Assembly (NCBI RefSeq): GCF_000725345.1
Contig: NZ_CP008852.1
Span: forward strand, 2,844,001-2,908,000
DNA length: 64,000 nt
DNA from: Pelosinus sp. UFO1
Lineage (GTDB): Bacteria > Bacillota > Negativicutes > DSM-13327
Direction of reading: 5' to 3'
Under the pieces are notes generated by a model, which worked only from the letters and a program-made list of their open reading frames with translations, was not told the DNA's origin and did no database searches. Below are positions 1 through 64,000 of the stretch, piece after piece (positions within the stretch are counted from its first letter, which is position 1; each line of letters begins with the position of its first letter). The position numbers were made by a program, and so were the translations under genes.

Positions 1-2
1 TA

Positions 3-71
3 TATGCTTTGGAGGAGAAGGATAGTACTGATTACGATATAAGAAAACAGCGAGTCATCTTAACCATGTAA
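3..71 (+). CDS. possible 3' end of an unknown gene
   Basis: An open frame enters from the left edge and stops with TAA at 69-71, reading a hydrophilic tail that ends in RVILTM. It would converge on gpr and overlap its last codons by 12 nt. Only about 22 codons are visible, so neither the family nor the reality of the gene can be judged. It is listed as a possible partial gene only. Confidence 0.2.
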   Translation, partial: YALEEKDSTDYDIRKQRVILTM

Positions 72-1034
72 ATAGGTATGTATGTTTTCATAGTCAATAT
101 GCGGGTGCATAGCTTGGTTGATCCCCCCAGCTAAAACGACGGCAATATCATCAATGAAACGATCTACTTCCTTAGGGGTAACCATTAAATCGCCCAACAC
201 TTCTGGTAGAACTTGGCCGACAATTGTACGGCGATCTGTATCTGATAAATTCTCCATACTTTTAAAATAACGTGCAAAAGGAGCATGTTCTTGCAATGTA
301 TTAATCGTATCCATCGCAATCGTAGAGGCATGAACAACAGTAGGTACCCCAATGGCAATAACAGGCACGCCTAAAGATTCCTTCGTTAATCCAAAGCGTT
401 TATTTCCTACACCTGATCCAGGACTGATTCCTGTATTTGCCAGTTGGACTGTCGTAATCACTCTGCGAGTAGATGCCGCTGCTAATGCATCAATGGCAAT
501 AACCAAATTAGGTTTTATTTTACTAACTAGCCCTTGTACAATTTCCACCGTTTCCATCCCTGTAATGCCTAAAACACCTGGTGCTATGGCACAAACGGAT
601 CGCACCCCACCCTTAAGTTCAGGTGACAACATTTCCTGCAAATGACGAGTCACTACTATTTTATCAATTGCTCTAGGTCCTAAGGCATCAGGCGTAATAT
701 TCCAATTTCCTAGACCGATAACCAATACAGTAGCATTTTTTCCCAAGTCCGCCATATCGACCAGTTCTTTCGCTAAGAGTTTCATAATCTTTTGCTGCAA
801 AGGAGTATTTTTATAGCGAAGCCCCTGGGCTTCAATAGTCACATAAGTCCCTTTTCCTTTACCCATTATTTTCTCCGCCTCGGGAGTCGTAATATTAACC
901 TTAGTAATAATAACTTCCTCATCCTCTGCCGTTTCCACTAGAACACCTGGAATATCTTCACTAACTTCTTTAGTTAACATCTCCCGCACTTCTAGCGCTA
1001 AGTCAGTACGACTGCTTCCTGTGAAATGGCCCAC
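60..1034 (-). CDS. gpr: GPR endopeptidase (germination protease)
   Basis: This protease degrades the small acid-soluble spore proteins (SASP) during germination; it is made as a zymogen in the forespore. The protein shows the family pattern: an N-terminal RTDLALEV segment, a central VIGLGNWNITPDALGP motif, and the IGVPTVV and AIDALAAAS stretches of the catalytic core. An upstream GTG at 1043 and ATG at 1040 lie too close to the AAGGAG ribosome binding site (1043-1048), so I place the start at the GTG at 1034-1032, 8 nt away (324 aa). It is divergent from rpsT. The comEC-holA-rpsT-gpr neighbourhood is conserved in spore formers. This gene shows that the organism makes endospores or descends from one that did. 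Confidence 0.95.
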   Translation of the reverse strand: MGHFTGSSRTDLALEVREMLTKEVSEDIPGVLVETAEDEEVIITKVNITTPEAEKIMGKGKGTYVTIEAQGLRYKNTPLQQKIMKLLAKELVDMADLGKNATVLVIGLGNWNITPDALGPRAIDKIVVTRHLQEMLSPELKGGVRSVCAIAPGVLGITGMETVEIVQGLVSKIKPNLVIAIDALAAASTRRVITTVQLANTGISPGSGVGNKRFGLTKESLGVPVIAIGVPTVVHASTIAMDTINTLQEHAPFARYFKSMENLSDTDRRTIVGQVLPEVLGDLMVTPKEVDRFIDDIAVVLAGGINQAMHPHIDYENIHTYLHG

Positions 1035-1120
1035 CCTCATCACTCCTTATTTATAAAATCAAGGTTATATTACCCTAAATTAATAATAGCTATACAAATC
1101 AATACCAGCCTTCACAAACC

Positions 1121-1137
1121 TTGCCCTATTAGGGCAA
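1121..1137. promoter_or_regulatory. short palindrome between gpr and rpsT
   Basis: TTGCCCT-ATT-AGGGCAA is a perfect 7-bp inverted repeat in the divergent intergenic region. It could be an operator or a small hairpin. There is no T-run, so it is not a terminator. No regulator can be assigned. Confidence 0.35.
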
Positions 1138-1191
1138 CATAACTACTCTAAAGAATTCCCAACTTATAGTTATAAATTTATTAAATGTTAC

Positions 1192-1220
1192 TTGCATTTT
1201 CCATAATCACATGCTAAGAT
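1192..1220 (+). promoter_or_regulatory. rpsT promoter (sigma-A type)
   Basis: TTGCAT at 1192-1197 and TAAGAT at 1215-1220 are separated by 17 nt, which fits a vegetative promoter. It lies 36 nt upstream of the rpsT start. Confidence 0.55.
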
Positions 1221-1256
1221 ACTATAGGTAACATGCTCTTTAAGGAGGTGAATCAC

Positions 1257-1523
1257 TTGCCAAACATTAAATCATCTGAACGTAGCGTAAAAACTGATGC
1301 TGAGCGACGCGCTAGAAACTTTGCGGTGAGATCAACCATTAGAACTGTATCTCGCAAAGTAGTTGAGTCCGTAGCTGCTGGTAAAAACGATGAGGCGAAA
1401 GCCCTTCTAATTAATGCTAGCAAAACGATTGACAAGGCAGCCAGCAAAGGTGTTGTTCATAAAAATGCCGCGGCCCGCAAGAAATCGAGATTAGCTCGTA
1501 AACTTAATGCCTTAGCTAAGTAA
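1257..1523 (+). CDS. rpsT: 30S ribosomal protein S20
   Basis: S20 binds 16S rRNA early in 30S assembly. The product is 88 aa, the usual length, with the typical opening PNIKSSERSVKTDAERRARN and a basic, alanine-rich helical C-terminus. The open frame extends 8 codons further upstream, but the strong AAGGAGGTG ribosome binding site at 1242-1250 sits just before the TTG at 1257, and S20 proteins begin at this residue. The gene is monocistronic, with its own promoter and a strong terminator. Confidence 0.97.
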   Translation: MPNIKSSERSVKTDAERRARNFAVRSTIRTVSRKVVESVAAGKNDEAKALLINASKTIDKAASKGVVHKNAAARKKSRLARKLNALAK

Positions 1524-1529
1524 TTAAGA

Positions 1530-1567
1530 AAAAGCCCCTGTTCATTACATAATGAACAGGGGCTTTT
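1530..1567. terminator. rpsT rho-independent terminator
   Basis: A perfect 17-bp stem (1530-1546 with 1551-1567) closes an ACAT loop, with A/T ends on both sides. It lies 7 nt after the rpsT stop. The symmetry would let it work in both directions. Confidence 0.9.
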
Positions 1568-1590
1568 GCGTTTGATTTAACTATTTATCC

Positions 1591-1774
1591 GATGACTAAA
1601 CCGCTCTAAGACTCCCATCTTCATCTCGTTAACAGCCTGTAATATCCTGCCCTCTGGTTAGGATAACAGTCTGTAAAACTCGAAGTAAGTTCGCTCTAAG
1701 GATTTTCGAATCCAAGGCTCACTTATATAAGTGGGAGTTAAGAGCGGCTAAGTCCCTGGATAAGTGCGCCTAAG
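1591..1774. repeat. four copies of a TAAG-NN-CG-N-CTAAG intergenic motif
   Basis: Copies lie at 1591-1610, 1681-1700, 1733-1752 and 1758-1774 on the plus strand; for example TAAGTGCGCCTAAG and TAAGAGCGGCTAAG. Read on the minus strand the core is CTTAGNCGNNCTTA. Some copies have one extra base in the middle. A fifth copy lies far away at 55329-55347. No ORF covers this region. It could be a decayed short repeat family or a structured RNA. Confidence 0.5.
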
Positions 1775-1805
1775 ATTCAGATGGAGTTAAAACTCCATCT
1801 GAATC
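1774..1805. terminator. hairpin downstream of holA
   Basis: A perfect 15-bp inverted repeat (1774-1788 with 1791-1805) has almost no loop and begins 10 nt beyond the holA stop. There is no T-run on the minus strand, so it may be a weak terminator or an mRNA 3' stabiliser rather than a classical terminator. Confidence 0.55.
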
Positions 1806-1814
1806 AAGTCTTCT

Positions 1815-2852
1815 TTATCTACAAAGGGCAATAATAATTTGTTCAATTACGGAATGATTGGCTCTACCTGATTTTAAATCATAATCCGCAGCTGCCAAAG
1901 CCAAGGTTGCTTCTTTCAAGACCTCTAGCCTAAAATTTTGACTCTGTTTTAGCATCTTTTCACCAATGAAGGGCATTACACCAAGCTTTTCTGAAATTTC
2001 TTTAGTGCTACGTCCATCTTGTGCCATTTCTCTAGCTTGCCACATAAGACGCACTTGACGTGCCAGTAAAGATAATAATTTAAGAGGATGTTCTCCTGAT
2101 TTAACCTGTTCTCCCAGCAATTGAAGTGCTTTTCCTAATTGCTTCTGGCTAACAGCATCAATCATAGAAAAGATTGATATTTCTGGAATGGAAGACATGA
2201 TTTCCACTAAATCATGATGACTAATCATATTTTTTCCTTCCGTAAACAGGGCTACCTTCTCCAATTCATTCTCTAAGAAACCTAAAGATACTTGAGGCAT
2301 GATACTAATAACTCCCAAGAAGTATTCCATCGCGTCAGAGGCCATTCTTTTATTAAGTTCACTCAGCTTCGGTATAAGCCACCCTCTCACGTCTTTTCCT
2401 TTTAAATTAGCAACTTCTACGGCAGCTCCATGCTTTTCTATCATCTTAAAAAGCTTCCGGCGCTTATCCACTTTATCCGTTGTGGAAAGAATAACATGTG
2501 TGTAATCTGGCATATTGCTAATAACGCTTAGCAAACGCTCATCCAACTTATCCACAGTTTCGACTTGTTCATTACTTCCTGTTTTTCTTGGACGAAATAA
2601 GGAGGTACCACGTACAACAATAACATTTTTTCCACCCATAAATGGAACTGTTTCAATTAAAGCGATAAACTCATTTATAGTAGGATCCTTTTCTAAATGC
2701 AAAAGGTTCATCTCTATTTCCTCAGGTGCCAGTACAGCCTTAATAACAGCCTGTTCAATTTGTCTAATAAAATAAGTCTCTTCACCATGCAAAAGATATA
2801 TTGATTTTACTTGCCCTTTTTTAATTTCTTCTAAAACTGCTGCATAACTCAT
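1815..2852 (-). CDS. holA: DNA polymerase III, delta subunit
   Basis: HolA is the clamp-loader subunit that opens the beta sliding clamp. The 345-aa protein has the family opening (AAVLEEIKKGQVKSIYLLHGEE), a AAA+-like N-terminal domain, and a C-terminal collar domain with GEHPLKLLSLLARQVRLMWQ followed by LKSGRANHSVIEQIIIALCR. An AGGGGGA ribosome binding site precedes the ATG. It follows comEC in the same direction, as in many Firmicutes, with a 138-nt gap. Confidence 0.95.
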   Translation of the reverse strand: MSYAAVLEEIKKGQVKSIYLLHGEETYFIRQIEQAVIKAVLAPEEIEMNLLHLEKDPTINEFIALIETVPFMGGKNVIVVRGTSLFRPRKTGSNEQVETVDKLDERLLSVISNMPDYTHVILSTTDKVDKRRKLFKMIEKHGAAVEVANLKGKDVRGWLIPKLSELNKRMASDAMEYFLGVISIMPQVSLGFLENELEKVALFTEGKNMISHHDLVEIMSSIPEISIFSMIDAVSQKQLGKALQLLGEQVKSGEHPLKLLSLLARQVRLMWQAREMAQDGRSTKEISEKLGVMPFIGEKMLKQSQNFRLEVLKEATLALAAADYDLKSGRANHSVIEQIIIALCR

Positions 2853-2990
2853 AACGTCCCCCTATTGCAATCGAATCACTTTATATATTGAAGACTTGAT
2901 TCATAGATTCTTTAACTACTTGAATCAATCTTACTTATCTAGAACTTAGCTCTGCCCCCTATTTATATAAGATAGAAATCTTATAGCAGG

Positions 2991-5366
2991 TTAGTCAGAA
3001 GATAAAAAAGTATCCACTTCCATTTTTGTACCGTTTGTTTTAAATACGATAGCCCCTTGTCTATCTGTACGATATATTGTAATATGTTGTGCCTCTAAAC
3101 GTCGAATGGTATCGCCGTGAGGATGCCCGAAAGAATTATTATTTCCTACAGAAATAACTGCATACTTAGGCGCTACAGCTTGCAAAAATTCCACTGTTGA
3201 GGAAGTTCTCGCCCCATGATGACCTACCTTAAGTACCGTACTGGAAATATCCTTATTACTTTGCAGCATTTGTTCCTCACCATGGGCTGGAAGATCACCC
3301 GTAAATAAGAAACTATACTTCCCGTAACTCGCTCGTACTACGCTTGAAACCTCATTCCCACTCTGTCCATTCATTCCAGTATCAGCATGTAACACCTCAA
3401 TAACAACACCATCAAGTTCTATCCTCTGTCCTTCGTAAGTAGCAATGATAACGCTACTGCGAGGTATAACATGCAATAAATTAACAACTGCTTGTGTATA
3501 TTTTTCCTGAGATAACATAACATTTTTCACCGGAATTTCTCTCGCTATCCCCGCTGCTCCACCAGCATGATCTTGGTGACCATGGGTCAAAAAAAGATAA
3601 TCAAGCCCTTGTATTCCATAATGCCTCAAGTAAGGTAAAACGACGCGGTAGCCAATATCAAACTCTACAGTTTCTCCTATCGTGCCGCCAGTATCCACTA
3701 GAATTGCCCGTCCATGGGGCGTAACGATCAGAGCAGCATCACCTTGACCCACATCAATAAAATGAACCGATACAGGGCGAGGATAGACCGTATAGCCTAT
3801 TATACACAAAACAAGAAATAATACGACAACTGCACTTTTTTGAGGCCATTTTTTAATCGTCTCCCTTAAGGATAACACATTTTTCGGTTTATACCCATAC
3901 ATCCAGCATAGCAATCCATAATAAAGTATACTGCCCAAAATCCCAATAGGCGGTACATATAACTTTGCAGCGGGCATTGCAGCCAACCATTTCGTTAATT
4001 GAAGAACGAGTCCAATCAGCAAACTGCAGATAACCATACTTACATTCCCTACAAATCCTACCAGCAAACCACTAAAAGTACCAAACAGTCCTAGTATCAA
4101 AATACCTTCAATAATAGGAACAATGATCAGATTCGCTATAAAAGAGCTAAGGGAGAAACTATTAAAGTACCAAGCAATAAAGGGTAATACTCCTACCTGG
4201 GCTGAAATGGTGACGGCTAAGGGGCTGGCAAGCCAAAGAGGCAAAAAACGCAATTTACTCACAGTCTTAGCATTTAAGAAAACCAGTCCGGCCGTTGAAG
4301 CAAACGATAATTGGAAACTCAAATCATAAATCAGAGCTGGCTGATAAATCAGCATACCAAGCACAGATAAACACAATGCCACTGCAGCATCCTTTTCCCG
4401 TTCAAGGCATACCGCCCCTAATCCAATCAAGCCCATAATGAGAGAACGCAATACTGGAGGGGTCAGTCCACAAAAAATCGCATATAAAGCAATAAAAAAA
4501 GCTGCGAATAAAGGTACTATTTTATTGGCAAACATAAACCCTTTGAATGCATTATTACCTAATACGGTAATAATCCCCGCTACTAAAGCAATATGAGATC
4601 CTGACACAGACAAAATATGTACAATTCCTGTTGTTGAAAAATCAGCTACTATCTCACGCGGAATACCCCCATATCCACCAAATAAAATTCCTTCTAGAAT
4701 TGCTTCATGACTTTCAGGCATTACCTTTTTTATATTTTCGATTATTTTTTCTCGCCATCTCGTCGCTACCTGTTTCCATGAGTAACTATTATCTACAATA
4801 CTTATTTCCTTCCCGTAAACAGACATCCTCCCTCGAATGCCTTGTAATTGTGCCGCGGCAACACTGTCGTATTGCCCTGGGTTATTATAGCCATGCAGCA
4901 TAATAATTTCGCCATTTACTTGCACCATATTTCCTTGCTGGAAGATAGTTTCTTTGTTAGATTGCCTACTAGAAACAAATAACCTCCCTGTGGCAGCCAC
5001 TGACGGCTTCTCCCTCTGCACTTTTTTTGTTTCTATTATATATCTAACTTTATTTGTTTCTTCCTCTAAAGCAGTTACCTGGGGTGTTTCCACGATCGTA
5101 CCATAAACAGTCACTTTTTCTCCCGTATAGTGGCTAATATCTACCAGACTTAAGGCATCATCATGAATAAAACGTAACATGCCAATGATAAAAAACAATG
5201 TGGCAAACAACCAAGTCGTCTGCTTTTGTCTATAGATTTGTCTGACAAGAATAAACATGGTAACAAAACTACTAACATATATAAAGGGTAACAACCATCT
5301 AAAATAATTGGCACACCATATACCTGCAGTAAAAGCAGCTGTAATGAGTACAACTAAATTAGGCAT
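2991..5366 (-). CDS. comEC: DNA internalization competence protein ComEC/Rec2
   Basis: ComEC forms the inner-membrane channel for single-stranded DNA during transformation. The 791-aa protein has N-terminal membrane helices, a DUF4131-type region (about 30-190), the competence membrane domain (about 215-480, with HILSVSGSHIALVAG) and a C-terminal metallo-beta-lactamase-like domain (from about 535: FIDVGQGDAALI, LFLTHGHQDHAGG, FTGDLP, VGHHGARTSST). The histidines of the lactamase motif are intact, so a nuclease role is possible. ATG follows an AAGGAG site by 9 nt. Its usual partner comEA is 24 kb away at 29.1-29.7 kb. Confidence 0.95.
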   Translation of the reverse strand: MPNLVVLITAAFTAGIWCANYFRWLLPFIYVSSFVTMFILVRQIYRQKQTTWLFATLFFIIGMLRFIHDDALSLVDISHYTGEKVTVYGTIVETPQVTALEEETNKVRYIIETKKVQREKPSVAATGRLFVSSRQSNKETIFQQGNMVQVNGEIIMLHGYNNPGQYDSVAAAQLQGIRGRMSVYGKEISIVDNSYSWKQVATRWREKIIENIKKVMPESHEAILEGILFGGYGGIPREIVADFSTTGIVHILSVSGSHIALVAGIITVLGNNAFKGFMFANKIVPLFAAFFIALYAIFCGLTPPVLRSLIMGLIGLGAVCLEREKDAAVALCLSVLGMLIYQPALIYDLSFQLSFASTAGLVFLNAKTVSKLRFLPLWLASPLAVTISAQVGVLPFIAWYFNSFSLSSFIANLIIVPIIEGILILGLFGTFSGLLVGFVGNVSMVICSLLIGLVLQLTKWLAAMPAAKLYVPPIGILGSILYYGLLCWMYGYKPKNVLSLRETIKKWPQKSAVVVLFLVLCIIGYTVYPRPVSVHFIDVGQGDAALIVTPHGRAILVDTGGTIGETVEFDIGYRVVLPYLRHYGIQGLDYLFLTHGHQDHAGGAAGIAREIPVKNVMLSQEKYTQAVVNLLHVIPRSSVIIATYEGQRIELDGVVIEVLHADTGMNGQSGNEVSSVVRASYGKYSFLFTGDLPAHGEEQMLQSNKDISSTVLKVGHHGARTSSTVEFLQAVAPKYAVISVGNNNSFGHPHGDTIRRLEAQHITIYRTDRQGAIVFKTNGTKMEVDTFLSSD

Positions 5367-5470
5367 TTATTATTACTCCTTGTCTAATTATTTCACTTTC
5401 GACTATCAATTTTAGAAGTCAACTTCTCTTTTCTTCTACTTTCATCTCTATAATTTACCATTAAAATACA

Positions 5471-5500
5471 AAAATCCTGCATGAATTCATGCAGGATTTT
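5471..5500. terminator. terminator downstream of metY
   Basis: A perfect 30-nt palindrome (AAAATCCTGCATGAA and its complement) has A-runs and T-runs at the ends. It lies about 100 nt past the metY stop and before comEC, and would work on either strand. Confidence 0.8.
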
Positions 5501-5602
5501 ATTACTTCTCGTCCTATAAAATTTTTATCTATCACTTACCTTTGTTTCTGCATTTTTTATTAAGTCATAACTTTCCATGACCCATAGCCTGCTCTAATCC
5601 TC

Positions 5603-6910
<1,308 letters not shown>

Positions 6911-7045
6911 TCATTTAATATATTTTAGCAAGTCTTGAATTTTTCATATTATCCGAGACTGTACCAAACGAAAAAATCTTTGCTTTAGATTTGTTTAAAA
7001 ATAGCAACTAGATTTTCAGGTCGCAATTCATTGAAATTTAAAAGT

Positions 7046-7095
7046 AAAAGACTAAAGAACCCTCCTATTGAAGATACTTTAGCCTTCAGTTTTTT
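7046..7095 (-). repeat. hairpin copy A of a duplicated terminator-like element
   Basis: ACTAAAG at 7050-7056 pairs with CTTTAGC-side bases at 7077-7083, flanked by a conserved TTCAGTTTT-TT-CTGATC segment. It is nearly the same element as copy B at 7165-7219, with the stem changed in a base-pair-preserving way. It lies between the VanW-family gene and metY. Confidence 0.55.
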
Positions 7096-7164
7096 CTGAT
7101 CAGCTCTTTGTATTTTGCTGTAAAATTATATATATTCGACTTATCCATTGAATACTAAAAACAA

Positions 7165-7219
7165 AAGACTAAGGAAGCTCCACATATTGGGAACAATTCC
7201 TTAGCCTTCAGTTTTCTGA
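7165..7219 (-). terminator. hairpin copy B, terminator of the VanW-family gene
   Basis: ACTAAGGAA pairs with TTCCTTAGC. On the minus strand the stem is followed by TCTTTTGTTTTT. It lies about 100 nt beyond the VanW-family stop codon. The 423-nt gap 6890-7312 contains only copies A and B as recognisable signals. Confidence 0.6.
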
Positions 7220-7312
7220 TCGACTAACCGTTTATAATTCTGTTATTAACACTATCATAAATAACCATAACTGTCAATAAGTAGCTATTCGTCAAACTAA
7301 AACATAAATTTG

Positions 7313-8680
7313 TTATTTATTTGATCCAGAAGCCTTTGTCCCGATTCGGATGACTTGATCTACTGGTGAAAATTCATCTGTAGCGATAAACTCACGATCA
7401 ATTTCCTTCCCCTTATAATGCTTGACTCGGTATGTAGTTACTTGGAAACCTTTTAGGCCCTCCTCTTCAACCACCTCTTTGCCGATCTCGAGTTTCGGAT
7501 CTTGTTTTATAATAGTGTTAGGCTCTAACACCCTTTTATCGGTTGCTACTATTTGAATGTCTGGTGGATTTTCAGTCCTTTTGCCAAAAATCGTAATGTT
7601 AACGGTATTACCCAGTACTTCCGAAAGTACATAGATGTTAGATTTTGAGGTATTTTTGAATTTGAAATCTAATAGATTATCTGCTACAGTAGCATCCCGC
7701 CCAATAGGAACATAGCCAGGCGGCCTAAAATGCGATGTACGTTCCTCAACCGCCATATCTGCTAATAGAATCGCATTATACAATGTACTACTAACCTGAC
7801 ATACACCACCACCAAAATCAGGTAGTAACTTACCATTGATGAATACTGGTGCTTCTTTGTAACCATACTGCGCTAACCGCAAACCAACGTAGGTATTAAA
7901 GGAAAAAACATCGCCACTTTTTACAAGAACACCATTAATGTTTTGGGCGGCAATAAGAATGTTCTCACTACGATTTTTGTCAGAAGAATCGAATTGTGTA
8001 CTATAAGAAGCAAGGACTCCATTAACATCTGCTAGGTCGCTGGCAATGATCTTCGGCTGGATTTCATTCACTGCTAGCGATAAGGTTAGGGGTAGTCCTG
8101 AATTTAACCGATTAGCAATTTCAGTACTATTCCTTACTATATCAACCTTTTTACCAATAGTCTCCGGCAAAATTTCAACTGTATTGTTAGTATAACGTAG
8201 TATAGAACTCTGCGCCTCACAGTCAATACTACTCGCTATGCTAATTAATACGGCATTCAGTTTATCCTTATTATATGAGGGCGTAATCGGTATCATATGG
8301 CCTTGAATAAGTGCAAAGTATCTCTCCTGGAGTTGACGGATCATGCTTCCTTGACGCCCCACGGCGTAAGCTTGCTTAGCTAGCAGGTCAGCATCGATGT
8401 TCAGATCAATTTCTGCTGCGGTCACTGACCATTTATTGTTATAAACTAAGTTAAGTACGGATTGCTGAGTCTTTTCTTTATAGACATCACTAATTTTCCT
8501 CTCAGCCTGATCAATAGACAAACCGCCCACATCTATATCCCCAACTCTTACTCCATTATAGATGTCGCCAGTCATCATATAGACAACATTAGTAGCTACA
8601 AAACCAACGAGGCTAAATACCACAATTATGTTAAAAAATATTATAAATTTAGTAATTCGTTTCGATTTCACAGGCTGCAC
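7313..8680 (-). CDS. VanW family protein with G5 domain
   Basis: This is a membrane-anchored cell-envelope protein of unknown biochemical role. The 455-aa protein has one N-terminal membrane helix (about 10-33), a peptidoglycan-binding-4-like region (about 55-210), the VanW domain (about 225-360, with GGGVCQVSSTLYNAILLAD and RPPGYVPIGRDATV) and a C-terminal G5-type strand segment. The start is GTG behind an AAAGGTG site. VanW proteins are widespread in spore formers and are not by themselves vancomycin-resistance genes. A terminator separates it from the upstream PRC-barrel gene. Confidence 0.88.
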   Translation of the reverse strand: MQPVKSKRITKFIIFFNIIVVFSLVGFVATNVVYMMTGDIYNGVRVGDIDVGGLSIDQAERKISDVYKEKTQQSVLNLVYNNKWSVTAAEIDLNIDADLLAKQAYAVGRQGSMIRQLQERYFALIQGHMIPITPSYNKDKLNAVLISIASSIDCEAQSSILRYTNNTVEILPETIGKKVDIVRNSTEIANRLNSGLPLTLSLAVNEIQPKIIASDLADVNGVLASYSTQFDSSDKNRSENILIAAQNINGVLVKSGDVFSFNTYVGLRLAQYGYKEAPVFINGKLLPDFGGGVCQVSSTLYNAILLADMAVEERTSHFRPPGYVPIGRDATVADNLLDFKFKNTSKSNIYVLSEVLGNTVNITIFGKRTENPPDIQIVATDKRVLEPNTIIKQDPKLEIGKEVVEEEGLKGFQVTTYRVKHYKGKEIDREFIATDEFSPVDQVIRIGTKASGSNK

Positions 8681-8716
8681 AACACCGCACCTTTCTAAGT
8701 AAAAAGTATAATAATG

Positions 8717-8741
8717 AGAGGCCCCAAAAGAAGGAGCCTCT
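8717..8741 (-). terminator. terminator of the PRC-barrel gene
   Basis: AGAGGCCCC at 8717-8725 pairs with GGAGCCTCT at 8733-8741 (9 bp, one G-U). It sits between the PRC-barrel stop (8746) and the start of the VanW-family gene. The T-tract on the minus strand is weak. Confidence 0.6.
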
Positions 8742-8745
8742 TATT

Positions 8746-9525
8746 TTAAATATTCATTGATAGTTCGACAAGTTTACCAGCGTTTTGTGCTTCTTGAATA
8801 ACTTCCTTAGTGATTTCGCCGCCCTGTTCAACAATTACAACACCGTTATCAGCTTCAATTCGACGAGTGGCTTTTTTCCCTAGTAAATATGCCCGTTGTT
8901 TTTCTTCAAATTTCTTGACCGAATCGTCACTAGACTCTACCGCAACAGGTTGTGGCATTTCTTCCACAACTGGATTTGTGGTGTTGTTAGTAGTTGGTGT
9001 TGGCCCTGGATTAATAGTAACTGTTTCACCCTGAACTATAGAATCTGGGGTAACACTGCTTTTATCGTCAGAAATGATCAAAATCTCTTTACCAAAGGTG
9101 CGAATGCATTGTCCTTGTATCTGATCAACTTCTCCATTCGGCCCTTCAATTTGACAACTGCCTATTTTACCAGTTTCATCTACACTATATTCGGATACTC
9201 GTCCCTGAAAACCACCACGTTGCGTTAGCACTTTAGCCCCAATCACCTTAACATTAGCGTCAAGTAGTTTTTCAATTTCTTGGTCATGGGCAATAGGAAC
9301 GATGCTAGAACTATTTTCAACAGTGATAGCATTATCTCCAACACCAATAACAGCTGCAAAAGGTAATAGTTTAGCACCTACTTTATACCAATTATCGTCT
9401 TCAATTACCATAGCGGCAACAGCACCTTTCGCTGCGTTGATGACAAGACATTTCACCCGCCCTAACTCGCTACCTTCAGTAATGCTAATAACAGGCAACC
9501 CTAAAATTTCACTATTTTTTTTCAC
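8746..9525 (-). CDS. PRC-barrel domain protein
   Basis: Two PRC-barrel-like domains are visible (about 1-80, opening SEILGLPVISITEGSELGRV, and about 85-160, with VIGAKVLTQRGGFQGRVSEY). A Pro/Thr/Asn-rich linker follows, then a short C-terminal segment (GVVIVEQGGEITKEVIQEA) that resembles the repeated tail of some spore or envelope PRC proteins. PRC barrels usually mediate protein contacts or RNA-processing/photosynthetic scaffolding, so a specific function cannot be given. The GTG start has a strong AGGAGG site. It lies 11 nt behind the membrane protein gene at 9537, so the two are probably co-transcribed. Confidence 0.85.
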   Translation of the reverse strand: MKKNSEILGLPVISITEGSELGRVKCLVINAAKGAVAAMVIEDDNWYKVGAKLLPFAAVIGVGDNAITVENSSSIVPIAHDQEIEKLLDANVKVIGAKVLTQRGGFQGRVSEYSVDETGKIGSCQIEGPNGEVDQIQGQCIRTFGKEILIISDDKSSVTPDSIVQGETVTINPGPTPTTNNTTNPVVEEMPQPVAVESSDDSVKKFEEKQRAYLLGKKATRRIEADNGVVIVEQGGEITKEVIQEAQNAGKLVELSMNI

Positions 9526-9536
9526 AATAATGCCTC

Positions 9537-10703
9537 CTAATAATTAGATACGTTAGAGAAACTGCGCCATTCACGAAATTCATCATCAATTTTTTTAAAT
9601 ATTTCAATAGGTATTTCACCAATCGGCAAGTGAGCCAAATGATGCTCCGCTAAAGTATTTTTGATGATACGTAAATAAGCAATAGTATTAATAAAATCCT
9701 GGTCTAATCCATGATTCTCGCGGATTGCTGATAAATTTCGGCTTTCAGTTAACACTGCAATGGCATCATCATAGGAACCTTCCTTTTTTAGAAGGTTGGC
9801 CATCTCAATAACAAGGAAAGGCGCAATTTCCTTGTCTCGATGAAGTTTGAGAGCATATTTGAAGGTAGCAAGAGCGCAGGCATCATCACCACGTTCTTTA
9901 TAACTAAAAGCACATTCTACTAAATCATCAAGAGAGTCCGAAGCCGGACCAAGTTCAGACTGGCTCTTCTCAATCTCTTCGAAGGTAGTATTTTTGTCAT
10001 TATCTAAAACTAAGACTTTATTATCGGGCATCATCTCAGCCTTAGATACAGAGATTGAGTCCTCCTCGCAAGTGGAAAAATCCTCCACAATTTCATCTAT
10101 TATTTTGGGCGAGACAGCAATCTCAACATTCTCCACAATGACTTTTGCTATTGAAGATTCAACAGATGTAGTTTTTACCACGTCAGGTTCTAACAGGTAT
10201 TCAGATTTTAGCTGTTCTTCAGCGTCTTTAGAACATTCAGGCGTTTCAGCTTCAATGCTTTCATCAGCAGGACTATTGAGCAAATACGGCCTAGTTGATT
10301 CCTTTGTCTCGACTCTATTGGCTAGCATTTTATCAACAACTACCTGGGCCTCTTCGTCTTGGCATACCTTCTGGTAAAGATATTCAAACTCAGACAATGA
10401 ATCCGGTTCAATTTCTACAATCTGGCCACGGCTAGAAATTGAATCAAGTTCTTCCTCACCATCGTAATAAACTATAAATCCAGCAAGTATTATCGCGAAG
10501 ACAGCAAAAAAAGCAATTGTAACTGCTATACTAGTAAAATTCACTATGATGCGCGGAAGCACTAGACTGAGCAATAGGGCGCCGAATCCACACATTATAA
10601 GTGATTTTGGCCGCAGCTTGACACCAAGTACCTTATTCCCTAACGTATACATGATGATTACATTTACCGAAATAGCCACTACTGTAATTACTATGTATTT
10701 CAT
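9537..10703 (-). CDS. membrane protein with C-terminal TPR-like region
   Basis: I do not recognise a named family. The start is placed at the ATG of MKYIVITVVAISVNVIIMY (388 aa) because GGTGGG lies upstream of it, while the longer frame from 10724 lacks a binding site. Three membrane helices are visible in the first 85 residues. An acidic low-complexity middle (about 95-250) follows, then a helical C-terminus (DLVECAFSYKERGDDACALATFKYALKL and on) that looks like two tetratricopeptide repeats. The PRC-barrel gene directly downstream suggests a shared scaffold role. Confidence 0.75.
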   Translation of the reverse strand: MKYIVITVVAISVNVIIMYTLGNKVLGVKLRPKSLIMCGFGALLLSLVLPRIIVNFTSIAVTIAFFAVFAIILAGFIVYYDGEEELDSISSRGQIVEIEPDSLSEFEYLYQKVCQDEEAQVVVDKMLANRVETKESTRPYLLNSPADESIEAETPECSKDAEEQLKSEYLLEPDVVKTTSVESSIAKVIVENVEIAVSPKIIDEIVEDFSTCEEDSISVSKAEMMPDNKVLVLDNDKNTTFEEIEKSQSELGPASDSLDDLVECAFSYKERGDDACALATFKYALKLHRDKEIAPFLVIEMANLLKKEGSYDDAIAVLTESRNLSAIRENHGLDQDFINTIAYLRIIKNTLAEHHLAHLPIGEIPIEIFKKIDDEFREWRSFSNVSNY

Positions 10704-11011
10704 ACAATCCCACCAGCCATTCAAAGTTCAGTGGATATATCCTAACGTCAAAAGCTTACCTATTGCAAAGTTTGCCTTATACATCCCCCGGGAATTATCT
10801 TACAATAAACTCAACTTCAATTGTTTCTCTTTACTATCGTTTTTGCCCTTTGTACCAAAGTCCTTTTTTTCGAGACTTTATTCCTATCTTTTACCTTATT
10901 TTTTTCGAAGTATCCTTTTTTCATGTTTTATAATGCCATCCTATCTTCGTACTAAACGCTTTAATTTATAGATTGAGCTGTGGGACCAAATTTCTATATC
11001 ACAGAAGTAGC

Positions 11012-11050
11012 AAAGGGACTTTCGAGCCACCTTTTCTCGAAAATCCCTTT
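11012..11050. repeat. long inverted repeat, orphan hairpin
   Basis: AAAGGGACTTTCGAG (11012-11026) and CTCGAAAATCCCTTT (11036-11050) form a 15-bp stem with one mismatch. It lies between divergent genes, where no terminator is expected. A small RNA ending here is possible, but no T-run follows. Confidence 0.5.
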
Positions 11051-11125
11051 CTACGGTTTTAACCAGTTATCATTCTTGACTACATTTCGTTAAAATCGAT
11101 AAATCTTTTCATTTTTTACTCTTTT

Positions 11126-11155
11126 TTGACAAACTGTATGTTTTAAAGAAATGAT
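11126..11155 (+). promoter_or_regulatory. promoter of the lipoprotein/kinase operon
   Basis: A consensus TTGACA at 11126-11131 is followed after 18 nt by AATGAT at 11150-11155. The start codon lies about 55 nt further on. Confidence 0.5.
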
Positions 11156-11211
11156 AGGAGTTATAATGAAAAACAGGGGTAACATTATAACATCAACAAG
11201 GAGGGTATATA

Positions 11212-12072
11212 TTGAATCTAAGGCTTATTTTCATAGCCTGCTTACTTCTGATTTCAGCTCTTACCATGGGATGTAGTGAAAAAAGTAGGAGCGCCACTAT
11301 GAATACTTCCCAGTCCCAAAACACAAATACACCTTTCGTAATTGCAGGATCTGGTACGAATCTCCCTGTTACCGCTAAATTGGCAGAAGGTTATTATGCT
11401 AAAACAGGTATTAAAATTGATGTCCCTGGAAGTATCGGCTCTGATGGAGCAATCAATGCAGTAAAAAGTGGGAGCTTAGAGCTAGGACTAATCTCTAAGC
11501 ATCTTACTTCTAATGAGCGTACAGCAGGATTAAAAGAAATACCTTATGCAAAAGTAGCTGTTGTTTTCGGCTCACATATAAATACACCTGATTCAACACT
11601 TTCTGACGCAGATATTATTTCAATAATAAAGGGCTCTAAAACAACCTGGTCTAATGGTACCAAAATACATGTCTTTCTAAGACAAAATAACGACAGTTCC
11701 AACTCGACTCTTTTTAATGTAGTTCCAGGTTATCGAGAAGCATTAATGGATGCTTATGAACAGCAGCGCTGGCAAATCGTCTACCGTGATAGTGATATGT
11801 CCGAAGTTCTCAAAGAAAATAAGGGTGCTTTTGGCTTAACAGTTTCTACAGAAATCGTAAAAGAAGGTGTAAAAACAAAACCATTAGATTATAATGGCAT
11901 ATCTCCTACTACTGAAAATATCCGCAATGGTACCTATAAGCTAACAGAAGATCTTTCCTTTATTTACAAGGATACTCTTAGTAATCGCGTTGCTGACTTT
12001 CTGGAATACGTATTCTCAAAGGAAGGACAAGAAATACTTGAAAAATGGGGCTCTAGCCCAATTAGAAGGTGA
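11212..12072 (+). CDS. PstS-like substrate-binding lipoprotein
   Basis: This is an extracytoplasmic solute-binding protein of the phosphate-binding (PBP_like_2) type. The signal peptide ends in a lipobox (LTMGC, Cys21). The AGSGTNLPVTAKLAEGY motif and the later NDSSNSTLFN and AFGLTVSTEIV motifs follow the pattern of phosphate/tungstate/molybdate-type binders. The start is TTG with an AAGGAGGG site. There is no transporter gene next to it. Instead the stop codon overlaps the beginning of a histidine kinase frame, which suggests that the protein is a sensory ligand binder rather than an importer part. The ligand is unknown. Confidence 0.8.
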   Translation: MNLRLIFIACLLLISALTMGCSEKSRSATMNTSQSQNTNTPFVIAGSGTNLPVTAKLAEGYYAKTGIKIDVPGSIGSDGAINAVKSGSLELGLISKHLTSNERTAGLKEIPYAKVAVVFGSHINTPDSTLSDADIISIIKGSKTTWSNGTKIHVFLRQNNDSSNSTLFNVVPGYREALMDAYEQQRWQIVYRDSDMSEVLKENKGAFGLTVSTEIVKEGVKTKPLDYNGISPTTENIRNGTYKLTEDLSFIYKDTLSNRVADFLEYVFSKEGQEILEKWGSSPIRR

Positions 12073-12077
12073 TTACC

Positions 12078-13310
12078 ATGTCAACACGCCTACAATTTTC
12101 TCAAAACTTTTCTCACCAAATGGCTATTCTAGCTACAATAATCGGCATGGCAATCAGTTTAATGACCCCTGTTACTTATGGTATTATGGCTTGGCGGGAT
12201 TTTAATGAAATTGCAGTTCGCCATACAGAAGATATTGCCCGTAAGGTAGGAAGAAGTGCCATGGATGATCCTGATTTATGGTATTACAATATAACTAAGT
12301 TTATAGAGTTTATTAACGCAACAAACTATCAACATGAAATTAAATCAATTAAATCATATGATAAAAATTTGAACCTAAAATTCGAGCATGTTCTAAATGA
12401 GAAGGTTAGTCTAACCTATGCTTTTCAAACACCCGTTAAATATGGTAATGAAATTTACGGATATATTGAAATTGAACAAAATATCCAGCCTCTGCTTATA
12501 ACAATTACGGTTCTACTATTTTTCTTTACATTTTTAGGACTCAGTATAGGCATTCTTCTATACAGGTTTCCAGTCAATATCGTTAAACTAGCGGAAAAAG
12601 ATGTCCAAAGCCATGCAGACCAAACGAAAAGACAAACTGATTTAGAAGTAGCGCGCCTTGATCGGTTAAGTCTTGTCGGTCAGATGGCAGCTGCTATTGG
12701 ACACGAAATAAGAAACCCACTAACAACAGTTAAAGGGTATTTGCAATTTCTTTCGCAAAAAACAGTTTTTGCCCCTTTTGCATCCCAATTTAACTTAATG
12801 CTTGATGAGTTAAGCCGTGCCAATAGCATTATTGCGGAATTTCTTTCTCTATCCCATGAGAAAGCGATCAATATGACTCTCTGCAGCCTAAATCAAATTA
12901 TTGAAGCTTTTCAGCCACTCCTTGAGTCAGATGCCCTACTCCACGGAATGAAACTAGATATTGATTTAAAAAGTATACCAAATCTGCTATTGGATGAAAA
13001 AGAAATAAAACAGCTGATATTAAATCTTACTAGAAATGGGTTTGAAGCAATGCAATATGGCGGCTGTTTATCAATTCGTTCCTATACTCTAGACAACTAT
13101 GTTGTTCTGTCCATCATTGATCAAGGGAAAGGAATTGATCCTAACTTGATTACAAAGCTGGGAACGCCTTTTTTTACTACCAAAGACACGGGTACTGGAT
13201 TGGGGCTTGCTGTTTGTTATAGTATTGCTCACCGTCACAAAGCCAAAATAGATTTCGTAACAAGCAAAGATGGTACAACCTTTTCAATCTTTTTCCCACA
13301 AATAGTCTAG
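12078..13310 (+). CDS. sensor histidine kinase (sporulation-kinase-like core)
   Basis: This is an ATP-dependent autophosphorylating kinase of the inner membrane. Membrane helices lie near residues 15-37 and 140-160, with a short extracytoplasmic loop between. The HisKA box is GHEIRNPLTTVKGYL, with phosphorylated His at about residue 211. The ATPase has the N-box NLTRNGFEAM, the G1 box DQGKGI and the G2 box GTGLGLAVCYSIAH. The H-box and N-box style is that of the KinB/KinD group. The ATG at 12078 has AAGGTGAT upstream; a GTG at 12069 overlaps the lipoprotein stop. No response regulator is adjacent, so an orphan or phosphorelay kinase is likely. Confidence 0.9.
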   Translation: MSTRLQFSQNFSHQMAILATIIGMAISLMTPVTYGIMAWRDFNEIAVRHTEDIARKVGRSAMDDPDLWYYNITKFIEFINATNYQHEIKSIKSYDKNLNLKFEHVLNEKVSLTYAFQTPVKYGNEIYGYIEIEQNIQPLLITITVLLFFFTFLGLSIGILLYRFPVNIVKLAEKDVQSHADQTKRQTDLEVARLDRLSLVGQMAAAIGHEIRNPLTTVKGYLQFLSQKTVFAPFASQFNLMLDELSRANSIIAEFLSLSHEKAINMTLCSLNQIIEAFQPLLESDALLHGMKLDIDLKSIPNLLLDEKEIKQLILNLTRNGFEAMQYGGCLSIRSYTLDNYVVLSIIDQGKGIDPNLITKLGTPFFTTKDTGTGLGLAVCYSIAHRHKAKIDFVTSKDGTTFSIFFPQIV

Positions 13311-13352
13311 ATAAGAAAAGTTTTTACTATCTCATAAGATAATTCTCTAGAA

Positions 13353-14336
13353 TTACTCGCAGGGAAACCGTAGACCCCAATCGGAACGAATTTTGTCCAT
13401 TAGACTCATTACATCTATAGTGTTTTTGTGTGTCATAACACTACTCTCTACTGCATGATTTCTTAGACATCTTTCCACCTCATTGATTTGGTATTCAAAA
13501 CCATTTATAACAAAAGGAAAATCTTTTATGTATTGAGTACCATTATCCAATACTACCTGGAAACTTTGCAATGCAGAGAATTCACGTAATAAGATATGAC
13601 CTTTTGTACCGAAAACAACTGCCTGGGGATCAATTATCGAACCAATTGTCGTTATCAAATGGGCTGTTACGCCATTTTCGTAATCCAGCATAATACTGTT
13701 AAACGTATCTGTTCCATATTCGCCAATAATCCCTTTAGAATGTACCTCTTTGGGATTATATCCCAAAACCATAGCAGCAACCCCTATAGCATAAACTCCA
13801 ATATCTAAAAGAGCTCCACCAGCTAACTGAGGGTCAAATTTTCTTATATATCTTGCACCTGTTGGTGCGAATCCATATTGTGCTCGAAAGTGAGTTATCT
13901 CTCCGATTACACCGTCCTTAATGATTCTATGTAACTCCTGGTAAGCAGGTAGAAACTTTGTCCAAAAAGCCTCCATAATGAACAGATTCTTTTCTCTAGC
14001 AAGTGCTATAAGTTCTCTAGCTTGTGTAGCATTTGTAGTAAATGATTTCTCGCACAATACATTTTTACCATTTTCCAGGCAGAGTTTTGCGTTTTCATAG
14101 TGGAAAGAATGGGGTGTAGCAATATATATTACATCAATTTCTGGATCTTCTGCTAACTCTCTGTAGTTAGTATATGCCTTTGGAATTTGATATTCTATTG
14201 CAAACTGTTTTGCAGTTTCTTCTTTTCGCGATGCAACTGCGATGATATTTCCACATTCAGATAATTGAGAAATGGTGGTTGCAAATTTCTTGGCAATCGT
14301 GCCTGTTGAAAGAATACCCCAGTTTGTTCTTTTCAT
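13353..14336 (-). CDS. Gfo/Idh/MocA family oxidoreductase
   Basis: This is an NAD(P)-dependent dehydrogenase probably acting on a sugar or polyol. The N-terminal Rossmann fold begins NWGILSTGTIAKKFA. The family motif CEKSFTTNATQARELI carries the catalytic-region lysine (EKP in most members, here EKS), followed by GGALLDIGVYAIGVAAMVLG. The 327-aa length fits the trans-1,2-dihydrobenzene-1,2-diol dehydrogenase-like subgroup. The gene converges with the kinase gene and stands alone, so no substrate can be named. Confidence 0.88.
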   Translation of the reverse strand: MKRTNWGILSTGTIAKKFATTISQLSECGNIIAVASRKEETAKQFAIEYQIPKAYTNYRELAEDPEIDVIYIATPHSFHYENAKLCLENGKNVLCEKSFTTNATQARELIALAREKNLFIMEAFWTKFLPAYQELHRIIKDGVIGEITHFRAQYGFAPTGARYIRKFDPQLAGGALLDIGVYAIGVAAMVLGYNPKEVHSKGIIGEYGTDTFNSIMLDYENGVTAHLITTIGSIIDPQAVVFGTKGHILLREFSALQSFQVVLDNGTQYIKDFPFVINGFEYQINEVERCLRNHAVESSVMTHKNTIDVMSLMDKIRSDWGLRFPCE

Positions 14337-14472
14337 ATTACTAGCCTACCTTTTCACTGATTTTACACAAATGAATCTAGTTCACATCAACATGTTATAT
14401 TGATTCTATCATAAAAACAAGTAGCTAATCCTAGAACCATATCATAAACTTTCTTACCTTTACCTATAGTAG

Positions 14473-14506
14473 AGAAATCCTGCCACTGTTTGATGGCAGG
14501 ATTTCT
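14473..14506 (-). terminator. terminator of the chemoreceptor gene
   Basis: AGAAATCCTGCC (14473-14484) and GGCAGGATTTCT (14495-14506) form a perfect 12-bp stem. It lies about 110 nt beyond the chemoreceptor stop. Confidence 0.75.
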
Positions 14507-14617
14507 TTATTATAGATCAATAACGATCTCATCAACTGGATAACAAAGTAGGTGTTAAATATTAAATAATGGCTAGTTCCAACTTTAATAAAGAGAATGC
14601 GATCTCTGGCAATATGT

Positions 14618-15466
14618 CTATTTTGTGCCATTTATCATACTATCGGAAACATTAGATAACTCCCCAGCCATTGAAGCCAGCTCTTGGCTAGCTTTTGCCA
14701 TCTTTTGAATAGAGTTTTCTTGACTTTGAACTGTGTTATCTATATTGGCGACCTTTTTATTCATAATCTCAATTGAATCCTGGGTTTTCTTCAAGGAAGA
14801 ATTAATGTTTTTAACTGATTCAGCACTTACTGTTGCCAGTTTACGAATTTCTTCTGCAACTACACCAAAACCTCTGCCAGCTTCCCCTACACGTGCTGCC
14901 TCAATTGCCGCATTAAGTCCAAGAAGATTCGTCTGATTTGATATATTTTTTATGAAGTCCACAATATCGTCCGTTTGTTTAATTGTAGCAGCTAATTCTT
15001 TACTCAGATTGCCCAAATCATTACACAGGGCTGATAATTCATTCGCGCCTGTAGCCAATGTATCCATGCTAGCGGTAAAATCATCAGATGATTCTGCCAA
15101 GGTTCCAGCTATAGTATGAACCTTTTCCTGATTAATAACGGCCTGGGTTGTTATCACACATCCCATTGCCTTATTACCTTCTTTTATCGGAAAGGCACAG
15201 GCAATATAGGGAACATCAAAAGCTGACTGTTCTCGGGATATCATACGGACAATGCGCTTCCCTGACCCGATACATTGCTCGCAGACTTGTCCTTTCATCG
15301 GTTCTCCCGGTCTAACACCTAAATCAAAGCTCTTCCCTGGTACATAGGCTGTATACATGCCCTCCTTAATAACCGAAACACCAACATCTTCCACAAATAT
15401 TTCATTGATATAAGGCGCCAGTTCTGTGAACATCCTCACGATTTCCTGTCCCGAAAGATTTGACAC
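14618..15466 (-). CDS. soluble methyl-accepting chemotaxis protein
   Basis: This is a cytoplasmic chemoreceptor: no membrane helix is visible. The N-terminal 125 residues form a compact sensor region that contains [12 protein letters not shown] and [12 protein letters not shown]. The coiled signalling domain carries the highly conserved tip [20 protein letters not shown] and [12 protein letters not shown]. At 282 aa the receptor is short and lacks clear methylation helices. The GTG start is preceded by GAGGTG. The CxxC in the sensor part could bind a metal or act as a thiol switch, which is inference. No che genes are nearby. Confidence 0.88.
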
Positions 15467-15555
15467 TAGCTTTCACCTCACTATTTCTATTTTCCTACTG
15501 ACCAAGCCACTCAACTCCTCTTTATAGAAAAGGTAGGTTAGATCGCCTTGGTTAT

Positions 15556-16950
15556 TTAGATAAACTTTTTCATTCTGGATTCCAAAGGATTATTATTGAT
15601 CTGCTCAAAGTCCTTCTTGTATTTTTCCAAAAAACCAGTATTAAAATCGCCCTTGATAAACATCTCATGATTGAGCAATATCTGATGAAAAGGAATAGTC
15701 GTATGAATTCCCTCGATAACAAATTCCCTTAGCACTCGCCTCATTCTTTGAATAGCCTCTTGGCGATTTTTCCCCCAGACAATGACTTTTGTTACCATGG
15801 AATCATAAAAATGGGAGATCTCATAGCCAGGGTATACAGCGCTATCAATTCGTACCCCAAATCCGCCCGGCGGCAGATACTTTTCCACCCGACCAGGTGA
15901 TGGCATAAACTGATTTGCTGGATTTTCAGCATTAATCCGGCATTCTATCGCCCAGCCATTGATTGTTACCTCTTCCTGGCTAAAGGAAAGAGGTCTGCCT
16001 GCAGCTACAGCAATCTGCTCTTGGATTAAATCAATACCGGTAATGGCTTCTGTTACCCCATGCTCTACTTGAATGCGAGTATTCATCTCCATAAAATAAA
16101 ACTTACCATGTTTATCTAATAGAAATTCTACTGTTCCTGCTCCGTGATAATTCACTGCCTTAGCTGCCAGTACGGCGGCCTTCCCCATTTGCTCTCGCAA
16201 TGTTTGATCAAGAGCAGGCGAAGGAGCTTCTTCCACCAGTTTCTGATGCCGGCGCTGAATGGAGCAATCCCGCTCACCAAGATATACCACATTACCATGT
16301 TTATCAGCCATAAGCTGTATTTCCACATGTCTAGGCTCTTCCAAATATTTTTCCAGATATACGCCAGCATTGCCAAAAGTAATCTCTGCTTCCTTCTGGG
16401 CCTGACGAATAGCTTTGATTAATGCTTCCTCATTTTCCGCCACTCGCATTCCTTTGCCGCCACCGCCAGCCGTTGCCTTCACAATGACAGGATAGCCAAT
16501 GTTTTTAGCTACCTTGATAGCGGTCTTCACATCTTCAATAATTCCATCCGTACCAGGAACAATGGGTACATCTGCCTCTTGCATGGTTTCCCTGGCAATC
16601 GCTTTCGCACCCATTTTGCGAATAGCCTCTGCATCCGGACCAATGAATGTAATATGACAGCTGGCACAAATCTCAGCAAACTCTGCATTTTCTGCCAAAA
16701 ATCCATATCCAGGATGAATGGCATCTGCCTGGGCATTCGTCGCTACACTTAACAAACTGCTTATATTTAAATAGCTGTCTTTCGACGCAGCAGGTCCAAT
16801 ACAATAGGCCTCATCTGCCAACTTTACATGTAATGCTTGCTTATCTGCTTCTGAATAGACCGCAACAGTTGCAATTCCCATTTCACGGCAAGCCCTGATA
16901 ATTCTCACCGCGATTTCGCCTCGATTGGCAATCATTACTTTTTTAAACAT
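15556..16950 (-). CDS. accC: biotin carboxylase subunit of a Pxp-linked carboxylase
   Basis: Biotin carboxylase uses ATP and bicarbonate to carboxylate the biotin of a carrier protein. The 464-aa protein has the full AccC layout: [20 protein letters not shown] at the start, the ATP-grasp glycine loop [14 protein letters not shown], the [20 protein letters not shown] block and [14 protein letters not shown]. Most AccC proteins have EHPVTE at the last site; here Pro is Gly. The gene closes an operon with accB and pxpABC and has no accA/accD nearby. A role with PxpB/PxpC as the carboxyltransferase is therefore more likely than fatty acid synthesis. Confidence 0.9.
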
Positions 16951-17001
16951 TTTTTCTTCCCCTTTAGCTGTTCTCTTTTTAAGTGAATGCTAAAACATCT
17001 G

Positions 17002-17955
17002 TTAGAATACAAGAAAGTACATTAGAAACACATTCACGGTCAACAACATCAGCGCTGTTGGAATTTGCGCTTTAATAACACCATTTTTATCCGGTAAATC
17101 CAACAATGCTGCTGGTACAATATTGTAGTTAGCAGCCATAGGTGTCATCAAGGTTCCACAATATCCTGAAAACATACCAATTGCCGATAAAACAGCAGGA
17201 TCTCCGCCATGCAGTTTGACAATAAGCGGCAAGCCAACGCCAGCGGTCATAACCGGAAAAGCAGCAAAAGCATTTCCCATTACCATCGTGAATAACGCCA
17301 TACCTACGGTATAGGCAAAAACAACCAAAAAGCGATTATCTACTGGAATTGCTGCACTTACTAAATTTGAAACAACTTGCCCTACGCCGGCAGCAGCAAA
17401 TAAAGCTCCTAAGGTTGCCAACATCTGAGGCAGCACAGCGGCCCAGCCAATGGCGTCGATTAAACGTCGTGACTCTCTAATGGGCTGCATCCCTTTTTCC
17501 TTGGTTAACAGCATCGTTGCCAGCAAGGCAATTACACAAGCAACACCTAAACTGACAAGGGTAATATTGCCTTTATCAAATAAATCTAAGCCTGCTATCT
17601 TAACATCTTTTAATCCTACTGTACCAAATACGGTAATGATCGGTATGAGCAGTGCAGGCATGAACAACCAATTGCCTAGTTTCTGGGACTGAGTCATACG
17701 CTGCTGTTCTGTGGCTTCCACATGTTTACCCATACCTACGCCGCCAAAACCAGCAATAATCGCCATTAGAATGACCATGCCGCCTACATACATAGGATCA
17801 ATGACGGTACCAAATAAAAAGGAAATAGCATAAAGTGCCCAAAATATACCTGTTAAAATTCGTTTAGAATTCCCATTATCTCTTATTGCCAGCAATGCAA
17901 TCAATGCTACAAAAAGACCTGCAATATAGTAAATATAAGTAAGACTAATAATCAT
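17002..17955 (-). CDS. DUF979 family membrane protein (putative 5-oxoproline transporter part)
   Basis: This is a 317-aa hydrophobic protein with about nine membrane helices and the DUF979 signatures (GNAFAAFPVMTAGVGLPL, GMFSGYCGTLMTPMAANYN). It is always paired with DUF969 in genomes that carry pxpABC, and the two are thought to form a permease for pyroglutamate or a related compound. The start codon overlaps the DUF969 stop by 4 nt (ATGA), which implies translational coupling. Transport of 5-oxoproline is inferred from context. Confidence 0.85.
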   Translation of the reverse strand: MIISLTYIYYIAGLFVALIALLAIRDNGNSKRILTGIFWALYAISFLFGTVIDPMYVGGMVILMAIIAGFGGVGMGKHVEATEQQRMTQSQKLGNWLFMPALLIPIITVFGTVGLKDVKIAGLDLFDKGNITLVSLGVACVIALLATMLLTKEKGMQPIRESRRLIDAIGWAAVLPQMLATLGALFAAAGVGQVVSNLVSAAIPVDNRFLVVFAYTVGMALFTMVMGNAFAAFPVMTAGVGLPLIVKLHGGDPAVLSAIGMFSGYCGTLMTPMAANYNIVPAALLDLPDKNGVIKAQIPTALMLLTVNVFLMYFLVF

Positions 17956-18662
17956 AATGCTGCATCCCCCTTTACTTTGTCATGAGTAGCAATACCGTTT
18001 TGCACATCACGCTCAATCTTACGGTCGAGCAGAAATAATCTCACACCATGAATAACAAAGGCAGCAATTGCTGTTGGAATGCCCCACATGGCAATGTGCA
18101 AAGGCTCCATTATAATTCCGTTTTGTTCAAAGAAGCCTTTCATCAGCAGTATGGCACCAAAGGCAATAAAAATATCTTCGCCAAAAAATACTCCTATATT
18201 ATCGGCAGATGCCGCAAAGGCTTTAATCTTATTGCGGGTATCCTCCGGTAAATTTCCATGCTTATTTTCGGCTGCCGCTTCTGCCATTGGTGCAATTAGC
18301 GGACGTACCATTTGAGCATGGCCTCCGAGAGCCGTCAAGCCAATAGCTGCTGCCAATTCACGAATAAAAAGATATAAGATGAGTACACGACCAGTAGTCG
18401 CAACTTTTATGTTTCCAATTAATTTTTGGGCCTGTTCTTTCAGGCCATTTCTTTCCAACAGTCCAATAACAGGTAGAGTAAGAATGAATATAGAAAGATA
18501 ACGATTTTTAATAAACGCATCACCGAAAATGGTGAGAATCTTATCCAATGGCAGATTTCCCGCTAGTCCCGTTACAATACCAGCAACCACTACCACCAGC
18601 AACGGATTGAATCGTAATACAAAACCAACTATAACAACTGCAATACCAAGAAGTGTCAACAT
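17952..18662 (-). CDS. DUF969 family membrane protein (putative 5-oxoproline transporter part)
   Basis: This is the 236-aa partner of the DUF979 protein, with several membrane helices and the family segments FNPLLVVVVAGIVTGLAGN and ALGGHAQMVRPLIAPMAEAA. It lies inside the pxp operon, 127 nt after accB. Together with DUF979 it resembles a two-component permease of the gluconate/H+ symporter fold, which is my inference from the helix pattern. Confidence 0.85.
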   Translation of the reverse strand: MLTLLGIAVVIVGFVLRFNPLLVVVVAGIVTGLAGNLPLDKILTIFGDAFIKNRYLSIFILTLPVIGLLERNGLKEQAQKLIGNIKVATTGRVLILYLFIRELAAAIGLTALGGHAQMVRPLIAPMAEAAAENKHGNLPEDTRNKIKAFAASADNIGVFFGEDIFIAFGAILLMKGFFEQNGIIMEPLHIAMWGIPTAIAAFVIHGVRLFLLDRKIERDVQNGIATHDKVKGDAAL

Positions 18663-18703
18663 GTTCTTTGCCCCTTTACTTACTTATTTATTATCTATCT
18701 CAC

Positions 18704-18782
18704 GCACTAAAGCAGCTCTATTGAAGGCATCTTACTACTTAAACCCGCTATTTTACCCTGCACTGTTTACGCTCTTTAGTGC
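18704..18782 (-). repeat. widely spaced inverted repeat between accB and DUF969
   Basis: GCACTAAAG (18704-18712) and CTTTAGTGC (18774-18782) are perfect 9-nt complements separated by 61 nt. They span the only real gap in the pxp operon. The RNA could fold into a long-range hairpin that adjusts expression of the transporter genes relative to pxp/acc. Confidence 0.35.
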
Positions 18783-18789
18783 CCTCTAT

Positions 18790-19254
18790 TTATCCTTCCG
18801 TTTTCACCTGAAATAAGGGCTGCCCATATTCAATAAAATCCCCATTGCGGACCAATAACTCTACGATTTGCCCCTTTACACCTGCTTCTACCTCATTAAA
18901 TAATTTCATGGCTTCCAATACACAGACGACGGTCTTGTCCTGGATTTGCGTACCTACTTGCACAAATGGATCTGCCCCTGGCTCTGGAGCCGCATAAAAG
19001 GTTCCCACTGTGGGGGACACAATTGTGTGCAAGGTTTCTGTTTTAGAATCCGTAACCTCTTCTGTAAGATTTTGCGTTCTCTCTAGCGCTTTAGGTGCGG
19101 TGAATTGCGGTTCCTGCGGCGAATCAACCGGCATTTTTTGAACTGCTACTTTTGAAATTACAAGCTTACTTTTCTTCTGCTCCAATTCAAAATGTTGTAT
19201 AGAAGACTGTTCTACTCTGTTGATAATCTCTTTTATTTCATCAAATGTAAGCAT
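18790..19254 (-). CDS. accB: biotin carboxyl carrier protein
   Basis: The 154-aa carrier has an N-terminal helical part (TFDEIKEIINRVEQSSIQHFE), a Pro/Thr-rich linker and a C-terminal biotinyl domain whose acceptor lysine is in VLEAMKLFNEVEAG. The ATG at 19254 is chosen over the in-frame GTG at 19263 because AAAGGA lies 9 nt before it and AccB proteins begin here. It sits between pxpC and the DUF969 gene and would present carboxybiotin to the PxpB/PxpC pair if they act as carboxyltransferase. Confidence 0.92.
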   Translation of the reverse strand: MLTFDEIKEIINRVEQSSIQHFELEQKKSKLVISKVAVQKMPVDSPQEPQFTAPKALERTQNLTEEVTDSKTETLHTIVSPTVGTFYAAPEPGADPFVQVGTQIQDKTVVCVLEAMKLFNEVEAGVKGQIVELLVRNGDFIEYGQPLFQVKTEG

Positions 19255-19272
19255 GACATTCACTCCTTTGTT

Positions 19273-20274
19273 CTATAATAAATGATATTGAATTGCGATT
19301 TTAAGCTGCTCCATTTCCTTTTCCCTTGCCACGTATAATCCTTCAGCCTCAGCCAAAGAAATTTCTTGGAATCGAATGGTTTCGCCTGGTTTTACCTGAG
19401 CAAGGTAAGCATTATCCACCGCTGCTACCTGAGCAATTTTCGGATATCCCCCTACCGTTTGCCGATCCGCTAATAATACAATTGGATTTCCATCGGGCGG
19501 TACCTGAATGGTTCCAAGTGCAACAGCTTCAGAAACCATTTCTAGCGGTTCCGCCAGCTGTAAGCGAGGTCCTGCTAACCGGTAACCCATTCTATCCGAT
19601 TGAGTGGTAATCTTAAACGCCTGCTGGAAAAAGTGTTCGCGGCTGTCTGAGGTAAAGAATTCAAATTGACTGCTCGGCATAACCCGAATGATATACTCTT
19701 GGGATTTCTGAGACGTATAGAATTTTCCTACATACCAGGACGTAAAGGCAAAGGAGTGACTCCCTAGTTTTTTGCTTAATGACACCAACAATGGCAGATC
19801 TGTTTGCGGCTCTTTTATTAAAAGAACATCACCCGCTAGCAAAGCCCTGCCTTGATAACCGCCAATACCAGCCCTTATATAGGTACTCTTACTGCCCATC
19901 ACCTCTGGAATGTTATAGCCGCCTCGAACAGCTAAATAAGCACGGCACCCTGATTGACATACACCAAATTTCAAAACACTTCCCTGCTTAACCAAAATCG
20001 GTCTCCCCATGGGAATTGGCTGGCCATTAATAGTGGGTGACAAATCTCCTCCTGTTATAGCCAACAGAATATCTTCTTCTAGGAGCAGGGTCGGCCCCAC
20101 TAATGTTATTTCTAGAACTGCTTCGCCCTCCTCATTGCCAACTAACATATTAGCAAGACGCAAGGAGTAAGAATCCATACCGCCACTGACAATGACGCCA
20201 TATTTTTGATACCCAGATCTCCCCAAATCCTGTATGCTGGTTAGAAGACCTGGTGTCATCACTTTTATGCTCAT
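19273..20274 (-). CDS. pxpC: 5-oxoprolinase subunit PxpC (biotin-dependent carboxyltransferase family)
   Basis: This is the KipA/allophanate-hydrolase-subunit-2 type protein, 333 aa. It shows TPGLLTSIQDLGRSGYQKYG, SGGMDSYSLRLANMLVGN, AVRGGYNIPEVMGSKST, QSDRMGYRLAGP and ILLADRQTVGGYPKIA, all standard for the family. PxpA, PxpB and PxpC together cleave 5-oxoproline to glutamate using ATP. The fold is shared with the carboxyltransferase domain of urea carboxylase. It overlaps pxpB by 4 nt. Confidence 0.92.
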   Translation of the reverse strand: MSIKVMTPGLLTSIQDLGRSGYQKYGVIVSGGMDSYSLRLANMLVGNEEGEAVLEITLVGPTLLLEEDILLAITGGDLSPTINGQPIPMGRPILVKQGSVLKFGVCQSGCRAYLAVRGGYNIPEVMGSKSTYIRAGIGGYQGRALLAGDVLLIKEPQTDLPLLVSLSKKLGSHSFAFTSWYVGKFYTSQKSQEYIIRVMPSSQFEFFTSDSREHFFQQAFKITTQSDRMGYRLAGPRLQLAEPLEMVSEAVALGTIQVPPDGNPIVLLADRQTVGGYPKIAQVAAVDNAYLAQVKPGETIRFQEISLAEAEGLYVAREKEMEQLKIAIQYHLL

Positions 20275-21026
20275 GATCTTCCTCCCTTATACGCTTCATA
20301 TTCCTTACGGGAAATAGGATAAAATCGGATGTGATCACCGGACTGCAAGAGACTGGGCGGATTGTTATGGGGCTGAAATAGTTTTAGGGGCGTATTACCG
20401 ATTAACTGCCAGCCGCCAGGTGTTGCAATAGGGTAAACCCCAGTCTGCATACCAGCAATCCCTACAGAACCTGCCGGAATGGACATGCGGGGCGATTGAC
20501 GCCGGGGAGTAGTAATGGCTTCTGACATTCCACCTAAATAAGGAAAACCAGGCGCAAAACCAATCATATAAACAAGATACTGACCACTTGCATGAATTCG
20601 GATTACCTCATCCACGGTAAGATGGTTATATTCTGCTACATATTCTAAATCAGGGCCGAATTCTTCACCATAACACACGGGGAGTTCCACCGTCCTTGGA
20701 GTATAATCCACTCCTTCACCCAATTTTGCAATAATTTCTCTTAACAAAGGAGCAAGGATATTAAAGGAGAGCGGCACTTGTCCTTCTATCCTTTCCCCAT
20801 GCATTTTTTTAATTTCCAGTGGATTATAAAATATCGTAACGCTGGAAAATGCAGATACATATTCAATCATTCCTAGTAAGGGATAGGTATCCAGATATTC
20901 TGTCAACACTTTAACTCTATGGTGTATTTCAGGATGAATCCCTGGGCCAAATTCGATTAAAATGGCAGATTCTCCAAAAGGAAGAATCTTAGGTTCCAGC
21001 CCAACATTCGTAATTACGGAATTCAA
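20271..21026 (-). CDS. pxpB: 5-oxoprolinase subunit PxpB
   Basis: This is the KipI/allophanate-hydrolase-subunit-1 type protein, 251 aa. Family marks are PFGESAILIEFG, VELPVCYGEEFGPDLEYVA, YMIGFAPGFPYLGGM and SVGIAGMQTGVYPIATPGGW. It is co-translated with pxpC and lies 46 nt after pxpA. It forms the second half of the carboxyltransferase-like PxpBC unit. Confidence 0.92.
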   Translation of the reverse strand: MNSVITNVGLEPKILPFGESAILIEFGPGIHPEIHHRVKVLTEYLDTYPLLGMIEYVSAFSSVTIFYNPLEIKKMHGERIEGQVPLSFNILAPLLREIIAKLGEGVDYTPRTVELPVCYGEEFGPDLEYVAEYNHLTVDEVIRIHASGQYLVYMIGFAPGFPYLGGMSEAITTPRRQSPRMSIPAGSVGIAGMQTGVYPIATPGGWQLIGNTPLKLFQPHNNPPSLLQSGDHIRFYPISRKEYEAYKGGRS

Positions 21027-21072
21027 ACTCCCACCTCGCTATCTTAACTCCATAAATCTTTTTTAGCTTACC

Positions 21073-21837
21073 CTACTTAATGCCTACCGCCTGCACAGCT
21101 ATGTTCGACTTCCCCAGTAACTCTCGAATCTGACAGGCAAATTCCAAGGCATGAGCACCATCACCATGGATACAGATCGTATCTGCCTTTATGAAAATAT
21201 CCTTCCCCTGTTGAGATAGAACCGCACCTTCTTTTACCATACGAACGACCTGCGAGACAGCTTGTTTCTGATCAGTAATCAAAGCATTCGGTTCCTTGCG
21301 CGGCGTTAGTGAGCCATCCATCTGATAGGTTCGATCCGCAAATACTTCATGGGCCGTTTTGAGGCCAATTTTCTCACCGGCGAAAACCAATTCACTGCCA
21401 GAAAGACCAAATAAAATAAGCTCTGGATCTACCTTATATATGGCCTCTGCGATAGCCTCAGCAAGATCTTGCCGCTTAGCCGCCATATTATAGAGAGCGC
21501 CATGGGGCTTTACATGCTGCATTGTCCCTCCCTCGGCTTTTATAAAACCAGCAAGAGCACCAATCTGATATACAACCATGTCATAGGCTTCTTGAGAAGA
21601 GATCTCTATACTTCTTCTGCCGAACCCAATTAAATCAGGCAGTCCTGGATGAGCTCCAATGGCTACACCATTTTCAAGAGCAAGCTTGACCGTTTTGTGC
21701 ATAACACCGGGATCTCCTGCATGAAAGCCACATGCAATATTTGCCGATGTGAGGAAAGGTAATATATTCTCATCAACTCCCAACTGGTAAGCACCAAAAC
21801 TTTCTCCTAAATCACAGTTTAAATCCACTCGAAACAT
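21073..21837 (-). CDS. pxpA: 5-oxoprolinase subunit PxpA (LamB/YcsF family)
   Basis: The 254-aa protein begins [16 protein letters not shown] and has [46 protein letters not shown] and [14 protein letters not shown], the full LamB/YcsF signature. It is the PxpA subunit of prokaryotic 5-oxoprolinase. I prefer the second ATG (21837) because GGGAGG lies 6 nt before it. It is the first gene of the operon and lies 36 nt after a terminator-like hairpin that may be an attenuator. Confidence 0.93.
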
Positions 21838-21873
21838 ATGCATCCTCCCTATATGGCTGAAAAAATAATAGAA

Positions 21874-21917
21874 AAAGGCGCTTCAAACAAAAAATTATCT
21901 TTGTTTGAAGCGCCTTT
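21874..21917 (-). terminator. terminator-like hairpin in the pxpA leader
   Basis: A perfect 18-bp stem (21874-21891 with 21900-21917) is followed on the minus strand by TTTTTC and further T-runs. It lies between the pxpA promoter and pxpA, 36 nt from the start codon. Because the promoter at 21965-21993 is upstream of it, transcripts must read through it. Confidence 0.75.
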
Positions 21918-21964
21918 GCTTCATGATAAATATTATTTAATTCAACCTAGATTACTTGTGACTC

Positions 21965-21993
21965 ATCATATCACTGAAAAGCCTCGATGTAAA
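21965..21993 (-). promoter_or_regulatory. pxpA operon promoter
   Basis: On the minus strand TTTACA (21988-21993) and TATGAT (21965-21970) are 17 nt apart. It lies downstream of the pxpC2 terminator and upstream of the leader hairpin. Confidence 0.6.
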
Positions 21994-22005
21994 TTTGAAA
22001 AAAAC

Positions 22006-22040
22006 AATAGGGGACTTCAATTTTATTGAAGTCCCCTATT
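22006..22040 (-). terminator. terminator of the second pxpB-pxpC unit
   Basis: A perfect 16-bp stem (22006-22021 with 22025-22040) with a TTT loop, followed by GTTTTTTTC on the minus strand. It lies 20 nt past the stop of the second pxpC. Confidence 0.9.
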
Positions 22041-22060
22041 CCTGAGATTTCAGCATCAGA

Positions 22061-23020
22061 TTAACCCTCACTCTTCTTGCATAGGTCCAGGATATCTATA
22101 TAATCTTGCCTTTCCATGCGTAAGGCGTCGATTGCCTCTTTTTCCGTACTCAAAACAAAGCGAATGCGATCCCCTGCTCTTGCCTGAGCCAACTTTGATA
22201 GATCCTTCTGAATTACTGATCCTAATTTAGGAAAACCACGAGTTGTCTGGTGATCCGCTGTCATAATAAAAGGCATACCATGGGAAGGTATTTGAATCGA
22301 CCCGAGACATGCAGCATCAGATATTATCTCAGCCTTATCAATATGTTTAAGTCTAGCACCTTGGAGTCGATAACCAGTCCGATCTGATTGATTTGTTACA
22401 ATATAGAAATTTTCAAAAAAAGTAACTAGCGCCTCTTGGGTAAACATAGTATCTTGAGGACCAAGAATCACTCGTAGTTTGATTTCATCAGCATACGAAG
22501 GAAAATATTTAGGCTCTAAGCTCCTTGATTTTGTATCAAAATCACTATCATGGCCGACATATAAAACATCCCCTTGACGTAAGGATCTTCCTTCATATCC
22601 CCCTACTTTCGCCCAAGAGCAAGTCGATCGGCTCTCTAACACCAGTGGAACTTCAAATCCACCACGAATAGCTAGGTAGGTTCGATATCCGCTGATAGCA
22701 GTATCAAATCTAAGTTCACCCTTTTTCGGAACAATAAAAGATGACCAGCTATTTATGGGCTTACCATTTAAAACTCCTTGCATATCTGCCCCGCAAACAG
22801 CTACGAATTGTTCCTCATCAAATTTAAACGCTGCTCCACAGCCAGTCATTTCTAGGACAGCAGCATTTCTATGGTTACCAACCATTAAATTGGCAACCTG
22901 ATAAGCATACCTATCCATTGCTCCCGAAATAGGCATGCCATATGCCTGATACCCCCAGCGACCTTCATCCTGAATGGTTGTAAAATACCCTTGCTGCGTC
23001 GTCGTAATCACAAAATTCAC
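22061..23020 (-). CDS. second PxpC-like protein (biotin-dependent carboxyltransferase family)
   Basis: This is a 319-aa paralogue of the PxpC at 19273. It keeps GYFTTIQDEGRWGYQAYG, GAMDRYAYQVANLMVGN, AIRGGFEVPLVLESRST, QSDRTGYRLQGA and FIMTADHQTTRGFPKLG. It is clearly divergent from the first copy, not a recent duplicate. It pairs with its own PxpB-like gene 6 nt upstream, has no PxpA, AccB or AccC partner of its own, and is separately terminated. It may use another lactam or amide substrate, which is inference. Confidence 0.9.
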   Translation of the reverse strand: MNFVITTTQQGYFTTIQDEGRWGYQAYGMPISGAMDRYAYQVANLMVGNHRNAAVLEMTGCGAAFKFDEEQFVAVCGADMQGVLNGKPINSWSSFIVPKKGELRFDTAISGYRTYLAIRGGFEVPLVLESRSTCSWAKVGGYEGRSLRQGDVLYVGHDSDFDTKSRSLEPKYFPSYADEIKLRVILGPQDTMFTQEALVTFFENFYIVTNQSDRTGYRLQGARLKHIDKAEIISDAACLGSIQIPSHGMPFIMTADHQTTRGFPKLGSVIQKDLSKLAQARAGDRIRFVLSTEKEAIDALRMERQDYIDILDLCKKSEG

Positions 23021-23026
23021 CTTCCA

Positions 23027-23767
23027 TTACATATAACTCACTCTAGGTACATATTTGTCAGCTTCTACTTCTCTACGGATGGTAAAATATTCATCGATCG
23101 ATATCTCTACAAAGTGCAAATAGTCACCCGGCGAAAATAAAAATGGGTTAGAACTTTTTGGATTAAAAGCCTTTATAGGAGTACGTCCAATCAACCACCA
23201 CTCTCCAGAACTTTCTATTGGATAAAATCCTGTTTGGCTGCCACCTATCCCTACCGATCCTGCCGGAATTTTAGTGCGCGGTTTAACCTGCCGTGGTACC
23301 GCAAGTTGGCTAGGCAAGCCCCCTAAGTAGGGAAAACCGGGAATAAAACCCAGCATATAGACTAAATATGGCTTTGAAGTATGAATGGTTATCATTTTCT
23401 GAGCGGATAATCCAGTATACCTTGCCACTAATTCTATATCAGGGCCTAGAACACCACCATAACAAACGGGTACATGAACAATTTTAGGAGACAGAGATTC
23501 TACGTCTTGCTGCCTAATCTCACTGAAAAGCTCTATGATAAATTGGGATAAATCTTGGCGAGTAATGATTAGTGGATCAAAATAAACTGTTACCGATCGA
23601 TACGTAGGCACAATTTCTATAATACCTTTAATTTTTTTAATCTGAAGTAATCTACTCATTTGTTGTACAAGTACATTAATTGCAGGAGAAATAACAGTCC
23701 CAAATTCAATTACTAATCCATGTTCGCCAGCAACCAGCATTTTAAATTCACTTGCGTATTCTTTCAT
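23027..23767 (-). CDS. second PxpB-like protein
   Basis: This is a 246-aa KipI-family paralogue of the PxpB at 20271, with VHVPVCYGGVLGPDIELVA, YMLGFIPGFPYLGGLPSQ and SVGIGGSQTGFYPIESSGEW. It precedes the second PxpC-like gene with a 6-nt gap. The ATG is behind GAGGTGAGA. A terminator-like hairpin lies 50 nt upstream. Confidence 0.9.
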   Translation of the reverse strand: MKEYASEFKMLVAGEHGLVIEFGTVISPAINVLVQQMSRLLQIKKIKGIIEIVPTYRSVTVYFDPLIITRQDLSQFIIELFSEIRQQDVESLSPKIVHVPVCYGGVLGPDIELVARYTGLSAQKMITIHTSKPYLVYMLGFIPGFPYLGGLPSQLAVPRQVKPRTKIPAGSVGIGGSQTGFYPIESSGEWWLIGRTPIKAFNPKSSNPFLFSPGDYLHFVEISIDEYFTIRREVEADKYVPRVSYM

Positions 23768-23817
23768 TTCATTCTCACCTCAATTCTTTTTCCCTTATCA
23801 TCAACATTTTTTAACAA

Positions 23818-23858
23818 AAAAAAGGCGCCATAAATGCATCACACATTTATAGCCCCAT
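23818..23858 (-). terminator. hairpin with T-run between lysR and the second pxpB
   Basis: On the minus strand GGGGCTATAAATG pairs, with two mismatches, with CATTTATGGCGCC and is followed by eight T. It is 128 nt beyond the lysR stop but only 50 nt before pxpB2. It may be the lysR terminator or a leader attenuator like the one before pxpA. Confidence 0.7.
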
Positions 23859-23985
23859 CGCTATTCATTCTCTATTTATAAACACTTTAACATATTGTAC
23901 TAGTAAAAACAACGGTACATACTAGAATTCCAATTTCAAACATATTAAAATTCTATTTTATATTCTAAGTATATCACAAGAAATA

Positions 23986-24873
23986 CTAGGCTAATAAACG
24001 GTCGTGAATTAATTTTATAAAGGCTTGGATTGCATGAGAAAGCCATTTATCTTTATGATAGGCCAAGTAAGCATTAACCTGAAACTCAGTCCCCCGCCAT
24101 GGCAAAACTATTAACGTACCTGCTTCAACTTCTTCTTTGACAGCAGATAGAGGCAAAAAGCTTATCCCTAAGTTGCTTATAACGAATTGCTTAATGGTCT
24201 GAATTTGGCAAATTTCTAAAATAGTCTTAGGACGAACATTGGCTTTTGCTAACTCATCTTTCAACATCGTTTGGTAGCTTGTGCCTGAATCAATAAAAAT
24301 CAGCTTTTGTTCCTGTAAGTCTTGAACTCCTAACTCTATCGATTTGGTAAGAGTATGACTTGGTGAAGCAACCATCACAATAGATTCTGACCACAAAAAT
24401 TTATTGACTAGATCTATCTCTTTCATCTTGGGATCGAGGAAGAAAGCCAAATCCATCATATTTTTTCGTAATAAATTACGAAAATCGCTACCTATGCCAA
24501 ACTTTATCTTGAGTTCTACATTGGGGTAAAGTGAGGTATATTCTTTTAATAAATCTGTTAAAGAGTAAACGCACAAAGATTCTGGCATTCCAATAATAAT
24601 AGGTCCCCGCGGTACCTCAGAATTATCTAATTCATTTTTTGCATCCTCAGCCAGTTTAGTGATTTTCTCCGCATAATCATATAACCTTTCACCATCTGTT
24701 GTTAGCATAAGCTGATGTCCAAATCTTTCAAAAAGAACGGTATTTAATTCTTTTTCTAACAGTTGAATATGAGTTGTCACTGTAGATTGAGTATAAGCCA
24801 AAAACTGAGCCGCTTGTGAGAAGTTACCCAATTTTACAATGCTCATAAAGGTTCTTAGTTGTCGAATTTCCAA
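23986..24873 (-). CDS. LysR-type transcriptional regulator
   Basis: This is a 295-aa LysR regulator with an N-terminal winged helix (EIRQLRTFMSIVKLGNFSQA, AQFLAYTQSTVTTHIQLLEK) and a C-terminal substrate-binding-like effector domain. The TTG at 24873 gives the standard opening MEIRQLRTF and has AGGAGG 10 nt upstream; the longer GTG start would lie on top of the binding site. Its position directly before the two pxp units suggests that it controls them, probably with a pyroglutamate-related inducer. That is inference from location. Confidence 0.9.
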   Translation of the reverse strand: MEIRQLRTFMSIVKLGNFSQAAQFLAYTQSTVTTHIQLLEKELNTVLFERFGHQLMLTTDGERLYDYAEKITKLAEDAKNELDNSEVPRGPIIIGMPESLCVYSLTDLLKEYTSLYPNVELKIKFGIGSDFRNLLRKNMMDLAFFLDPKMKEIDLVNKFLWSESIVMVASPSHTLTKSIELGVQDLQEQKLIFIDSGTSYQTMLKDELAKANVRPKTILEICQIQTIKQFVISNLGISFLPLSAVKEEVEAGTLIVLPWRGTEFQVNAYLAYHKDKWLSHAIQAFIKLIHDRLLA

Positions 24874-25000
24874 ATAAATCACTACCTCCTATGTCTCTTT
24901 CAATACTATTTTTAGCGATAAGTACAGTATCATTTACTTTTCATCTATCCCATATTTGATAAAGCTATCTTACTAGTTAGAACCTTTCCTTCAAAAAGAG

Positions 25001-25033
25001 ACAGATGGAATCCGTTTTGCAGACTCCATCTGT
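25001..25033 (-). terminator. terminator of the DapB-family gene
   Basis: ACAGATGGAATC and GACTCCATCTGT form a stem with one mismatch. A-runs and T-runs flank both sides (TTTTTT on plus, CTCTTTTTG on minus). It lies about 80 nt beyond the DapB-like stop. Confidence 0.75.
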
Positions 25034-25114
25034 TTTTTACATAATATAATATTTTACTCACAATTACCATATACAGTGGCAACAATATTCCTATTATTAA
25101 AACCCATATTCGAG

Positions 25115-25882
25115 CTAATATACAGGGATATTCTGTCTGAACATCTCGGCAATTATGTTTTCCATGCTATACATTCCTGGAGGTTGGCCAATGAGAAATT
25201 TTACTGCAAAAATAGCCCCTTGACCAAACGCTGCCCTGCTGATGCTTTCATGAGATAATCGAATAGTTTGATTTGGCATCCCGAAGATGATTTCGTGGCG
25301 CCCAACAATTCCGCCAACGCGAATTGAATTTAGGTGCTCTTCCACATTGAGGTTAAGAGCATTCGCAATTTTTTGTGCTGTTCCCGACACTTCTTTTTTA
25401 CCTTTAAAATGTTCCTCTACAATTTCAATATCTGCATGAGGAGCTATTTTCTGCAAAATTTGGGCTGCTACCAGTAATACGTTAATCCCCAAAGTAATAT
25501 TGGGAGAATAAAGTACCGAAGTAGTCTCTGAAAAGGATTTTAGCAGATCCATTTCCTCCGGTTCATATTTTGAGATAGCAGAAATAATCGGAATTCCCAC
25601 TTCCGCTGCTTTACTATATAAATGAATCCCTGTAGAATCAGAAAAATCTACAAGCGCATCTACTGGATTTTCTAAAAAGAAATCATCATCAATGTCCTCA
25701 ATAGAAAAAATCTCCCCTGCATCAAACTCATATCCTAATAGGCGACTTGCATATTTCTGATGATCCTCGTTACTTCTACGCACTACCCACGCCAGCGTAA
25801 ATAAACTGTCGTTGAGGAATTCATTACTGATAACTTTACCTGTTTTCCCAAAGCCAAAAACACCAATCTTGATTTTCTCCAA
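25115..25882 (-). CDS. DapB-family reductase (divergent dihydrodipicolinate reductase)
   Basis: This is a 255-aa NAD(P)-dependent reductase of the DapB fold: KIGVFGFGKTGKVISNEF (Rossmann start), ALVDFSDSTGIHLYSKAA, SPNITLGINVLLVAAQIL, RVGGIVGRHEIIFGMPNQ and SHESISRAAFGQGAIFAVKF. The canonical DapB catalytic loop (EAHHxxKxDAPSGTA) is altered here to EEHFKGKKEVSGTA, with one residue missing and the second His replaced by Phe. The first His and the SGTA segment remain. It may be the housekeeping dapB or a related reductase such as 2,4-diaminopentanoate dehydrogenase. It stands alone, under a ydaO-type riboswitch. Confidence 0.8.
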   Translation of the reverse strand: MEKIKIGVFGFGKTGKVISNEFLNDSLFTLAWVVRRSNEDHQKYASRLLGYEFDAGEIFSIEDIDDDFFLENPVDALVDFSDSTGIHLYSKAAEVGIPIISAISKYEPEEMDLLKSFSETTSVLYSPNITLGINVLLVAAQILQKIAPHADIEIVEEHFKGKKEVSGTAQKIANALNLNVEEHLNSIRVGGIVGRHEIIFGMPNQTIRLSHESISRAAFGQGAIFAVKFLIGQPPGMYSMENIIAEMFRQNIPVY

Positions 25883-25981
25883 AGAAACTCCTCCTTATAA
25901 CTGTAAGTTGTTAGTCCACTGCTACCTTCATCCTGCATGAAATAGCACTTTTTACAAAACCAGTTTTTGAGAAGGAATATC

Positions 25982-26003
25982 AAAAAAGACCATTAACTGG
26001 TCC
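25982..26003 (-). terminator. expression-platform terminator of the ydaO-type riboswitch
   Basis: On the minus strand GGACCA-GTTAA-TGGTC is followed by six T. It lies about 40 nt after the aptamer and 100 nt before the DapB-like start codon, as expected for a switch that terminates transcription when ligand is bound. Confidence 0.65.
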
Positions 26004-26037
26004 ATTTCTTTATGGCAGGACAACTAAATCCTTCTCT

Positions 26038-26158
26038 TTCAACGCCTACGAGGTTAGCTGACGGATTCGGGCAGAAAGAAATTCGCCCTACCTGCTTGCA
26101 CAGGATTCACCCCAAAAATGGGTCCCCCGCTTCCAATGAATGAAACTCGGCGATTACC
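26038..26158 (-). ncRNA. ydaO/yuaA-type c-di-AMP riboswitch aptamer
   Basis: The minus strand shows the diagnostic blocks in order: an outer stem arm AATCGCC, then GAAGCGGGGGACCCA, GGGGTGAATCC, GGTAGGG, CCCGAATCCGTCAGCTAACC and the closing arm TCGTAGGCGTT. These are the ligand-binding cores of the ydaO family, which senses cyclic di-AMP and normally turns expression off. The RNA lies in the 470-nt gap before the DapB-family gene, with its own promoter and terminator. The identification is by eye but rests on several long conserved strings. Confidence 0.92.
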
Positions 26159-26191
26159 TTATAACTATAGAATTTTAAATTCCCTTTCTAT

Positions 26192-26220
26192 ATCATACAG
26201 TTTTTCTTACTATCTTTCAA
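26192..26220 (-). promoter_or_regulatory. promoter of the riboswitch-DapB transcript
   Basis: On the minus strand TTGAAA (26215-26220) and TATGAT (26192-26197) are separated by 17 nt. Transcription would start about 25 nt before the aptamer. Confidence 0.65.
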
Positions 26221-26302
26221 TCTGTTTTGAGATGGATATTAAATCCAGGGACTTATCAGTATCTAGACTGATTAATTGCGCTATTCTTAGGATAATCAAT
26301 TA

Positions 26303-26346
26303 AAAAATCAGCAGCAAAACAAACTGTTGTTTTGCTGCTGATTTTT
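26303..26346 (-). terminator. terminator of the peroxiredoxin gene
   Basis: A perfect 20-bp stem (26303-26322 with 26327-26346) rich in CAGCAG/CTGCTG has A-runs and T-runs at the ends, 7 nt beyond the peroxiredoxin stop. It is bidirectional. Confidence 0.9.
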
Positions 26347-26352
26347 ATTTCG

Positions 26353-26889
26353 TTAAAGCGTCTTTTGGCCAGGCTGCCAATCAATAGGACATAATCCACC
26401 AGTTTGAAAAGCCTTTAATACCCGTAATATTTCATCCACACTACGTCCAACATTTAAATCACTAACGATTTGATAACGAATTATACCTTCTGGATCAATT
26501 ATAAATAACCCGCGAAGAGAAACACCTTTCTCTTCAATTAAAACGCCATAATCTCTAGATACCTGCTTTGTGATATCAGAAGCTAGCGGATAATTCAATT
26601 CACCTAATCCGCCTTCTTCTTTTGAAGCTCTTATCCAAGCACGATGTGAATATACACTGTCAGTACTTATACCAAGTATTTCCGCACCAATTTTATTAAA
26701 TTCATCTAACCTAGAGTTAAATCCTTTGATTTCCGTTGGACAAACGAATGTAAAATCCAAAGGATAAAAGAAAAGAATGAGCCATTTTCCTTGATAATCT
26801 TCAAGCTTTACAACATGTTCCAACGTCTTAATATCCGCCGTAGTAGACATGCTAAAATCAGGGGCTTTTTGACCAACTTTGGCTGACAT
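26353..26889 (-). CDS. peroxiredoxin (2-Cys, AhpC/Prx1 type)
   Basis: This thiol peroxidase reduces hydrogen peroxide and organic peroxides in the cytoplasm. The 178-aa protein has the peroxidatic motif DFTFVCPTEIKGFN (Cys about 50) and the resolving Cys in GGLCPIDWQPG near the C-terminus, plus SYDF-like and GVLIEEKGVSLRGLFIIDPEG segments. It is a single gene. A 15-nt inverted repeat like a PerR/Fur box lies just upstream. No reductase (AhpF or thioredoxin reductase) is adjacent. Confidence 0.93.
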   Translation of the reverse strand: MSAKVGQKAPDFSMSTTADIKTLEHVVKLEDYQGKWLILFFYPLDFTFVCPTEIKGFNSRLDEFNKIGAEILGISTDSVYSHRAWIRASKEEGGLGELNYPLASDITKQVSRDYGVLIEEKGVSLRGLFIIDPEGIIRYQIVSDLNVGRSVDEILRVLKAFQTGGLCPIDWQPGQKTL

Positions 26890-26911
26890 ATAATCACTCC
26901 TCTTATGTAGT

Positions 26912-26926
26912 TAATAACAATTATTA
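26912..26926 (-). promoter_or_regulatory. PerR/Fur-like operator upstream of peroxiredoxin
   Basis: TAATAACAATTATTA is a 7-1-7 inverted repeat with 6 of 7 pairs matched, the geometry of PerR and Fur boxes. It lies 23 nt upstream of the peroxiredoxin start. Assignment to PerR is inferred from the target gene. Confidence 0.5.
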
Positions 26927-27002
26927 TTTACATAATATTATCAATGCCACAGTTTGTCAATCCTTTTGTAGATTTAACTTTATATTTTTTAAAATTTATT
27001 CG

Positions 27003-27296
27003 TTATTCTTTCTTGCCAAAATCGGTGGTAGCAAATCCTTTCGTTGGAAAAGCGCAATTTTCTGGAGCTATCTTACATCTGTCAGTACGAGCAAATCCCA
27101 TACCTGCCGTACTGCAATCTAATTTACTATCATCTTCTTGAGTGATTTCATCCTGTTTACCAAAGTCAGTATTAGCAAATCCCCTAGTTGGCAAACCGCA
27201 ACTCTCAGAAGCGATATGATTATTTTCTGTACGTGCGAAGCCTTTACCTGCGGTACTACAATCTGATATACTTTCCTCACTATTCTTGTGGGTCAT
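27003..27296 (-). CDS. small protein with an exact internal duplication (CSTAG...GFART repeats)
   Basis: I do not recognise this family. The 97-aa hydrophilic protein contains two 36-residue units (12-47 and 60-95) that share 25 identical positions, of the form DCSTAGxGFART, a variable spacer, IAxExC, PTxGFAxTDFGK. Each unit again has two half-motifs: Cys, then Thr, then GFAxT[DE]. Five cysteines are present, and no signal peptide or membrane helix. AAGGAGG lies 9 nt before the ATG, which supports a real gene. It could be a metal or thiol protein, a spore protein, or a precursor peptide; nothing nearby decides this. Confidence 0.75.
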   Translation of the reverse strand: MTHKNSEESISDCSTAGKGFARTENNHIASESCGLPTRGFANTDFGKQDEITQEDDSKLDCSTAGMGFARTDRCKIAPENCAFPTKGFATTDFGKKE

Positions 27297-27575
27297 ATTA
27301 TAATCCTCCTTCTTAATATCAACAATTTGAGTTGAAAGTTTTAAACTACGTTTATTTTACTTTATATCTGCATTTTCTCCGTTCTTTGTTAAATATATTC
27401 AACTATTTTCCACTCATTATTTTCAATATGATAACTAATTACTCTTTATCGTTTAGTGATATTAATCATTTCTATCGATTCAGAAATCATTATATACTGC
27501 AACCATACATAGGAACTTTTAAATTTAAAAATCTGGAGTTAAGGTTCATACTACTATAGTAACTAACACACAATA
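27297..27575. other. AT-rich intergenic stretch
   Basis: This very T/A-rich sequence lies between the small repeat protein and the degenerate repeat field. It probably contains the small gene's promoter. No convincing gene, RNA or terminator is seen. Confidence 0.5.
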
Positions 27576-27580
27576 AAAAA

Positions 27581-27599
27581 CTAACGGAAGATCCGTTAG
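27581..27599 (-). terminator. terminator at the end of the degenerate repeat field
   Basis: CTAACGGA-AGA-TCCGTTAG forms an 8-bp stem. On the minus strand it is followed by TTTTTTATT, giving a rho-independent terminator for a minus-strand transcript that covers the repeats. Confidence 0.75.
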
Positions 27600-27627
27600 C
27601 TTTAAAAAGAGCCCGTAATGATCTACG

Positions 27628-27985
27628 CTACAGCCAATACCGATCATTACATACCTATACGCAATCTTTCGACTACCCACAAGCATTACACAACCGATAC
27701 TGACCTTTGCTCGACTGCCACAGATACCTACCGAACCGGTCGCAATCTCCCGACAACGGCCGACCCCTATAGCTTCAGCACCCATGACAGTCTTAGCTCG
27801 ACCGTTACACATCCCTTTTGACCACACGACAACAGTTGGGCTGCCGTACAGCCTTACAAGACATATAACGATCTGCCCGCCGACTACTGCCGAACCTTTC
27901 GACCCGACAATAATCTTTGGCCGACCAATACCGAACCCTATTAAGATCCGGCACCAGTCTTGGCTCAACCATTACGAACCCTTTA
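27628..27985. repeat. degenerate tandem repeats of about 42 nt
   Basis: Units begin with CGACTACC-like strings near 27670, 27712, 27751, 27799, 27841, 27881 and 27922, spaced 39-48 nt (mostly 42), and share CCGAACC and CAATCTTT-like blocks. On the minus strand a 140-aa frame reads as about 14-residue glycine-rich units (for example GRAKTVMGAEAIGV and GSRAKVSIGCVMLV). The frame runs through the terminator at 27581-27599 and starts with an unsupported TTG, so it may not be the real product. The segment is more GC-rich than its AT-rich flanks. It may be a decayed repeat gene or a repeated RNA. Confidence 0.6.
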
Positions 27986-28071
27986 CAATAAATAGTATGG
28001 CTTAAAAAGGCAAAGGAATACCTGGGATTTATTGTGTTTTTTTAACCACATACATTGCCAATTGCTTTATA

Positions 28072-28995
28072 TCACTGAACCTGCCCCTTTGGCATAAGTT
28101 GTATTTTGTTCTGCGTTGTAATATATACACCTAGAACGGTAAGAGACATACCGATCAAATGGTATGCTGAAATTTTTTCTCCATATAGGAATACGGCAAT
28201 CCACAATGCATTTATCGGCATAAGGTTAATATAGGCTGATGCCTTGGTTGCGCCAATACGTTGAATCCCCCAATTAAACAGCAAAAAGGCCACTACTGTA
28301 GCGCAAGTCGCCAGATATATTATTTCCAGCATCGTTTGGTTGGATAGATTTAAGACTTTGCTCCATTGATCTTCTTTTATTATCGAAAGGACCAGCAACA
28401 TCACTGCTCCCATCATTGTTGATACAGCAGTGACTACAGTTGTTCCAATGGTGCGGCTGACTTTTTTAACAAGAAGGGTATAAATAACCCAACTTGCAAC
28501 GGAACCAAATAAATAAATTTCGCCACGACCAATAGACATCTGAGTCAGCACGCTTAGGTCTCCTTTACTAACAACTAAGGAAACACCTAGTAAGGATATG
28601 ATTACTCCCAGCAATGTACGCCAGTTCCACGCCTCCCCCATAAAGAAACTAGCAATACATGTTGTAAAAACTGGATTAATGACAATAATCAGAGCTGCCG
28701 TTACCGCGGAGGTATACTGTAAGCCTGTGGCAAAAAAATAGTTATAGGAAAAAACACCTGTTGCACCTAAAGCTAATAGGTAAAAAAAATTCTGTTTAAT
28801 AGGCAGCCAAGTCAACTCTTTACGCCAACTGCTCCAAATGAGCATAAGTAATCCAGCAATGATAAATCGAAGGGCTGATGTCGTTAGGGGAGATAATTCC
28901 GATAAAATATGTTTCGTTGTCCCAAATGCACCTCCCCAAAATAAAGGCACTAATAAGAGAATGAGATAAATTTTAGTGAGATTTTGTTTTTCCAT
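28072..28995 (-). CDS. EamA/DMT family transporter
   Basis: This is an inner-membrane drug/metabolite transporter of 307 aa with ten predicted helices in two EamA halves (about 8-140 and 155-295). Typical segments are PLFWGGAFGTTKHIL, TSALRFIIAGLLML, GVIISLLGVSLVVSKG and NLMPINALWIAVFLYGEKIS. The substrate is unknown; amino acid or metabolite export is common in the family. It is a single gene between the repeat field and comEA. Confidence 0.88.
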   Translation of the reverse strand: MEKQNLTKIYLILLLVPLFWGGAFGTTKHILSELSPLTTSALRFIIAGLLMLIWSSWRKELTWLPIKQNFFYLLALGATGVFSYNYFFATGLQYTSAVTAALIIVINPVFTTCIASFFMGEAWNWRTLLGVIISLLGVSLVVSKGDLSVLTQMSIGRGEIYLFGSVASWVIYTLLVKKVSRTIGTTVVTAVSTMMGAVMLLVLSIIKEDQWSKVLNLSNQTMLEIIYLATCATVVAFLLFNWGIQRIGATKASAYINLMPINALWIAVFLYGEKISAYHLIGMSLTVLGVYITTQNKIQLMPKGQVQ

Positions 28996-29050
28996 ATTTA
29001 CACTCCTGTATTTCGAAATGAATAGTGTCTGACTTTTGAATTATAAACAA

Positions 29051-29086
29051 ATGCCCTATCGTTCCTCATCTTGAACAATAGGGCAT
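29051..29086 (-). terminator. terminator of comEA
   Basis: ATGCCCTATCGTTC (29051-29064) pairs with GAACAATAGGGCAT (29073-29086) with one mismatch. It lies just downstream of the comEA stop. Confidence 0.65.
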
Positions 29087-29103
29087 AGTCTTTAATAGGA
29101 AAA

Positions 29104-29700
29104 TCAGATGCTTATTTTTTCTTTCATTTTCTCAAATTTACTTGACCCAATTCCTGGGACCTTCTTTAATTCATCAATATCTTTAAAACTACCATTGGTC
29201 TGACGATATTCTATAATACGCTCTGCTAATGCTGGCCCTACCCCAGGCAATGCATCCAATTCGTTTTTTTCTGCAGTATTAATATTAACGGTATTGCTGC
29301 TGCCACCCACCTTACTCTTGTTTAAGCCAGCAGCTACGTTGTTCCCTTGGACGATTGCCCTTTCAGCAACATGAAGGTGTGTACCATCTTTTACTGACTG
29401 TGCCATATTAATTTTTGTCACATCGGCATCAGAGGTAAGACCACCAGCCATCGCAACGATATCAAAAACTCTTGCATTTTGTGAGGCTTTAAATACACCT
29501 GGGTTATGAACTGCTCCACTTATATACACAAAGATTTCACTGGTTTTTTCTTCGATAATAGGAGCACTTTTGGCTAGGGCTTCACTAGAAGATGTCGACG
29601 CTGATATTGAATTCTTCTGCCAAAAACTATAAAAACTACCTGCTACAATTAATACCGCCAGCATCACAATAAATAATATTTTATTCCTTTGCTCAAGCAC
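29104..29700 (-). CDS. comEA: competence protein ComEA (helix-hairpin-helix)
   Basis: ComEA is the membrane-anchored DNA receptor for uptake. The 198-aa protein has an N-terminal anchor (about 8-27), a SLBB-like domain (IFVYISGAVHNPGVFKASQNARVFDIVAMAG) and a C-terminal helix-hairpin-helix (NINTAEKNELDALPGVGPALAERIIEYR, then KVPGIGSSKFEKMKEKI). The GTG start is behind AGGAGGG. In many Firmicutes comEA directly precedes comEC; here they are 24 kb apart. Confidence 0.93.
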   Translation of the reverse strand: MLEQRNKILFIVMLAVLIVAGSFYSFWQKNSISASTSSSEALAKSAPIIEEKTSEIFVYISGAVHNPGVFKASQNARVFDIVAMAGGLTSDADVTKINMAQSVKDGTHLHVAERAIVQGNNVAAGLNKSKVGGSSNTVNINTAEKNELDALPGVGPALAERIIEYRQTNGSFKDIDELKKVPGIGSSKFEKMKEKISI

Positions 29701-29803
29701 GATATCCCTCCTGTTGTAACTTGTACTAACACCTTCGACAAAGTAAAGTGTTTTCCTTTTATTTACAACAAAAAGTTCAGTTATTCTCAGTTAAATTTTT
29801 TAT

Positions 29804-31144
29804 TTATTCAATCCGCTCCAAATTAGGATTTTCACAAACGGACCGACCAATCTTAGAAAGATTACGCCACTCACCATTTACTTTTATACGAACAATATCT
29901 GCCGTAAAATCATTATTGGTTTCATCTGAATTCTCCAGCAAAGATGAGCCAACTCCATAGATATCTACAGGCACATCCATCTCCTCAAATTCACGAATTT
30001 TCTTGGCGTTGAACCCTCCGGTAACACAAATTTTGATTTGTTCACACCATTCTTTAGCAATCACTATTTCCTCAGGTGTCAGATCCCATTCAGTATACAC
30101 TGTATCAATTGCCTCTCGCAGGTTCCACACGAGCCTTGGTGATACCCCCATATCTTGTTGCTTATTTCCTGTGGGTACAATAGACTTGTCCCGCATATTT
30201 TTAGAAGTATCAGGGCGTACTCCATATAGTTTATATTTTTCCGCTTCTTCTAGCTGTCCCGCTTTAAAGTAAGCAAGATATTTTACAAACATAGCTGTCA
30301 TTACAGCTTTCGTTTCACCAACACAGTCATTATGAAAATCAACTAGCACTAGTCTAGAAACTTCTTTTGGGAAAATCCTAGAGTATTGCATCATGGTCTC
30401 TACAGTGTCTCCCATGAAACAGCAAATTGTCGCATGAGCGATAGTGCCTCCGCCCTCGCCCCCCCACCAGGTACCCTGTTCATCGGTACTGACAAAACGA
30501 CAATTCTTTTTACTGTATTTTTGATTATAAGCCTGAATTGCTATAGAATATGCATACCCATGCAAGGCTTGCATCTTATAGTGGGCAAAACGTGCAGGAA
30601 AAAACAAAATATCTTTCGCACGACTAGCAACTAGAGTGTTATATACATTCGTCGCAATACGAGTGGGTTCAGCAATAACTCCAAGTATCACTGTTTCCAG
30701 TTTTGCAAAATCCCGATAGCGACCACGAATCCTCAGAACAGGTTGAACGCTTAAAGGATCACCATCATAATAGACAAACGTACCATCTTGTACAGCCTCC
30801 ACCTCTAGTTGATGATAAGTATTTATGAATTGCCCGTCATCATTAAAGTACCCCGTACACATTTTTATAATCGCAAGAGCCTCATCTACTCCTGCCACCA
30901 AACTACACGGTCTTCTCCGTGTAAAAAATTGCATCTCCACTTCCACATCGCCAACCTGTACGGTGGAACAATCTATTTCTTTAATATCACTATTACCAGC
31001 AAAATGATATTCTTCCTTTGCCAACGCTTCAAGCAATATTACATTGTTACTAAAATATTTATCAGAATACCAACCTCGTCGAATTTTATCTGCCTCAATT
31101 TTAAAAATTTCTGCTGCTAATCTTTCTCCATTAAATATAGCCAT
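29804..31144 (-). CDS. pncB: nicotinate phosphoribosyltransferase
   Basis: This enzyme makes nicotinate mononucleotide from nicotinate and PRPP in NAD salvage. The 446-aa protein has the family segments RRPCSLVAGVDEALAIIKMC, SRAKDILFFPARFAHYKMQA, DEQGTWWGGEGGGTIAHATI, LVDFHNDCVGE and KICVTGGFNAKKIREFEEMDVPVDIYGVGS (given in part). It belongs to the long NAPRT type. The Nudix-related regulator gene lies 77 nt upstream in the same direction, which strengthens the NAD salvage assignment. Confidence 0.9.
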   Translation of the reverse strand: MAIFNGERLAAEIFKIEADKIRRGWYSDKYFSNNVILLEALAKEEYHFAGNSDIKEIDCSTVQVGDVEVEMQFFTRRRPCSLVAGVDEALAIIKMCTGYFNDDGQFINTYHQLEVEAVQDGTFVYYDGDPLSVQPVLRIRGRYRDFAKLETVILGVIAEPTRIATNVYNTLVASRAKDILFFPARFAHYKMQALHGYAYSIAIQAYNQKYSKKNCRFVSTDEQGTWWGGEGGGTIAHATICCFMGDTVETMMQYSRIFPKEVSRLVLVDFHNDCVGETKAVMTAMFVKYLAYFKAGQLEEAEKYKLYGVRPDTSKNMRDKSIVPTGNKQQDMGVSPRLVWNLREAIDTVYTEWDLTPEEIVIAKEWCEQIKICVTGGFNAKKIREFEEMDVPVDIYGVGSSLLENSDETNNDFTADIVRIKVNGEWRNLSKIGRSVCENPNLERIE

Positions 31145-31221
31145 TTTCCTGCCCCTTTCACCTTTAAAAATCCAGACTCTGTATTTTCAATAGCTTCCAT
31201 GAATATTTTTCCATACGTTCC

Positions 31222-32160
31222 TTATTCATCATTTTTTACACAAAATTCCTCATCGTCCTTTTCCGTCCACTTAGGATTAAAACGATAAAGTTTTGAAGGC
31301 CTAAAACGTTTCCCCTCAGATAACAGAGTGGTTTTCGTCAGCATTCGCTTTACTTTTTTTCTAAAATAAGCATCTGCCAATTCTCGGCTATATAATACCT
31401 CATATACTTTTTGTAATTCAGTAAGCGTAAATAATTCTGGCATCAAACTAAAGGCGATATCTGTATACATTACTTTATTTTTCATTCTATCAAGAGCATA
31501 TTGAATAACTTTCGCATGGTCAAAGGCCAAGCCATTCTTATTCTCAATATAGGTGTTTTCTGTTTTAGAAATATGACCTTCTACTATTGTTTTGACCATA
31601 ACATGGTCTTTTATCGTAATTTCCTCATTTTCAACTATAATCTCAAATGTTTTTTCAAGAATGTAACCATTTGCTGTTGGACTTTTTATTTTTTCGATTA
31701 CCTTACTACTAACATTGAACCATCTTACATCCTCTGCGTCTTCACCGGATTTTACAATAAATTTTTCTCTATCTACTAAAGCCATATAGGATGTACTGAT
31801 TACTCTACGTCGAAGATCAGGGTAGACCCGTCCCCAGGTATACAGTTGTTCCATATACACATTTTCTAGATTGGTCTCCGCCTTTAACTCCCTTACGGCA
31901 GCTTCGTCAATACTTTCTTCGTAATTTACAAACCCACCTGGAAGCGCCCATTTACCTTGCTGAGATTCACTTTCTTTCGTCGATAAGGGATCTTTTTTCT
32001 TCTTTACTAACAATATTTGCAGAACCTTATCAGGGAGCCGTCTAGGATCCTTATCTTCACCATCAATCGCACTAAAGATAACCATATCAACTGTATTAGA
32101 TGATTGTATATAGGCACTTTTATCACAATCTCTAAAAAAACCATTTTTAGCATCACTCAT
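31222..32160 (-). CDS. NrtR-type Nudix-related transcriptional regulator
   Basis: The 312-aa protein has an N-terminal Nudix-like domain (about 25-165: GKWALPGGFVNYEESIDEAA then VRELKAETNL) and a C-terminal winged-helix region (about 205-300: FTLTELQKVYEVLYSRELADA, KVKRMLTKTTLL, FRPSKLYRFN). In the Nudix box REUxEE the first Glu of the last pair is Ala (RELKAET), which fits loss of hydrolase activity in the NrtR group. NrtR proteins repress NAD genes and respond to ADP-ribose. The pncB gene directly downstream is the expected target. A promoter and tandem repeats lie upstream. Confidence 0.87.
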   Translation of the reverse strand: MSDAKNGFFRDCDKSAYIQSSNTVDMVIFSAIDGEDKDPRRLPDKVLQILLVKKKKDPLSTKESESQQGKWALPGGFVNYEESIDEAAVRELKAETNLENVYMEQLYTWGRVYPDLRRRVISTSYMALVDREKFIVKSGEDAEDVRWFNVSSKVIEKIKSPTANGYILEKTFEIIVENEEITIKDHVMVKTIVEGHISKTENTYIENKNGLAFDHAKVIQYALDRMKNKVMYTDIAFSLMPELFTLTELQKVYEVLYSRELADAYFRKKVKRMLTKTTLLSEGKRFRPSKLYRFNPKWTEKDDEEFCVKNDE

Positions 32161-32221
32161 ATTTTTACCTCCCGCTAATCATCAAAATATAAAGAGTAAT
32201 TGGCGGTTTTTATTTAGGATC

Positions 32222-32249
32222 TTTTTGATATTATCCTTTTGATATTATC
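32222..32249 (-). promoter_or_regulatory. tandem operator repeats before nrtR-pncB
   Basis: Two head-to-tail 14-nt copies of (T/C)TTTTGATATTATC lie at 32222-32235 and 32236-32249. Each contains the small palindrome GATA-T-TATC. They start about 12 nt downstream of the -10 box, a position that suits repression, and are probably the NrtR binding site (autoregulation). Confidence 0.6.
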
Positions 32250-32260
32250 TTATTAGTATT

Positions 32261-32289
32261 ATTATACATGTCCATTCTATCCTTGGCAA
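32261..32289 (-). promoter_or_regulatory. nrtR-pncB promoter
   Basis: On the minus strand TTGCCA (32284-32289) and a perfect TATAAT (32261-32266) are separated by 17 nt. The operator repeats follow directly. Confidence 0.75.
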
Positions 32290-32355
32290 TAATTTTCAGA
32301 AAACTTCCTCGAATTTAGTCATACTGTATTATTTTCAAGATGGATTTGTAATAAT

Positions 32356-32387
32356 AAAACCCGATCTAATCAATTAGATCGGGTTTT
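32356..32387 (-). terminator. terminator of leuS
   Basis: AAAACCCGATCTAAT and ATTAGATCGGGTTTT form a perfect 15-bp stem with a two-base loop, 18 nt beyond the leuS stop. Confidence 0.9.
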
Positions 32388-32405
32388 ACTTTCTTAATTA
32401 CACTC

Positions 32406-34886
32406 TTAACGTGCTACAATATTAACTAACTTTCCTGGTACGGCAATTACTTTTATCACTTCTTTACCTGACAGCAAAGCTTGTACTTTTTCTTCCCCTA
32501 GAACCTTTTCTTCCAATTCTTTGGCATTTAAAGTAGCAGAAACAACAATCTTCTCTTTTACCTTGCCATTCATCTGTACAACAATTTCTACTTCCTCTAG
32601 CTCGATTGCTTTTTCATCAAAAATAGGCCACAACTGTTTGTGAACACTACCTTGACCAATCGTTTCACTCCATAATTCTTCTGTAATATGAGGTGCAAAA
32701 GGAGCTAATAAACATAATAAACTTGATACGGTCTCCCTCACCAATCCAGGATTTAATGATATATTCTGATCTTTAATAGTATACATGGCATTTACCAATT
32801 CCATGATAGAGCTGATAGCTGTATTAAAATTAAAACGATCGCCAATGTCTTCCGTTACCTTTTTAATTGTCCCATGCAATACACGTCTAAGGTTACGTTC
32901 ATCCTTAGTAAGAGTGCTACTATCATACTCAGTTTCTTCCCCTGCCATGAAAGAAGCATAATGATCAATTATACGCCATAAACGTCCTAAGAAACGATAA
33001 GAACCTTCTACTGCTTGGTCATTCCATTCTAAATCACGCTCAGGTGGTGCCGCAAATAGAATAAATAACCGGGCTGTATCCGCGCCATATTTTGCAATGA
33101 TTTCCTCAGGAGATACTACATTGCCTTTTGACTTAGACATTTTAGAACCATCTTTAATAACCATACCCTGTGTTAGCAAGTTTTTGAAAGGCTCATTCAC
33201 ATTAATTAAACCAGCATCTTTTAATACTTTAGTAAAAAATCTTGAATACAATAGATGCAATATAGCATGTTCAATGCCGCCAATATATTGATCTACAGGT
33301 GCCCAATAGTCTGCTTTTGTAGAATCAAAAGGCGCTAACATATTCTTCGGATCTGTGTAACGCATATAATACCAAGAAGAACAAATAAAAGTGTCCATAG
33401 TATCTGTCTCACGTTTAGCAGCACCGCCACATTCAGGGCATGTGCAGTTTACAAATTCTTCTACCTTAGCTAGAGGCGAAACAGAACCTGCACTGAAATT
33501 AACATTTTCCGGTAATAAGACAGGTAACTGATCTTTAGGTACAGGTACACTACCACAGCTAGGACAATTAATAAGGGGAATTGGTGCGCCCCAATACCGC
33601 TGACGCGAAACTAACCAGTCACGTAAGCGATAATTTACACGCCGTTTGCCATAACCTTGTTCTTCCAACCATTTTGCAATTGCGACCTTCCCAGCTTCAC
33701 TCTTCAATCCCGTAAATTGTCCAGAATTTACGATAACACCATCACCATCGTAGGCACCTGTCATAGATTCAATCGTTAGCTCTTGCCCTTCAGGTTGTAT
33801 TACCAATTTTTTTGCTAATTTATATTTATTAGCGAATTGCCAGTCTCGTTCGTCATGTGCAGGAACGCCCATTACTGCTCCCGTACCATATTCCACTAAT
33901 ACATAATTAGCTACCCAAATTGGCACTTTTTCATCAGTAAAAGGATTGACTGCATACGCCCCAGTAAACATGCCTTCCTTCTCAAATTCACTAGAAGTAC
34001 GACTAATTTCGCTCATATTTCTTACTTTTTCTACAAATTGACGAACAGCCTGTTCATTTTCTTTACCAGCAATAAGTTTCTCAACTAGTTTATGTTCAGG
34101 GGCTAATACCACATAACTTACCCCAAAAACGGTATCATGCCTAGTTGTATAGACAGCGATTTCTTCTTCAAAGTCAGCTACGGCAAAGGTAAACTCGGCC
34201 CCTTCACTGCGACCAATCCAATTTTCTTGCATAGTTTTGACTCGCTCAGGCCAGCCTTTTAATTCGCTAAGATCACTTAAGAGTCGATCTGCATATTCTG
34301 TTATTTTGAAGAACCATTGTTCTAATTCTTTTTTCACCACGACGGAATCACAGCGCCAACAGCAGCCATCAATTACCTGTTCATTTGCTAGTACCGTATT
34401 ACAGTCATTACACCAATTTACCGCTGCTTTTTTCTTATAAGCAAGTCCTCGTTCCACGAACAGCAAGAATAACCATTGGGTCCAACGATAATAGTCAGGG
34501 TGACATGTGGCAACTTCTCTATCCCAGTCGTAGGATAGTCCCAATTCTTGTTGTTGACGGCGCATATTTGCTATATTTTCCCATGTCCATTCTGCTGGGT
34601 GAACACCATGTTTAATTGCTGCATTTTCTGCAGGCATACCAAAGGAATCCCATCCCATTGGATGAAGAACATTATAGCCTTGCATGCTTTTAAATCTAGC
34701 AATTACATCACCTATCGAATAATTGCGTACATGACCCATATGTAAATTGCCCGATGGATAAGGGAACATTTCTAGAACGTAATATTCCGGGCGCTGACGA
34801 TTTAGCTCTGTCTTAAAAGTGTTGTGCTCAGCCCAGTGCTTTTGCCATTTTGATTCAATTTCCTTAGGAACATATCTTTCATTCAT
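32406..34886 (-). CDS. leuS: leucyl-tRNA synthetase
   Basis: LeuRS charges tRNA(Leu). The 826-aa protein has the class I HIGH-type motif [14 protein letters not shown] near residue 45, the zinc-binding and editing insertions ([32 protein letters not shown]), [16 protein letters not shown] as the KMSKS loop, and a C-terminal anticodon-binding part. Length is typical of bacterial LeuRS. Expression is controlled by a leucine T-box leader upstream. Confidence 0.97.
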
Positions 34887-34920
34887 TAAAAAAAGCCTCC
34901 TATTTATAAAAAATAAAAAA

Positions 34921-34948
34921 CCGCCCCTTGGCTAATTAGCCAGGGACG
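34921..34948 (-). terminator. T-box leader terminator of leuS
   Basis: CGTCCCTGGCTAA-TTAGCC-AAGGGGCGG on the minus strand forms a strong stem followed by TTTTTTATTTTT, directly before the leuS binding site. It is the regulated terminator of the T-box. Confidence 0.85.
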
Positions 34949-35155
34949 AGTTATACATACCCGCGATACCACCCTGATTGATAGCAACTGCCATCCTCTC
35001 AATGATTGTTAACGCTAATCAAGCGTTAGCCACTACTAATTCATGGCTACTCCTCCGCAGTGAGTTCAACTTATTTGGGATTGGCTCGCATCATCCGCCA
35101 ACTGTCTGCACCACAAATAAAAGCTTACTATTCTGCCTCGTAGGACTTACACAAT
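34921..35155 (-). ncRNA. T-box leader (leucine) upstream of leuS
   Basis: The minus strand carries the T-box sequence AGGGTGGTATCGCGGG (34958-34973), followed by the terminator stem at 34921-34948. Upstream lies a long stem I region of about 100 nt. A CTC triplet at 35064-35062 within GAACTCACTG is a plausible leucine specifier, but I could not fold stem I to prove it. Binding of uncharged tRNA(Leu) would stabilise the antiterminator and switch leuS on. Confidence 0.92.
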
Positions 35156-35184
35156 ATTATATCCCACCCTATCTAGAAAGTCAA
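35156..35184 (-). promoter_or_regulatory. leuS promoter
   Basis: On the minus strand TTGACT (35179-35184) and TATAAT (35156-35161) are 17 nt apart, just before the T-box leader. Confidence 0.75.
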
Positions 35185-35267
35185 TTAACACTATTCAGTC
35201 TATTTTTTTACCAATTGTTCTATATTCAAAAGGATAGGCATACATTTTTTCTTGGGAGGTGTATTCT

Positions 35268-35663
35268 GTGTATAAGTTAATCATTGGCAATATTAGAATC
35301 ACTGTATCTGATGATTCGATTAGTCGCGAACAAGCTACTGCCGCTGCTAGGCAATCCATCGCAGCAGCGCAAGGGCAAGGAAAAGTTTTATCCCATATTG
35401 AAATTACTAAAGGGGAAACAGGTCTTGATATAATCCCCACAGAAAAAACAGGACATAGACAGTCACGTAAAACCATTAAGCAAAGTATGCTTGACGGTAT
35501 GCAGGTAGCAATTCAAGAAAAACTCTACCCCACTGGTACCTTTAGCAATAAAGACCTTTGGTACGATGGAGATACGGGGCAGGAATGGACTGGTAATGCC
35601 GTAAGTGATGCTAGAGATGAACTTGTGAAAGCTTTTGAAAGTTGGGCTTCGACTATCAAGTAA
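35268..35663 (+). CDS. conserved-looking small protein of unknown function
   Basis: I do not recognise the family. The protein is about 131 aa and soluble, with a strand-rich N-terminus (YKLIIGNIRITVS) followed by an alanine-rich helix (EQATAAARQSIAAAQGQGK) and a C-terminal YDGDTGQEWTGNAVSDARDELV segment. The GTG at 35268 is chosen because GGGAGG lies 8 nt before it; an upstream GTG overlaps that site. It is divergent from leuS and is followed by a bidirectional terminator. Confidence 0.75.
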   Translation: MYKLIIGNIRITVSDDSISREQATAAARQSIAAAQGQGKVLSHIEITKGETGLDIIPTEKTGHRQSRKTIKQSMLDGMQVAIQEKLYPTGTFSNKDLWYDGDTGQEWTGNAVSDARDELVKAFESWASTIK

Positions 35664-35702
35664 ACCAATGGCTTGAATTTGGACTGAATAAAATAATATT
35701 TG

Positions 35703-35733
35703 ATAAGGATACCTAAAAAGAAGGTATCCTTAT
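35703..35733. terminator. bidirectional terminator
   Basis: ATAAGGATACC and GGTATCCTTAT form a perfect 11-bp stem between two converging genes (35663 and 35741). Confidence 0.8.
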
Positions 35734-35740
35734 ATTTTCG

Positions 35741-36172
35741 TTAAAGAGCCTGCCTTCGGGCATTTTGCATATCTAGTGCCTCAAGAGATTTTATAGAATT
35801 TTCGCGAACCTCTTTATCTTCTTCACTTTCAATCCACCCCTTAAGTAAGGTAACCACTTGCTTCATTTCCCACTCATCCCATAACACACGTCCATATAAT
35901 AAAGCAACCAGTCTTCGTACTTCAGGCTGCTCAATAGTAGAAAACTCATTTATCATTATTCTTTTATATAATGTCAAAAATAAGGGTCGAACACAAGTTA
36001 CTTTTTCAACCATTGTTGCAGCCTGCACCCGAATGGCAGGATCTTCATATAATATCCCTCGCATAACTTCATCAAATAGAAGCGGATCAGCAGCCGCAAG
36101 TTCGAGTAAGTTTTCTAAAAAATTATTGGATGCTTCTTTATCCTCACGTAATATTTCCCACGGAATTAACAA
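35741..36172 (-). CDS. HEAT-repeat-like small protein
   Basis: The 143-aa protein is wholly helical, with segments of the HEAT type: DEVMRGILYEDPAIRVQAATMVEKV, PEVRRLVALLYGRVLW and DKEVRENSIKSLEAL. Such proteins are usually scaffolds. No catalytic motif or membrane segment is visible. The ATG lies near an AGGAGG-like site. It is a single gene with a shared terminator. Confidence 0.7.
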   Translation of the reverse strand: MLIPWEILREDKEASNNFLENLLELAAADPLLFDEVMRGILYEDPAIRVQAATMVEKVTCVRPLFLTLYKRIMINEFSTIEQPEVRRLVALLYGRVLWDEWEMKQVVTLLKGWIESEEDKEVRENSIKSLEALDMQNARRQAL

Positions 36173-36589
36173 ATTCTATTTCCTCCTCAAAAACCTTCTT
36201 TTTTTCTATAACGTATATGCAATCTTATAAAATCATAACCTTATTATAACTTGAATATTCAATAGCACTAAGAAAAAATTTACTTCTTGTGAAATGCAGA
36301 ATCTATTTTCCATATGCCGTTGAAAGTTCAACAGCTGAAAACCTATTTTTCGAATATCTTCCATCATGGTAGCTATACATGGATGTAGCTGTAAAAACAT
36401 TGTCTTTTTCTTTGTAATATTCGCAGGCAATTTACAAGTCTCCTGCATAGAACTCTTCAATTAATCGTTTTTTTGCTATGCATTTTCAAAAAGCTCCTAT
36501 AGACGACAACTAAAAACTCATGTATACAATCACCTCGAAAACAGGTATACTAGGGCATACTGATAAAATGTAATAGGGAGACATAACTG
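36173..36589. other. 417-nt divergent intergenic region
   Basis: This lies between the divergent HEAT-like gene and the CxxC protein gene. A 75-codon minus-strand frame (36233-36460) starts with TTG and has no ribosome binding site, so I do not call it a gene. The sequence is AT-rich. I see no hairpin or RNA motif in it. Confidence 0.5.
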
Positions 36590-37042
36590 ATGCTATTTCG
36601 CAAGAAAAAAGTATATGAAGATATTTATAAATGGCGTCGTCATAATAATGGTACATGCTTTTATTGTTATGAGGATAAACCAGTAGCAGTATCCTTGGTT
36701 GGGGATAAAGGAATTTGCCAAGAATGTCTTGACCATTTTAAAGTTGGACACGCTGGTACAGATCGTCATGTCATCGCCCACCTTACAAAAGAGATCCGCA
36801 GCCATGAAGAAGCCGTTGAATGGTTAAAAAAGCATGGTGTAAAGCTAGCGCCAACTGGTTGTAATGACAAGGTCCATTATTATATGGCAATTAATAACCT
36901 TGGAACCTTCAATCATTATCACGATATTATCTATGGCACTGCTGATCTTAATACAGTAAGCAGCGATACAGCTAAGAAAATCATGGACAGCTACAATGAT
37001 ATAGAAATATTTAATGATGGCAGTATTCGCATTATTTATTAA
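36590..37042 (+). CDS. small zinc-ribbon-like protein of unknown function
   Basis: The 150-aa protein has an N-terminal CFYC and a later CQEC, spaced like a treble-clef or zinc-ribbon site (about residues 23-26 and 43-46). Several histidines follow (GTDRHVIAHLTKEIRSHEEAVEW). The C-terminal half (KVHYYMAINNLGTFNHYHDIIYG) is not recognised. It is the first of two plus-strand genes; the next starts 34 nt later. Metal binding is inferred from the cysteine spacing. Confidence 0.7.
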   Translation: MLFRKKKVYEDIYKWRRHNNGTCFYCYEDKPVAVSLVGDKGICQECLDHFKVGHAGTDRHVIAHLTKEIRSHEEAVEWLKKHGVKLAPTGCNDKVHYYMAINNLGTFNHYHDIIYGTADLNTVSSDTAKKIMDSYNDIEIFNDGSIRIIY

Positions 37043-37076
37043 TTTAACTGCCACCTATCAATAGGAGGAATCATTC

Positions 37077-37373
37077 GTGGAACATTTACAAGATACTACT
37101 CTTAACCCTATCGTCCTATGCGAAGCTTCTTTGGTTGAAGAGATGAAACTAGCAGTAGATGCTGAAAGATTACCTACTCAATTTACCGCATTTGATGTGA
37201 AGAAATGGATGAAAAGCGATCAGATTACCAAATCTGACGGTACCCCTTATGATGAAATATCTACTGAATTATTATTAAACTATTCTAAACATACTCCGAT
37301 AACACGAAAAAGAAAACTAAAGGTGTTATATTCTAGCGCAAACTCGCGGGTATTTTCATTTAACCCATTTTAA
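37077..37373 (+). CDS. small protein of unknown function
   Basis: The 98-aa soluble protein (opening EHLQDTTLNPIVLCEASLVE) has a central helical part and a basic C-terminus (TRKRKLKVLYSSANSRVF). The GTG start has AGGAGG at good distance. It follows the CxxC protein gene and ends at a strong terminator, so the two probably form an operon. No family is recognised. Confidence 0.65.
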   Translation: MEHLQDTTLNPIVLCEASLVEEMKLAVDAERLPTQFTAFDVKKWMKSDQITKSDGTPYDEISTELLLNYSKHTPITRKRKLKVLYSSANSRVFSFNPF

Positions 37374-37374
37374 C

Positions 37375-37414
37375 GTAAAAAAACTGGCTGCCAAGATGGC
37401 AGTCAGTTTTTTTA
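37375..37414. terminator. bidirectional terminator before mglC
   Basis: GTAAAAAAACTGGCTGCCA pairs with TGGCAGTCAGTTTTTTTAC with one mismatch. It lies between the converging 98-aa gene and mglC. Confidence 0.85.
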
Positions 37415-37423
37415 CAAATTTAT

Positions 37424-38437
37424 TTATTTTTTTGTAAGATACTTCCGAATATCTACAGCAACAGCAGCTACGATAATGAGACCTTTTATAATAAGCTGCC
37501 AATAAGGATTCATACCGACAAAAGTCAAACCATAATTGATAACCGTAAAAATAACTACCCCGACTAAAATACCAGGTACGGTACCAATGCCCCCTGTTGT
37601 GGATACACCGCCAACAACACAAGCTGCAATAGCATCTAATTCGTACATGTTGCCATAATTATTTGTAGCACCACCCGTTCTTGCTGCTTCCAATACACCA
37701 GCAAATCCATAAAGTGCTCCAGCAATTGCATAAATCATAACTAAGTTAAGACCAACATTAATACCCGAAACGGTTGCCGCATTCATATTACCACCAATGG
37801 CATACATGTTTTTCCCTAGTTTGGTTTTATTGAAAATAACCCAAACTATAAAGGCTACTATTAATGCTATGAGAACTATGTAGGGTATCGAATAAGGACC
37901 AGTACCAAAAGATCCTGAACCAATTATAGTAAAGTCGGATCTTAAACCGCCAATTGGCTGAGATTCGTTCGGTTTCATATCAAAATAAATCGAGTTTACA
38001 CCATAGACCATTACATAAGTTCCTAACGTTGCAATAAAAGGTGGTACACTGAATTTCGCTACAATCCACCCATTTAGTAAACCAACAATAAGTCCGCCAA
38101 GTATAGCGATCACAATTGGTATCCAGATTGGAAGTTGAGGTAAGTCAGGAAAAAATCTCCGGGAATAATCTGCAACCTGCAGCATAGAACCCGACAATAC
38201 TGCTGCTAAACCAACAACACGCCCTGCCGAAAGATCGACACCTGCCGTTATCAAAACAAAGCCAGCCCCAAGGGCAATAATTACTCGGGTAGAAGATTGC
38301 ATTAAAATATCACGTAAGGTATTTATCGATAAAAAATTTGAATTATACACGGCAATTGCTACAATCAATACAAGCAAAACACCATATATTGCATACTGCA
38401 ATAAGAACTCATTCATTTTCTTTGTATCAAAGTTCAT
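37424..38437 (-). CDS. mglC: galactose/methyl-galactoside ABC transporter permease
   Basis: This inner-membrane permease of the ribose/galactose (CUT2) family has 337 aa and about ten helices, with INTLRDILMQSSTRVIIALG, AGVDLSAGRVVGLAAVLSGS and DAIAACVVGGVSTTGGIGTV. Together with MglA and MglB it imports galactose, glucose or methyl-galactosides. It lies 17 nt after mglA. Confidence 0.92.
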   Translation of the reverse strand: MNFDTKKMNEFLLQYAIYGVLLVLIVAIAVYNSNFLSINTLRDILMQSSTRVIIALGAGFVLITAGVDLSAGRVVGLAAVLSGSMLQVADYSRRFFPDLPQLPIWIPIVIAILGGLIVGLLNGWIVAKFSVPPFIATLGTYVMVYGVNSIYFDMKPNESQPIGGLRSDFTIIGSGSFGTGPYSIPYIVLIALIVAFIVWVIFNKTKLGKNMYAIGGNMNAATVSGINVGLNLVMIYAIAGALYGFAGVLEAARTGGATNNYGNMYELDAIAACVVGGVSTTGGIGTVPGILVGVVIFTVINYGLTFVGMNPYWQLIIKGLIIVAAVAVDIRKYLTKK

Positions 38438-38454
38438 TTTGGACCCTCCCTTGT

Positions 38455-39972
38455 TTACGCCATGTATAATGTTGCATGACGCATGATTTCCCGCTCTGTA
38501 GCATTCTTTTGATCAATTATTCCAGTAAGCCTTCCTTCGCACATTACCATAATTCTGTCAGACATCCCTAATATCTCAGGCATTTCTGAAGAAATCATAA
38601 TGATACTCTTGCCTTGTTTAGCTAGTTCAGCAATAATCGTATAGATTTCAAACTTTGCACCAACATCAATACCACGAGTTGGTTCATCAAGAAGCAGTAT
38701 ATCAGGATTCATTAGTAGCCAACGGCCTAACAAGACTTTTTGTTGATTTCCACCTGATAAATTTTTAATTAACTCTCTAACAGAAGGCGTTTTTACCCGA
38801 AGCCTTTCAGCACTCTTAACTGCATCTTCTTTCATCTTCTGTTCATCAAGTAAGAAATAAGGTGTCTGGTAAGCATCAAGGTTAGCAATTGCCGTGTTTT
38901 CCGTTATGGGTAACACAGGGAATATGCCTGTCACCCGACGCTCCTCTGTAAGCAAGGCTATCTTATGTTTTTTTGCATCGGCTGGTGATTTTATTTTAAC
39001 CTCTTTACCATTTAAAATAAATTTTCCTGCCGCTATTGCACGCAATCCAAAGATAGCTTCAATTAACTCTGTACGTTGTGCTCCTACAAGACCACCAACC
39101 CCTAATACTTCTCCTTTTCGAAGATCAAAGGTTACATTTTTAAAGGAACGCGGATTTGGTGACGTTAGATTCTCAACTCTTAACACAACTTCGCCAGGTA
39201 CATTCGTACGCTCGGGAAAGCGTTGCGTCAGATCACGTCCAACCATTTTGGAAATAATAAGATCCGTAGTCAATTCTGCTGCATTCCAGGTGCCAATATA
39301 CTTACCATCGCGCATAATGGTTACCTCATCCGATATTTGAAGAATTTCTTCCATTTTATGAGATATATAGATGATAGAAACTCCTCTTTTTCGTAGATCA
39401 CGTATAATTTTAAACAGTTGTTCTACTTCTGTACCAGTCAATGAAGAGGTTGGTTCATCCATTACGATAATTTTTGAATTGAAAGATACGGCTTTAGCAA
39501 TTTCTATAGACTGTATTTTAGATACGGATAAGGTTTTAACTAATGCGTTCGGATTGATGTCAATTTCAAGTTGCTCAAACAAAGCGGTTGTATCAGCATA
39601 CATTTTTTTATGGTCCACGAATTGAAAAGGTCCAATACCTTTCATTGGAAAGCGTCCAAGCCATACATTTTCCATAACATCTCTATGAGGAATGGGATGC
39701 AATTCCTGATGAATCATGGAAACTCCATAATTCAGGGCATCCTTAGAATTATGAATATCTAGTTTTTGTCCATTTAAAATGATTTCACCAGCATCCTGCT
39801 TATATATCCCAAAAAGACATTTCATTAATGTAGACTTTCCTGCACCATTTTCCCCCATCAAAGCGTGAACAGTACCAGGCCTTACTTTAAGTGTCACATC
39901 ATCTAGGGCCTTTACCCCAGGAAACTCTTTGGAGATATGATTCATTTCAAGTAAAAAATTTGTTTCTGTCAT
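38455..39972 (-). CDS. mglA: galactose/methyl-galactoside ABC transporter ATP-binding protein
   Basis: This is a double ATPase of 505 aa with two cassettes. The first has GENGAGKSTLMKCLFG, LSVSKIQSIEIAKA and MDEPTSSL; the second has GGLVGAQRTELIEAIFG (degenerate Walker A), LSGGNQQKVLLGRWL and LDEPTRGIDVGAKFEIY. The degenerate second Walker A is normal for CUT2 sugar transporters. It powers the MglC permease. Confidence 0.93.
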   Translation of the reverse strand: MTETNFLLEMNHISKEFPGVKALDDVTLKVRPGTVHALMGENGAGKSTLMKCLFGIYKQDAGEIILNGQKLDIHNSKDALNYGVSMIHQELHPIPHRDVMENVWLGRFPMKGIGPFQFVDHKKMYADTTALFEQLEIDINPNALVKTLSVSKIQSIEIAKAVSFNSKIIVMDEPTSSLTGTEVEQLFKIIRDLRKRGVSIIYISHKMEEILQISDEVTIMRDGKYIGTWNAAELTTDLIISKMVGRDLTQRFPERTNVPGEVVLRVENLTSPNPRSFKNVTFDLRKGEVLGVGGLVGAQRTELIEAIFGLRAIAAGKFILNGKEVKIKSPADAKKHKIALLTEERRVTGIFPVLPITENTAIANLDAYQTPYFLLDEQKMKEDAVKSAERLRVKTPSVRELIKNLSGGNQQKVLLGRWLLMNPDILLLDEPTRGIDVGAKFEIYTIIAELAKQGKSIIMISSEMPEILGMSDRIMVMCEGRLTGIIDQKNATEREIMRHATLYMA

Positions 39973-40023
39973 TTTTTAGCGCCTCTCTTTCTCTTGAAGG
40001 CTTTTTTCTACTTCATTAAATAG

Positions 40024-40064
40024 AATGGCAAGGTACAACGTGAGCTACATTGGCCCTTGCCATT
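40024..40064 (-). promoter_or_regulatory. hairpin between mglB and mglA
   Basis: AATGGCAAGG (40024-40033) and CCTTGCCATT (40055-40064) form a 10-bp stem with a 21-nt loop and no T-run. A hairpin after the binding-protein gene is common in such operons and would stabilise the mglB message so that MglB is made in excess. Confidence 0.5.
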
Positions 40065-40106
40065 TCTAACTACAGTTCTCTATTGAATCTTAGGTAAGTC
40101 CCAAAA

Positions 40107-41135
40107 TTACTTAGCTTCGTTCATATTTTCTTTTGTAATTTTCTTATAATCAATCCATACATATTTACCATCAGTAATAGTATAACCAGTGTTTTCTTTC
40201 GTAGGTGCTTGACCTTCAGCCAATACATTTGCAAGATTAAAAGTTGCTTTACCTTGGTTATTAGCATCGTTTAAAACTGTTCCAAACAAAGTACCTTCTT
40301 CTAATGCTTTCAAAGCTGGAGCAGTAGCATCAACACCAACTACAGGCATATATTTTCCATCTTTAAAATATCCTTTAGCTTTCAATGCTTCAATAGCACC
40401 AAGAGCCATGTCATCATTATTTGCTAATACGACATCTATTTTTCCTTCATTTGCTGCTAAGAAGGCTGCCATTTTTTCTTGACCTTTTACACGATCCCAC
40501 ATAGCAGTATCTTCAGCTACTTTTTCAACCTTCATACCAGCATCTTCGATTGCTTTAATGGCAAATTTAGTACGCATTTCAGCATCTTGGTGACCTGGTT
40601 CACCTTTGAGCATAACATAGTGGATTACGCCGTCTTTTGTAGGATGAGCTTTGAAATAGTCGACAACTAATTGTCCTTCCATGATCCCAGATTGCTCAGC
40701 TTTAGCGCCTACATAGAAAACTTTATCCCATTTTTTCATATCTTCTGGAAGAGGTTCACGGTTTAAAAATACTACAGGAATATTAGCAGCTTTTGCTTTA
40801 TCAACAATTACGCCAGCTGCATTACGATCAACTGGATTAATAGCAAGTGCTTTTGCTTTTTTGTTAATAAATAAGTCAACCTTGTCATTCTGGGTAGGCT
40901 GTGAATTTTGGCTATCAACGATTTCTAATTGAGCCTTGCCTTCGGCAGCCTTAGAAATAGCACTGCGTACACCACTCATAAAGGTATCATCAAATTTGTA
41001 GATCGCAACACCAATTAAGTTCTTACCACCTTTACTTGCGTCCCCAGCAGCAGGTGGTGTTGAGCTTGAACATCCAGCTACCAATGCCCCCGCTAACAAC
41101 GTTGAAATCAAGAGTCCCTTCCAATTCTTTTTCAC
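40107..41135 (-). CDS. mglB: galactose-binding lipoprotein of the Mgl transporter
   Basis: This is a periplasmic-binding-type lipoprotein of 342 aa with lipobox LVAGCSS (Cys about 22). It has the MglB-type opening GVAIYKFDDTFMSGVRSAIS, INPVDRNAAGVIVDKAKAAN, FLNREP, DVVLANNDDMALGAIEALK and VVGVDATAPALKALEEGTL. Asn-Arg-Glu and Asn-Asn-Asp residues of the sugar site are present. It heads the mglB-mglA-mglC operon. Confidence 0.93.
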   Translation of the reverse strand: MKKNWKGLLISTLLAGALVAGCSSSTPPAAGDASKGGKNLIGVAIYKFDDTFMSGVRSAISKAAEGKAQLEIVDSQNSQPTQNDKVDLFINKKAKALAINPVDRNAAGVIVDKAKAANIPVVFLNREPLPEDMKKWDKVFYVGAKAEQSGIMEGQLVVDYFKAHPTKDGVIHYVMLKGEPGHQDAEMRTKFAIKAIEDAGMKVEKVAEDTAMWDRVKGQEKMAAFLAANEGKIDVVLANNDDMALGAIEALKAKGYFKDGKYMPVVGVDATAPALKALEEGTLFGTVLNDANNQGKATFNLANVLAEGQAPTKENTGYTITDGKYVWIDYKKITKENMNEAK

Positions 41136-41217
41136 AGATTAACCCTCCTCAAATAATTTATGTGGAATATTACATATTATAAAACGTTGTGATTACCTGA
41201 ATATAATGAATTTACAC

Positions 41218-41246
41218 TATAAACAGGCTGCTTTAACTGTTTTATA
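41218..41246 (-). promoter_or_regulatory. inverted repeat upstream of mglB
   Basis: TATAAACAG (41218-41226) and CTGTTTTATA (41237-41246) form an imperfect inverted repeat between the ROK gene and mglB. It may be the operator of the ROK regulator or the end of its transcript. There is no T-run. Confidence 0.4.
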
Positions 41247-41265
41247 ATAATGCCACCATAGTGAA

Positions 41266-42477
41266 CTACCGTTGCCCAAGCCATATTGACTCTGTAATTT
41301 CAGCAAACACAATGTCAGCTGCACCTTTTAGTGTATTCTCGGTAGTTGTCGTCAAAAAGCTGATCTCTAGTACACTGCTACAGCTTTCAAAGGACCTGTC
41401 TTTTACGATCTGTCTAACTATATCTTCAATATACTGGCGTCCTCTAACGATTCCACCGCCAATAATGACAATTTCAGGATTAAAAATGTTAACAAAATTC
41501 GCAATGCCAATCCCTAAATAGCGGGCTACCTTTCCTAACATACGAATTGCCAATTCATCTTTGGCATCTGCAGCCTGATAAATAGTTTCAGGAGTAACAT
41601 TTGATAGATTTCCGTCTACTAACCCATAAATCAATGATTCTTGCCCTTCTTTTATTGCCTTAACTACCATGTCAACTAAGGCATTTTCAGAAGCTAGTGA
41701 TTCTAAACATCCATAGTTACCACAACTACATATTGGCCCAGCTACATCAATCGTAGTATGACCCACTTCACCAGCACTGTCATTTACACCTCGATAAAGT
41801 GCACCATTAAATATAATGCCACCACCAATACCATGACTTACTTTCAATAGAATCATACTGCTGGCTTCTTTTACCGAGCCATAATAGTACTCGCCATTAC
41901 TTAATGCTTTTACATCATTTTCAATAAATGCAGGTAAACCAATTCTTTCTTCAATAATGTCTTTAAGTGGTGCATTCTTCCAGCCAATATTAGGGACAAA
42001 CACTGCTACTCCATCTCGTATTCGAACTGGACCTCTAACAACGACTCCTACAGCAAGTACAGGAATTTTCGCCATGTTTTGGCAGGCAACAATAATATCC
42101 ATCATAATCTCAAGAACTTCTTCGGGTTTTTTCCCCTTAATACTTCTATGGTCTTCCCATTGTATTTGAAACTCAGGATCAATCACATAACCTATCATTT
42201 GTTCCGAACGAACGTAAATAATAATTACAGTAGCAAGCAAATTATTAATTTTTAATAACAAAGGCCTGCGACCACCGCTAGACTCACCAATACTATCTTC
42301 TACGATTAACCCTAAATCCAAAAGTTTGGTAGTAATATTAGTAACTGTAGGAGGGGTCAATCCTGTCATTTTCGCGATTTCCACTCTTGATATGGGTCCC
42401 TGACGCCGAATCACATTCATCGTCTGCTCGTCATTACTACTGCCTATTTTGAACGTATTTGCTATGACATTTTCCAC
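41266..42477 (-). CDS. ROK family transcriptional regulator
   Basis: The 403-aa protein has an N-terminal winged helix (NVIRRQGPISRVEIAKMTGL then TPPTVTNITTKLLDLGL) and a C-terminal sugar-kinase-like ROK domain with the metal motif GEVGHTTIDVAGPICSCGNYGCLES (His plus three Cys; given in part) and NIFNPEIVIIGGGI. It probably represses the mgl/galK locus and is relieved by galactose or a phosphorylated sugar, as inferred from its place between mglB and galK. Confidence 0.92.
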   Translation of the reverse strand: MENVIANTFKIGSSNDEQTMNVIRRQGPISRVEIAKMTGLTPPTVTNITTKLLDLGLIVEDSIGESSGGRRPLLLKINNLLATVIIIYVRSEQMIGYVIDPEFQIQWEDHRSIKGKKPEEVLEIMMDIIVACQNMAKIPVLAVGVVVRGPVRIRDGVAVFVPNIGWKNAPLKDIIEERIGLPAFIENDVKALSNGEYYYGSVKEASSMILLKVSHGIGGGIIFNGALYRGVNDSAGEVGHTTIDVAGPICSCGNYGCLESLASENALVDMVVKAIKEGQESLIYGLVDGNLSNVTPETIYQAADAKDELAIRMLGKVARYLGIGIANFVNIFNPEIVIIGGGIVRGRQYIEDIVRQIVKDRSFESCSSVLEISFLTTTTENTLKGAADIVFAEITESIWLGQR

Positions 42478-42657
42478 TATATCCCCTACCTTATTAGCAC
42501 ACCATGAGAAATCACCTTATTTTTCAGCTTTATATTATAGCCTAGGCTTCAACTCTGGTATCTCCATAATCTATCGACAAATTTTTGTGCTAGAATGTCA
42601 AAATAATAATAAGAATCCCGCAATTTAGAATATTTCAATTATTTTTTTTTACTCATA

Positions 42658-43839
42658 TTAACTTTTAGCATCCAATAATCTCACACCATCGACAATACTT
42701 GCTACATAAAAATCGGGTAGTAAGCCTGTTGTTTTTTGATACTCTTGAGCTACGACAACTTTAAATTGATCTATATTACATGTTGCTACCAAAGCAATAG
42801 CACAGCCACCAAAGCCGGCTCCCGTCATACGAGCCCCAATACACCCTTTCGCTAAAAGAGCATTCTCAACAATGCAATCCAATTCTACTCCCGTAACCTC
42901 ATAATCAGCTTTTAGCGAGATATGCGACTGGGTCATCAGATTTGCAAAGCCAATGATATCACCTTTTTCTAATAGCTCAACTGCTAACAGTACCCTGTCA
43001 TTTTCTGATATAACATGGTGTGCTCTGCGGCGCAATACATCATTTTCTACATATTTGTCTATCTCTAATATAGAAACTTGACAAAGGCTTTCAACCTGTC
43101 GGTGCTTCTTTATGATGTCAACTACTTGTTCGCACTCATCACGACGCTCATTATATTTGGATTCTGCTAACTCTCGTTTCTTATTCGTATTCATTATAAC
43201 CAAACTGTATTCTCCCAAGGCAAAGGGAGTATACTTATAATGTAATGTATTGCAATCCAGTAATATGGCAACGTCTTTTTTACCCATGGCTACGGCAAAT
43301 TGATCCATAATACCGCAGTTAACTCCAATGAATTGATTCTCCACCTTCTGAGTAAATTTTGCAATAGCCACCTTGTCAATATCCCTCTCGCCATCAGCAT
43401 AACGCAACATAAACGTTACTAATACCAGCAAGGCCGCTGAAGAAGAAAGGCCCGCCCCATCAGGAAGATCACCTGAAAATAATATATCGCAACCTTTTAA
43501 CAAATGTCCATCATCTAACAGCTGTTTAATAACCCCTTTAGGATAATTAGCCCAGCCATCTTCTGGATTATATACAATTGGTTCTGCCAAATTAATAGTA
43601 ACACTTTGTGAAGCATTCGTGGATTTTAGTTGAATGAATTGATCAGAACGAAACCGCAAGGCACCATATATCCCCAAAGATAGAGCTGCGGGAAATACAT
43701 AACCACCATTATAGTCAATGTGTTCACCAATTAAATTAACCCTGCCAGGAGAGAAAAAAAACTGCACTGGCCCCTGCTCACTTCTTTCACCATATTTTTC
43801 TTTAAAGAGACTTTTAAAACGAAGAATATCCATTTTCAA
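42658..43839 (-). CDS. galK: galactokinase
   Basis: GalK phosphorylates galactose to galactose-1-phosphate with ATP. The 393-aa GHMP kinase has the galactokinase signature FFSPGRVNLIGEHIDYNGGY, the phosphate loop DLPDGAGLSSSAALLVLV, and MTGAGFGGCAIALV. The galT and galE genes are not in the window. The gene lies 180 nt upstream of the ROK regulator in the same direction. Confidence 0.95.
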   Translation of the reverse strand: MKMDILRFKSLFKEKYGERSEQGPVQFFFSPGRVNLIGEHIDYNGGYVFPAALSLGIYGALRFRSDQFIQLKSTNASQSVTINLAEPIVYNPEDGWANYPKGVIKQLLDDGHLLKGCDILFSGDLPDGAGLSSSAALLVLVTFMLRYADGERDIDKVAIAKFTQKVENQFIGVNCGIMDQFAVAMGKKDVAILLDCNTLHYKYTPFALGEYSLVIMNTNKKRELAESKYNERRDECEQVVDIIKKHRQVESLCQVSILEIDKYVENDVLRRRAHHVISENDRVLLAVELLEKGDIIGFANLMTQSHISLKADYEVTGVELDCIVENALLAKGCIGARMTGAGFGGCAIALVATCNIDQFKVVVAQEYQKTTGLLPDFYVASIVDGVRLLDAKS

Positions 43840-44023
43840 TCCCCTCCTGCTATCCTTAGCGAAACGTAACCTCCACGCGGAAATGTCATAAAAGTATTAT
43901 ATATTTACTATTACTTATTTAAGCATTTTATTAAGTTAAATAATGTATTCGCCTTTATTTTGTAAATTCCTTTCTGAATCAAAAAATTTTTCAGTTTTTT
44001 CCATCAACTTTTTTATGATTAAA

Positions 44024-44051
44024 AAGAACTTGGCTTTTTTGCCAAGTTCTT
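44024..44051 (-). terminator. terminator of the aldo/keto reductase gene
   Basis: AAGAACTTGGC and GCCAAGTTCTT form a perfect 11-bp stem with a T6 loop, just past the stop at 44063. Confidence 0.85.
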
Positions 44052-44062
44052 GGATTTATATA

Positions 44063-45058
44063 CTATTTATTTTTTAAAATTTCATCAATTTTCGCTAATT
44101 CTTCGGAGCTGAAATCGAGATACTGTAATGCTCCTACACAGTCATCAATTTGACTTACCTTACTAGCCCCAATCAAGACAGATGTCATTTGCTTCTTACG
44201 AAGCACCCAGGCCAAAGCCATTTGAGCCATGCTCTGCCCTCTTTTTTCAGCAATTTGATGTAACGATCGAACTTTAAAGAGTAATTCTTCTGTAATATCT
44301 TCTGACTTTAAAAACACACTTTGACTCGCTACTCGAGAATCTTCCGGTATGCCATGTAGATAACGATTAGTAAGTACACCTTTTCCTAAAGGAGAAAAAG
44401 CGATACAGCCAACACCAGCCTCTTCCAAAACGTCTAATAATCCTTCCTCAATCCATCGATCTAACATAGAATACCGTGGCTGATGAATGAGGCAAGGTGT
44501 ACCTAGCCTTTTAAGAATTGCAAATGCTTCTCGGGCTTGTTCATGCTTGTAATTGGACAAACCAACATACAGTGCTTTACCTTGACGCACAAGTAAATCT
44601 AGGGCTCCCATTGTCTCTTCTAGGGGAGTTTCAGCATCGGGGCGGTGATGATAAAATATATCAACATAATCAAGTCCCATTCGCTTTAAGCTTTGATCTA
44701 GGCTCGCAACAAGATATTTCTTAGAACCAAAGTCCCCATAAGGACCAGACCACATAGTATAGCCTGCCTTCGTAGAAATAACCATCTCATCCCTATGACG
44801 TCTAAAATCATCGTGTAGAATTCTTCCAAAAGTTTCTTCAGCCGATCCAGGAGGGGGACCATAATTATTGGCAAGATCATAATGTGTAATTCCTAAATCG
44901 AACCCCCGACGTACCATAGCTCGGCTATTCTCATAAATGTTCACATCACCAAAATTGTGCCAAAGCCCCAAGGAAATTGCCGAAAGCTTTAATCCGCTAT
45001 TCCCACAATAATTATACTTCATTTCATCATATCTTTCACCACGTGCTACATATACCAT
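44063..45058 (-). CDS. aldo/keto reductase, YghZ/GpR-like
   Basis: This NADPH-dependent reductase of 331 aa is closely similar in layout to E. coli YghZ (L-glyceraldehyde-3-phosphate reductase): YNYCGNSGLKLSAISLGLWH, GITHYDLANNYGPPPGSAEE, STKAGYTMWSGPYGDFGSKK and VDIFYHHRPDAETPLEETM. The Asp-Tyr-Lys-His tetrad is intact. The first ATG gives the MV...ERYDEM opening shared with YghZ. It probably detoxifies reactive aldehydes, and stands as a single gene beside the galactose locus. Confidence 0.9.
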   Translation of the reverse strand: MVYVARGERYDEMKYNYCGNSGLKLSAISLGLWHNFGDVNIYENSRAMVRRGFDLGITHYDLANNYGPPPGSAEETFGRILHDDFRRHRDEMVISTKAGYTMWSGPYGDFGSKKYLVASLDQSLKRMGLDYVDIFYHHRPDAETPLEETMGALDLLVRQGKALYVGLSNYKHEQAREAFAILKRLGTPCLIHQPRYSMLDRWIEEGLLDVLEEAGVGCIAFSPLGKGVLTNRYLHGIPEDSRVASQSVFLKSEDITEELLFKVRSLHQIAEKRGQSMAQMALAWVLRKKQMTSVLIGASKVSQIDDCVGALQYLDFSSEELAKIDEILKNK

Positions 45059-45085
45059 CTGCCTTACCCCCTTATTTATTTTTCC

Positions 45086-45796
45086 TTATCCCCAGATAAA
45101 GCCAAACACCCTCTGCATTAAATCAAAATACAAAATTACACCGATAATAAGTAATACACCTCCTGCTATACGCTGCAGTAAGGGCAGCCACCTAACTATC
45201 TTTCCCATTTTATAAAAGTAGTTCTTAATTAATACAGATACTAATAAAAACGGCACTGAAAATCCCATTGCATAGACAAACAAGAGCAGTGCTCCTTCTT
45301 TAAGACTAGTATTCACACTGGCATACAACAAAATCGAGGCTAGGATAGGCCCTGTACAAGGAGTCCATCCTGCAGTGAAAGCTACTCCCAAAATAAACGC
45401 ACCAATCGGCCCTTGCAATGTATTCGTTAATAAGGGTCGGTATTCTCGTTCCAACCAATTTACTTTTAAAACTCCTAGCAAATGCATTCCCATAAGTACC
45501 ATAAAAAAGGCACCTACTTGACGAATTATTTGCTGATAAGCAAGAAAAACTTGTCCAAAATAAGAAGCAGTCGCACCCATCACAACAAAGACTAAAATAA
45601 ATCCGCAAAAAAAGCAACTGGCATGTAAAAGAAAATGCCAATTATCTCCTTCCTTGCTTCCCACCCCTGTTTCCTGCCTACCTGCACCAGTTAAAAAGGC
45701 GGTATAGGTAGGCAAAACAGGTATTACACATGGTGATAAAAAGGAAAGAATGCCTGCGATAAATGCAGTGAGTAAGGTAACATGATTTTGGTCCAT
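45086..45796 (-). CDS. ccdA: cytochrome c biogenesis/thiol-reducing protein CcdA
   Basis: This is a six-helix membrane protein of 236 aa that moves reducing equivalents from cytoplasmic thioredoxin to extracytoplasmic thiol proteins. It has FLSPCVIPVLPTYTAFLTG with the first redox Cys and FTAGWTPCTGPILASILL with the second. It lies 11 nt after the thioredoxin-like gene and is probably its electron donor. Confidence 0.92.
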   Translation of the reverse strand: MDQNHVTLLTAFIAGILSFLSPCVIPVLPTYTAFLTGAGRQETGVGSKEGDNWHFLLHASCFFCGFILVFVVMGATASYFGQVFLAYQQIIRQVGAFFMVLMGMHLLGVLKVNWLEREYRPLLTNTLQGPIGAFILGVAFTAGWTPCTGPILASILLYASVNTSLKEGALLLFVYAMGFSVPFLLVSVLIKNYFYKMGKIVRWLPLLQRIAGGVLLIIGVILYFDLMQRVFGFIWG

Positions 45797-45807
45797 TTCC
45801 TAATCTC

Positions 45808-46332
45808 CTACATACTGTTTATGATACCGTCTAATTCATTCATGGTCATAGCACCTGACTGCCGATGCTTTATAATTCCGGTTTTATCAATAATAATCGT
45901 AGTAGGGATCGCAGCAACTTGAAATTGTTTGGCCACAATACCATCTTTATCTAATAAGACAGGCATAGTGTACTTACTTTTATTCATGAATTCACTTACT
46001 TTTCCATTAGACTCTTGCAGATTGATTGCATAAAAATTTATTTTCTGCTGATTTTTCTTGGCAAACAGATCTAACTCGGGCATTTCTTCCTGACAAGGTG
46101 GGCACCATGTTGCCCAAAAGTTAAGTACCGTAATTTTGCCAGGTTGCCCTACCGTAACCTTATCACCTGCCAAGCTAGCAAGAGTAAATACTGGAGAGTT
46201 TTTCCCCACCCTTGCGCCAATATCAGGGGATGCCTGTGGCTTTTGAGCCTCTGGTTCAGAGTTTTTTACATATAAGAATCCTGCAACTACTAGAGTAATT
46301 CCTACTATAACTGCGAAAAGTTTTCTACCCAC
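45808..46332 (-). CDS. TlpA/ResA-like membrane-anchored thioredoxin
   Basis: The 174-aa protein has an N-terminal anchor (about 5-24), then a thioredoxin domain with FWATWCPPCQEEMPELDLFA (redox CPPC) and VAAIPTTIIIDKTG (cis-Pro loop). It acts outside the membrane in cytochrome c maturation or disulfide reduction, fed by the CcdA protein encoded next to it. It is divergent from lgt. Confidence 0.9.
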   Translation of the reverse strand: MGRKLFAVIVGITLVVAGFLYVKNSEPEAQKPQASPDIGARVGKNSPVFTLASLAGDKVTVGQPGKITVLNFWATWCPPCQEEMPELDLFAKKNQQKINFYAINLQESNGKVSEFMNKSKYTMPVLLDKDGIVAKQFQVAAIPTTIIIDKTGIIKHRQSGAMTMNELDGIINSM

Positions 46333-46367
46333 GTTATCACCTCCAGTTACCTCTATTATTTCTTTGT

Positions 46368-46395
46368 TTGTTTAATAACCATATTTTGTTATACT
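46368..46395 (+). promoter_or_regulatory. lgt promoter
   Basis: TTGTTT (46368-46373) and TATACT (46390-46395) are 16 nt apart, about 50 nt before the lgt start. Confidence 0.45.
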
Positions 46396-46446
46396 ATAGA
46401 TACTGATCAAAAATACTACGTTTATTTTTATTACTAGGAGGCATAT

Positions 46447-47241
46447 ATGCACCAATATCTTTTCTTTATCGGAGATTTCCCAATCAGGGCCTATGGATTA
46501 ATCCTGAGCCTGAGCATCATTTTGGCTACAGGTACAGCCTACTTTTTAGCGAAACAAGATGGCCGTTGGCATGATCATGTTGTTGATATAGGCATCTATG
46601 GAGGGTTATCCGGAATTGTTGGTGCCCGTTTATGGGACGTCTTCTTCTTCGACTGGGGCTACTACCAAAACCATCTATTAGAAATTCCCTTTGTATGGCA
46701 AGGGGGAATGGCGATTCAAGGCGGCATCCTGCTAGGATTTATTGCCGGTTACATCTATACAAAACGCCATAATATTGATACGTGGGCTTTTGCTGACATT
46801 GTAGCTCCAGCTATTATCATGGGACAATCCATCGGACGTATGGCAAACTTACTAAATGGCGATGCATTTGGTCATCCGACAGGCGGTCCTTTTGGTATTA
46901 TTTACCCGGCAACCACTTTGGCCTATCAAGTATATGGAAACCAGCCCCTTTGGCCTGCTGAAGTTTGGGAAGGACAAATTGATATTATTATTTTTGTCTT
47001 GCTCTTATTATTTCGCACTACCAATCATGCTAAAGGCCAAGTATTCATCCTCTATACTATTTTGTATTCCATTGCCCGCTTTTTCTTAGAGTTCTTGCGC
47101 GGTGATTACGGCACATTACTTTGGGGCTTAAAGTCAGCCCAATTGACTAGTTTAGCCATTATATTGATCGGCAGCGCCTTCTTTATATGGTGTGGTATTA
47201 AGAAAAATCAGCAACCCCAAAAAAGTAAAGGTAAAAGATAA
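46447..47241 (+). CDS. lgt: prolipoprotein diacylglyceryl transferase
   Basis: Lgt adds diacylglycerol to the lipobox cysteine of lipoproteins. The 264-aa membrane protein has IRAYGLILSLSII, GGLSGIVGARLWDVFFFDW, WQGGMAIQGGILLGFIAGY and the signature GQSIGRMANLLNGDAFGHPT followed by PFGIIYPATT. The ATG has AGGAGG upstream. It ends at a palindromic terminator. The PstS-like and MglB lipoproteins in this window would be its substrates. Confidence 0.95.
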   Translation: MHQYLFFIGDFPIRAYGLILSLSIILATGTAYFLAKQDGRWHDHVVDIGIYGGLSGIVGARLWDVFFFDWGYYQNHLLEIPFVWQGGMAIQGGILLGFIAGYIYTKRHNIDTWAFADIVAPAIIMGQSIGRMANLLNGDAFGHPTGGPFGIIYPATTLAYQVYGNQPLWPAEVWEGQIDIIIFVLLLLFRTTNHAKGQVFILYTILYSIARFFLEFLRGDYGTLLWGLKSAQLTSLAIILIGSAFFIWCGIKKNQQPQKSKGKR

Positions 47242-47309
47242 TTATTATCATTTATTCTATACTATCTAACGAAATTGTCAATCTCAGCCAATACTATTTT
47301 CTAAGGAAT

Positions 47310-47341
47310 ACAGCCTCAAAACCATTTGGTTTTGAGGCTGT
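47310..47341. terminator. bidirectional terminator between lgt and ridA
   Basis: ACAGCCTCAAAACCA and TGGTTTTGAGGCTGT form a perfect 15-bp stem with TT as loop, with A/T extensions. It lies between the converging genes lgt and ridA. Confidence 0.88.
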
Positions 47342-47371
47342 ATTTCTCCATAAAGTCAACATTTTTTTATA

Positions 47372-47755
47372 TTATTTTTCGTACACAGCGATCAATTCAA
47401 TTTCTACGCTTACGTCCCGTGGTAATCTTGCTACCTGTACACAAGCACGTGCTGGTGGTTCATTTTTGAAATACTCAGCATAAATCTTGTTCATGGCAGC
47501 GAAATCTTCCATGTCCTTTAAGAAGACACCGGTTTTCACTACATTATCAAAACCTAAACCCTCTTTTTCTAAAATAGCCTTTAAGTTATTAAGTACTTGA
47601 TAAGTTTGAGATTCAATCCCACCATAAACAATTTGTCCTGTCATTGGATCTAAAGGTATTTGTCCTGAAACAAATAAAAAACCATTCGCCTTAATAGCCT
47701 GCGAGTAAGGGCCAATGGCCTGGGGCGCAAAATCCGTATTCACTACTGTCTTCAT
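47372..47755 (-). CDS. ridA: RidA family enamine/imine deaminase
   Basis: RidA hydrolyses the reactive 2-aminoacrylate made by PLP-dependent serine/threonine enzymes. The 127-aa protein has [40 protein letters not shown] and [20 protein letters not shown] with the catalytic Arg. The L-serine dehydratase at 55-57 kb is iron-sulfur dependent, so the source of aminoacrylate here is unknown. Confidence 0.93.
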
Positions 47756-47859
47756 AATAGAGCCTCCCTTGGCATTTTTTCATTCATTATATTATTTTCG
47801 TTACCCAACAAAAAAATCCTGTAAATTTCCATAAAAATCTATACTTTATGAATAATTAC

Positions 47860-48585
47860 CTATAGTTTATCCATTGTTAGCAATAGCCCATATAAAAGAG
47901 CCTGGGGACGAGGTGGACAGCCAGGTACATAAATATCAACAGGCAGCACTTTATCAACCGCCCCGCACATCGCATAACTACTACCAAAAACCTGGCCACT
48001 AGCCGCGCAGGCTCCAACTGCCATAACCAGATTAGGGGTCGGCATAGCTTCATACGTCATTAATAGCGCTTGCGTTAAATTCCGTGTCACCACACCTGTC
48101 ACCATAAGCATATCTGCATGTCTTGGTGAAGCTACAAAATCAATTCCATACTGTTGCAGGTCATAAAAAGGGTTGCTCAAAGCATTCATTTCAAAATCAC
48201 AAGCATTACAAGAACCAGCATCCACATGTCTGATATGCAAGGAGCGACCAAATATAGACTGAATCTTTCTACCTAACAGTGTACCTATATTTGCCGTGAT
48301 GCTAGAACAGGTGGCTAATTTATACTTGCTCGTATGCTTTAGCTGCTCTGCTTCACAGCGTTCTACACACCGGCCGCAAAATATGCAAGCCTTATGATCA
48401 ATTGTCAAATAGCCAGCTTGTTCACGAATGGCTTTTGTCGGGCAACTAGTAATGCATCTGCAGCAATTTTTACATTCACCCTTTTCTATAGTGATTTGGC
48501 CACGAAAACGCTCTGGAACTTCTCCCTTATCATAATCTTCCGTCACTACACCAGTGGCCATAATTTTTTTTAATATATGTATCAT
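47860..48585 (-). CDS. group 4 hydrogenase small subunit fused to a ferredoxin domain (HyfH-HyfI)
   Basis: The 241-aa protein joins two subunits that are separate in E. coli Hyf/Hyc. Residues about 30-85 form a 2[4Fe-4S] ferredoxin (CKNCCRCITSCP and CIFCGRCVERCE; the first cluster has one extra Cys). Residues about 115-241 form the NuoB-like small subunit with DAGSCNACDFEMNAL, VGACAASGQVFGSSYA and PGCPPRPQAL, which binds the proximal [4Fe-4S] cluster. It would pass electrons from a donor to the NiFe site of HyfG. It is the last gene of the operon, 12 nt after hyfG. Confidence 0.88.
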   Translation of the reverse strand: MIHILKKIMATGVVTEDYDKGEVPERFRGQITIEKGECKNCCRCITSCPTKAIREQAGYLTIDHKACIFCGRCVERCEAEQLKHTSKYKLATCSSITANIGTLLGRKIQSIFGRSLHIRHVDAGSCNACDFEMNALSNPFYDLQQYGIDFVASPRHADMLMVTGVVTRNLTQALLMTYEAMPTPNLVMAVGACAASGQVFGSSYAMCGAVDKVLPVDIYVPGCPPRPQALLYGLLLTMDKL

Positions 48586-48597
48586 TTTCTACCACTC

Positions 48598-50103
48598 CTA
48601 ACGATCCAAACATGCATAGCATAATTCAAAACTCTTATTAATGAGTGGAAAATCTGGAATAATATTACCAGGTGCAGCGATAGCTACTGCTGGCCAATTC
48701 GGATAGGAGGCTGACCTAATAAAATGACGATATATTGTATTATTTTCGCCTATCATGATCCAGTGAAAATTACTCCCCCGGGCCGATTCACTCCAGCCCA
48801 TCCCACTGCTATATGGTGTAATCCTTGGTAACGAAACATTAAGTCCTTTGGGTATATTGGGCATATAATCCAGAACTTGCTTAATTATTTCTATGGATTG
48901 CTCTACTTCTTCTTTCCTAACCCATAAACGAGCTGCTACATCCCCTTGACTATATACTGGCACTTTAAAATCTAAATTATTATATAATGAATAGCTATAG
49001 TCTCTTCTCATATCTATATTAATTCCCGAAGCTCTTGCGGCCACACCAACTACACCTAAATCAGAGCCAGCCTTATGAGTCAATATACCTGTATTTTCTA
49101 CTCTGTCTAAAAAAGCACTGTTATCCTTTAATAATCCAATTAAATCTTTAAATTCTCCAGTTAACTCCTCTAAGGTGTTGCGTATGTCCCAAGCTAAGTC
49201 TGGTGTTACTTCCATACTCACACCACCAGGTATTATCATACCTCTAAGAAAGCGATTGCCTGTGATTTTTTCATTCAACCGCATTAATATTTCCTTTAAC
49301 CTAGATCCATTACTAATTCCTATAGCAAAACCGACTCCAGCACACAAATTGCCAATATCGCCTACATGATTATACAGACGTTCTAATTCTGTTACTACTA
49401 TCCTTATTACTTCTGCCTGTTCAGGGATTTTTATATTGGCTATGGATTCAATGCCTTGGGCATAGGACAAGGCATGCGACACACTGCAAGCACCACAGAT
49501 CCGTTCTACCGAGAAGGCAGCCATCTCTATAGGCAAACCTTCTACTGACTTTTCAATGCCTCGATGAGTAAAGAATAATTTTGCATCTAAATGAACAACC
49601 TGTTCACCCGATTGGCTAAACCGAAAGTGTCCTGGCTCAATAATACCTGCATGAATGGGTCCTACAGGTACTTCAAACACACCTTCCCCCTCTACTCCCA
49701 CCATATCGTACTTTTTATGTGCCTCAGATACATGAAGATTCGCTGGAAAATCCTTACGCATAGGATAAAGGCCATTTGGCCAATTCTCATGCAGTACTAG
49801 AGGGCGCAGATCCGGGTGTCCAGTTGGCTGTATACCAAACAAATCATGTATTTCTCTTTCAAACCATGCAGCTGTTGAAAAAAAAGGTGTCAAGGAAGGG
49901 AATTCTAGTTTTCCCCCTTGGTTTAAAACGCCCTTTATTGCCTTAATCTGACCCGCCCCAATAAAAATACAATAGATAGCAAAGCATCCATGAATCATAC
50001 GCTCATCATTGGCAAACATAGCAGTAAGTCCATACTCTCCTGTCCGACATATGCTTCTTGCTTCTTTTACGAGATTCGTGGCAGTTACTTCTTGATACTC
50101 CAT
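48598..50103 (-). CDS. group 4 [NiFe] hydrogenase large subunit (HyfG/HycE-like)
   Basis: The 501-aa protein has an N-terminal NuoC-like domain (about 1-130: AAWFEREIHDLFGIQPTGHP then LRPLVLHENWPNGLYPMRKD) and a NuoD-like catalytic domain. The NiFe motifs are SVERICGACSVSHALSYA (L1) and, at the C-terminus, SFELCYACLDR (L2). The four cysteines are present, but the usual DPC of L2 is replaced by ELC. It ends at this motif without a long processed tail. It reduces protons in a membrane-bound complex coupled to ion translocation. Confidence 0.88.
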   Translation of the reverse strand: MEYQEVTATNLVKEARSICRTGEYGLTAMFANDERMIHGCFAIYCIFIGAGQIKAIKGVLNQGGKLEFPSLTPFFSTAAWFEREIHDLFGIQPTGHPDLRPLVLHENWPNGLYPMRKDFPANLHVSEAHKKYDMVGVEGEGVFEVPVGPIHAGIIEPGHFRFSQSGEQVVHLDAKLFFTHRGIEKSVEGLPIEMAAFSVERICGACSVSHALSYAQGIESIANIKIPEQAEVIRIVVTELERLYNHVGDIGNLCAGVGFAIGISNGSRLKEILMRLNEKITGNRFLRGMIIPGGVSMEVTPDLAWDIRNTLEELTGEFKDLIGLLKDNSAFLDRVENTGILTHKAGSDLGVVGVAARASGINIDMRRDYSYSLYNNLDFKVPVYSQGDVAARLWVRKEEVEQSIEIIKQVLDYMPNIPKGLNVSLPRITPYSSGMGWSESARGSNFHWIMIGENNTIYRHFIRSASYPNWPAVAIAAPGNIIPDFPLINKSFELCYACLDR

Positions 50104-50105
50104 AT

Positions 50106-51575
50106 CTAGTCTCCCCCCATAACAACAGATGCAGCCTTAATTAATAGTGTATGCAACCACAATGGAACATATAAACCTGTCACTATCATTACCCCTATAG
50201 AAAAGACAATTGACCAAAGAGCTGGCTTACCAACCTTTCCAACAGAAATATTGTGTCCTGGGTTACCAAAAACCATTTCTAAGCAGTAATACATCATACC
50301 CGCAAAAATACCAGCCAGTAAGAATAATACTCCTGCCCCTAACCAAAACCGTCCATCATTAAAAGACGCCCAAATAATGGTGAATTTACTGATAAAAAGA
50401 CTAAAAGGAGGAGTACCTGTAATGGCCAAGATACTTATGATAAATAAGGTTCCTACTAACGGCATGGTGCGAATGAGCCCTCGAATACGCATAATATATT
50501 TTGTTTTATACTCCTGCGTAATTATCCCAGCTAGGTAAAACAAAGCAGATTTAGCAATCGCATGATTGATCACGTGGAGCAAAGCTCCATAAATTGCCAG
50601 AGGAGTAGAAATGCCGATACCAAGTAAAACAATCCCCATATGTTCTACACTCGAATAGGCCAATAGTCGCTTTATATCATGCTGAACTAAGATAAAAGGA
50701 ATAGCAATCCCAATGGAAAACAGGGCTAAACCAATTAATAGGTATTGTAAAAATTCATGATTCAAAATAGCTTGCACCACGATTAGGTTACGTACAATAG
50801 CATAAATTGCACAACTTAAAAGTGCTCCTGATAGTAAGCCACTAATCGGTGATGGGGCTTGGCTGTGGGCATCAGGCAGCCAGGTATGCATTGGCGCTAA
50901 CCCAGCTTTCGTCCCATATCCAATTAGTATAAAAATAAAGGCCAATTTTGTAATCGTTGGATCAAGCTTAGAGGCAATAGTTTTTAATTCTAACCAACTT
51001 AAAGCTTGCACATTTATACCTACCACATTAACCTGGGCATAATACAAAAGAATGGTCCCAAGTAGTGCTAAACAAATCCCAACCGTACATACCATAACGT
51101 ACTTCCAGGCTGCTTCTAAAGCCGATTGGTTAAAATAAAAGGCAACTAACAATGCTGATGCCAATGTTGTAGCTTCCACTGCTACCCACATTAAGCCTAA
51201 ATTTTCTACAACCAATACACTAATCATGGTAAAAATAAATACATTAAACAATCCATAATACCGCTTGAGCATTTTAATCGTAATATGGCCTTCCACTAAT
51301 TCCTTTTCCATATAGGACATGGAAAACACCATGGAAGTAAGGCTTAATACTGCCACCACAGTTAGTAACACAGCACTTAGAGAATCAACATATAACAGCC
51401 CATTCAAAAATGCGCCTTGTGTACTAATACGAAAAACAATAAATGCTAATACGGAACTTGTCATGCTACTACCAACTAGATTTAAACTTTTTATTATGAC
51501 TACTTTATCCTGGAACATAGACAGTAAACCCGTTACTAGCGGAATAAACAAGGCCAATAGCAGTAACTCCCCCAC
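50106..51575 (-). CDS. hydrogenase membrane subunit HyfF-like (NuoN/MrpD type)
   Basis: This antiporter-like membrane subunit has 489 aa and about 14 helices, with EATTLASALLVAFYFNQSAL, GTKAGLAPMHTWLPDAHSQA and LLAYSSVEHMGIVLLGIGI. The charged Glu and Lys residues of the ion path are visible. It belongs to the proton- or sodium-pumping arm of the hydrogenase. It lies 2 nt before hyfG and 4 nt after hyfE. Confidence 0.88.
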   Translation of the reverse strand: MGELLLLALFIPLVTGLLSMFQDKVVIIKSLNLVGSSMTSSVLAFIVFRISTQGAFLNGLLYVDSLSAVLLTVVAVLSLTSMVFSMSYMEKELVEGHITIKMLKRYYGLFNVFIFTMISVLVVENLGLMWVAVEATTLASALLVAFYFNQSALEAAWKYVMVCTVGICLALLGTILLYYAQVNVVGINVQALSWLELKTIASKLDPTITKLAFIFILIGYGTKAGLAPMHTWLPDAHSQAPSPISGLLSGALLSCAIYAIVRNLIVVQAILNHEFLQYLLIGLALFSIGIAIPFILVQHDIKRLLAYSSVEHMGIVLLGIGISTPLAIYGALLHVINHAIAKSALFYLAGIITQEYKTKYIMRIRGLIRTMPLVGTLFIISILAITGTPPFSLFISKFTIIWASFNDGRFWLGAGVLFLLAGIFAGMMYYCLEMVFGNPGHNISVGKVGKPALWSIVFSIGVMIVTGLYVPLWLHTLLIKAASVVMGGD

Positions 51576-51579
51576 AATA

Positions 51580-52206
51580 TCATCCCTTTAATTTTTTTAA
51601 TCTACTAATATCTGTCGATATACCTGATAACTTGAGCCGGTGTGTCAAAATTACCAGTACCACTACTGCTACTAATACATCAAAAAAAATACCCATTTCG
51701 ATGATTAAAGGCAATCCTTTTGTGGCCGATAATCCCACTAAGTAGATACCATTTTCCATCGTAATCAGTCCTACAATTTGCATAATCGCTTGCCTTCTCG
51801 TCATAATGATTAATAAACCAATCAAAGTCATAGCTAGTGCAGTGGCCAATGCATCACGACTATTTGCACCAGGTAAGGCCTGATCAATTAAACCATAGGC
51901 TAACACAATAGCAATACAAGCTGTCACTGAAGAGGAGTTTACGTTTAAAATTGGATGATCCTCCCGCTCGTACTGCAGCTTTTCAACAATATTCAACAAG
52001 GCATAGGGAATGAGGCCCACCTTTATAACTGCAGTGAGTATTGCAGCAACATACATATGAACTGCCCCTGCTTCTAGGCCATCTATCCCGCAGGCTAAAG
52101 CTACCATAAAAGACTGGATTAAAATAATAGTAACCGCTGTTTTTAGTCTAGATACACGGGTTAACAGCAACGATGTGACTAACAATATTATAATTAAAAA
52201 ATTCAT
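51580..52206 (-). CDS. hydrogenase membrane subunit HyfE-like (NuoK-like)
   Basis: The 208-aa protein has about six helices, with TAVTIILIQSFMVALACGID, LIIMTRRQAIMQIVGLITME and NGIYLVGLSATKGLPLIIEM. This is the HyfE/HycD-neighbour type of membrane subunit related to NuoK. It is closely coupled to hyfF. Confidence 0.85.
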   Translation of the reverse strand: MNFLIIILLVTSLLLTRVSRLKTAVTIILIQSFMVALACGIDGLEAGAVHMYVAAILTAVIKVGLIPYALLNIVEKLQYEREDHPILNVNSSSVTACIAIVLAYGLIDQALPGANSRDALATALAMTLIGLLIIMTRRQAIMQIVGLITMENGIYLVGLSATKGLPLIIEMGIFFDVLVAVVVLVILTHRLKLSGISTDISRLKKLKG

Positions 52207-52283
52207 AGGCTCCTCCTTCCTCTTATACGAATAGAAGAATCAAAGAATCTTAAATGTACGTTATCTTAAAAATAGCTGTTTTT

Positions 52284-53177
52284 CTATTGCGCTACTAAAG
52301 CTAATAGGGATAGTAAACAAGATACAGCTAAAAAATTCGGTACTTTAAATAAACGCATCTTATTTGTACTGGTTTCAGCAAAGGCAATCCCTATCGATAC
52401 TAACAATATTTTCCCGATTAACCCAATAACGCTAGCAGCACCTACTATATTCCATGGTATAAATAAGATGACAAAGAGTAATATCATAATCATTTGTTTT
52501 ATCGCTGCCGCCCAAAGGATCAAAGCGAGTCTACGGCCCGAATATTCTAATACCATACCTTCATGAATCATAGTTAATTCTAAATGAGTATCTGGGTTAT
52601 CAACTGGAATACGTCCAGTTTCCGTAATAAGTACAATAAAAAAAGCAATTGCAGCAAAAATATAAGCCAAGGAAAAAGGACTATTTGCTGCACTACTTGC
52701 CAATGCACCGAGACTACTGGAATGTGCTTTGAAAGCTATAGTGCATATGGGAAGTAACATAGCTGGCTCAACCAGCACGGCAATAAACATTTCTCGTGCT
52801 CCGCCCATGCCACCAAAAGCACTACCTGCATCCAGTGATGCCAGTACTAAAAAAAACCGCCCCAATGCTAACAAATAAAGTAGCGTAAATATATCACCAA
52901 AACCTCTGCCGGAAAAAATAAAGAGAGGCACTAAGGAACTAGCTGCCAGTACACCTGCAAAATAAATATAGGGTGCCCCTTTGAAGATCCAAGAAACAGT
53001 TGGAGATATTACACTATCTTTCTGAAGTAACTTCGCTATATCAAAGTAGGTCTGTAGAATCTTCGGACCGCGTCTACTTTGTAATCTTGCTTTAATTTTT
53101 TTAATAATACCTGCCAGCAAAGGTGCACATACTAAAATCCCCACAGATTGCAGTACACTAAAGAAAAAATCCATCAT
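52284..53177 (-). CDS. hydrogenase membrane subunit HyfC-like (NuoH-like)
   Basis: The 297-aa protein has about eight helices, with SRRGPKILQTYFDIAKLLQK, ETGRIPVDNPDTHLELTMIH and EGMVLEYSGRRLALILWAA, the typical NuoH/HycD signatures. It docks the soluble hydrogenase arm onto the membrane antiporter subunits. It lies 3 nt after hyfB; a 77-nt gap separates it from hyfE. Confidence 0.9.
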   Translation of the reverse strand: MMDFFFSVLQSVGILVCAPLLAGIIKKIKARLQSRRGPKILQTYFDIAKLLQKDSVISPTVSWIFKGAPYIYFAGVLAASSLVPLFIFSGRGFGDIFTLLYLLALGRFFLVLASLDAGSAFGGMGGAREMFIAVLVEPAMLLPICTIAFKAHSSSLGALASSAANSPFSLAYIFAAIAFFIVLITETGRIPVDNPDTHLELTMIHEGMVLEYSGRRLALILWAAAIKQMIMILLFVILFIPWNIVGAASVIGLIGKILLVSIGIAFAETSTNKMRLFKVPNFLAVSCLLSLLALVAQ

Positions 53178-53180
53178 TTT

Positions 53181-55202
53181 TCACCACCTTGTACTCCAAA
53201 TCAACACTACCACCGTTACGAACATAATATAGCCCACATACAACTGAACACTCCCCGTCTGAATGTTCTTCATAAATGTTGCAGTTTTGATTATCGCTTC
53301 ATTTATTGGTCGATAAACTAAAGATACAAAAACATATTGTATGCGTACGTGATATGACAATTCACGTCCATAATATTGATTACTGCTTCTATTTACCAAA
53401 GTCTCATCGTAAGAATGAACAATATTTTTAAATACCATTCGTATTGATTTTGAAAAACCAGTAGCTGTATATTCCATACGGGGATTAGGCACAATTCCGC
53501 AGGTCCATGTCTCACTACCCGAAATCTTTTCCCGTTCCCAATTGCGATACAATACGTAGGCCAATAGACCTCCACCAACTAAAATTAAACCAATCAGAGC
53601 TGTTGATATTCCCTCTCCTGCCGCTCTCTGTACTAAAGGAATTTGATACCACACTTGATTACCTAGCATTGACACATCTAAACTCGAAAAGTTTTGTAAT
53701 GTTTTATGAAGTAATAAAAGCATGACTTGAGGCCATATCCCTAACAAGATGCATAAAACTGCTAACAGCCCCATGGCGATCAGCATAGTGGGTGCAGCCT
53801 CAACAGCTTCTTCCGCTTTCTTATTACGTGGTTTTGCCAAAAAAGTAATCCCAAAAGTTTGAACAAAACAAGCTGCAGCTAATGCTCCTGTCAAACCTAA
53901 TAGGGCAATCAATGAAGCGCTACTTACTTTGCCAATAATACCTGTTAAGGCAAGTGGCAAACATAGCAAAGCCTGAAATGTCAGCCACTCACTCACAAAG
54001 CCATTTAACGGCGGCAACGCCGAAATAGCCACTGCAGCAACTAGAAAAAATCCTGCAGTATAAGGCATCCTCTTAATTAATCCGCCTAATTGTTCCATAT
54101 TTTTAGTATGAGCTGATTGCAACACTGCTCCAGCACCCATAAAGGCGAGTGACTTAAATAAAGCGTGATTAACAACGTGATACAATGCTGCGGTAAAAGC
54201 TACTCCAGCTAAAACAGGTTCATGGGAACTGATAAATACCATACCAGCACCCATTCCTAATAAAATAATCCCTATATTTTCAACACTGCTATAGGCTAAC
54301 AATCTTTTCATGTCATGCTCAATAAAAGCATAAAGCACACCTAAGACTGCCGTAATGCTGGCAATGACAAGAATAACTACGCCCCACCATACAGGCCCTA
54401 TACCTAAGAAATCTAGAAAAAAACGGCACATACCATAAATTGCAGTTTTTAGCATAACTCCAGACATTAATGCAGAAACATGACTAGGTGCCGCTGGATG
54501 AGCTCTTGGCAGCCAAATATGTAAGGGAACCATTCCTGCCTTCGTACCAAAGCCGATAAGTACACAAATAAATACGATATTTTTCATAAAAGAATTCACT
54601 GAGTTGCCACTTAAATGCTCAAAATTCATACTGCCAGCTGCCACAGCTAATAATAAGAAGGCCGTAATAATAAAAACCGTGCCAATATGGGTCATTAATA
54701 TATAAATATAAGCCGACCTTGTATTCACTTTTTTTTCATATTCATGATTGACCAAGAAAAAGGATACTATGCTCATCAATTCCCAAGCAACTATAAAAGC
54801 AGCTACATGCTGGACTGTTAATACTAATACAATGGATAATAAAAATGCATTGTACAAACCTGCCATCAGCGGCAACCGGCACTCTTCATATTCACGACTA
54901 TACCCGTAGGCATATAAGCTGGTAGCTACTCCCACCACTCCAACAACTAATAGAAAAAATGCTGACAAACCATCCATCCTGATTCCCATTTCGCCAAAGG
55001 GCAGCAGCACAGGCAAAGTAAATTTAAATTCCCCCTGAAAAAAAACAAAAATTGCACATAGTATAGCCATGGCACACCCCATGAGCGCTATACTATGTGC
55101 AATATAATTTGTGTATTTCACATTCCTTCTAGTGAAAAAAGCCGACAATATGCCTGTGCTAAATAATAACAGCATTATAAGATACAAATCTTCTGCAATC
55201 AT
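53181..55202 (-). CDS. hydrogenase membrane subunit HyfB-like (NuoL-like antiporter)
   Basis: The 673-aa protein has about 16 helices with VAWELMSIVSFFLVNHEYEK, GTKAGMVPLHIWLPRAHPAA, LLAYSSVENIGIILLGMGAG and HVVNHALFKSLAFMGAGAVL. It is the first gene of the operon, behind an AAGGTGGTGAG binding site. A Hyf-type complex has several such antiporter subunits, more than the minimal Ech or Coo hydrogenases, which suggests stronger energy conservation. Confidence 0.9.
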   Translation of the reverse strand: MIAEDLYLIMLLLFSTGILSAFFTRRNVKYTNYIAHSIALMGCAMAILCAIFVFFQGEFKFTLPVLLPFGEMGIRMDGLSAFFLLVVGVVGVATSLYAYGYSREYEECRLPLMAGLYNAFLLSIVLVLTVQHVAAFIVAWELMSIVSFFLVNHEYEKKVNTRSAYIYILMTHIGTVFIITAFLLLAVAAGSMNFEHLSGNSVNSFMKNIVFICVLIGFGTKAGMVPLHIWLPRAHPAAPSHVSALMSGVMLKTAIYGMCRFFLDFLGIGPVWWGVVILVIASITAVLGVLYAFIEHDMKRLLAYSSVENIGIILLGMGAGMVFISSHEPVLAGVAFTAALYHVVNHALFKSLAFMGAGAVLQSAHTKNMEQLGGLIKRMPYTAGFFLVAAVAISALPPLNGFVSEWLTFQALLCLPLALTGIIGKVSSASLIALLGLTGALAAACFVQTFGITFLAKPRNKKAEEAVEAAPTMLIAMGLLAVLCILLGIWPQVMLLLLHKTLQNFSSLDVSMLGNQVWYQIPLVQRAAGEGISTALIGLILVGGGLLAYVLYRNWEREKISGSETWTCGIVPNPRMEYTATGFSKSIRMVFKNIVHSYDETLVNRSSNQYYGRELSYHVRIQYVFVSLVYRPINEAIIKTATFMKNIQTGSVQLYVGYIMFVTVVVLIWSTRW

Positions 55203-55328
55203 TAGCTCACCACCTTATCATACTAAGCTATAATAAGTATAGTATAACATAAAAAAGGATTAAAGAAGTGAGAATAATCTGTATAATATATTTTTTACGG
55301 AATCAGAAAGTATAACCCTTCCTTGATT

Positions 55329-55390
55329 CCAAGTAAGAACGACTAAGACTTCTGCCTGTGTCCGAGGACTTGGCACAAGCCAAGTCTTTT
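55329..55390. repeat. fifth TAAG-NN-CG-N-CTAAG motif plus hairpin
   Basis: The motif TAAGAACGACTAAG (55332-55345, within 55329-55347) matches the copies near 1.6-1.8 kb. It is followed by the hairpin GACTTGGC-ACAA-GCCAAGTC (55367-55386) with TTTT on the plus strand. It lies between hyfB and sdaAA, both on the minus strand, so the plus-oriented terminator has no known gene upstream. A small plus-strand RNA ending here is possible. Confidence 0.45.
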
Positions 55391-55455
55391 CTTATCTCAT
55401 TATGCGTCTTTTGCTAATGCCTTTATGCAAGTAGACTTTACTTACCCTCCAGCTG

Positions 55456-56337
55456 CTACTTAGCAAACAGTTTTTCAGCCCACGCTAAGCCTGTCGGCGA
55501 TACAGCCAATCCGCCTTGCGCCGTTTCTTTTAATGAACAAGACATACTATTACCAACTGACGCCATCGCATCAATCACTTCATCCACGGGTATTACACTC
55601 TCAACACCTGCTAATGCCATTTCAGCAGCTACCATTGCTTGCGCTGCCGCACCTGCATTGCGCTTTACACAAGGTACTTCCACTAAGCCTGCTACGGGGT
55701 CACAGACCAATCCCAACATATTTTTTAACGTCATGGCCACTGCTTGCCCAACTTGATTCGGAGTACCACCATATAATTCTACCGCGGCACCAGCCGCCAT
55801 AGCCGCTGCCGAACCACACTCAGCTTGACAGCCCCCCTCTGCTCCTGATAAAGAAGCTCGTGAAGCAATTACCATACCAATCGCTCCTGCTACAACTAAA
55901 GCCTTGGCAAGCTCTGCCATACTAAAATTTCGGGCTTCAGCCAAAGAAAATAGCACCGCGGGCAGAGTACCACTAGCACCAGCAGTTGGTACGGCAACAA
56001 TACGCCCCATGGAAGCATTTGCCTCTCCTACTGCCAAAGCGATCATAATGGCCTTAGACATCGCACTACCTACAATACTCTTATCAGCAAATGCTTCGCG
56101 ATAAGATTCTATCTTTTTTCCGTTACCACCAACCAAGCCACCCATAGATTTTACCCCTGTCAACCCCATCTCAATGGATTGTTGCATAACCTGTAGCATT
56201 TCTTCCATACGCCCCATTAAGACTGCTTCTTCTATTTCTAACTGCTTAACTTGGGCTGCTATGCAAAAATCACCGAAACTCTGATGATCTTGTGTTGCTA
56301 ATTCAATCCATTCCTGCAAGGATAATTTTTCTTCCAC
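55456..56337 (-). CDS. sdaAA: L-serine dehydratase, iron-sulfur dependent, alpha subunit
   Basis: The alpha chain carries the [4Fe-4S] cluster that activates serine for conversion to pyruvate and ammonia. The 293-aa protein has the cluster region SGAEGGCQAECGSAAAMAAGA (part), LVCDPVAGLVEVPCVKRNAG and SMSCSLKETAQGGLAVSPTG, giving the conserved cysteines. It is co-transcribed with sdaAB, 45 nt downstream of it. It feeds serine carbon into pyruvate metabolism. Confidence 0.94.
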   Translation of the reverse strand: MEEKLSLQEWIELATQDHQSFGDFCIAAQVKQLEIEEAVLMGRMEEMLQVMQQSIEMGLTGVKSMGGLVGGNGKKIESYREAFADKSIVGSAMSKAIMIALAVGEANASMGRIVAVPTAGASGTLPAVLFSLAEARNFSMAELAKALVVAGAIGMVIASRASLSGAEGGCQAECGSAAAMAAGAAVELYGGTPNQVGQAVAMTLKNMLGLVCDPVAGLVEVPCVKRNAGAAAQAMVAAEMALAGVESVIPVDEVIDAMASVGNSMSCSLKETAQGGLAVSPTGLAWAEKLFAK

Positions 56338-56382
56338 TTTATGTCACCTCTACCATTTAAAAATTTATTACATCTACAGTTA

Positions 56383-57045
56383 CTATACCAATTGAATGCG
56401 TCGCACCGATTGAATATGAGGTAATTTGCCAATCCCTTCATAAGTCCTATCATCAATGGGTTGATCTGTTTCCACAATCATCGCTGCCAAACCACCCTTT
56501 TCTTTCCGGAACACCTTCATCTGCGCAACATTTACACCTTGCGTAGATAAAACACTGGTCACTATAGCAATGGCACCAGGGCGATCGTAGTGCATTGTTA
56601 AAATAGTAGGAAAATCACCACTAAATTCTACGGGAAAATCGTCTATACTAGTAATAACAACACGCCCCCCGCCAATTGACTTTCCTGTCACTATACACTG
56701 GTTTCCTCTAACACCCGTTAACCAAAATCGAACGGAATTGGGATGAGCAAAGTCACCTAACTGAATGGTTTTAAAAGAAATGGCAATACCTGCATCCTTT
56801 GCAACCTCAAATGATTTTGGAATACGTTCATCATCCGTCGCCCATCCTTGCAGTCCAGCTACCAAAGCCACGTCAGTACCGTGACCTCGATAAGTTTGGG
56901 CAAAGGAACCGTGTAAGCCAATCACAGCCTCTTTTACATCTTCCCCTAAAATTGATAATGCCAAATTCCCTAAACGAACTGCACCTGCAGTATGAGAACT
57001 AGAGGGGCCAATCATAACTGGACCTATTACATCAAAAATATTCAT
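56383..57045 (-). CDS. sdaAB: L-serine dehydratase, iron-sulfur dependent, beta subunit
   Basis: The 220-aa protein has the SDH beta signature VIGPVMIGPSSSHTAGAVRL, GLHGSFAQTYRGHGTDVALV and a C-terminal ACT domain (about 148-218: TILTMHYDRPGAIAIVTSVL). It forms the heterodimeric type seen in Clostridia and Bacillus. Confidence 0.94.
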   Translation of the reverse strand: MNIFDVIGPVMIGPSSSHTAGAVRLGNLALSILGEDVKEAVIGLHGSFAQTYRGHGTDVALVAGLQGWATDDERIPKSFEVAKDAGIAISFKTIQLGDFAHPNSVRFWLTGVRGNQCIVTGKSIGGGRVVITSIDDFPVEFSGDFPTILTMHYDRPGAIAIVTSVLSTQGVNVAQMKVFRKEKGGLAAMIVETDQPIDDRTYEGIGKLPHIQSVRRIQLV

Positions 57046-57305
57046 ATTATATCTGTCTCCTTTAAGATGCCATCTATAATTATAAAACCATGAAATCCCA
57101 TAGAAAATTACCTCTTATTATAGTAGCATGTTTACTCTCAGTGGACAATAACTCAAAACGTTTATATTTCCATTATATGCTATAATTTTATTCTTTTAAT
57201 CGTTGGAAACACAACAATTACAATATGTTAATAGGTTTACTCCGATATATATATATGTTACAGTATTAGAAAAACTTTCTACTCTGATAATAAGGAGGGA
57301 GTGTT

Positions 57306-57965
57306 ATTATAAATAAGATCCATATTATCTTAGCCGATGATCATGCCGTTTTACGTTCAGGACTAAAAGCACTACTAAATAGTTCTTCCCAATTTGAAGT
57401 GGTCGGAGAAGCAGAAAATGGTCTTGAAGCAATTGAATTAGTAGAAACTCTTACCCCTGATGTGTTAATTCTTGACTTATCTATGCCCGACATGAATGGT
57501 ATTGACTGTATCAAAGAAATTAGATCTCGTGGTCTAACTTGTCCCATTCTTGTGCTAACCATGTATGATGATGAAGAATATATCAAAGAAGTCATGCGTT
57601 CAGGAGCAAATAGTTATGTATTAAAAAAATCCGCAGATACGGAATTGATGGAGAGTATCATTAAGATTCACAAGGGCAAACGTTACTTAAGTGAAAATCT
57701 CTCCCAATCCTTACTGAATAGCCTGCTTTATGATGACGAGACTGCACCTGATAATCAAAGTCCTTACCGGGTTTTAAGTGTACGAGAACGGGAAGTACTT
57801 CGCTATCTAGCCCATGGCCATACCAACAGCGAAATTGCTGATATGCTTACACTTAGTCCCAAGACTATCGATACGTATCGTTCTCGTATTATGAACAAGC
57901 TAAATATCCATAAAAAATCAGACCTAGTTAATTATGCCATTCAATATAAGTTAATCACTATTTAA
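57306..57965 (+). CDS. NarL/FixJ-type response regulator (non-standard start codon)
   Basis: The 219-aa protein has a receiver domain (IHIILADDHAVLRSGLKALL, phosphoacceptor Asp in DVLILDLSMPDMNG, KKSA for the conserved Lys) and a C-terminal LuxR helix-turn-helix (LSVREREVLRYLAHGHTNSE then IADMLTLSPKTIDTYRSRI). The first ATG/GTG/TTG in frame is the GTG at 57399, well inside the receiver. Upstream, the frame runs to an ATT at 57306 that stands 6-8 nt after AAGGAGGG, with no standard start in between. I place the start there. No sensor kinase is adjacent. It lies upstream of the glcD/glcF pair in the same direction. Confidence 0.85.
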   Translation: MINKIHIILADDHAVLRSGLKALLNSSSQFEVVGEAENGLEAIELVETLTPDVLILDLSMPDMNGIDCIKEIRSRGLTCPILVLTMYDDEEYIKEVMRSGANSYVLKKSADTELMESIIKIHKGKRYLSENLSQSLLNSLLYDDETAPDNQSPYRVLSVREREVLRYLAHGHTNSEIADMLTLSPKTIDTYRSRIMNKLNIHKKSDLVNYAIQYKLITI

Positions 57966-57970
57966 CTTTT

Positions 57971-58003
57971 ACATTGTTGTAGGACTGCATCCTACAACAA
58001 TGT
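57971..58003 (+). terminator. hairpin downstream of the response regulator
   Basis: ACATTGTTGTAGGA and TCCTACAACAATGT form a perfect 14-bp stem, followed by a second small hairpin (GTAAGG/CCTTAC). There is no T-run, so termination may be partial and the response regulator and glcD could share transcripts. Confidence 0.55.
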
Positions 58004-58169
58004 AAGGGACAACCTTACACAGCTTTACTGTATCTGCCTTATTTACATTTTTCTATATTTGAGTGAAAATGAAAATAGTCTATATTTTTTGTATATGCTG
58101 AAAATATAGATATATTTTTCTATTTCAGTCCAAACTTTTCAAAGTAAAAGATAAAGGGGTTAAAAAAAA

Positions 58170-59552
58170 ATGGAAAAACACCACATCAATGCGTTAAAAG
58201 AGATTGTTGGAGAAGAAAATGTATTGACAAGCGCCGAGGACTTATACTGTTATTCCTATGATGCAACACCTGGTCATGCTCATATGCCTGATGCCGTTGT
58301 ATCACCAGCTAATACTATGGAAACTTCACAGATTTTGAAACTGGCGAATGACAATCGCATTCCAGTTTACACACGAGGATCAGGCACCAATCTTAGTGCC
58401 GGTTGTGTTCCTACTAAAGGCGGTATTGTCTTACTAATGACTCGCCTAAACAAAATTCTTGAAGTTGACTTAGAAAATCTAGTAGCAGTAGCAGAACCTG
58501 GTGTTATTGTGGCCGACTTAAATAAAGAAATCGCAACTCTTGGACTTATTTATCCACCAGACCCTGGTACTGTAGCAACTGCGACTTTAGGTGGCACTGT
58601 TGCGGAAAATGCTGGTGGCCTTAGAGGCCTCAAGTATGGCGTTTCCAAACATTATATTATGGGCCTAGAAGTTGTCTTAGCAAACGGTGATATCATGAAT
58701 ACTGGCGGTAAAAATGTAAAAGATGTGTCTGGTTATGATATGACTAAATTATTCACTGGATCAGAAGGCACTTTGTGTGTTATCACCAAAATTATTACCA
58801 AACTTGTTCCTGCCCCAGAAGCAAAAAAAGCTATGATGGCGATATTCAAAGACTTGGATAACGCAGGTAAAGCAGTTTCTGCTATCATTGCAGCTAAAAT
58901 TATTCCAGCTACGTTAGAAATTATGGATAATGCTACGATACGCACAGTAGAAGATTATGCAAAAGTAGGCCTGCCATTAGATGCGCAAGCTGTGCTTTTA
59001 ATTGAAGTTGACGGCAATCCTATCGTTGTTGAAAAAGAAGCAGAAAAAGTTATGGAAGCATTAAAAGCAAACCATGCTGATTTTGTTCAAATCGCGAAAG
59101 ATGATGCGGAAAGGGACAAATTATGGGCTGCTCGCCGCGCTGCTCTGCCTGCACTAGCAAAACTTCGCCCTACTACTTATGTAGAAGATGCTACTGTACC
59201 TCGTAACAAAGTACCTGATTTCCTTCGTGCTGTAAGTAGCATTGCAAAAGCGAATAACGTAACCATTGGTACTTTCGGTCATGCAGGTGATGGTAATATG
59301 CATCCTACTATCGTATGCGATATTCGTCAGCCAGAAGAAATGAAACGTGTATACAAAGCTATGGATGAAATGTTTTCGGCTGCTATAGAACTTGGCGGCA
59401 CCTTAAGTGGCGAACACGGCATTGGTCTTGGCAAACTTCCGTGGATGGAACAACAACATGGTCCTGTAACAATGAACGCCATGAAATCCATCAAACGCGC
59501 ACTTGATCCTAACTTGATCCTAAACCCAGGAAAACTAGTGGGAGAGTGTTAA
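58170..59552 (+). CDS. glcD: FAD-linked lactate/glycolate oxidase subunit (GlcD/DLD family)
   Basis: The 460-aa flavoprotein has the FAD-binding 4 domain (PVYTRGSGTNLSAGCVP, GGTVAENAGGLRGLKYGVSK, GYDMTKLFTGSEGTLCVI) and the C-terminal oxidase domain with TFGHAGDGNMHPTIV and GEHGIGLGKLPWM. It oxidises D-lactate, glycolate or another 2-hydroxy acid and passes electrons to the Fe-S protein encoded 1 nt downstream. In anaerobes such pairs can also work with electron-transfer flavoprotein, but no etf genes are here. AAAGGGG lies before the ATG. Confidence 0.9.
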   Translation: MEKHHINALKEIVGEENVLTSAEDLYCYSYDATPGHAHMPDAVVSPANTMETSQILKLANDNRIPVYTRGSGTNLSAGCVPTKGGIVLLMTRLNKILEVDLENLVAVAEPGVIVADLNKEIATLGLIYPPDPGTVATATLGGTVAENAGGLRGLKYGVSKHYIMGLEVVLANGDIMNTGGKNVKDVSGYDMTKLFTGSEGTLCVITKIITKLVPAPEAKKAMMAIFKDLDNAGKAVSAIIAAKIIPATLEIMDNATIRTVEDYAKVGLPLDAQAVLLIEVDGNPIVVEKEAEKVMEALKANHADFVQIAKDDAERDKLWAARRAALPALAKLRPTTYVEDATVPRNKVPDFLRAVSSIAKANNVTIGTFGHAGDGNMHPTIVCDIRQPEEMKRVYKAMDEMFSAAIELGGTLSGEHGIGLGKLPWMEQQHGPVTMNAMKSIKRALDPNLILNPGKLVGEC

Positions 59553-59553
59553 T

Positions 59554-60873
59554 ATGACTGATAAAATTACTGCAAAGGATATTAATGAACAAGACAAAAC
59601 CTTGTTAGCAGATCTTCAGGATGCTCTTGCCAATTGTATGAAATGCGGCAACTGTATGGAAGTCTGCCCTGTATATAAAGAAGTAGGAAAAGAAGCAGCC
59701 GTAGCTCGTGGGAAACTTTCCTTAATGGAAGGGGTACTTAAGGGTGCCATTCCACTGTCTGCCGCTTTTGATACTGCTATGTCGAAATGTGTTTCTTGCA
59801 AAGCCTGTACAGCGAAATGCCCGTGTGGTGTACCCGCTGATGAACTCATCCTTCGCGGACGTCAGGCCGCTGTAAAGGCAAGAGGCTTACACCCTATTAA
59901 GAAAAAGGTATTTGCCTTACTAAAAAGTAGACAGTTATTTGATTTTTCTCTGCGGATGGCTGGCATTTTTGGACCGTTAAATTTCAAAAAGCTCCCTGGG
60001 AAAATGGCGTCATTGGCTCGCTTCCCTATGCCTGGTATGGACTATAAAAGGGTAACAGCCCCTTTTGCTTCCACACCTCTTAGAAATCAGTACCCTGAAG
60101 TAATCAAAGTGGACAAACCTAAAATGAGAGTGGGCTTCTTTACGGGCTGCACCATCAACTATATGTATACAGATGTTGGACAATCCGTTCTTAATGTATT
60201 AAAAGAAAATGATATCGAAGTAACGATGCCTAGCCTTCAGCATTGCTGCGGTACACCTGTCTATATGTCAGGAGACGTAGACTCTGCCAAGATATTAGCA
60301 AAACACAATATTGAAGTTTTCGATGAATACAACTTTGACTATATTGTATCTGCTTGCGGTTCCTGTACAGAAGCTTTCCGCATCGAATTTCCTCATCTCT
60401 TTCACGATGAGCCAAGGATGAAGGAAATGACGGAAAGATTAGCTAAAAAAACCTATGAAATTAGTGAGTTTCTTATCGATGTGGTCAAAATTGATAAATC
60501 AAAACTCGGTCCAGTAAATACTACTGTAACTTTACACGATCCATGTCACATGGCGAGAGGCATTAAAGTAACAAAACAGCCTCGTGAGGTTTTAAAATCC
60601 ATACCTGGATTAAAATTTGTAGAAATGAAACAGCCTGATCGTTGCTGTGGTTCAGGTGGTTCTTTCAGCCTCGGAAATTATGAACTGTCCCGTAAAATCA
60701 ATGATAAAAAAATTGCGGATATTGCATCCACCAATGCTGATCTTGTGGCTACTAGTTGTGGAACCTGCCGCATGCATTTGATGGATGGCTTACACCAAAA
60801 CAAACTGGATAAAAATGCTTTACACGTCATTCAATTATTAGATCAGTCTTATAAGGCAGGTCACAAAAAGTAA
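59554..60873 (+). CDS. glcF: Fe-S oxidoreductase subunit (GlcF-like, two CCG domains)
   Basis: The 439-aa protein has two 4Fe-4S sites (CMKCGNCMEVCP and CVSCKACTAKCPCGVP) and two cysteine-rich CCG domains (LQHCCGTPVYMSGD, SACGSCTEAFRIEF; HDPCHMARGIKV, DRCCGSGGSFSL, TSCGTCRMHLM). It takes electrons from the flavoprotein GlcD and delivers them to quinone or another acceptor. It ends before a 38-nt palindromic terminator. Confidence 0.9.
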   Translation: MTDKITAKDINEQDKTLLADLQDALANCMKCGNCMEVCPVYKEVGKEAAVARGKLSLMEGVLKGAIPLSAAFDTAMSKCVSCKACTAKCPCGVPADELILRGRQAAVKARGLHPIKKKVFALLKSRQLFDFSLRMAGIFGPLNFKKLPGKMASLARFPMPGMDYKRVTAPFASTPLRNQYPEVIKVDKPKMRVGFFTGCTINYMYTDVGQSVLNVLKENDIEVTMPSLQHCCGTPVYMSGDVDSAKILAKHNIEVFDEYNFDYIVSACGSCTEAFRIEFPHLFHDEPRMKEMTERLAKKTYEISEFLIDVVKIDKSKLGPVNTTVTLHDPCHMARGIKVTKQPREVLKSIPGLKFVEMKQPDRCCGSGGSFSLGNYELSRKINDKKIADIASTNADLVATSCGTCRMHLMDGLHQNKLDKNALHVIQLLDQSYKAGHKK

Positions 60874-60882
60874 AGTATAATC

Positions 60883-60920
60883 AGTAAAGGCCCTTTACCA
60901 TATGGTAAAGGGCCTTTACT
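60883..60920. terminator. terminator of the glcD-glcF operon
   Basis: A perfect 38-nt palindrome (19-bp stem, AGTAAAGGCCC to GGGCCTTTACT) lies 9 nt after the glcF stop. It is symmetrical, so it could also serve the minus strand. Confidence 0.88.
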
Positions 60921-61082
60921 ATTTTCCATGAGAAAATGTCTTCGCAATACAAATCCCTAGATGATAAAAAAGTAAAAGTTTTTTATCATCCACGCCAGTT
61001 TTATTTGATTAACATCTCCATCGTGTTACTTAACTTTCCCTTATGACACATAAAACCATCCATTCATGCTAGTGTGTGCTCT

Positions 61083-61784
61083 TTATTTGTCTGGCGTTGG
61101 TATTAGGGCTTGTCCCCTTTTCATTAAATAACCAAACGTGACTACACCCGTTGTTAATAGAATTTTTATCCATAATTTATACTGACTAATGAATACGCTC
61201 ACTGATCGATCGCTTACTATCATTTCAGCAGCTGCATATGCTAAAATACCTGCGCCAATATAAATGATAACTGGAAATTTATCCATTAATTTAACTAACA
61301 TCTGTGCACCGAAAACAACAATCGGTATACTTGTCGCCAGGCCAACTAAAATGAGAGAATATTTATGATCGGGTACTGTCTGTGCAATGGCTGCAAGGGC
61401 TAATACATTGTCTAAGCTCATGATTAAATCAGCAAATAAAATGGTTTTAATAGCAGCTCGCAGAGAAGTCGCTTCATTACTAGTTTCATGATTGTCTTTT
61501 TTATTCAGTAAATTAATAGCAATCCACAGCAACGCTATACCACCTAAAAATTGCAGGAAAGGTACATCTAAGAGTGAAGCTGCAATTAAAGTAAGGATGA
61601 CCCGGAGAACCACTGCGCCGAAACTCCCCCATAGGATTGCTTTTATACGCTGCTTTTCGGGAAGATTCTTGCTTGCCATGGCAATAATAACAGCATTATC
61701 CCCACTAAGAATAAGGTTTAAAAACAGGATGCTTCCTAAGGCAACAAACCACTCTGGACCTATGGCAGAAAATAAATCATACAT
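61083..61784 (-). CDS. TerC/YjbE-family membrane protein
   Basis: This is a 233-aa membrane protein with about seven helices and the TerC motifs NLILSGDNAVIIAMASKNLP and LFADLIMSLDNVLALAAIAQ, whose acidic residues are needed for metal transport. Members of this group export manganese or help to metallate exported enzymes. The yybP-ykoY riboswitch directly upstream supports a manganese role. AGGAGG lies before the ATG. Confidence 0.92.
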   Translation of the reverse strand: MYDLFSAIGPEWFVALGSILFLNLILSGDNAVIIAMASKNLPEKQRIKAILWGSFGAVVLRVILTLIAASLLDVPFLQFLGGIALLWIAINLLNKKDNHETSNEATSLRAAIKTILFADLIMSLDNVLALAAIAQTVPDHKYSLILVGLATSIPIVVFGAQMLVKLMDKFPVIIYIGAGILAYAAAEMIVSDRSVSVFISQYKLWIKILLTTGVVTFGYLMKRGQALIPTPDK

Positions 61785-61817
61785 TATAAAGACCTCCTCT
61801 AAAATTACATCAAAAAT

Positions 61818-61845
61818 AGACCTCGTCTCCTAGGAGACAAGGTCT
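61818..61845 (-). terminator. expression-platform hairpin of the manganese riboswitch
   Basis: AGACCTCGTCTCC and GGAGACAAGGTCT form a 13-bp stem with one mismatch, followed by ATTTTTG on the minus strand. The 5' part of the stem is shared with the closing segment of the aptamer (AAGACC), so ligand-stabilised aptamer and terminator exclude each other. Confidence 0.75.
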
Positions 61846-61923
61846 TGCATCAATAATATTATTGACGGTACAGCCAGGGATATACCCGTGATGACGACAT
61901 GTACCATAAAGCTACTCCCCTTG
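61841..61923 (-). ncRNA. yybP-ykoY (Mn2+) riboswitch aptamer
   Basis: The minus strand shows CAAGGGGAGTAGC, then GTCGTCATCACGGGTA, CCCTGGCTGTACCG and GCAAGACC, the conserved blocks of the yybP-ykoY class. The class binds Mn2+ and usually switches expression on. It precedes a TerC-family gene, the standard target. Confidence 0.92.
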
Positions 61924-61954
61924 TAGGAAATAAGAAATATTTTATTCTATTGTT

Positions 61955-61982
61955 ATTATACCACAAAAGAACAGCTTGGCAA
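61955..61982 (-). promoter_or_regulatory. promoter of the riboswitch-TerC transcript
   Basis: On the minus strand TTGCCA (61977-61982) and TATAAT (61955-61960) are 16 nt apart, about 30 nt upstream of the aptamer. Confidence 0.7.
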
Positions 61983-62086
61983 CTATCGTTTTTTTAGTTC
62001 TCTTTGACAAAGACTTCCCCTACGGTAAGAGCATATAGTTATTCTTGCCTAAATAGCGAAATAGCAACAACCTATTGTAATACAAC

Positions 62087-64000
62087 CTATATTCCAAGCT
62101 CTTTGCGTTTCTTTTCGATATGGTCTACATAAATTTGAATTGTTTTCTCTGCACTTGTTTCCACTGTTAATTTGCCTAAGCCTAAAGTTTCCGTAGTTTC
62201 TGTTAATGTTTTTACTACTAAATCACTACCTGTTACAGAAGGAACAGGGGCAACATGTACTAACCAACCAAGGGCAATTGCAGTACAAGCATCGGCAACA
62301 GCCTTTTGCTCCAAGTATTCTGGGGCACCGATAACAATTGGCAACATATTTGTATCTACATCTAAAGTATCCGCAATCTCCATAGCCGTCTGCGTCATCT
62401 TTCCAATGTCCACACATGCACCATAAGAGAGGACCGGGGGAATTCCTAGGGATTTACAAACCGCTTTTAGGCCGGATCCAGCCTCATCTGCTGCTTTTGG
62501 ATCAGCCAGTCCAGTATATTGCATAACCGAAGAAGTACACCCTCCTGATAACACAAGAATATCTTTTTCAATCAAACCTTTTGTAATCTTAAAGATATTA
62601 CTACCACCTTGACCATAACGAGCCGTAGTACAACCAACTATCGTTGCAATACCACGAATCTTCCCTTCTACAATTGCATCAATAAGAGGTTTCCAAGAGC
62701 CACCTAACGCTGCTTTAACTGATTCTGTACTAAAGCCAATCATGCAATCTGAGACATGTGGTGGAATGTAAACTTCTCTATTTTCAGCCTTACGTTTTGT
62801 ATAGGCTGTAATGGCCATATCCAGAATTTTTTCTGCTTGTTTGCGCATTTCTTCAGGTTTAAATTCTACGACTTCTGTATCAGGCATACGGATGACTTCG
62901 TGAGTGCTTACCATGGTAGTACCAAAACGTTTCGCATAAAGAGGTAAGGTCGGAATGGTACAGTTATAATCAAACATGAATAAATCTACAGCACCTGTGG
63001 CTAGTAAATATTCCTCTGACAACCATTCTCCTTCTTGGCCAGCATAAGCAGACATTTTTCCAGTATCTTCATAGTTTAATAATTGTTGCCCTTCACAAAC
63101 ATGTCCTAATACCTGAAGACCTGTTGCGCCAGCCTTTTTAGCCTTTTCTTGCCACTCAGGAGAAGAGGCAAGTTCAATAACAATATGAGCTGCAAGTGGC
63201 ATATGGCCATTTGTAATAATATTGACCTTTTCCTTATTTAACAAGCCCATATTTTGTTTTGCTGTTCTTATCTTTTGTGTACCCATTAATATTTCTTGTA
63301 ATATATCTAATGCAAATAAACCTTGGTATTCATTGGCAATCCCTAAACGTACCGAGGTTAATAGAAAATCGACCGGATCGGCATTTAAGTTTGTCATACA
63401 TTTTGTTTGTGCAAACGCAACCTCACTAAAGCCGCCACCAGGGAATAACTTTAATTTCCGCCACAGCTCTTGACGTTTAGGAGGAGCAAATACTTTAGTC
63501 ATTGCTGACTCTTCCCAATAAGGCCGGCTAATATCTTCCAAAACCCAGTTTGCGAAATTTACAGCAACTTTTTTTACATCTTCATGACTATCTAATCCGG
63601 CCATTTCAGCATATTTGAGTAATTTATCTTTATCGCGAATTTTTAAACCACTATCTGGATTTTCTGCTGCTGCCTTTAAAGTTCGGGCCACCTGCTGGGC
63701 ATGAAAAATATTAGCGGAAGTTCCAATCGTTACATGACGATATACAAAATTTCTTGATACCATTACATCCGCATCCACGCCACAAGCTCCGCGTGGTACT
63801 TTGGCATTTATACGACAAGGACCATTGGCACAAAGCTGACATGACAATCCTTGTACACAAAAAGTACAACGAATCTTTTCCTGTTGATCAAATCGATCAA
63901 ATACATTTGTAAGCCCTTGAGCATGAACATGTTGGTACATTTCACGCATAGCTGGATCTACAATAACATTAAGAGGAAATCCCTCTTTCCCCTGATCCGT
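62087..64000 (-). CDS. cooS: anaerobic carbon monoxide dehydrogenase catalytic subunit (partial at 5' end)
   Basis: The Ni-Fe-S CODH interconverts CO and CO2. The frame stays open past the ATG at 63949 to the window edge (17 further codons ending NVIVDPA), so the true start is outside. All six C-cluster ligands appear to be present: the His of NGHMP, then Cys in LGHVCEG, FDYNCTIP, VGCTTA, GGCTSS and GACVD. The catalytic-site Lys is in PEYLEQKAVAD. The N-terminal cluster region reads IRCTFCVQGLSCQLCANGPC: the four B-cluster cysteines are there, but the D-cluster pair is CxxC rather than the usual Cx7C. No cooF, cooC or acs gene is visible in the window. Confidence 0.9.
   Translation of the reverse strand, partial: TDQGKEGFPLNVIVDPAMREMYQHVHAQGLTNVFDRFDQQEKIRCTFCVQGLSCQLCANGPCRINAKVPRGACGVDADVMVSRNFVYRHVTIGTSANIFHAQQVARTLKAAAENPDSGLKIRDKDKLLKYAEMAGLDSHEDVKKVAVNFANWVLEDISRPYWEESAMTKVFAPPKRQELWRKLKLFPGGGFSEVAFAQTKCMTNLNADPVDFLLTSVRLGIANEYQGLFALDILQEILMGTQKIRTAKQNMGLLNKEKVNIITNGHMPLAAHIVIELASSPEWQEKAKKAGATGLQVLGHVCEGQQLLNYEDTGKMSAYAGQEGEWLSEEYLLATGAVDLFMFDYNCTIPTLPLYAKRFGTTMVSTHEVIRMPDTEVVEFKPEEMRKQAEKILDMAITAYTKRKAENREVYIPPHVSDCMIGFSTESVKAALGGSWKPLIDAIVEGKIRGIATIVGCTTARYGQGGSNIFKITKGLIEKDILVLSGGCTSSVMQYTGLADPKAADEAGSGLKAVCKSLGIPPVLSYGACVDIGKMTQTAMEIADTLDVDTNMLPIVIGAPEYLEQKAVADACTAIALGWLVHVAPVPSVTGSDLVVKTLTETTETLGLGKLTVETSAEKTIQIYVDHIEKKRKELGI

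Follow-up and report, generated by a model that had tools for sequence, protein, structure and literature searches.

Cyclic di-AMP (c-di-AMP) is a bacterial signal molecule that reports osmotic pressure. In the described systems closest to the locus analyzed here, tandem Na+-I and c-di-AMP riboswitches precede the Acetivibrio cellulolyticus dapB and the Dehalobacter ablA, and the dapB behind the tandem switch was interpreted as a lysine/peptidoglycan enzyme (White et al. 2022, PMC9337991). A c-di-AMP switch ahead of ablA was OFF in vitro (PMC9337991). BusR, a GntR-RCK_C protein, is a c-di-AMP-binding repressor of betaine uptake (PMC8517857). The gene that we describe, a divergent DapB-family paralogue here named dapX, has in common with the tandem switches a c-di-AMP switch before a DapB-family gene, a probable osmotic logic and a link to ablA. 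It departs from the published interpretation in being a distinct paralogue that exists alongside a dapB under a lysine riboswitch, mostly with a c-di-AMP switch alone. Unlike BusR, which is a protein regulator, the control element of dapX is a riboswitch.

The window, the whole stretch of 64,000 nucleotides of Pelosinus sp. UFO1 DNA that we analyzed, contains a c-di-AMP aptamer ahead of dapX. The first-pass annotation of this DNA had recognized a ydaO/yuaA aptamer and proposed an Rfam search. The Rfam covariance model RF00379 matched positions 26029..26162 of the minus strand end to end (model positions 1-134 of 134; 105.1 bits, E 6e-24), where membership is defined by a score above the gathering cut-off of 38 bits over the full aptamer. 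Two Rfam elements in the window reached their gathering scores, both on the minus strand: this aptamer (26162-26029) and a T-box (35150-34939). The T-box leader (34939-35150, 128.9 bits) lies upstream of a leucyl-tRNA synthetase-like gene (32406-34886). The 5.1 Mb Pelosinus genome has four RF00379 aptamers, the window copy included; by-eye reading of translations indicated that the other three (L002, L003, L004) adjoin cell-wall genes of the NlpC/P60-like and 3D-domain-like types, which such aptamers usually control. Diadenylate cyclases were present in 13/13 genomes tested, with three in the Pelosinus genome.

dapX stands alone in its transcription unit. A sigma-70 type promoter, TTGAAA-17-TATGAT (26192..26220, minus strand), matches the consensus at 10/12 positions, and the motif with spacers of 15 to 19 occurs once in the window, against 0.2 occurrences expected. 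The gene itself (25115..25882, minus strand) has a TTG start and encodes a protein of 255 amino acids with the Pfam domains DapB_N and DapB_C. Because a strong bidirectional terminator with a 20-pair stem (26303..26346) separates an ahpC-type gene from the dapX leader, and a second terminator with a 14-bp stem and a T run (25001..25033, minus strand) follows dapX, the transcription unit is monocistronic. At the level of sequence, the aptamer, promoter, protein domains and flanking terminators confirm the earlier description of a complete c-di-AMP riboswitch with a single stand-alone, divergent DapB-family gene. The genes downstream of dapX in the window are a LysR gene and 5-oxoprolinase-type genes, and there are no osmotic neighbors. 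The LysR gene is followed by two close pairs of pxpB/pxpC-like (5-oxoprolinase subunit) genes (19273-21843 and 22061-23767, minus strand), one pair with a pxpA-like gene. Elsewhere in the window, at 27003-27968 on the minus strand, two open reading frames have a repetitive composition (GFART/CSTAGKGF and GSRAK-like units), in which TRF detected no tandem repeat.

dapX is a DapB-family paralogue and not the housekeeping dapB. The Pelosinus genome encodes three DapB-family proteins: the window protein, an intermediate form (L005, with the loop EEHHKYKKDSPSGTA) and a canonical one (L006). The first-pass annotation had suggested looking for another canonical dapB in the genome, and L006 is that gene, with a score of 291 against the NCBIfam dapB equivalog TIGR00036, the loop ELHHDQKLDAPSGTA and an adjoining asd-type gene. 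The window protein scored 104.3 against the same model, below its cut-off of 122, which some Clostridial DapX members exceed (122.1 and 139.7). In a search of 380 genomes of the class, orthologues scored at least 344 bits and the next paralogue at most 173, a clear gap. In a tree of 87 sequences, the 41 DapX proteins, which come from Bacillota, Bacteroidota, Kapabacteria and a Thiothrix plasmid, formed a single clade (100/100); its sister clade was the L005 type (L5), and canonical DapB was separate, on a long branch. The bootstrap for this tree had yet to settle completely. All 25 of the 25 DapX genomes examined also encode canonical DapB, with the DAPSGTA loop in every one whose sequence was read.

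DapX relatives outside the class were found in Clostridia, Bacteroidota, Kapabacteria and on a Thiothrix plasmid. There was no match among 10 genomes of a further Bacillota class, an absence that is uninformative from so few. Viral contigs contained no DapX relatives and phage records only distant DapB, and on these results we rejected phage-borne spread of dapX. Clustering of the genes around dapX revealed no widely shared operon partners, so the substrate of the enzyme is not readable from an operon.

The regulation of dapX differs from that of its paralogues. A c-di-AMP aptamer lies directly upstream of 17 of the 41 dapX genes, in about ten lineages and 3-160 nt from the start codon; the loci were gathered by protein similarity alone, and one further dapX gene was cut by a contig end. 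The other 24, including all of those outside Bacillota, have no riboswitch. As a control, we searched 20 paralogue loci and found no c-di-AMP aptamer at 14 canonical dapB loci or at six L5-type loci. Lysine riboswitches were present at 13/14 of the canonical loci, among them Pelosinus L006 (118 bits), which therefore has both housekeeping traits, lysine-responsive control and an asd neighbor; dapX has neither. Given c-di-AMP riboswitches on the one and lysine riboswitches on the other, DapX and canonical DapB in a given genome respond to different signals. Separately, L005 of the Pelosinus genome (L005/L126, G000:C1:4960539-4960886) is convergent to a gene for a GntR-TrkA_C regulator of BusR-like make-up, and within the family this neighbor of the L5-type paralogue occurs only in the three genomes that also carry dapX.

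These distributions bear on whether the riboswitch is a chance neighbor with no part in dapX regulation. The first-pass annotation had held that finding the gene in relatives without the leader would count against its proposal, and the outcome was mixed: 24/41 genes lack the riboswitch, as a chance placement would allow, but 17/41 have kept it. The recurrence of the riboswitch upstream of dapX in about ten lineages, always within 160 nt of the start codon, already contradicts coincidence, as do the scarcity of aptamers (four in the 5.1 Mb Pelosinus genome), their absence from the paralogue loci and the Shine-Dalgarno sequence built into the aptamer in seven of the genes. We consider a chance placement extremely improbable.

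The anatomy of the leader fits an OFF switch that works mainly via the ribosome-binding site. On the minus strand, the aptamer ends in the 3' strand GAAAGAGAAGGA (26029..26040), a putative pseudoknot and regulatory strand with only one variable position across seven related leaders. It is followed by the invariant segment GUCCUGCC (26014..26021), which in the leader alignment is complementary to the loop of a downstream GCAGG hairpin, by a small terminator-like hairpin with a T run (25981..26003), and by UUCCUUCUC (25969..25977), a perfect complement of the aptamer strand GAGAAGGA that, in the predicted fold, can also pair with the Shine-Dalgarno sequence. The hairpin with the apical loop GCAGG (25921..25946) has some compensatory stem changes, and the Shine-Dalgarno sequence AAGGAGGAG (25888..25896) stands 5 nt before the TTG start.

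This long leader (124-153 nt) is common to the window, a close relative, four Sporomusa-type genomes and one Peptoclostridium. In the seven leaders GAGAAGGA, GUCCUGCC and UCCUUCUC are invariant, and the GCAGG hairpin loop is complementary to a nearly invariant GUCCUGC. UCCUUCUC is the exact complement of GAGAAGGA, and in none of the seven did more than 1 of 500 shuffles equal this match. Pairing of UCCUUCUC with the Shine-Dalgarno sequence was predicted with P ~0.87 in the window leader and ~0.82-1.0 in six of the seven, and a match of the leader to the Shine-Dalgarno sequence alone was not unusual among shuffles. When folded in isolation, six of the seven leaders sequestered the Shine-Dalgarno sequence with or without a ligand-bound constraint, and only for the seventh (L033) did the prediction alternate between both pairings, in keeping with the switch model. 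The switch would therefore have to be kinetic.

In other lineages the arrangement is different. In seven genes of four families, the aptamer 3' strand itself contains the Shine-Dalgarno sequence, 3-6 nt before the start codon, and this strand is predicted to pair with an aptamer loop (-8 to -14 kcal/mol). On this reading of the leaders, placing the Shine-Dalgarno sequence inside the aptamer strand is a direct way of hiding the ribosome-binding site upon ligand binding.

The in-leader terminator fared less well. The leader had been described as promoter, aptamer and terminator, of which the first two stand. The putative terminator (26003-25987 plus a T run) has a stem of just 6 bp, the region 25950-26029 folded no better than shuffled sequences (z -0.33), and some relatives lack the U run. 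We therefore rejected the idea that expression is controlled solely through a conserved intrinsic terminator; the hairpin in the window is accessory at best, and two Clostridial leaders (L041, L042) have a stronger one. A small upstream open reading frame in the leader was also dropped: its ATG is absent from L033, and other relatives do not preserve its frame.

The DapX protein has the fold and most of the active site of DapB. Its AlphaFold model (pLDDT 91) was most similar in the PDB to DapB structures (Z 26), followed by amine dehydrogenases (Z about 17). We rejected assignment as a 2,4-diaminopentanoate or other amine dehydrogenase, based on the difference in Z and because these enzymes require a C-terminal domain of their own and DapX has DapB_N and DapB_C only. 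His158, Lys162 and Ser166-Gly167-Thr168 are present in 100% of the 41 DapX proteins and Arg216 in 97%; following the roles known for E. coli DapB, we take the His and Lys to be catalytic and the SGT and Arg to bind carboxylate. DapX thus shares with canonical DapB, the HTPA reductase of TIGR00036, its fold, both Pfam domains and these residues. It differs in its separate clade, its riboswitch and several active-site segments: HH is changed to HF, the second His being F or Y in 41/41 DapX proteins; the DAPSGT loop, EEHFKGKKEVSGTA in the window protein versus canonical ExHHxxKxDAPSGTA, is one residue shorter; and GTTG is replaced by SA[IV]S and PNF by PNI, all of these changes being nearly fixed across the clade.

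The first-pass annotation had reported this loop correctly and suggested from it a different substrate. That step is weakened by Arabidopsis DapB, in which the loop (ESHQASKLDASGTA) is likewise one residue shorter and the second His is lost. Plant DapB (5ua0, 7t34) shares with DapX a catalytic loop of 14 residues that lacks the second His, yet is a housekeeping enzyme, and its overall sequence is no closer to DapX. The loop changes alone therefore do not exclude HTPA reductase activity, and we rejected them as proof of a new substrate. The clade-wide changes of GTTG and PNF may nonetheless reflect a different substrate, and the cofactor is probably NADPH, to judge from an Arg that ends the second strand. 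We place HTPA reductase activity, or one closely related to it, a little short of an even prospect.

The fixed changes in the cofactor- and substrate-loop segments are also what would be expected if DapX made its own, unrecognized compatible solute in one step, for example by reducing a cyclic imine (tetrahydrodipicolinate, piperideine- or pyrroline-carboxylate) independently of lysine. The spread of dapX as a single gene over several phyla with no conserved operon partners, and the constant presence of canonical dapB in DapX genomes, fit such an enzyme as well. However, DapX retains the residues with which DapB is believed to hold the dicarboxylate, a shortened loop is found in plant DapB too, and in one genome (G668) a dapA equivalog (TIGR00674, 333 bits) is directly upstream of dapX. 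A solute made without lysine is possible, although we lean against it.

Both the neighbors of dapX and the tandem switches speak for osmotic or ion stress more than for peptidoglycan. One DapX locus (L039) has a Na+ riboswitch in tandem with the c-di-AMP aptamer directly ahead of dapX, the same architecture as at Acetivibrio cellulolyticus dapB. ablA-ablB, defined as a lysine 2,3-aminomutase gene with an adjacent beta-lysine acetyltransferase gene, is near dapX in three genomes. In G349, dapX is divergent from a tandem Na+ and c-di-AMP switch (33 bits, below the cut-off of 40.5, and 102 bits, respectively) that is followed by ablA and ablB; in G190, ablA, ablB and dapX are co-directional, with an in-frame stop in dapX; and in G459, ablAB is 2-4 kb from dapX. 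The stop in the G190 gene (L055, 9340-9963, minus strand) is a TGA at the position of an invariant Arg in relatives. DUF389 proteins are encoded within 1.4 kb of dapX in four genera, and further neighbors include a CLC channel with TrkA_C, an ion-transporter-superfamily (CitMHS) protein, MscS-type channels, NhaB and a Na/Ca exchanger; these classes were chosen after inspection, and the counts are descriptive. The Thiothrix plasmid gene is set among Na+/H+ and Ca/Na antiporters. In G458, a gene for a GntR-TrkA_C regulator follows dapX on the same strand; this regulator, like that beside the L5-type paralogue in Pelosinus, resembles BusR by domains. In two genomes, S. ovata and G459, a c-di-GMP-I riboswitch is just downstream of dapX (L034, 5103-5187; also L066 and L075), and in L034 it precedes a chemotaxis-receptor gene. 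Overall, we consider an osmoadaptive role for DapX likely.

The link to beta-lysine is not general. AblB was found in 7/25 DapX genomes, with none above the cut-off in Pelosinus, where KamA adjoins CoA-transferase-like genes and so falls outside the definition of ablAB. DapX is therefore not tied to beta-lysine, and we rejected N-epsilon-acetyl-beta-lysine as its general product; the lack of ablB in most DapX genomes also speaks for a solute of its own.

This gene context also bears on the proposal of the first-pass annotation that the riboswitch links c-di-AMP directly to peptidoglycan precursor supply. We did not find support for that link: it is a lysine riboswitch that precedes the housekeeping dapB, and what surrounds dapX in relatives is osmotic and ionic. 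Much the same evidence weighs on dapX being a plain second dapB, with which stressed cells would obtain more diaminopimelate/lysine for peptidoglycan or for lysine itself, in line with what White et al. 2022 suggest about the tandem-switch dapB. That is the published reading of the Acetivibrio cellulolyticus switch (PMC9337991), and it would suit the location of the other three Pelosinus c-di-AMP switches beside cell-wall hydrolase-like genes. Nevertheless, Pelosinus DapX falls under the dapB equivalog cut-off, DapX is a distinct clade with fixed active-site changes, and its neighbors in relatives are ion and osmotic genes, not cell-wall genes. We regard a plain second dapB as unlikely.

The explanation that we prefer (probability roughly 0.55) is that dapX serves in osmotic stress, is controlled by a c-di-AMP OFF switch and encodes a DapB-fold reductase that feeds a compatible solute. 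When c-di-AMP is high, that is, without osmotic stress, the aptamer would close and retain its 3' strand GAAAGAGAAGGA, leaving the downstream UUCCUUCUC free to pair with the Shine-Dalgarno sequence and block translation; a terminator may contribute in some lineages, and in others the Shine-Dalgarno sequence would be the aptamer strand itself. When c-di-AMP falls, GAGAAGGA would pair with UCCUUCUC during transcription and the ribosome-binding site would open. DapX, probably NADPH-dependent, would then escape lysine feedback and reduce either the substrate of DapB or a closely similar cyclic imine; its product would feed a compatible solute, of the lysine/N-epsilon-acetyl-beta-lysine kind where ablAB is present. 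The aptamer, promoter, paralogue status, regulatory split, complementarities and gene context are established directly, and from them we infer the OFF direction, switch kinetics, cofactor, substrate and product. An OFF response is also what was observed in vitro for a c-di-AMP switch in front of ablA (PMC9337991). Several observations weigh against this explanation: the dapX genes that have no riboswitch, the lack of AblB from Pelosinus and most other DapX genomes, the altered GTTG and PNF segments, the predicted folds in which the Shine-Dalgarno sequence is sequestered whether or not ligand is bound, the unremarkable match of the leader to that sequence, the stop in the G190 gene and the lack of osmotic neighbors in the window.

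Tandem Na+/c-di-AMP switches in front of "dapB" are already published (PMC9337991). To the open literature we add a discrete family of paralogues and how far it has spread, the presence of a lysine-switched dapB in the same genomes, the ablAB and ion-transport context and the Shine-Dalgarno-based logic of the leader. A bolder proposition, which we offer tentatively and think improbable as a whole, is that DapX is a one-gene module for an unrecognized compatible solute, exchanged between phyla, and that a new c-di-AMP- and Na+-controlled osmoadaptation pathway is hidden under the label dapB. Genes so labelled behind c-di-AMP or Na+ switches have so far been read as supplying lysine or peptidoglycan, and a separate paralogue family shifts that reading to osmoadaptation, with DapX as a clear, testable candidate enzyme in culturable anaerobes such as Sporomusa ovata.
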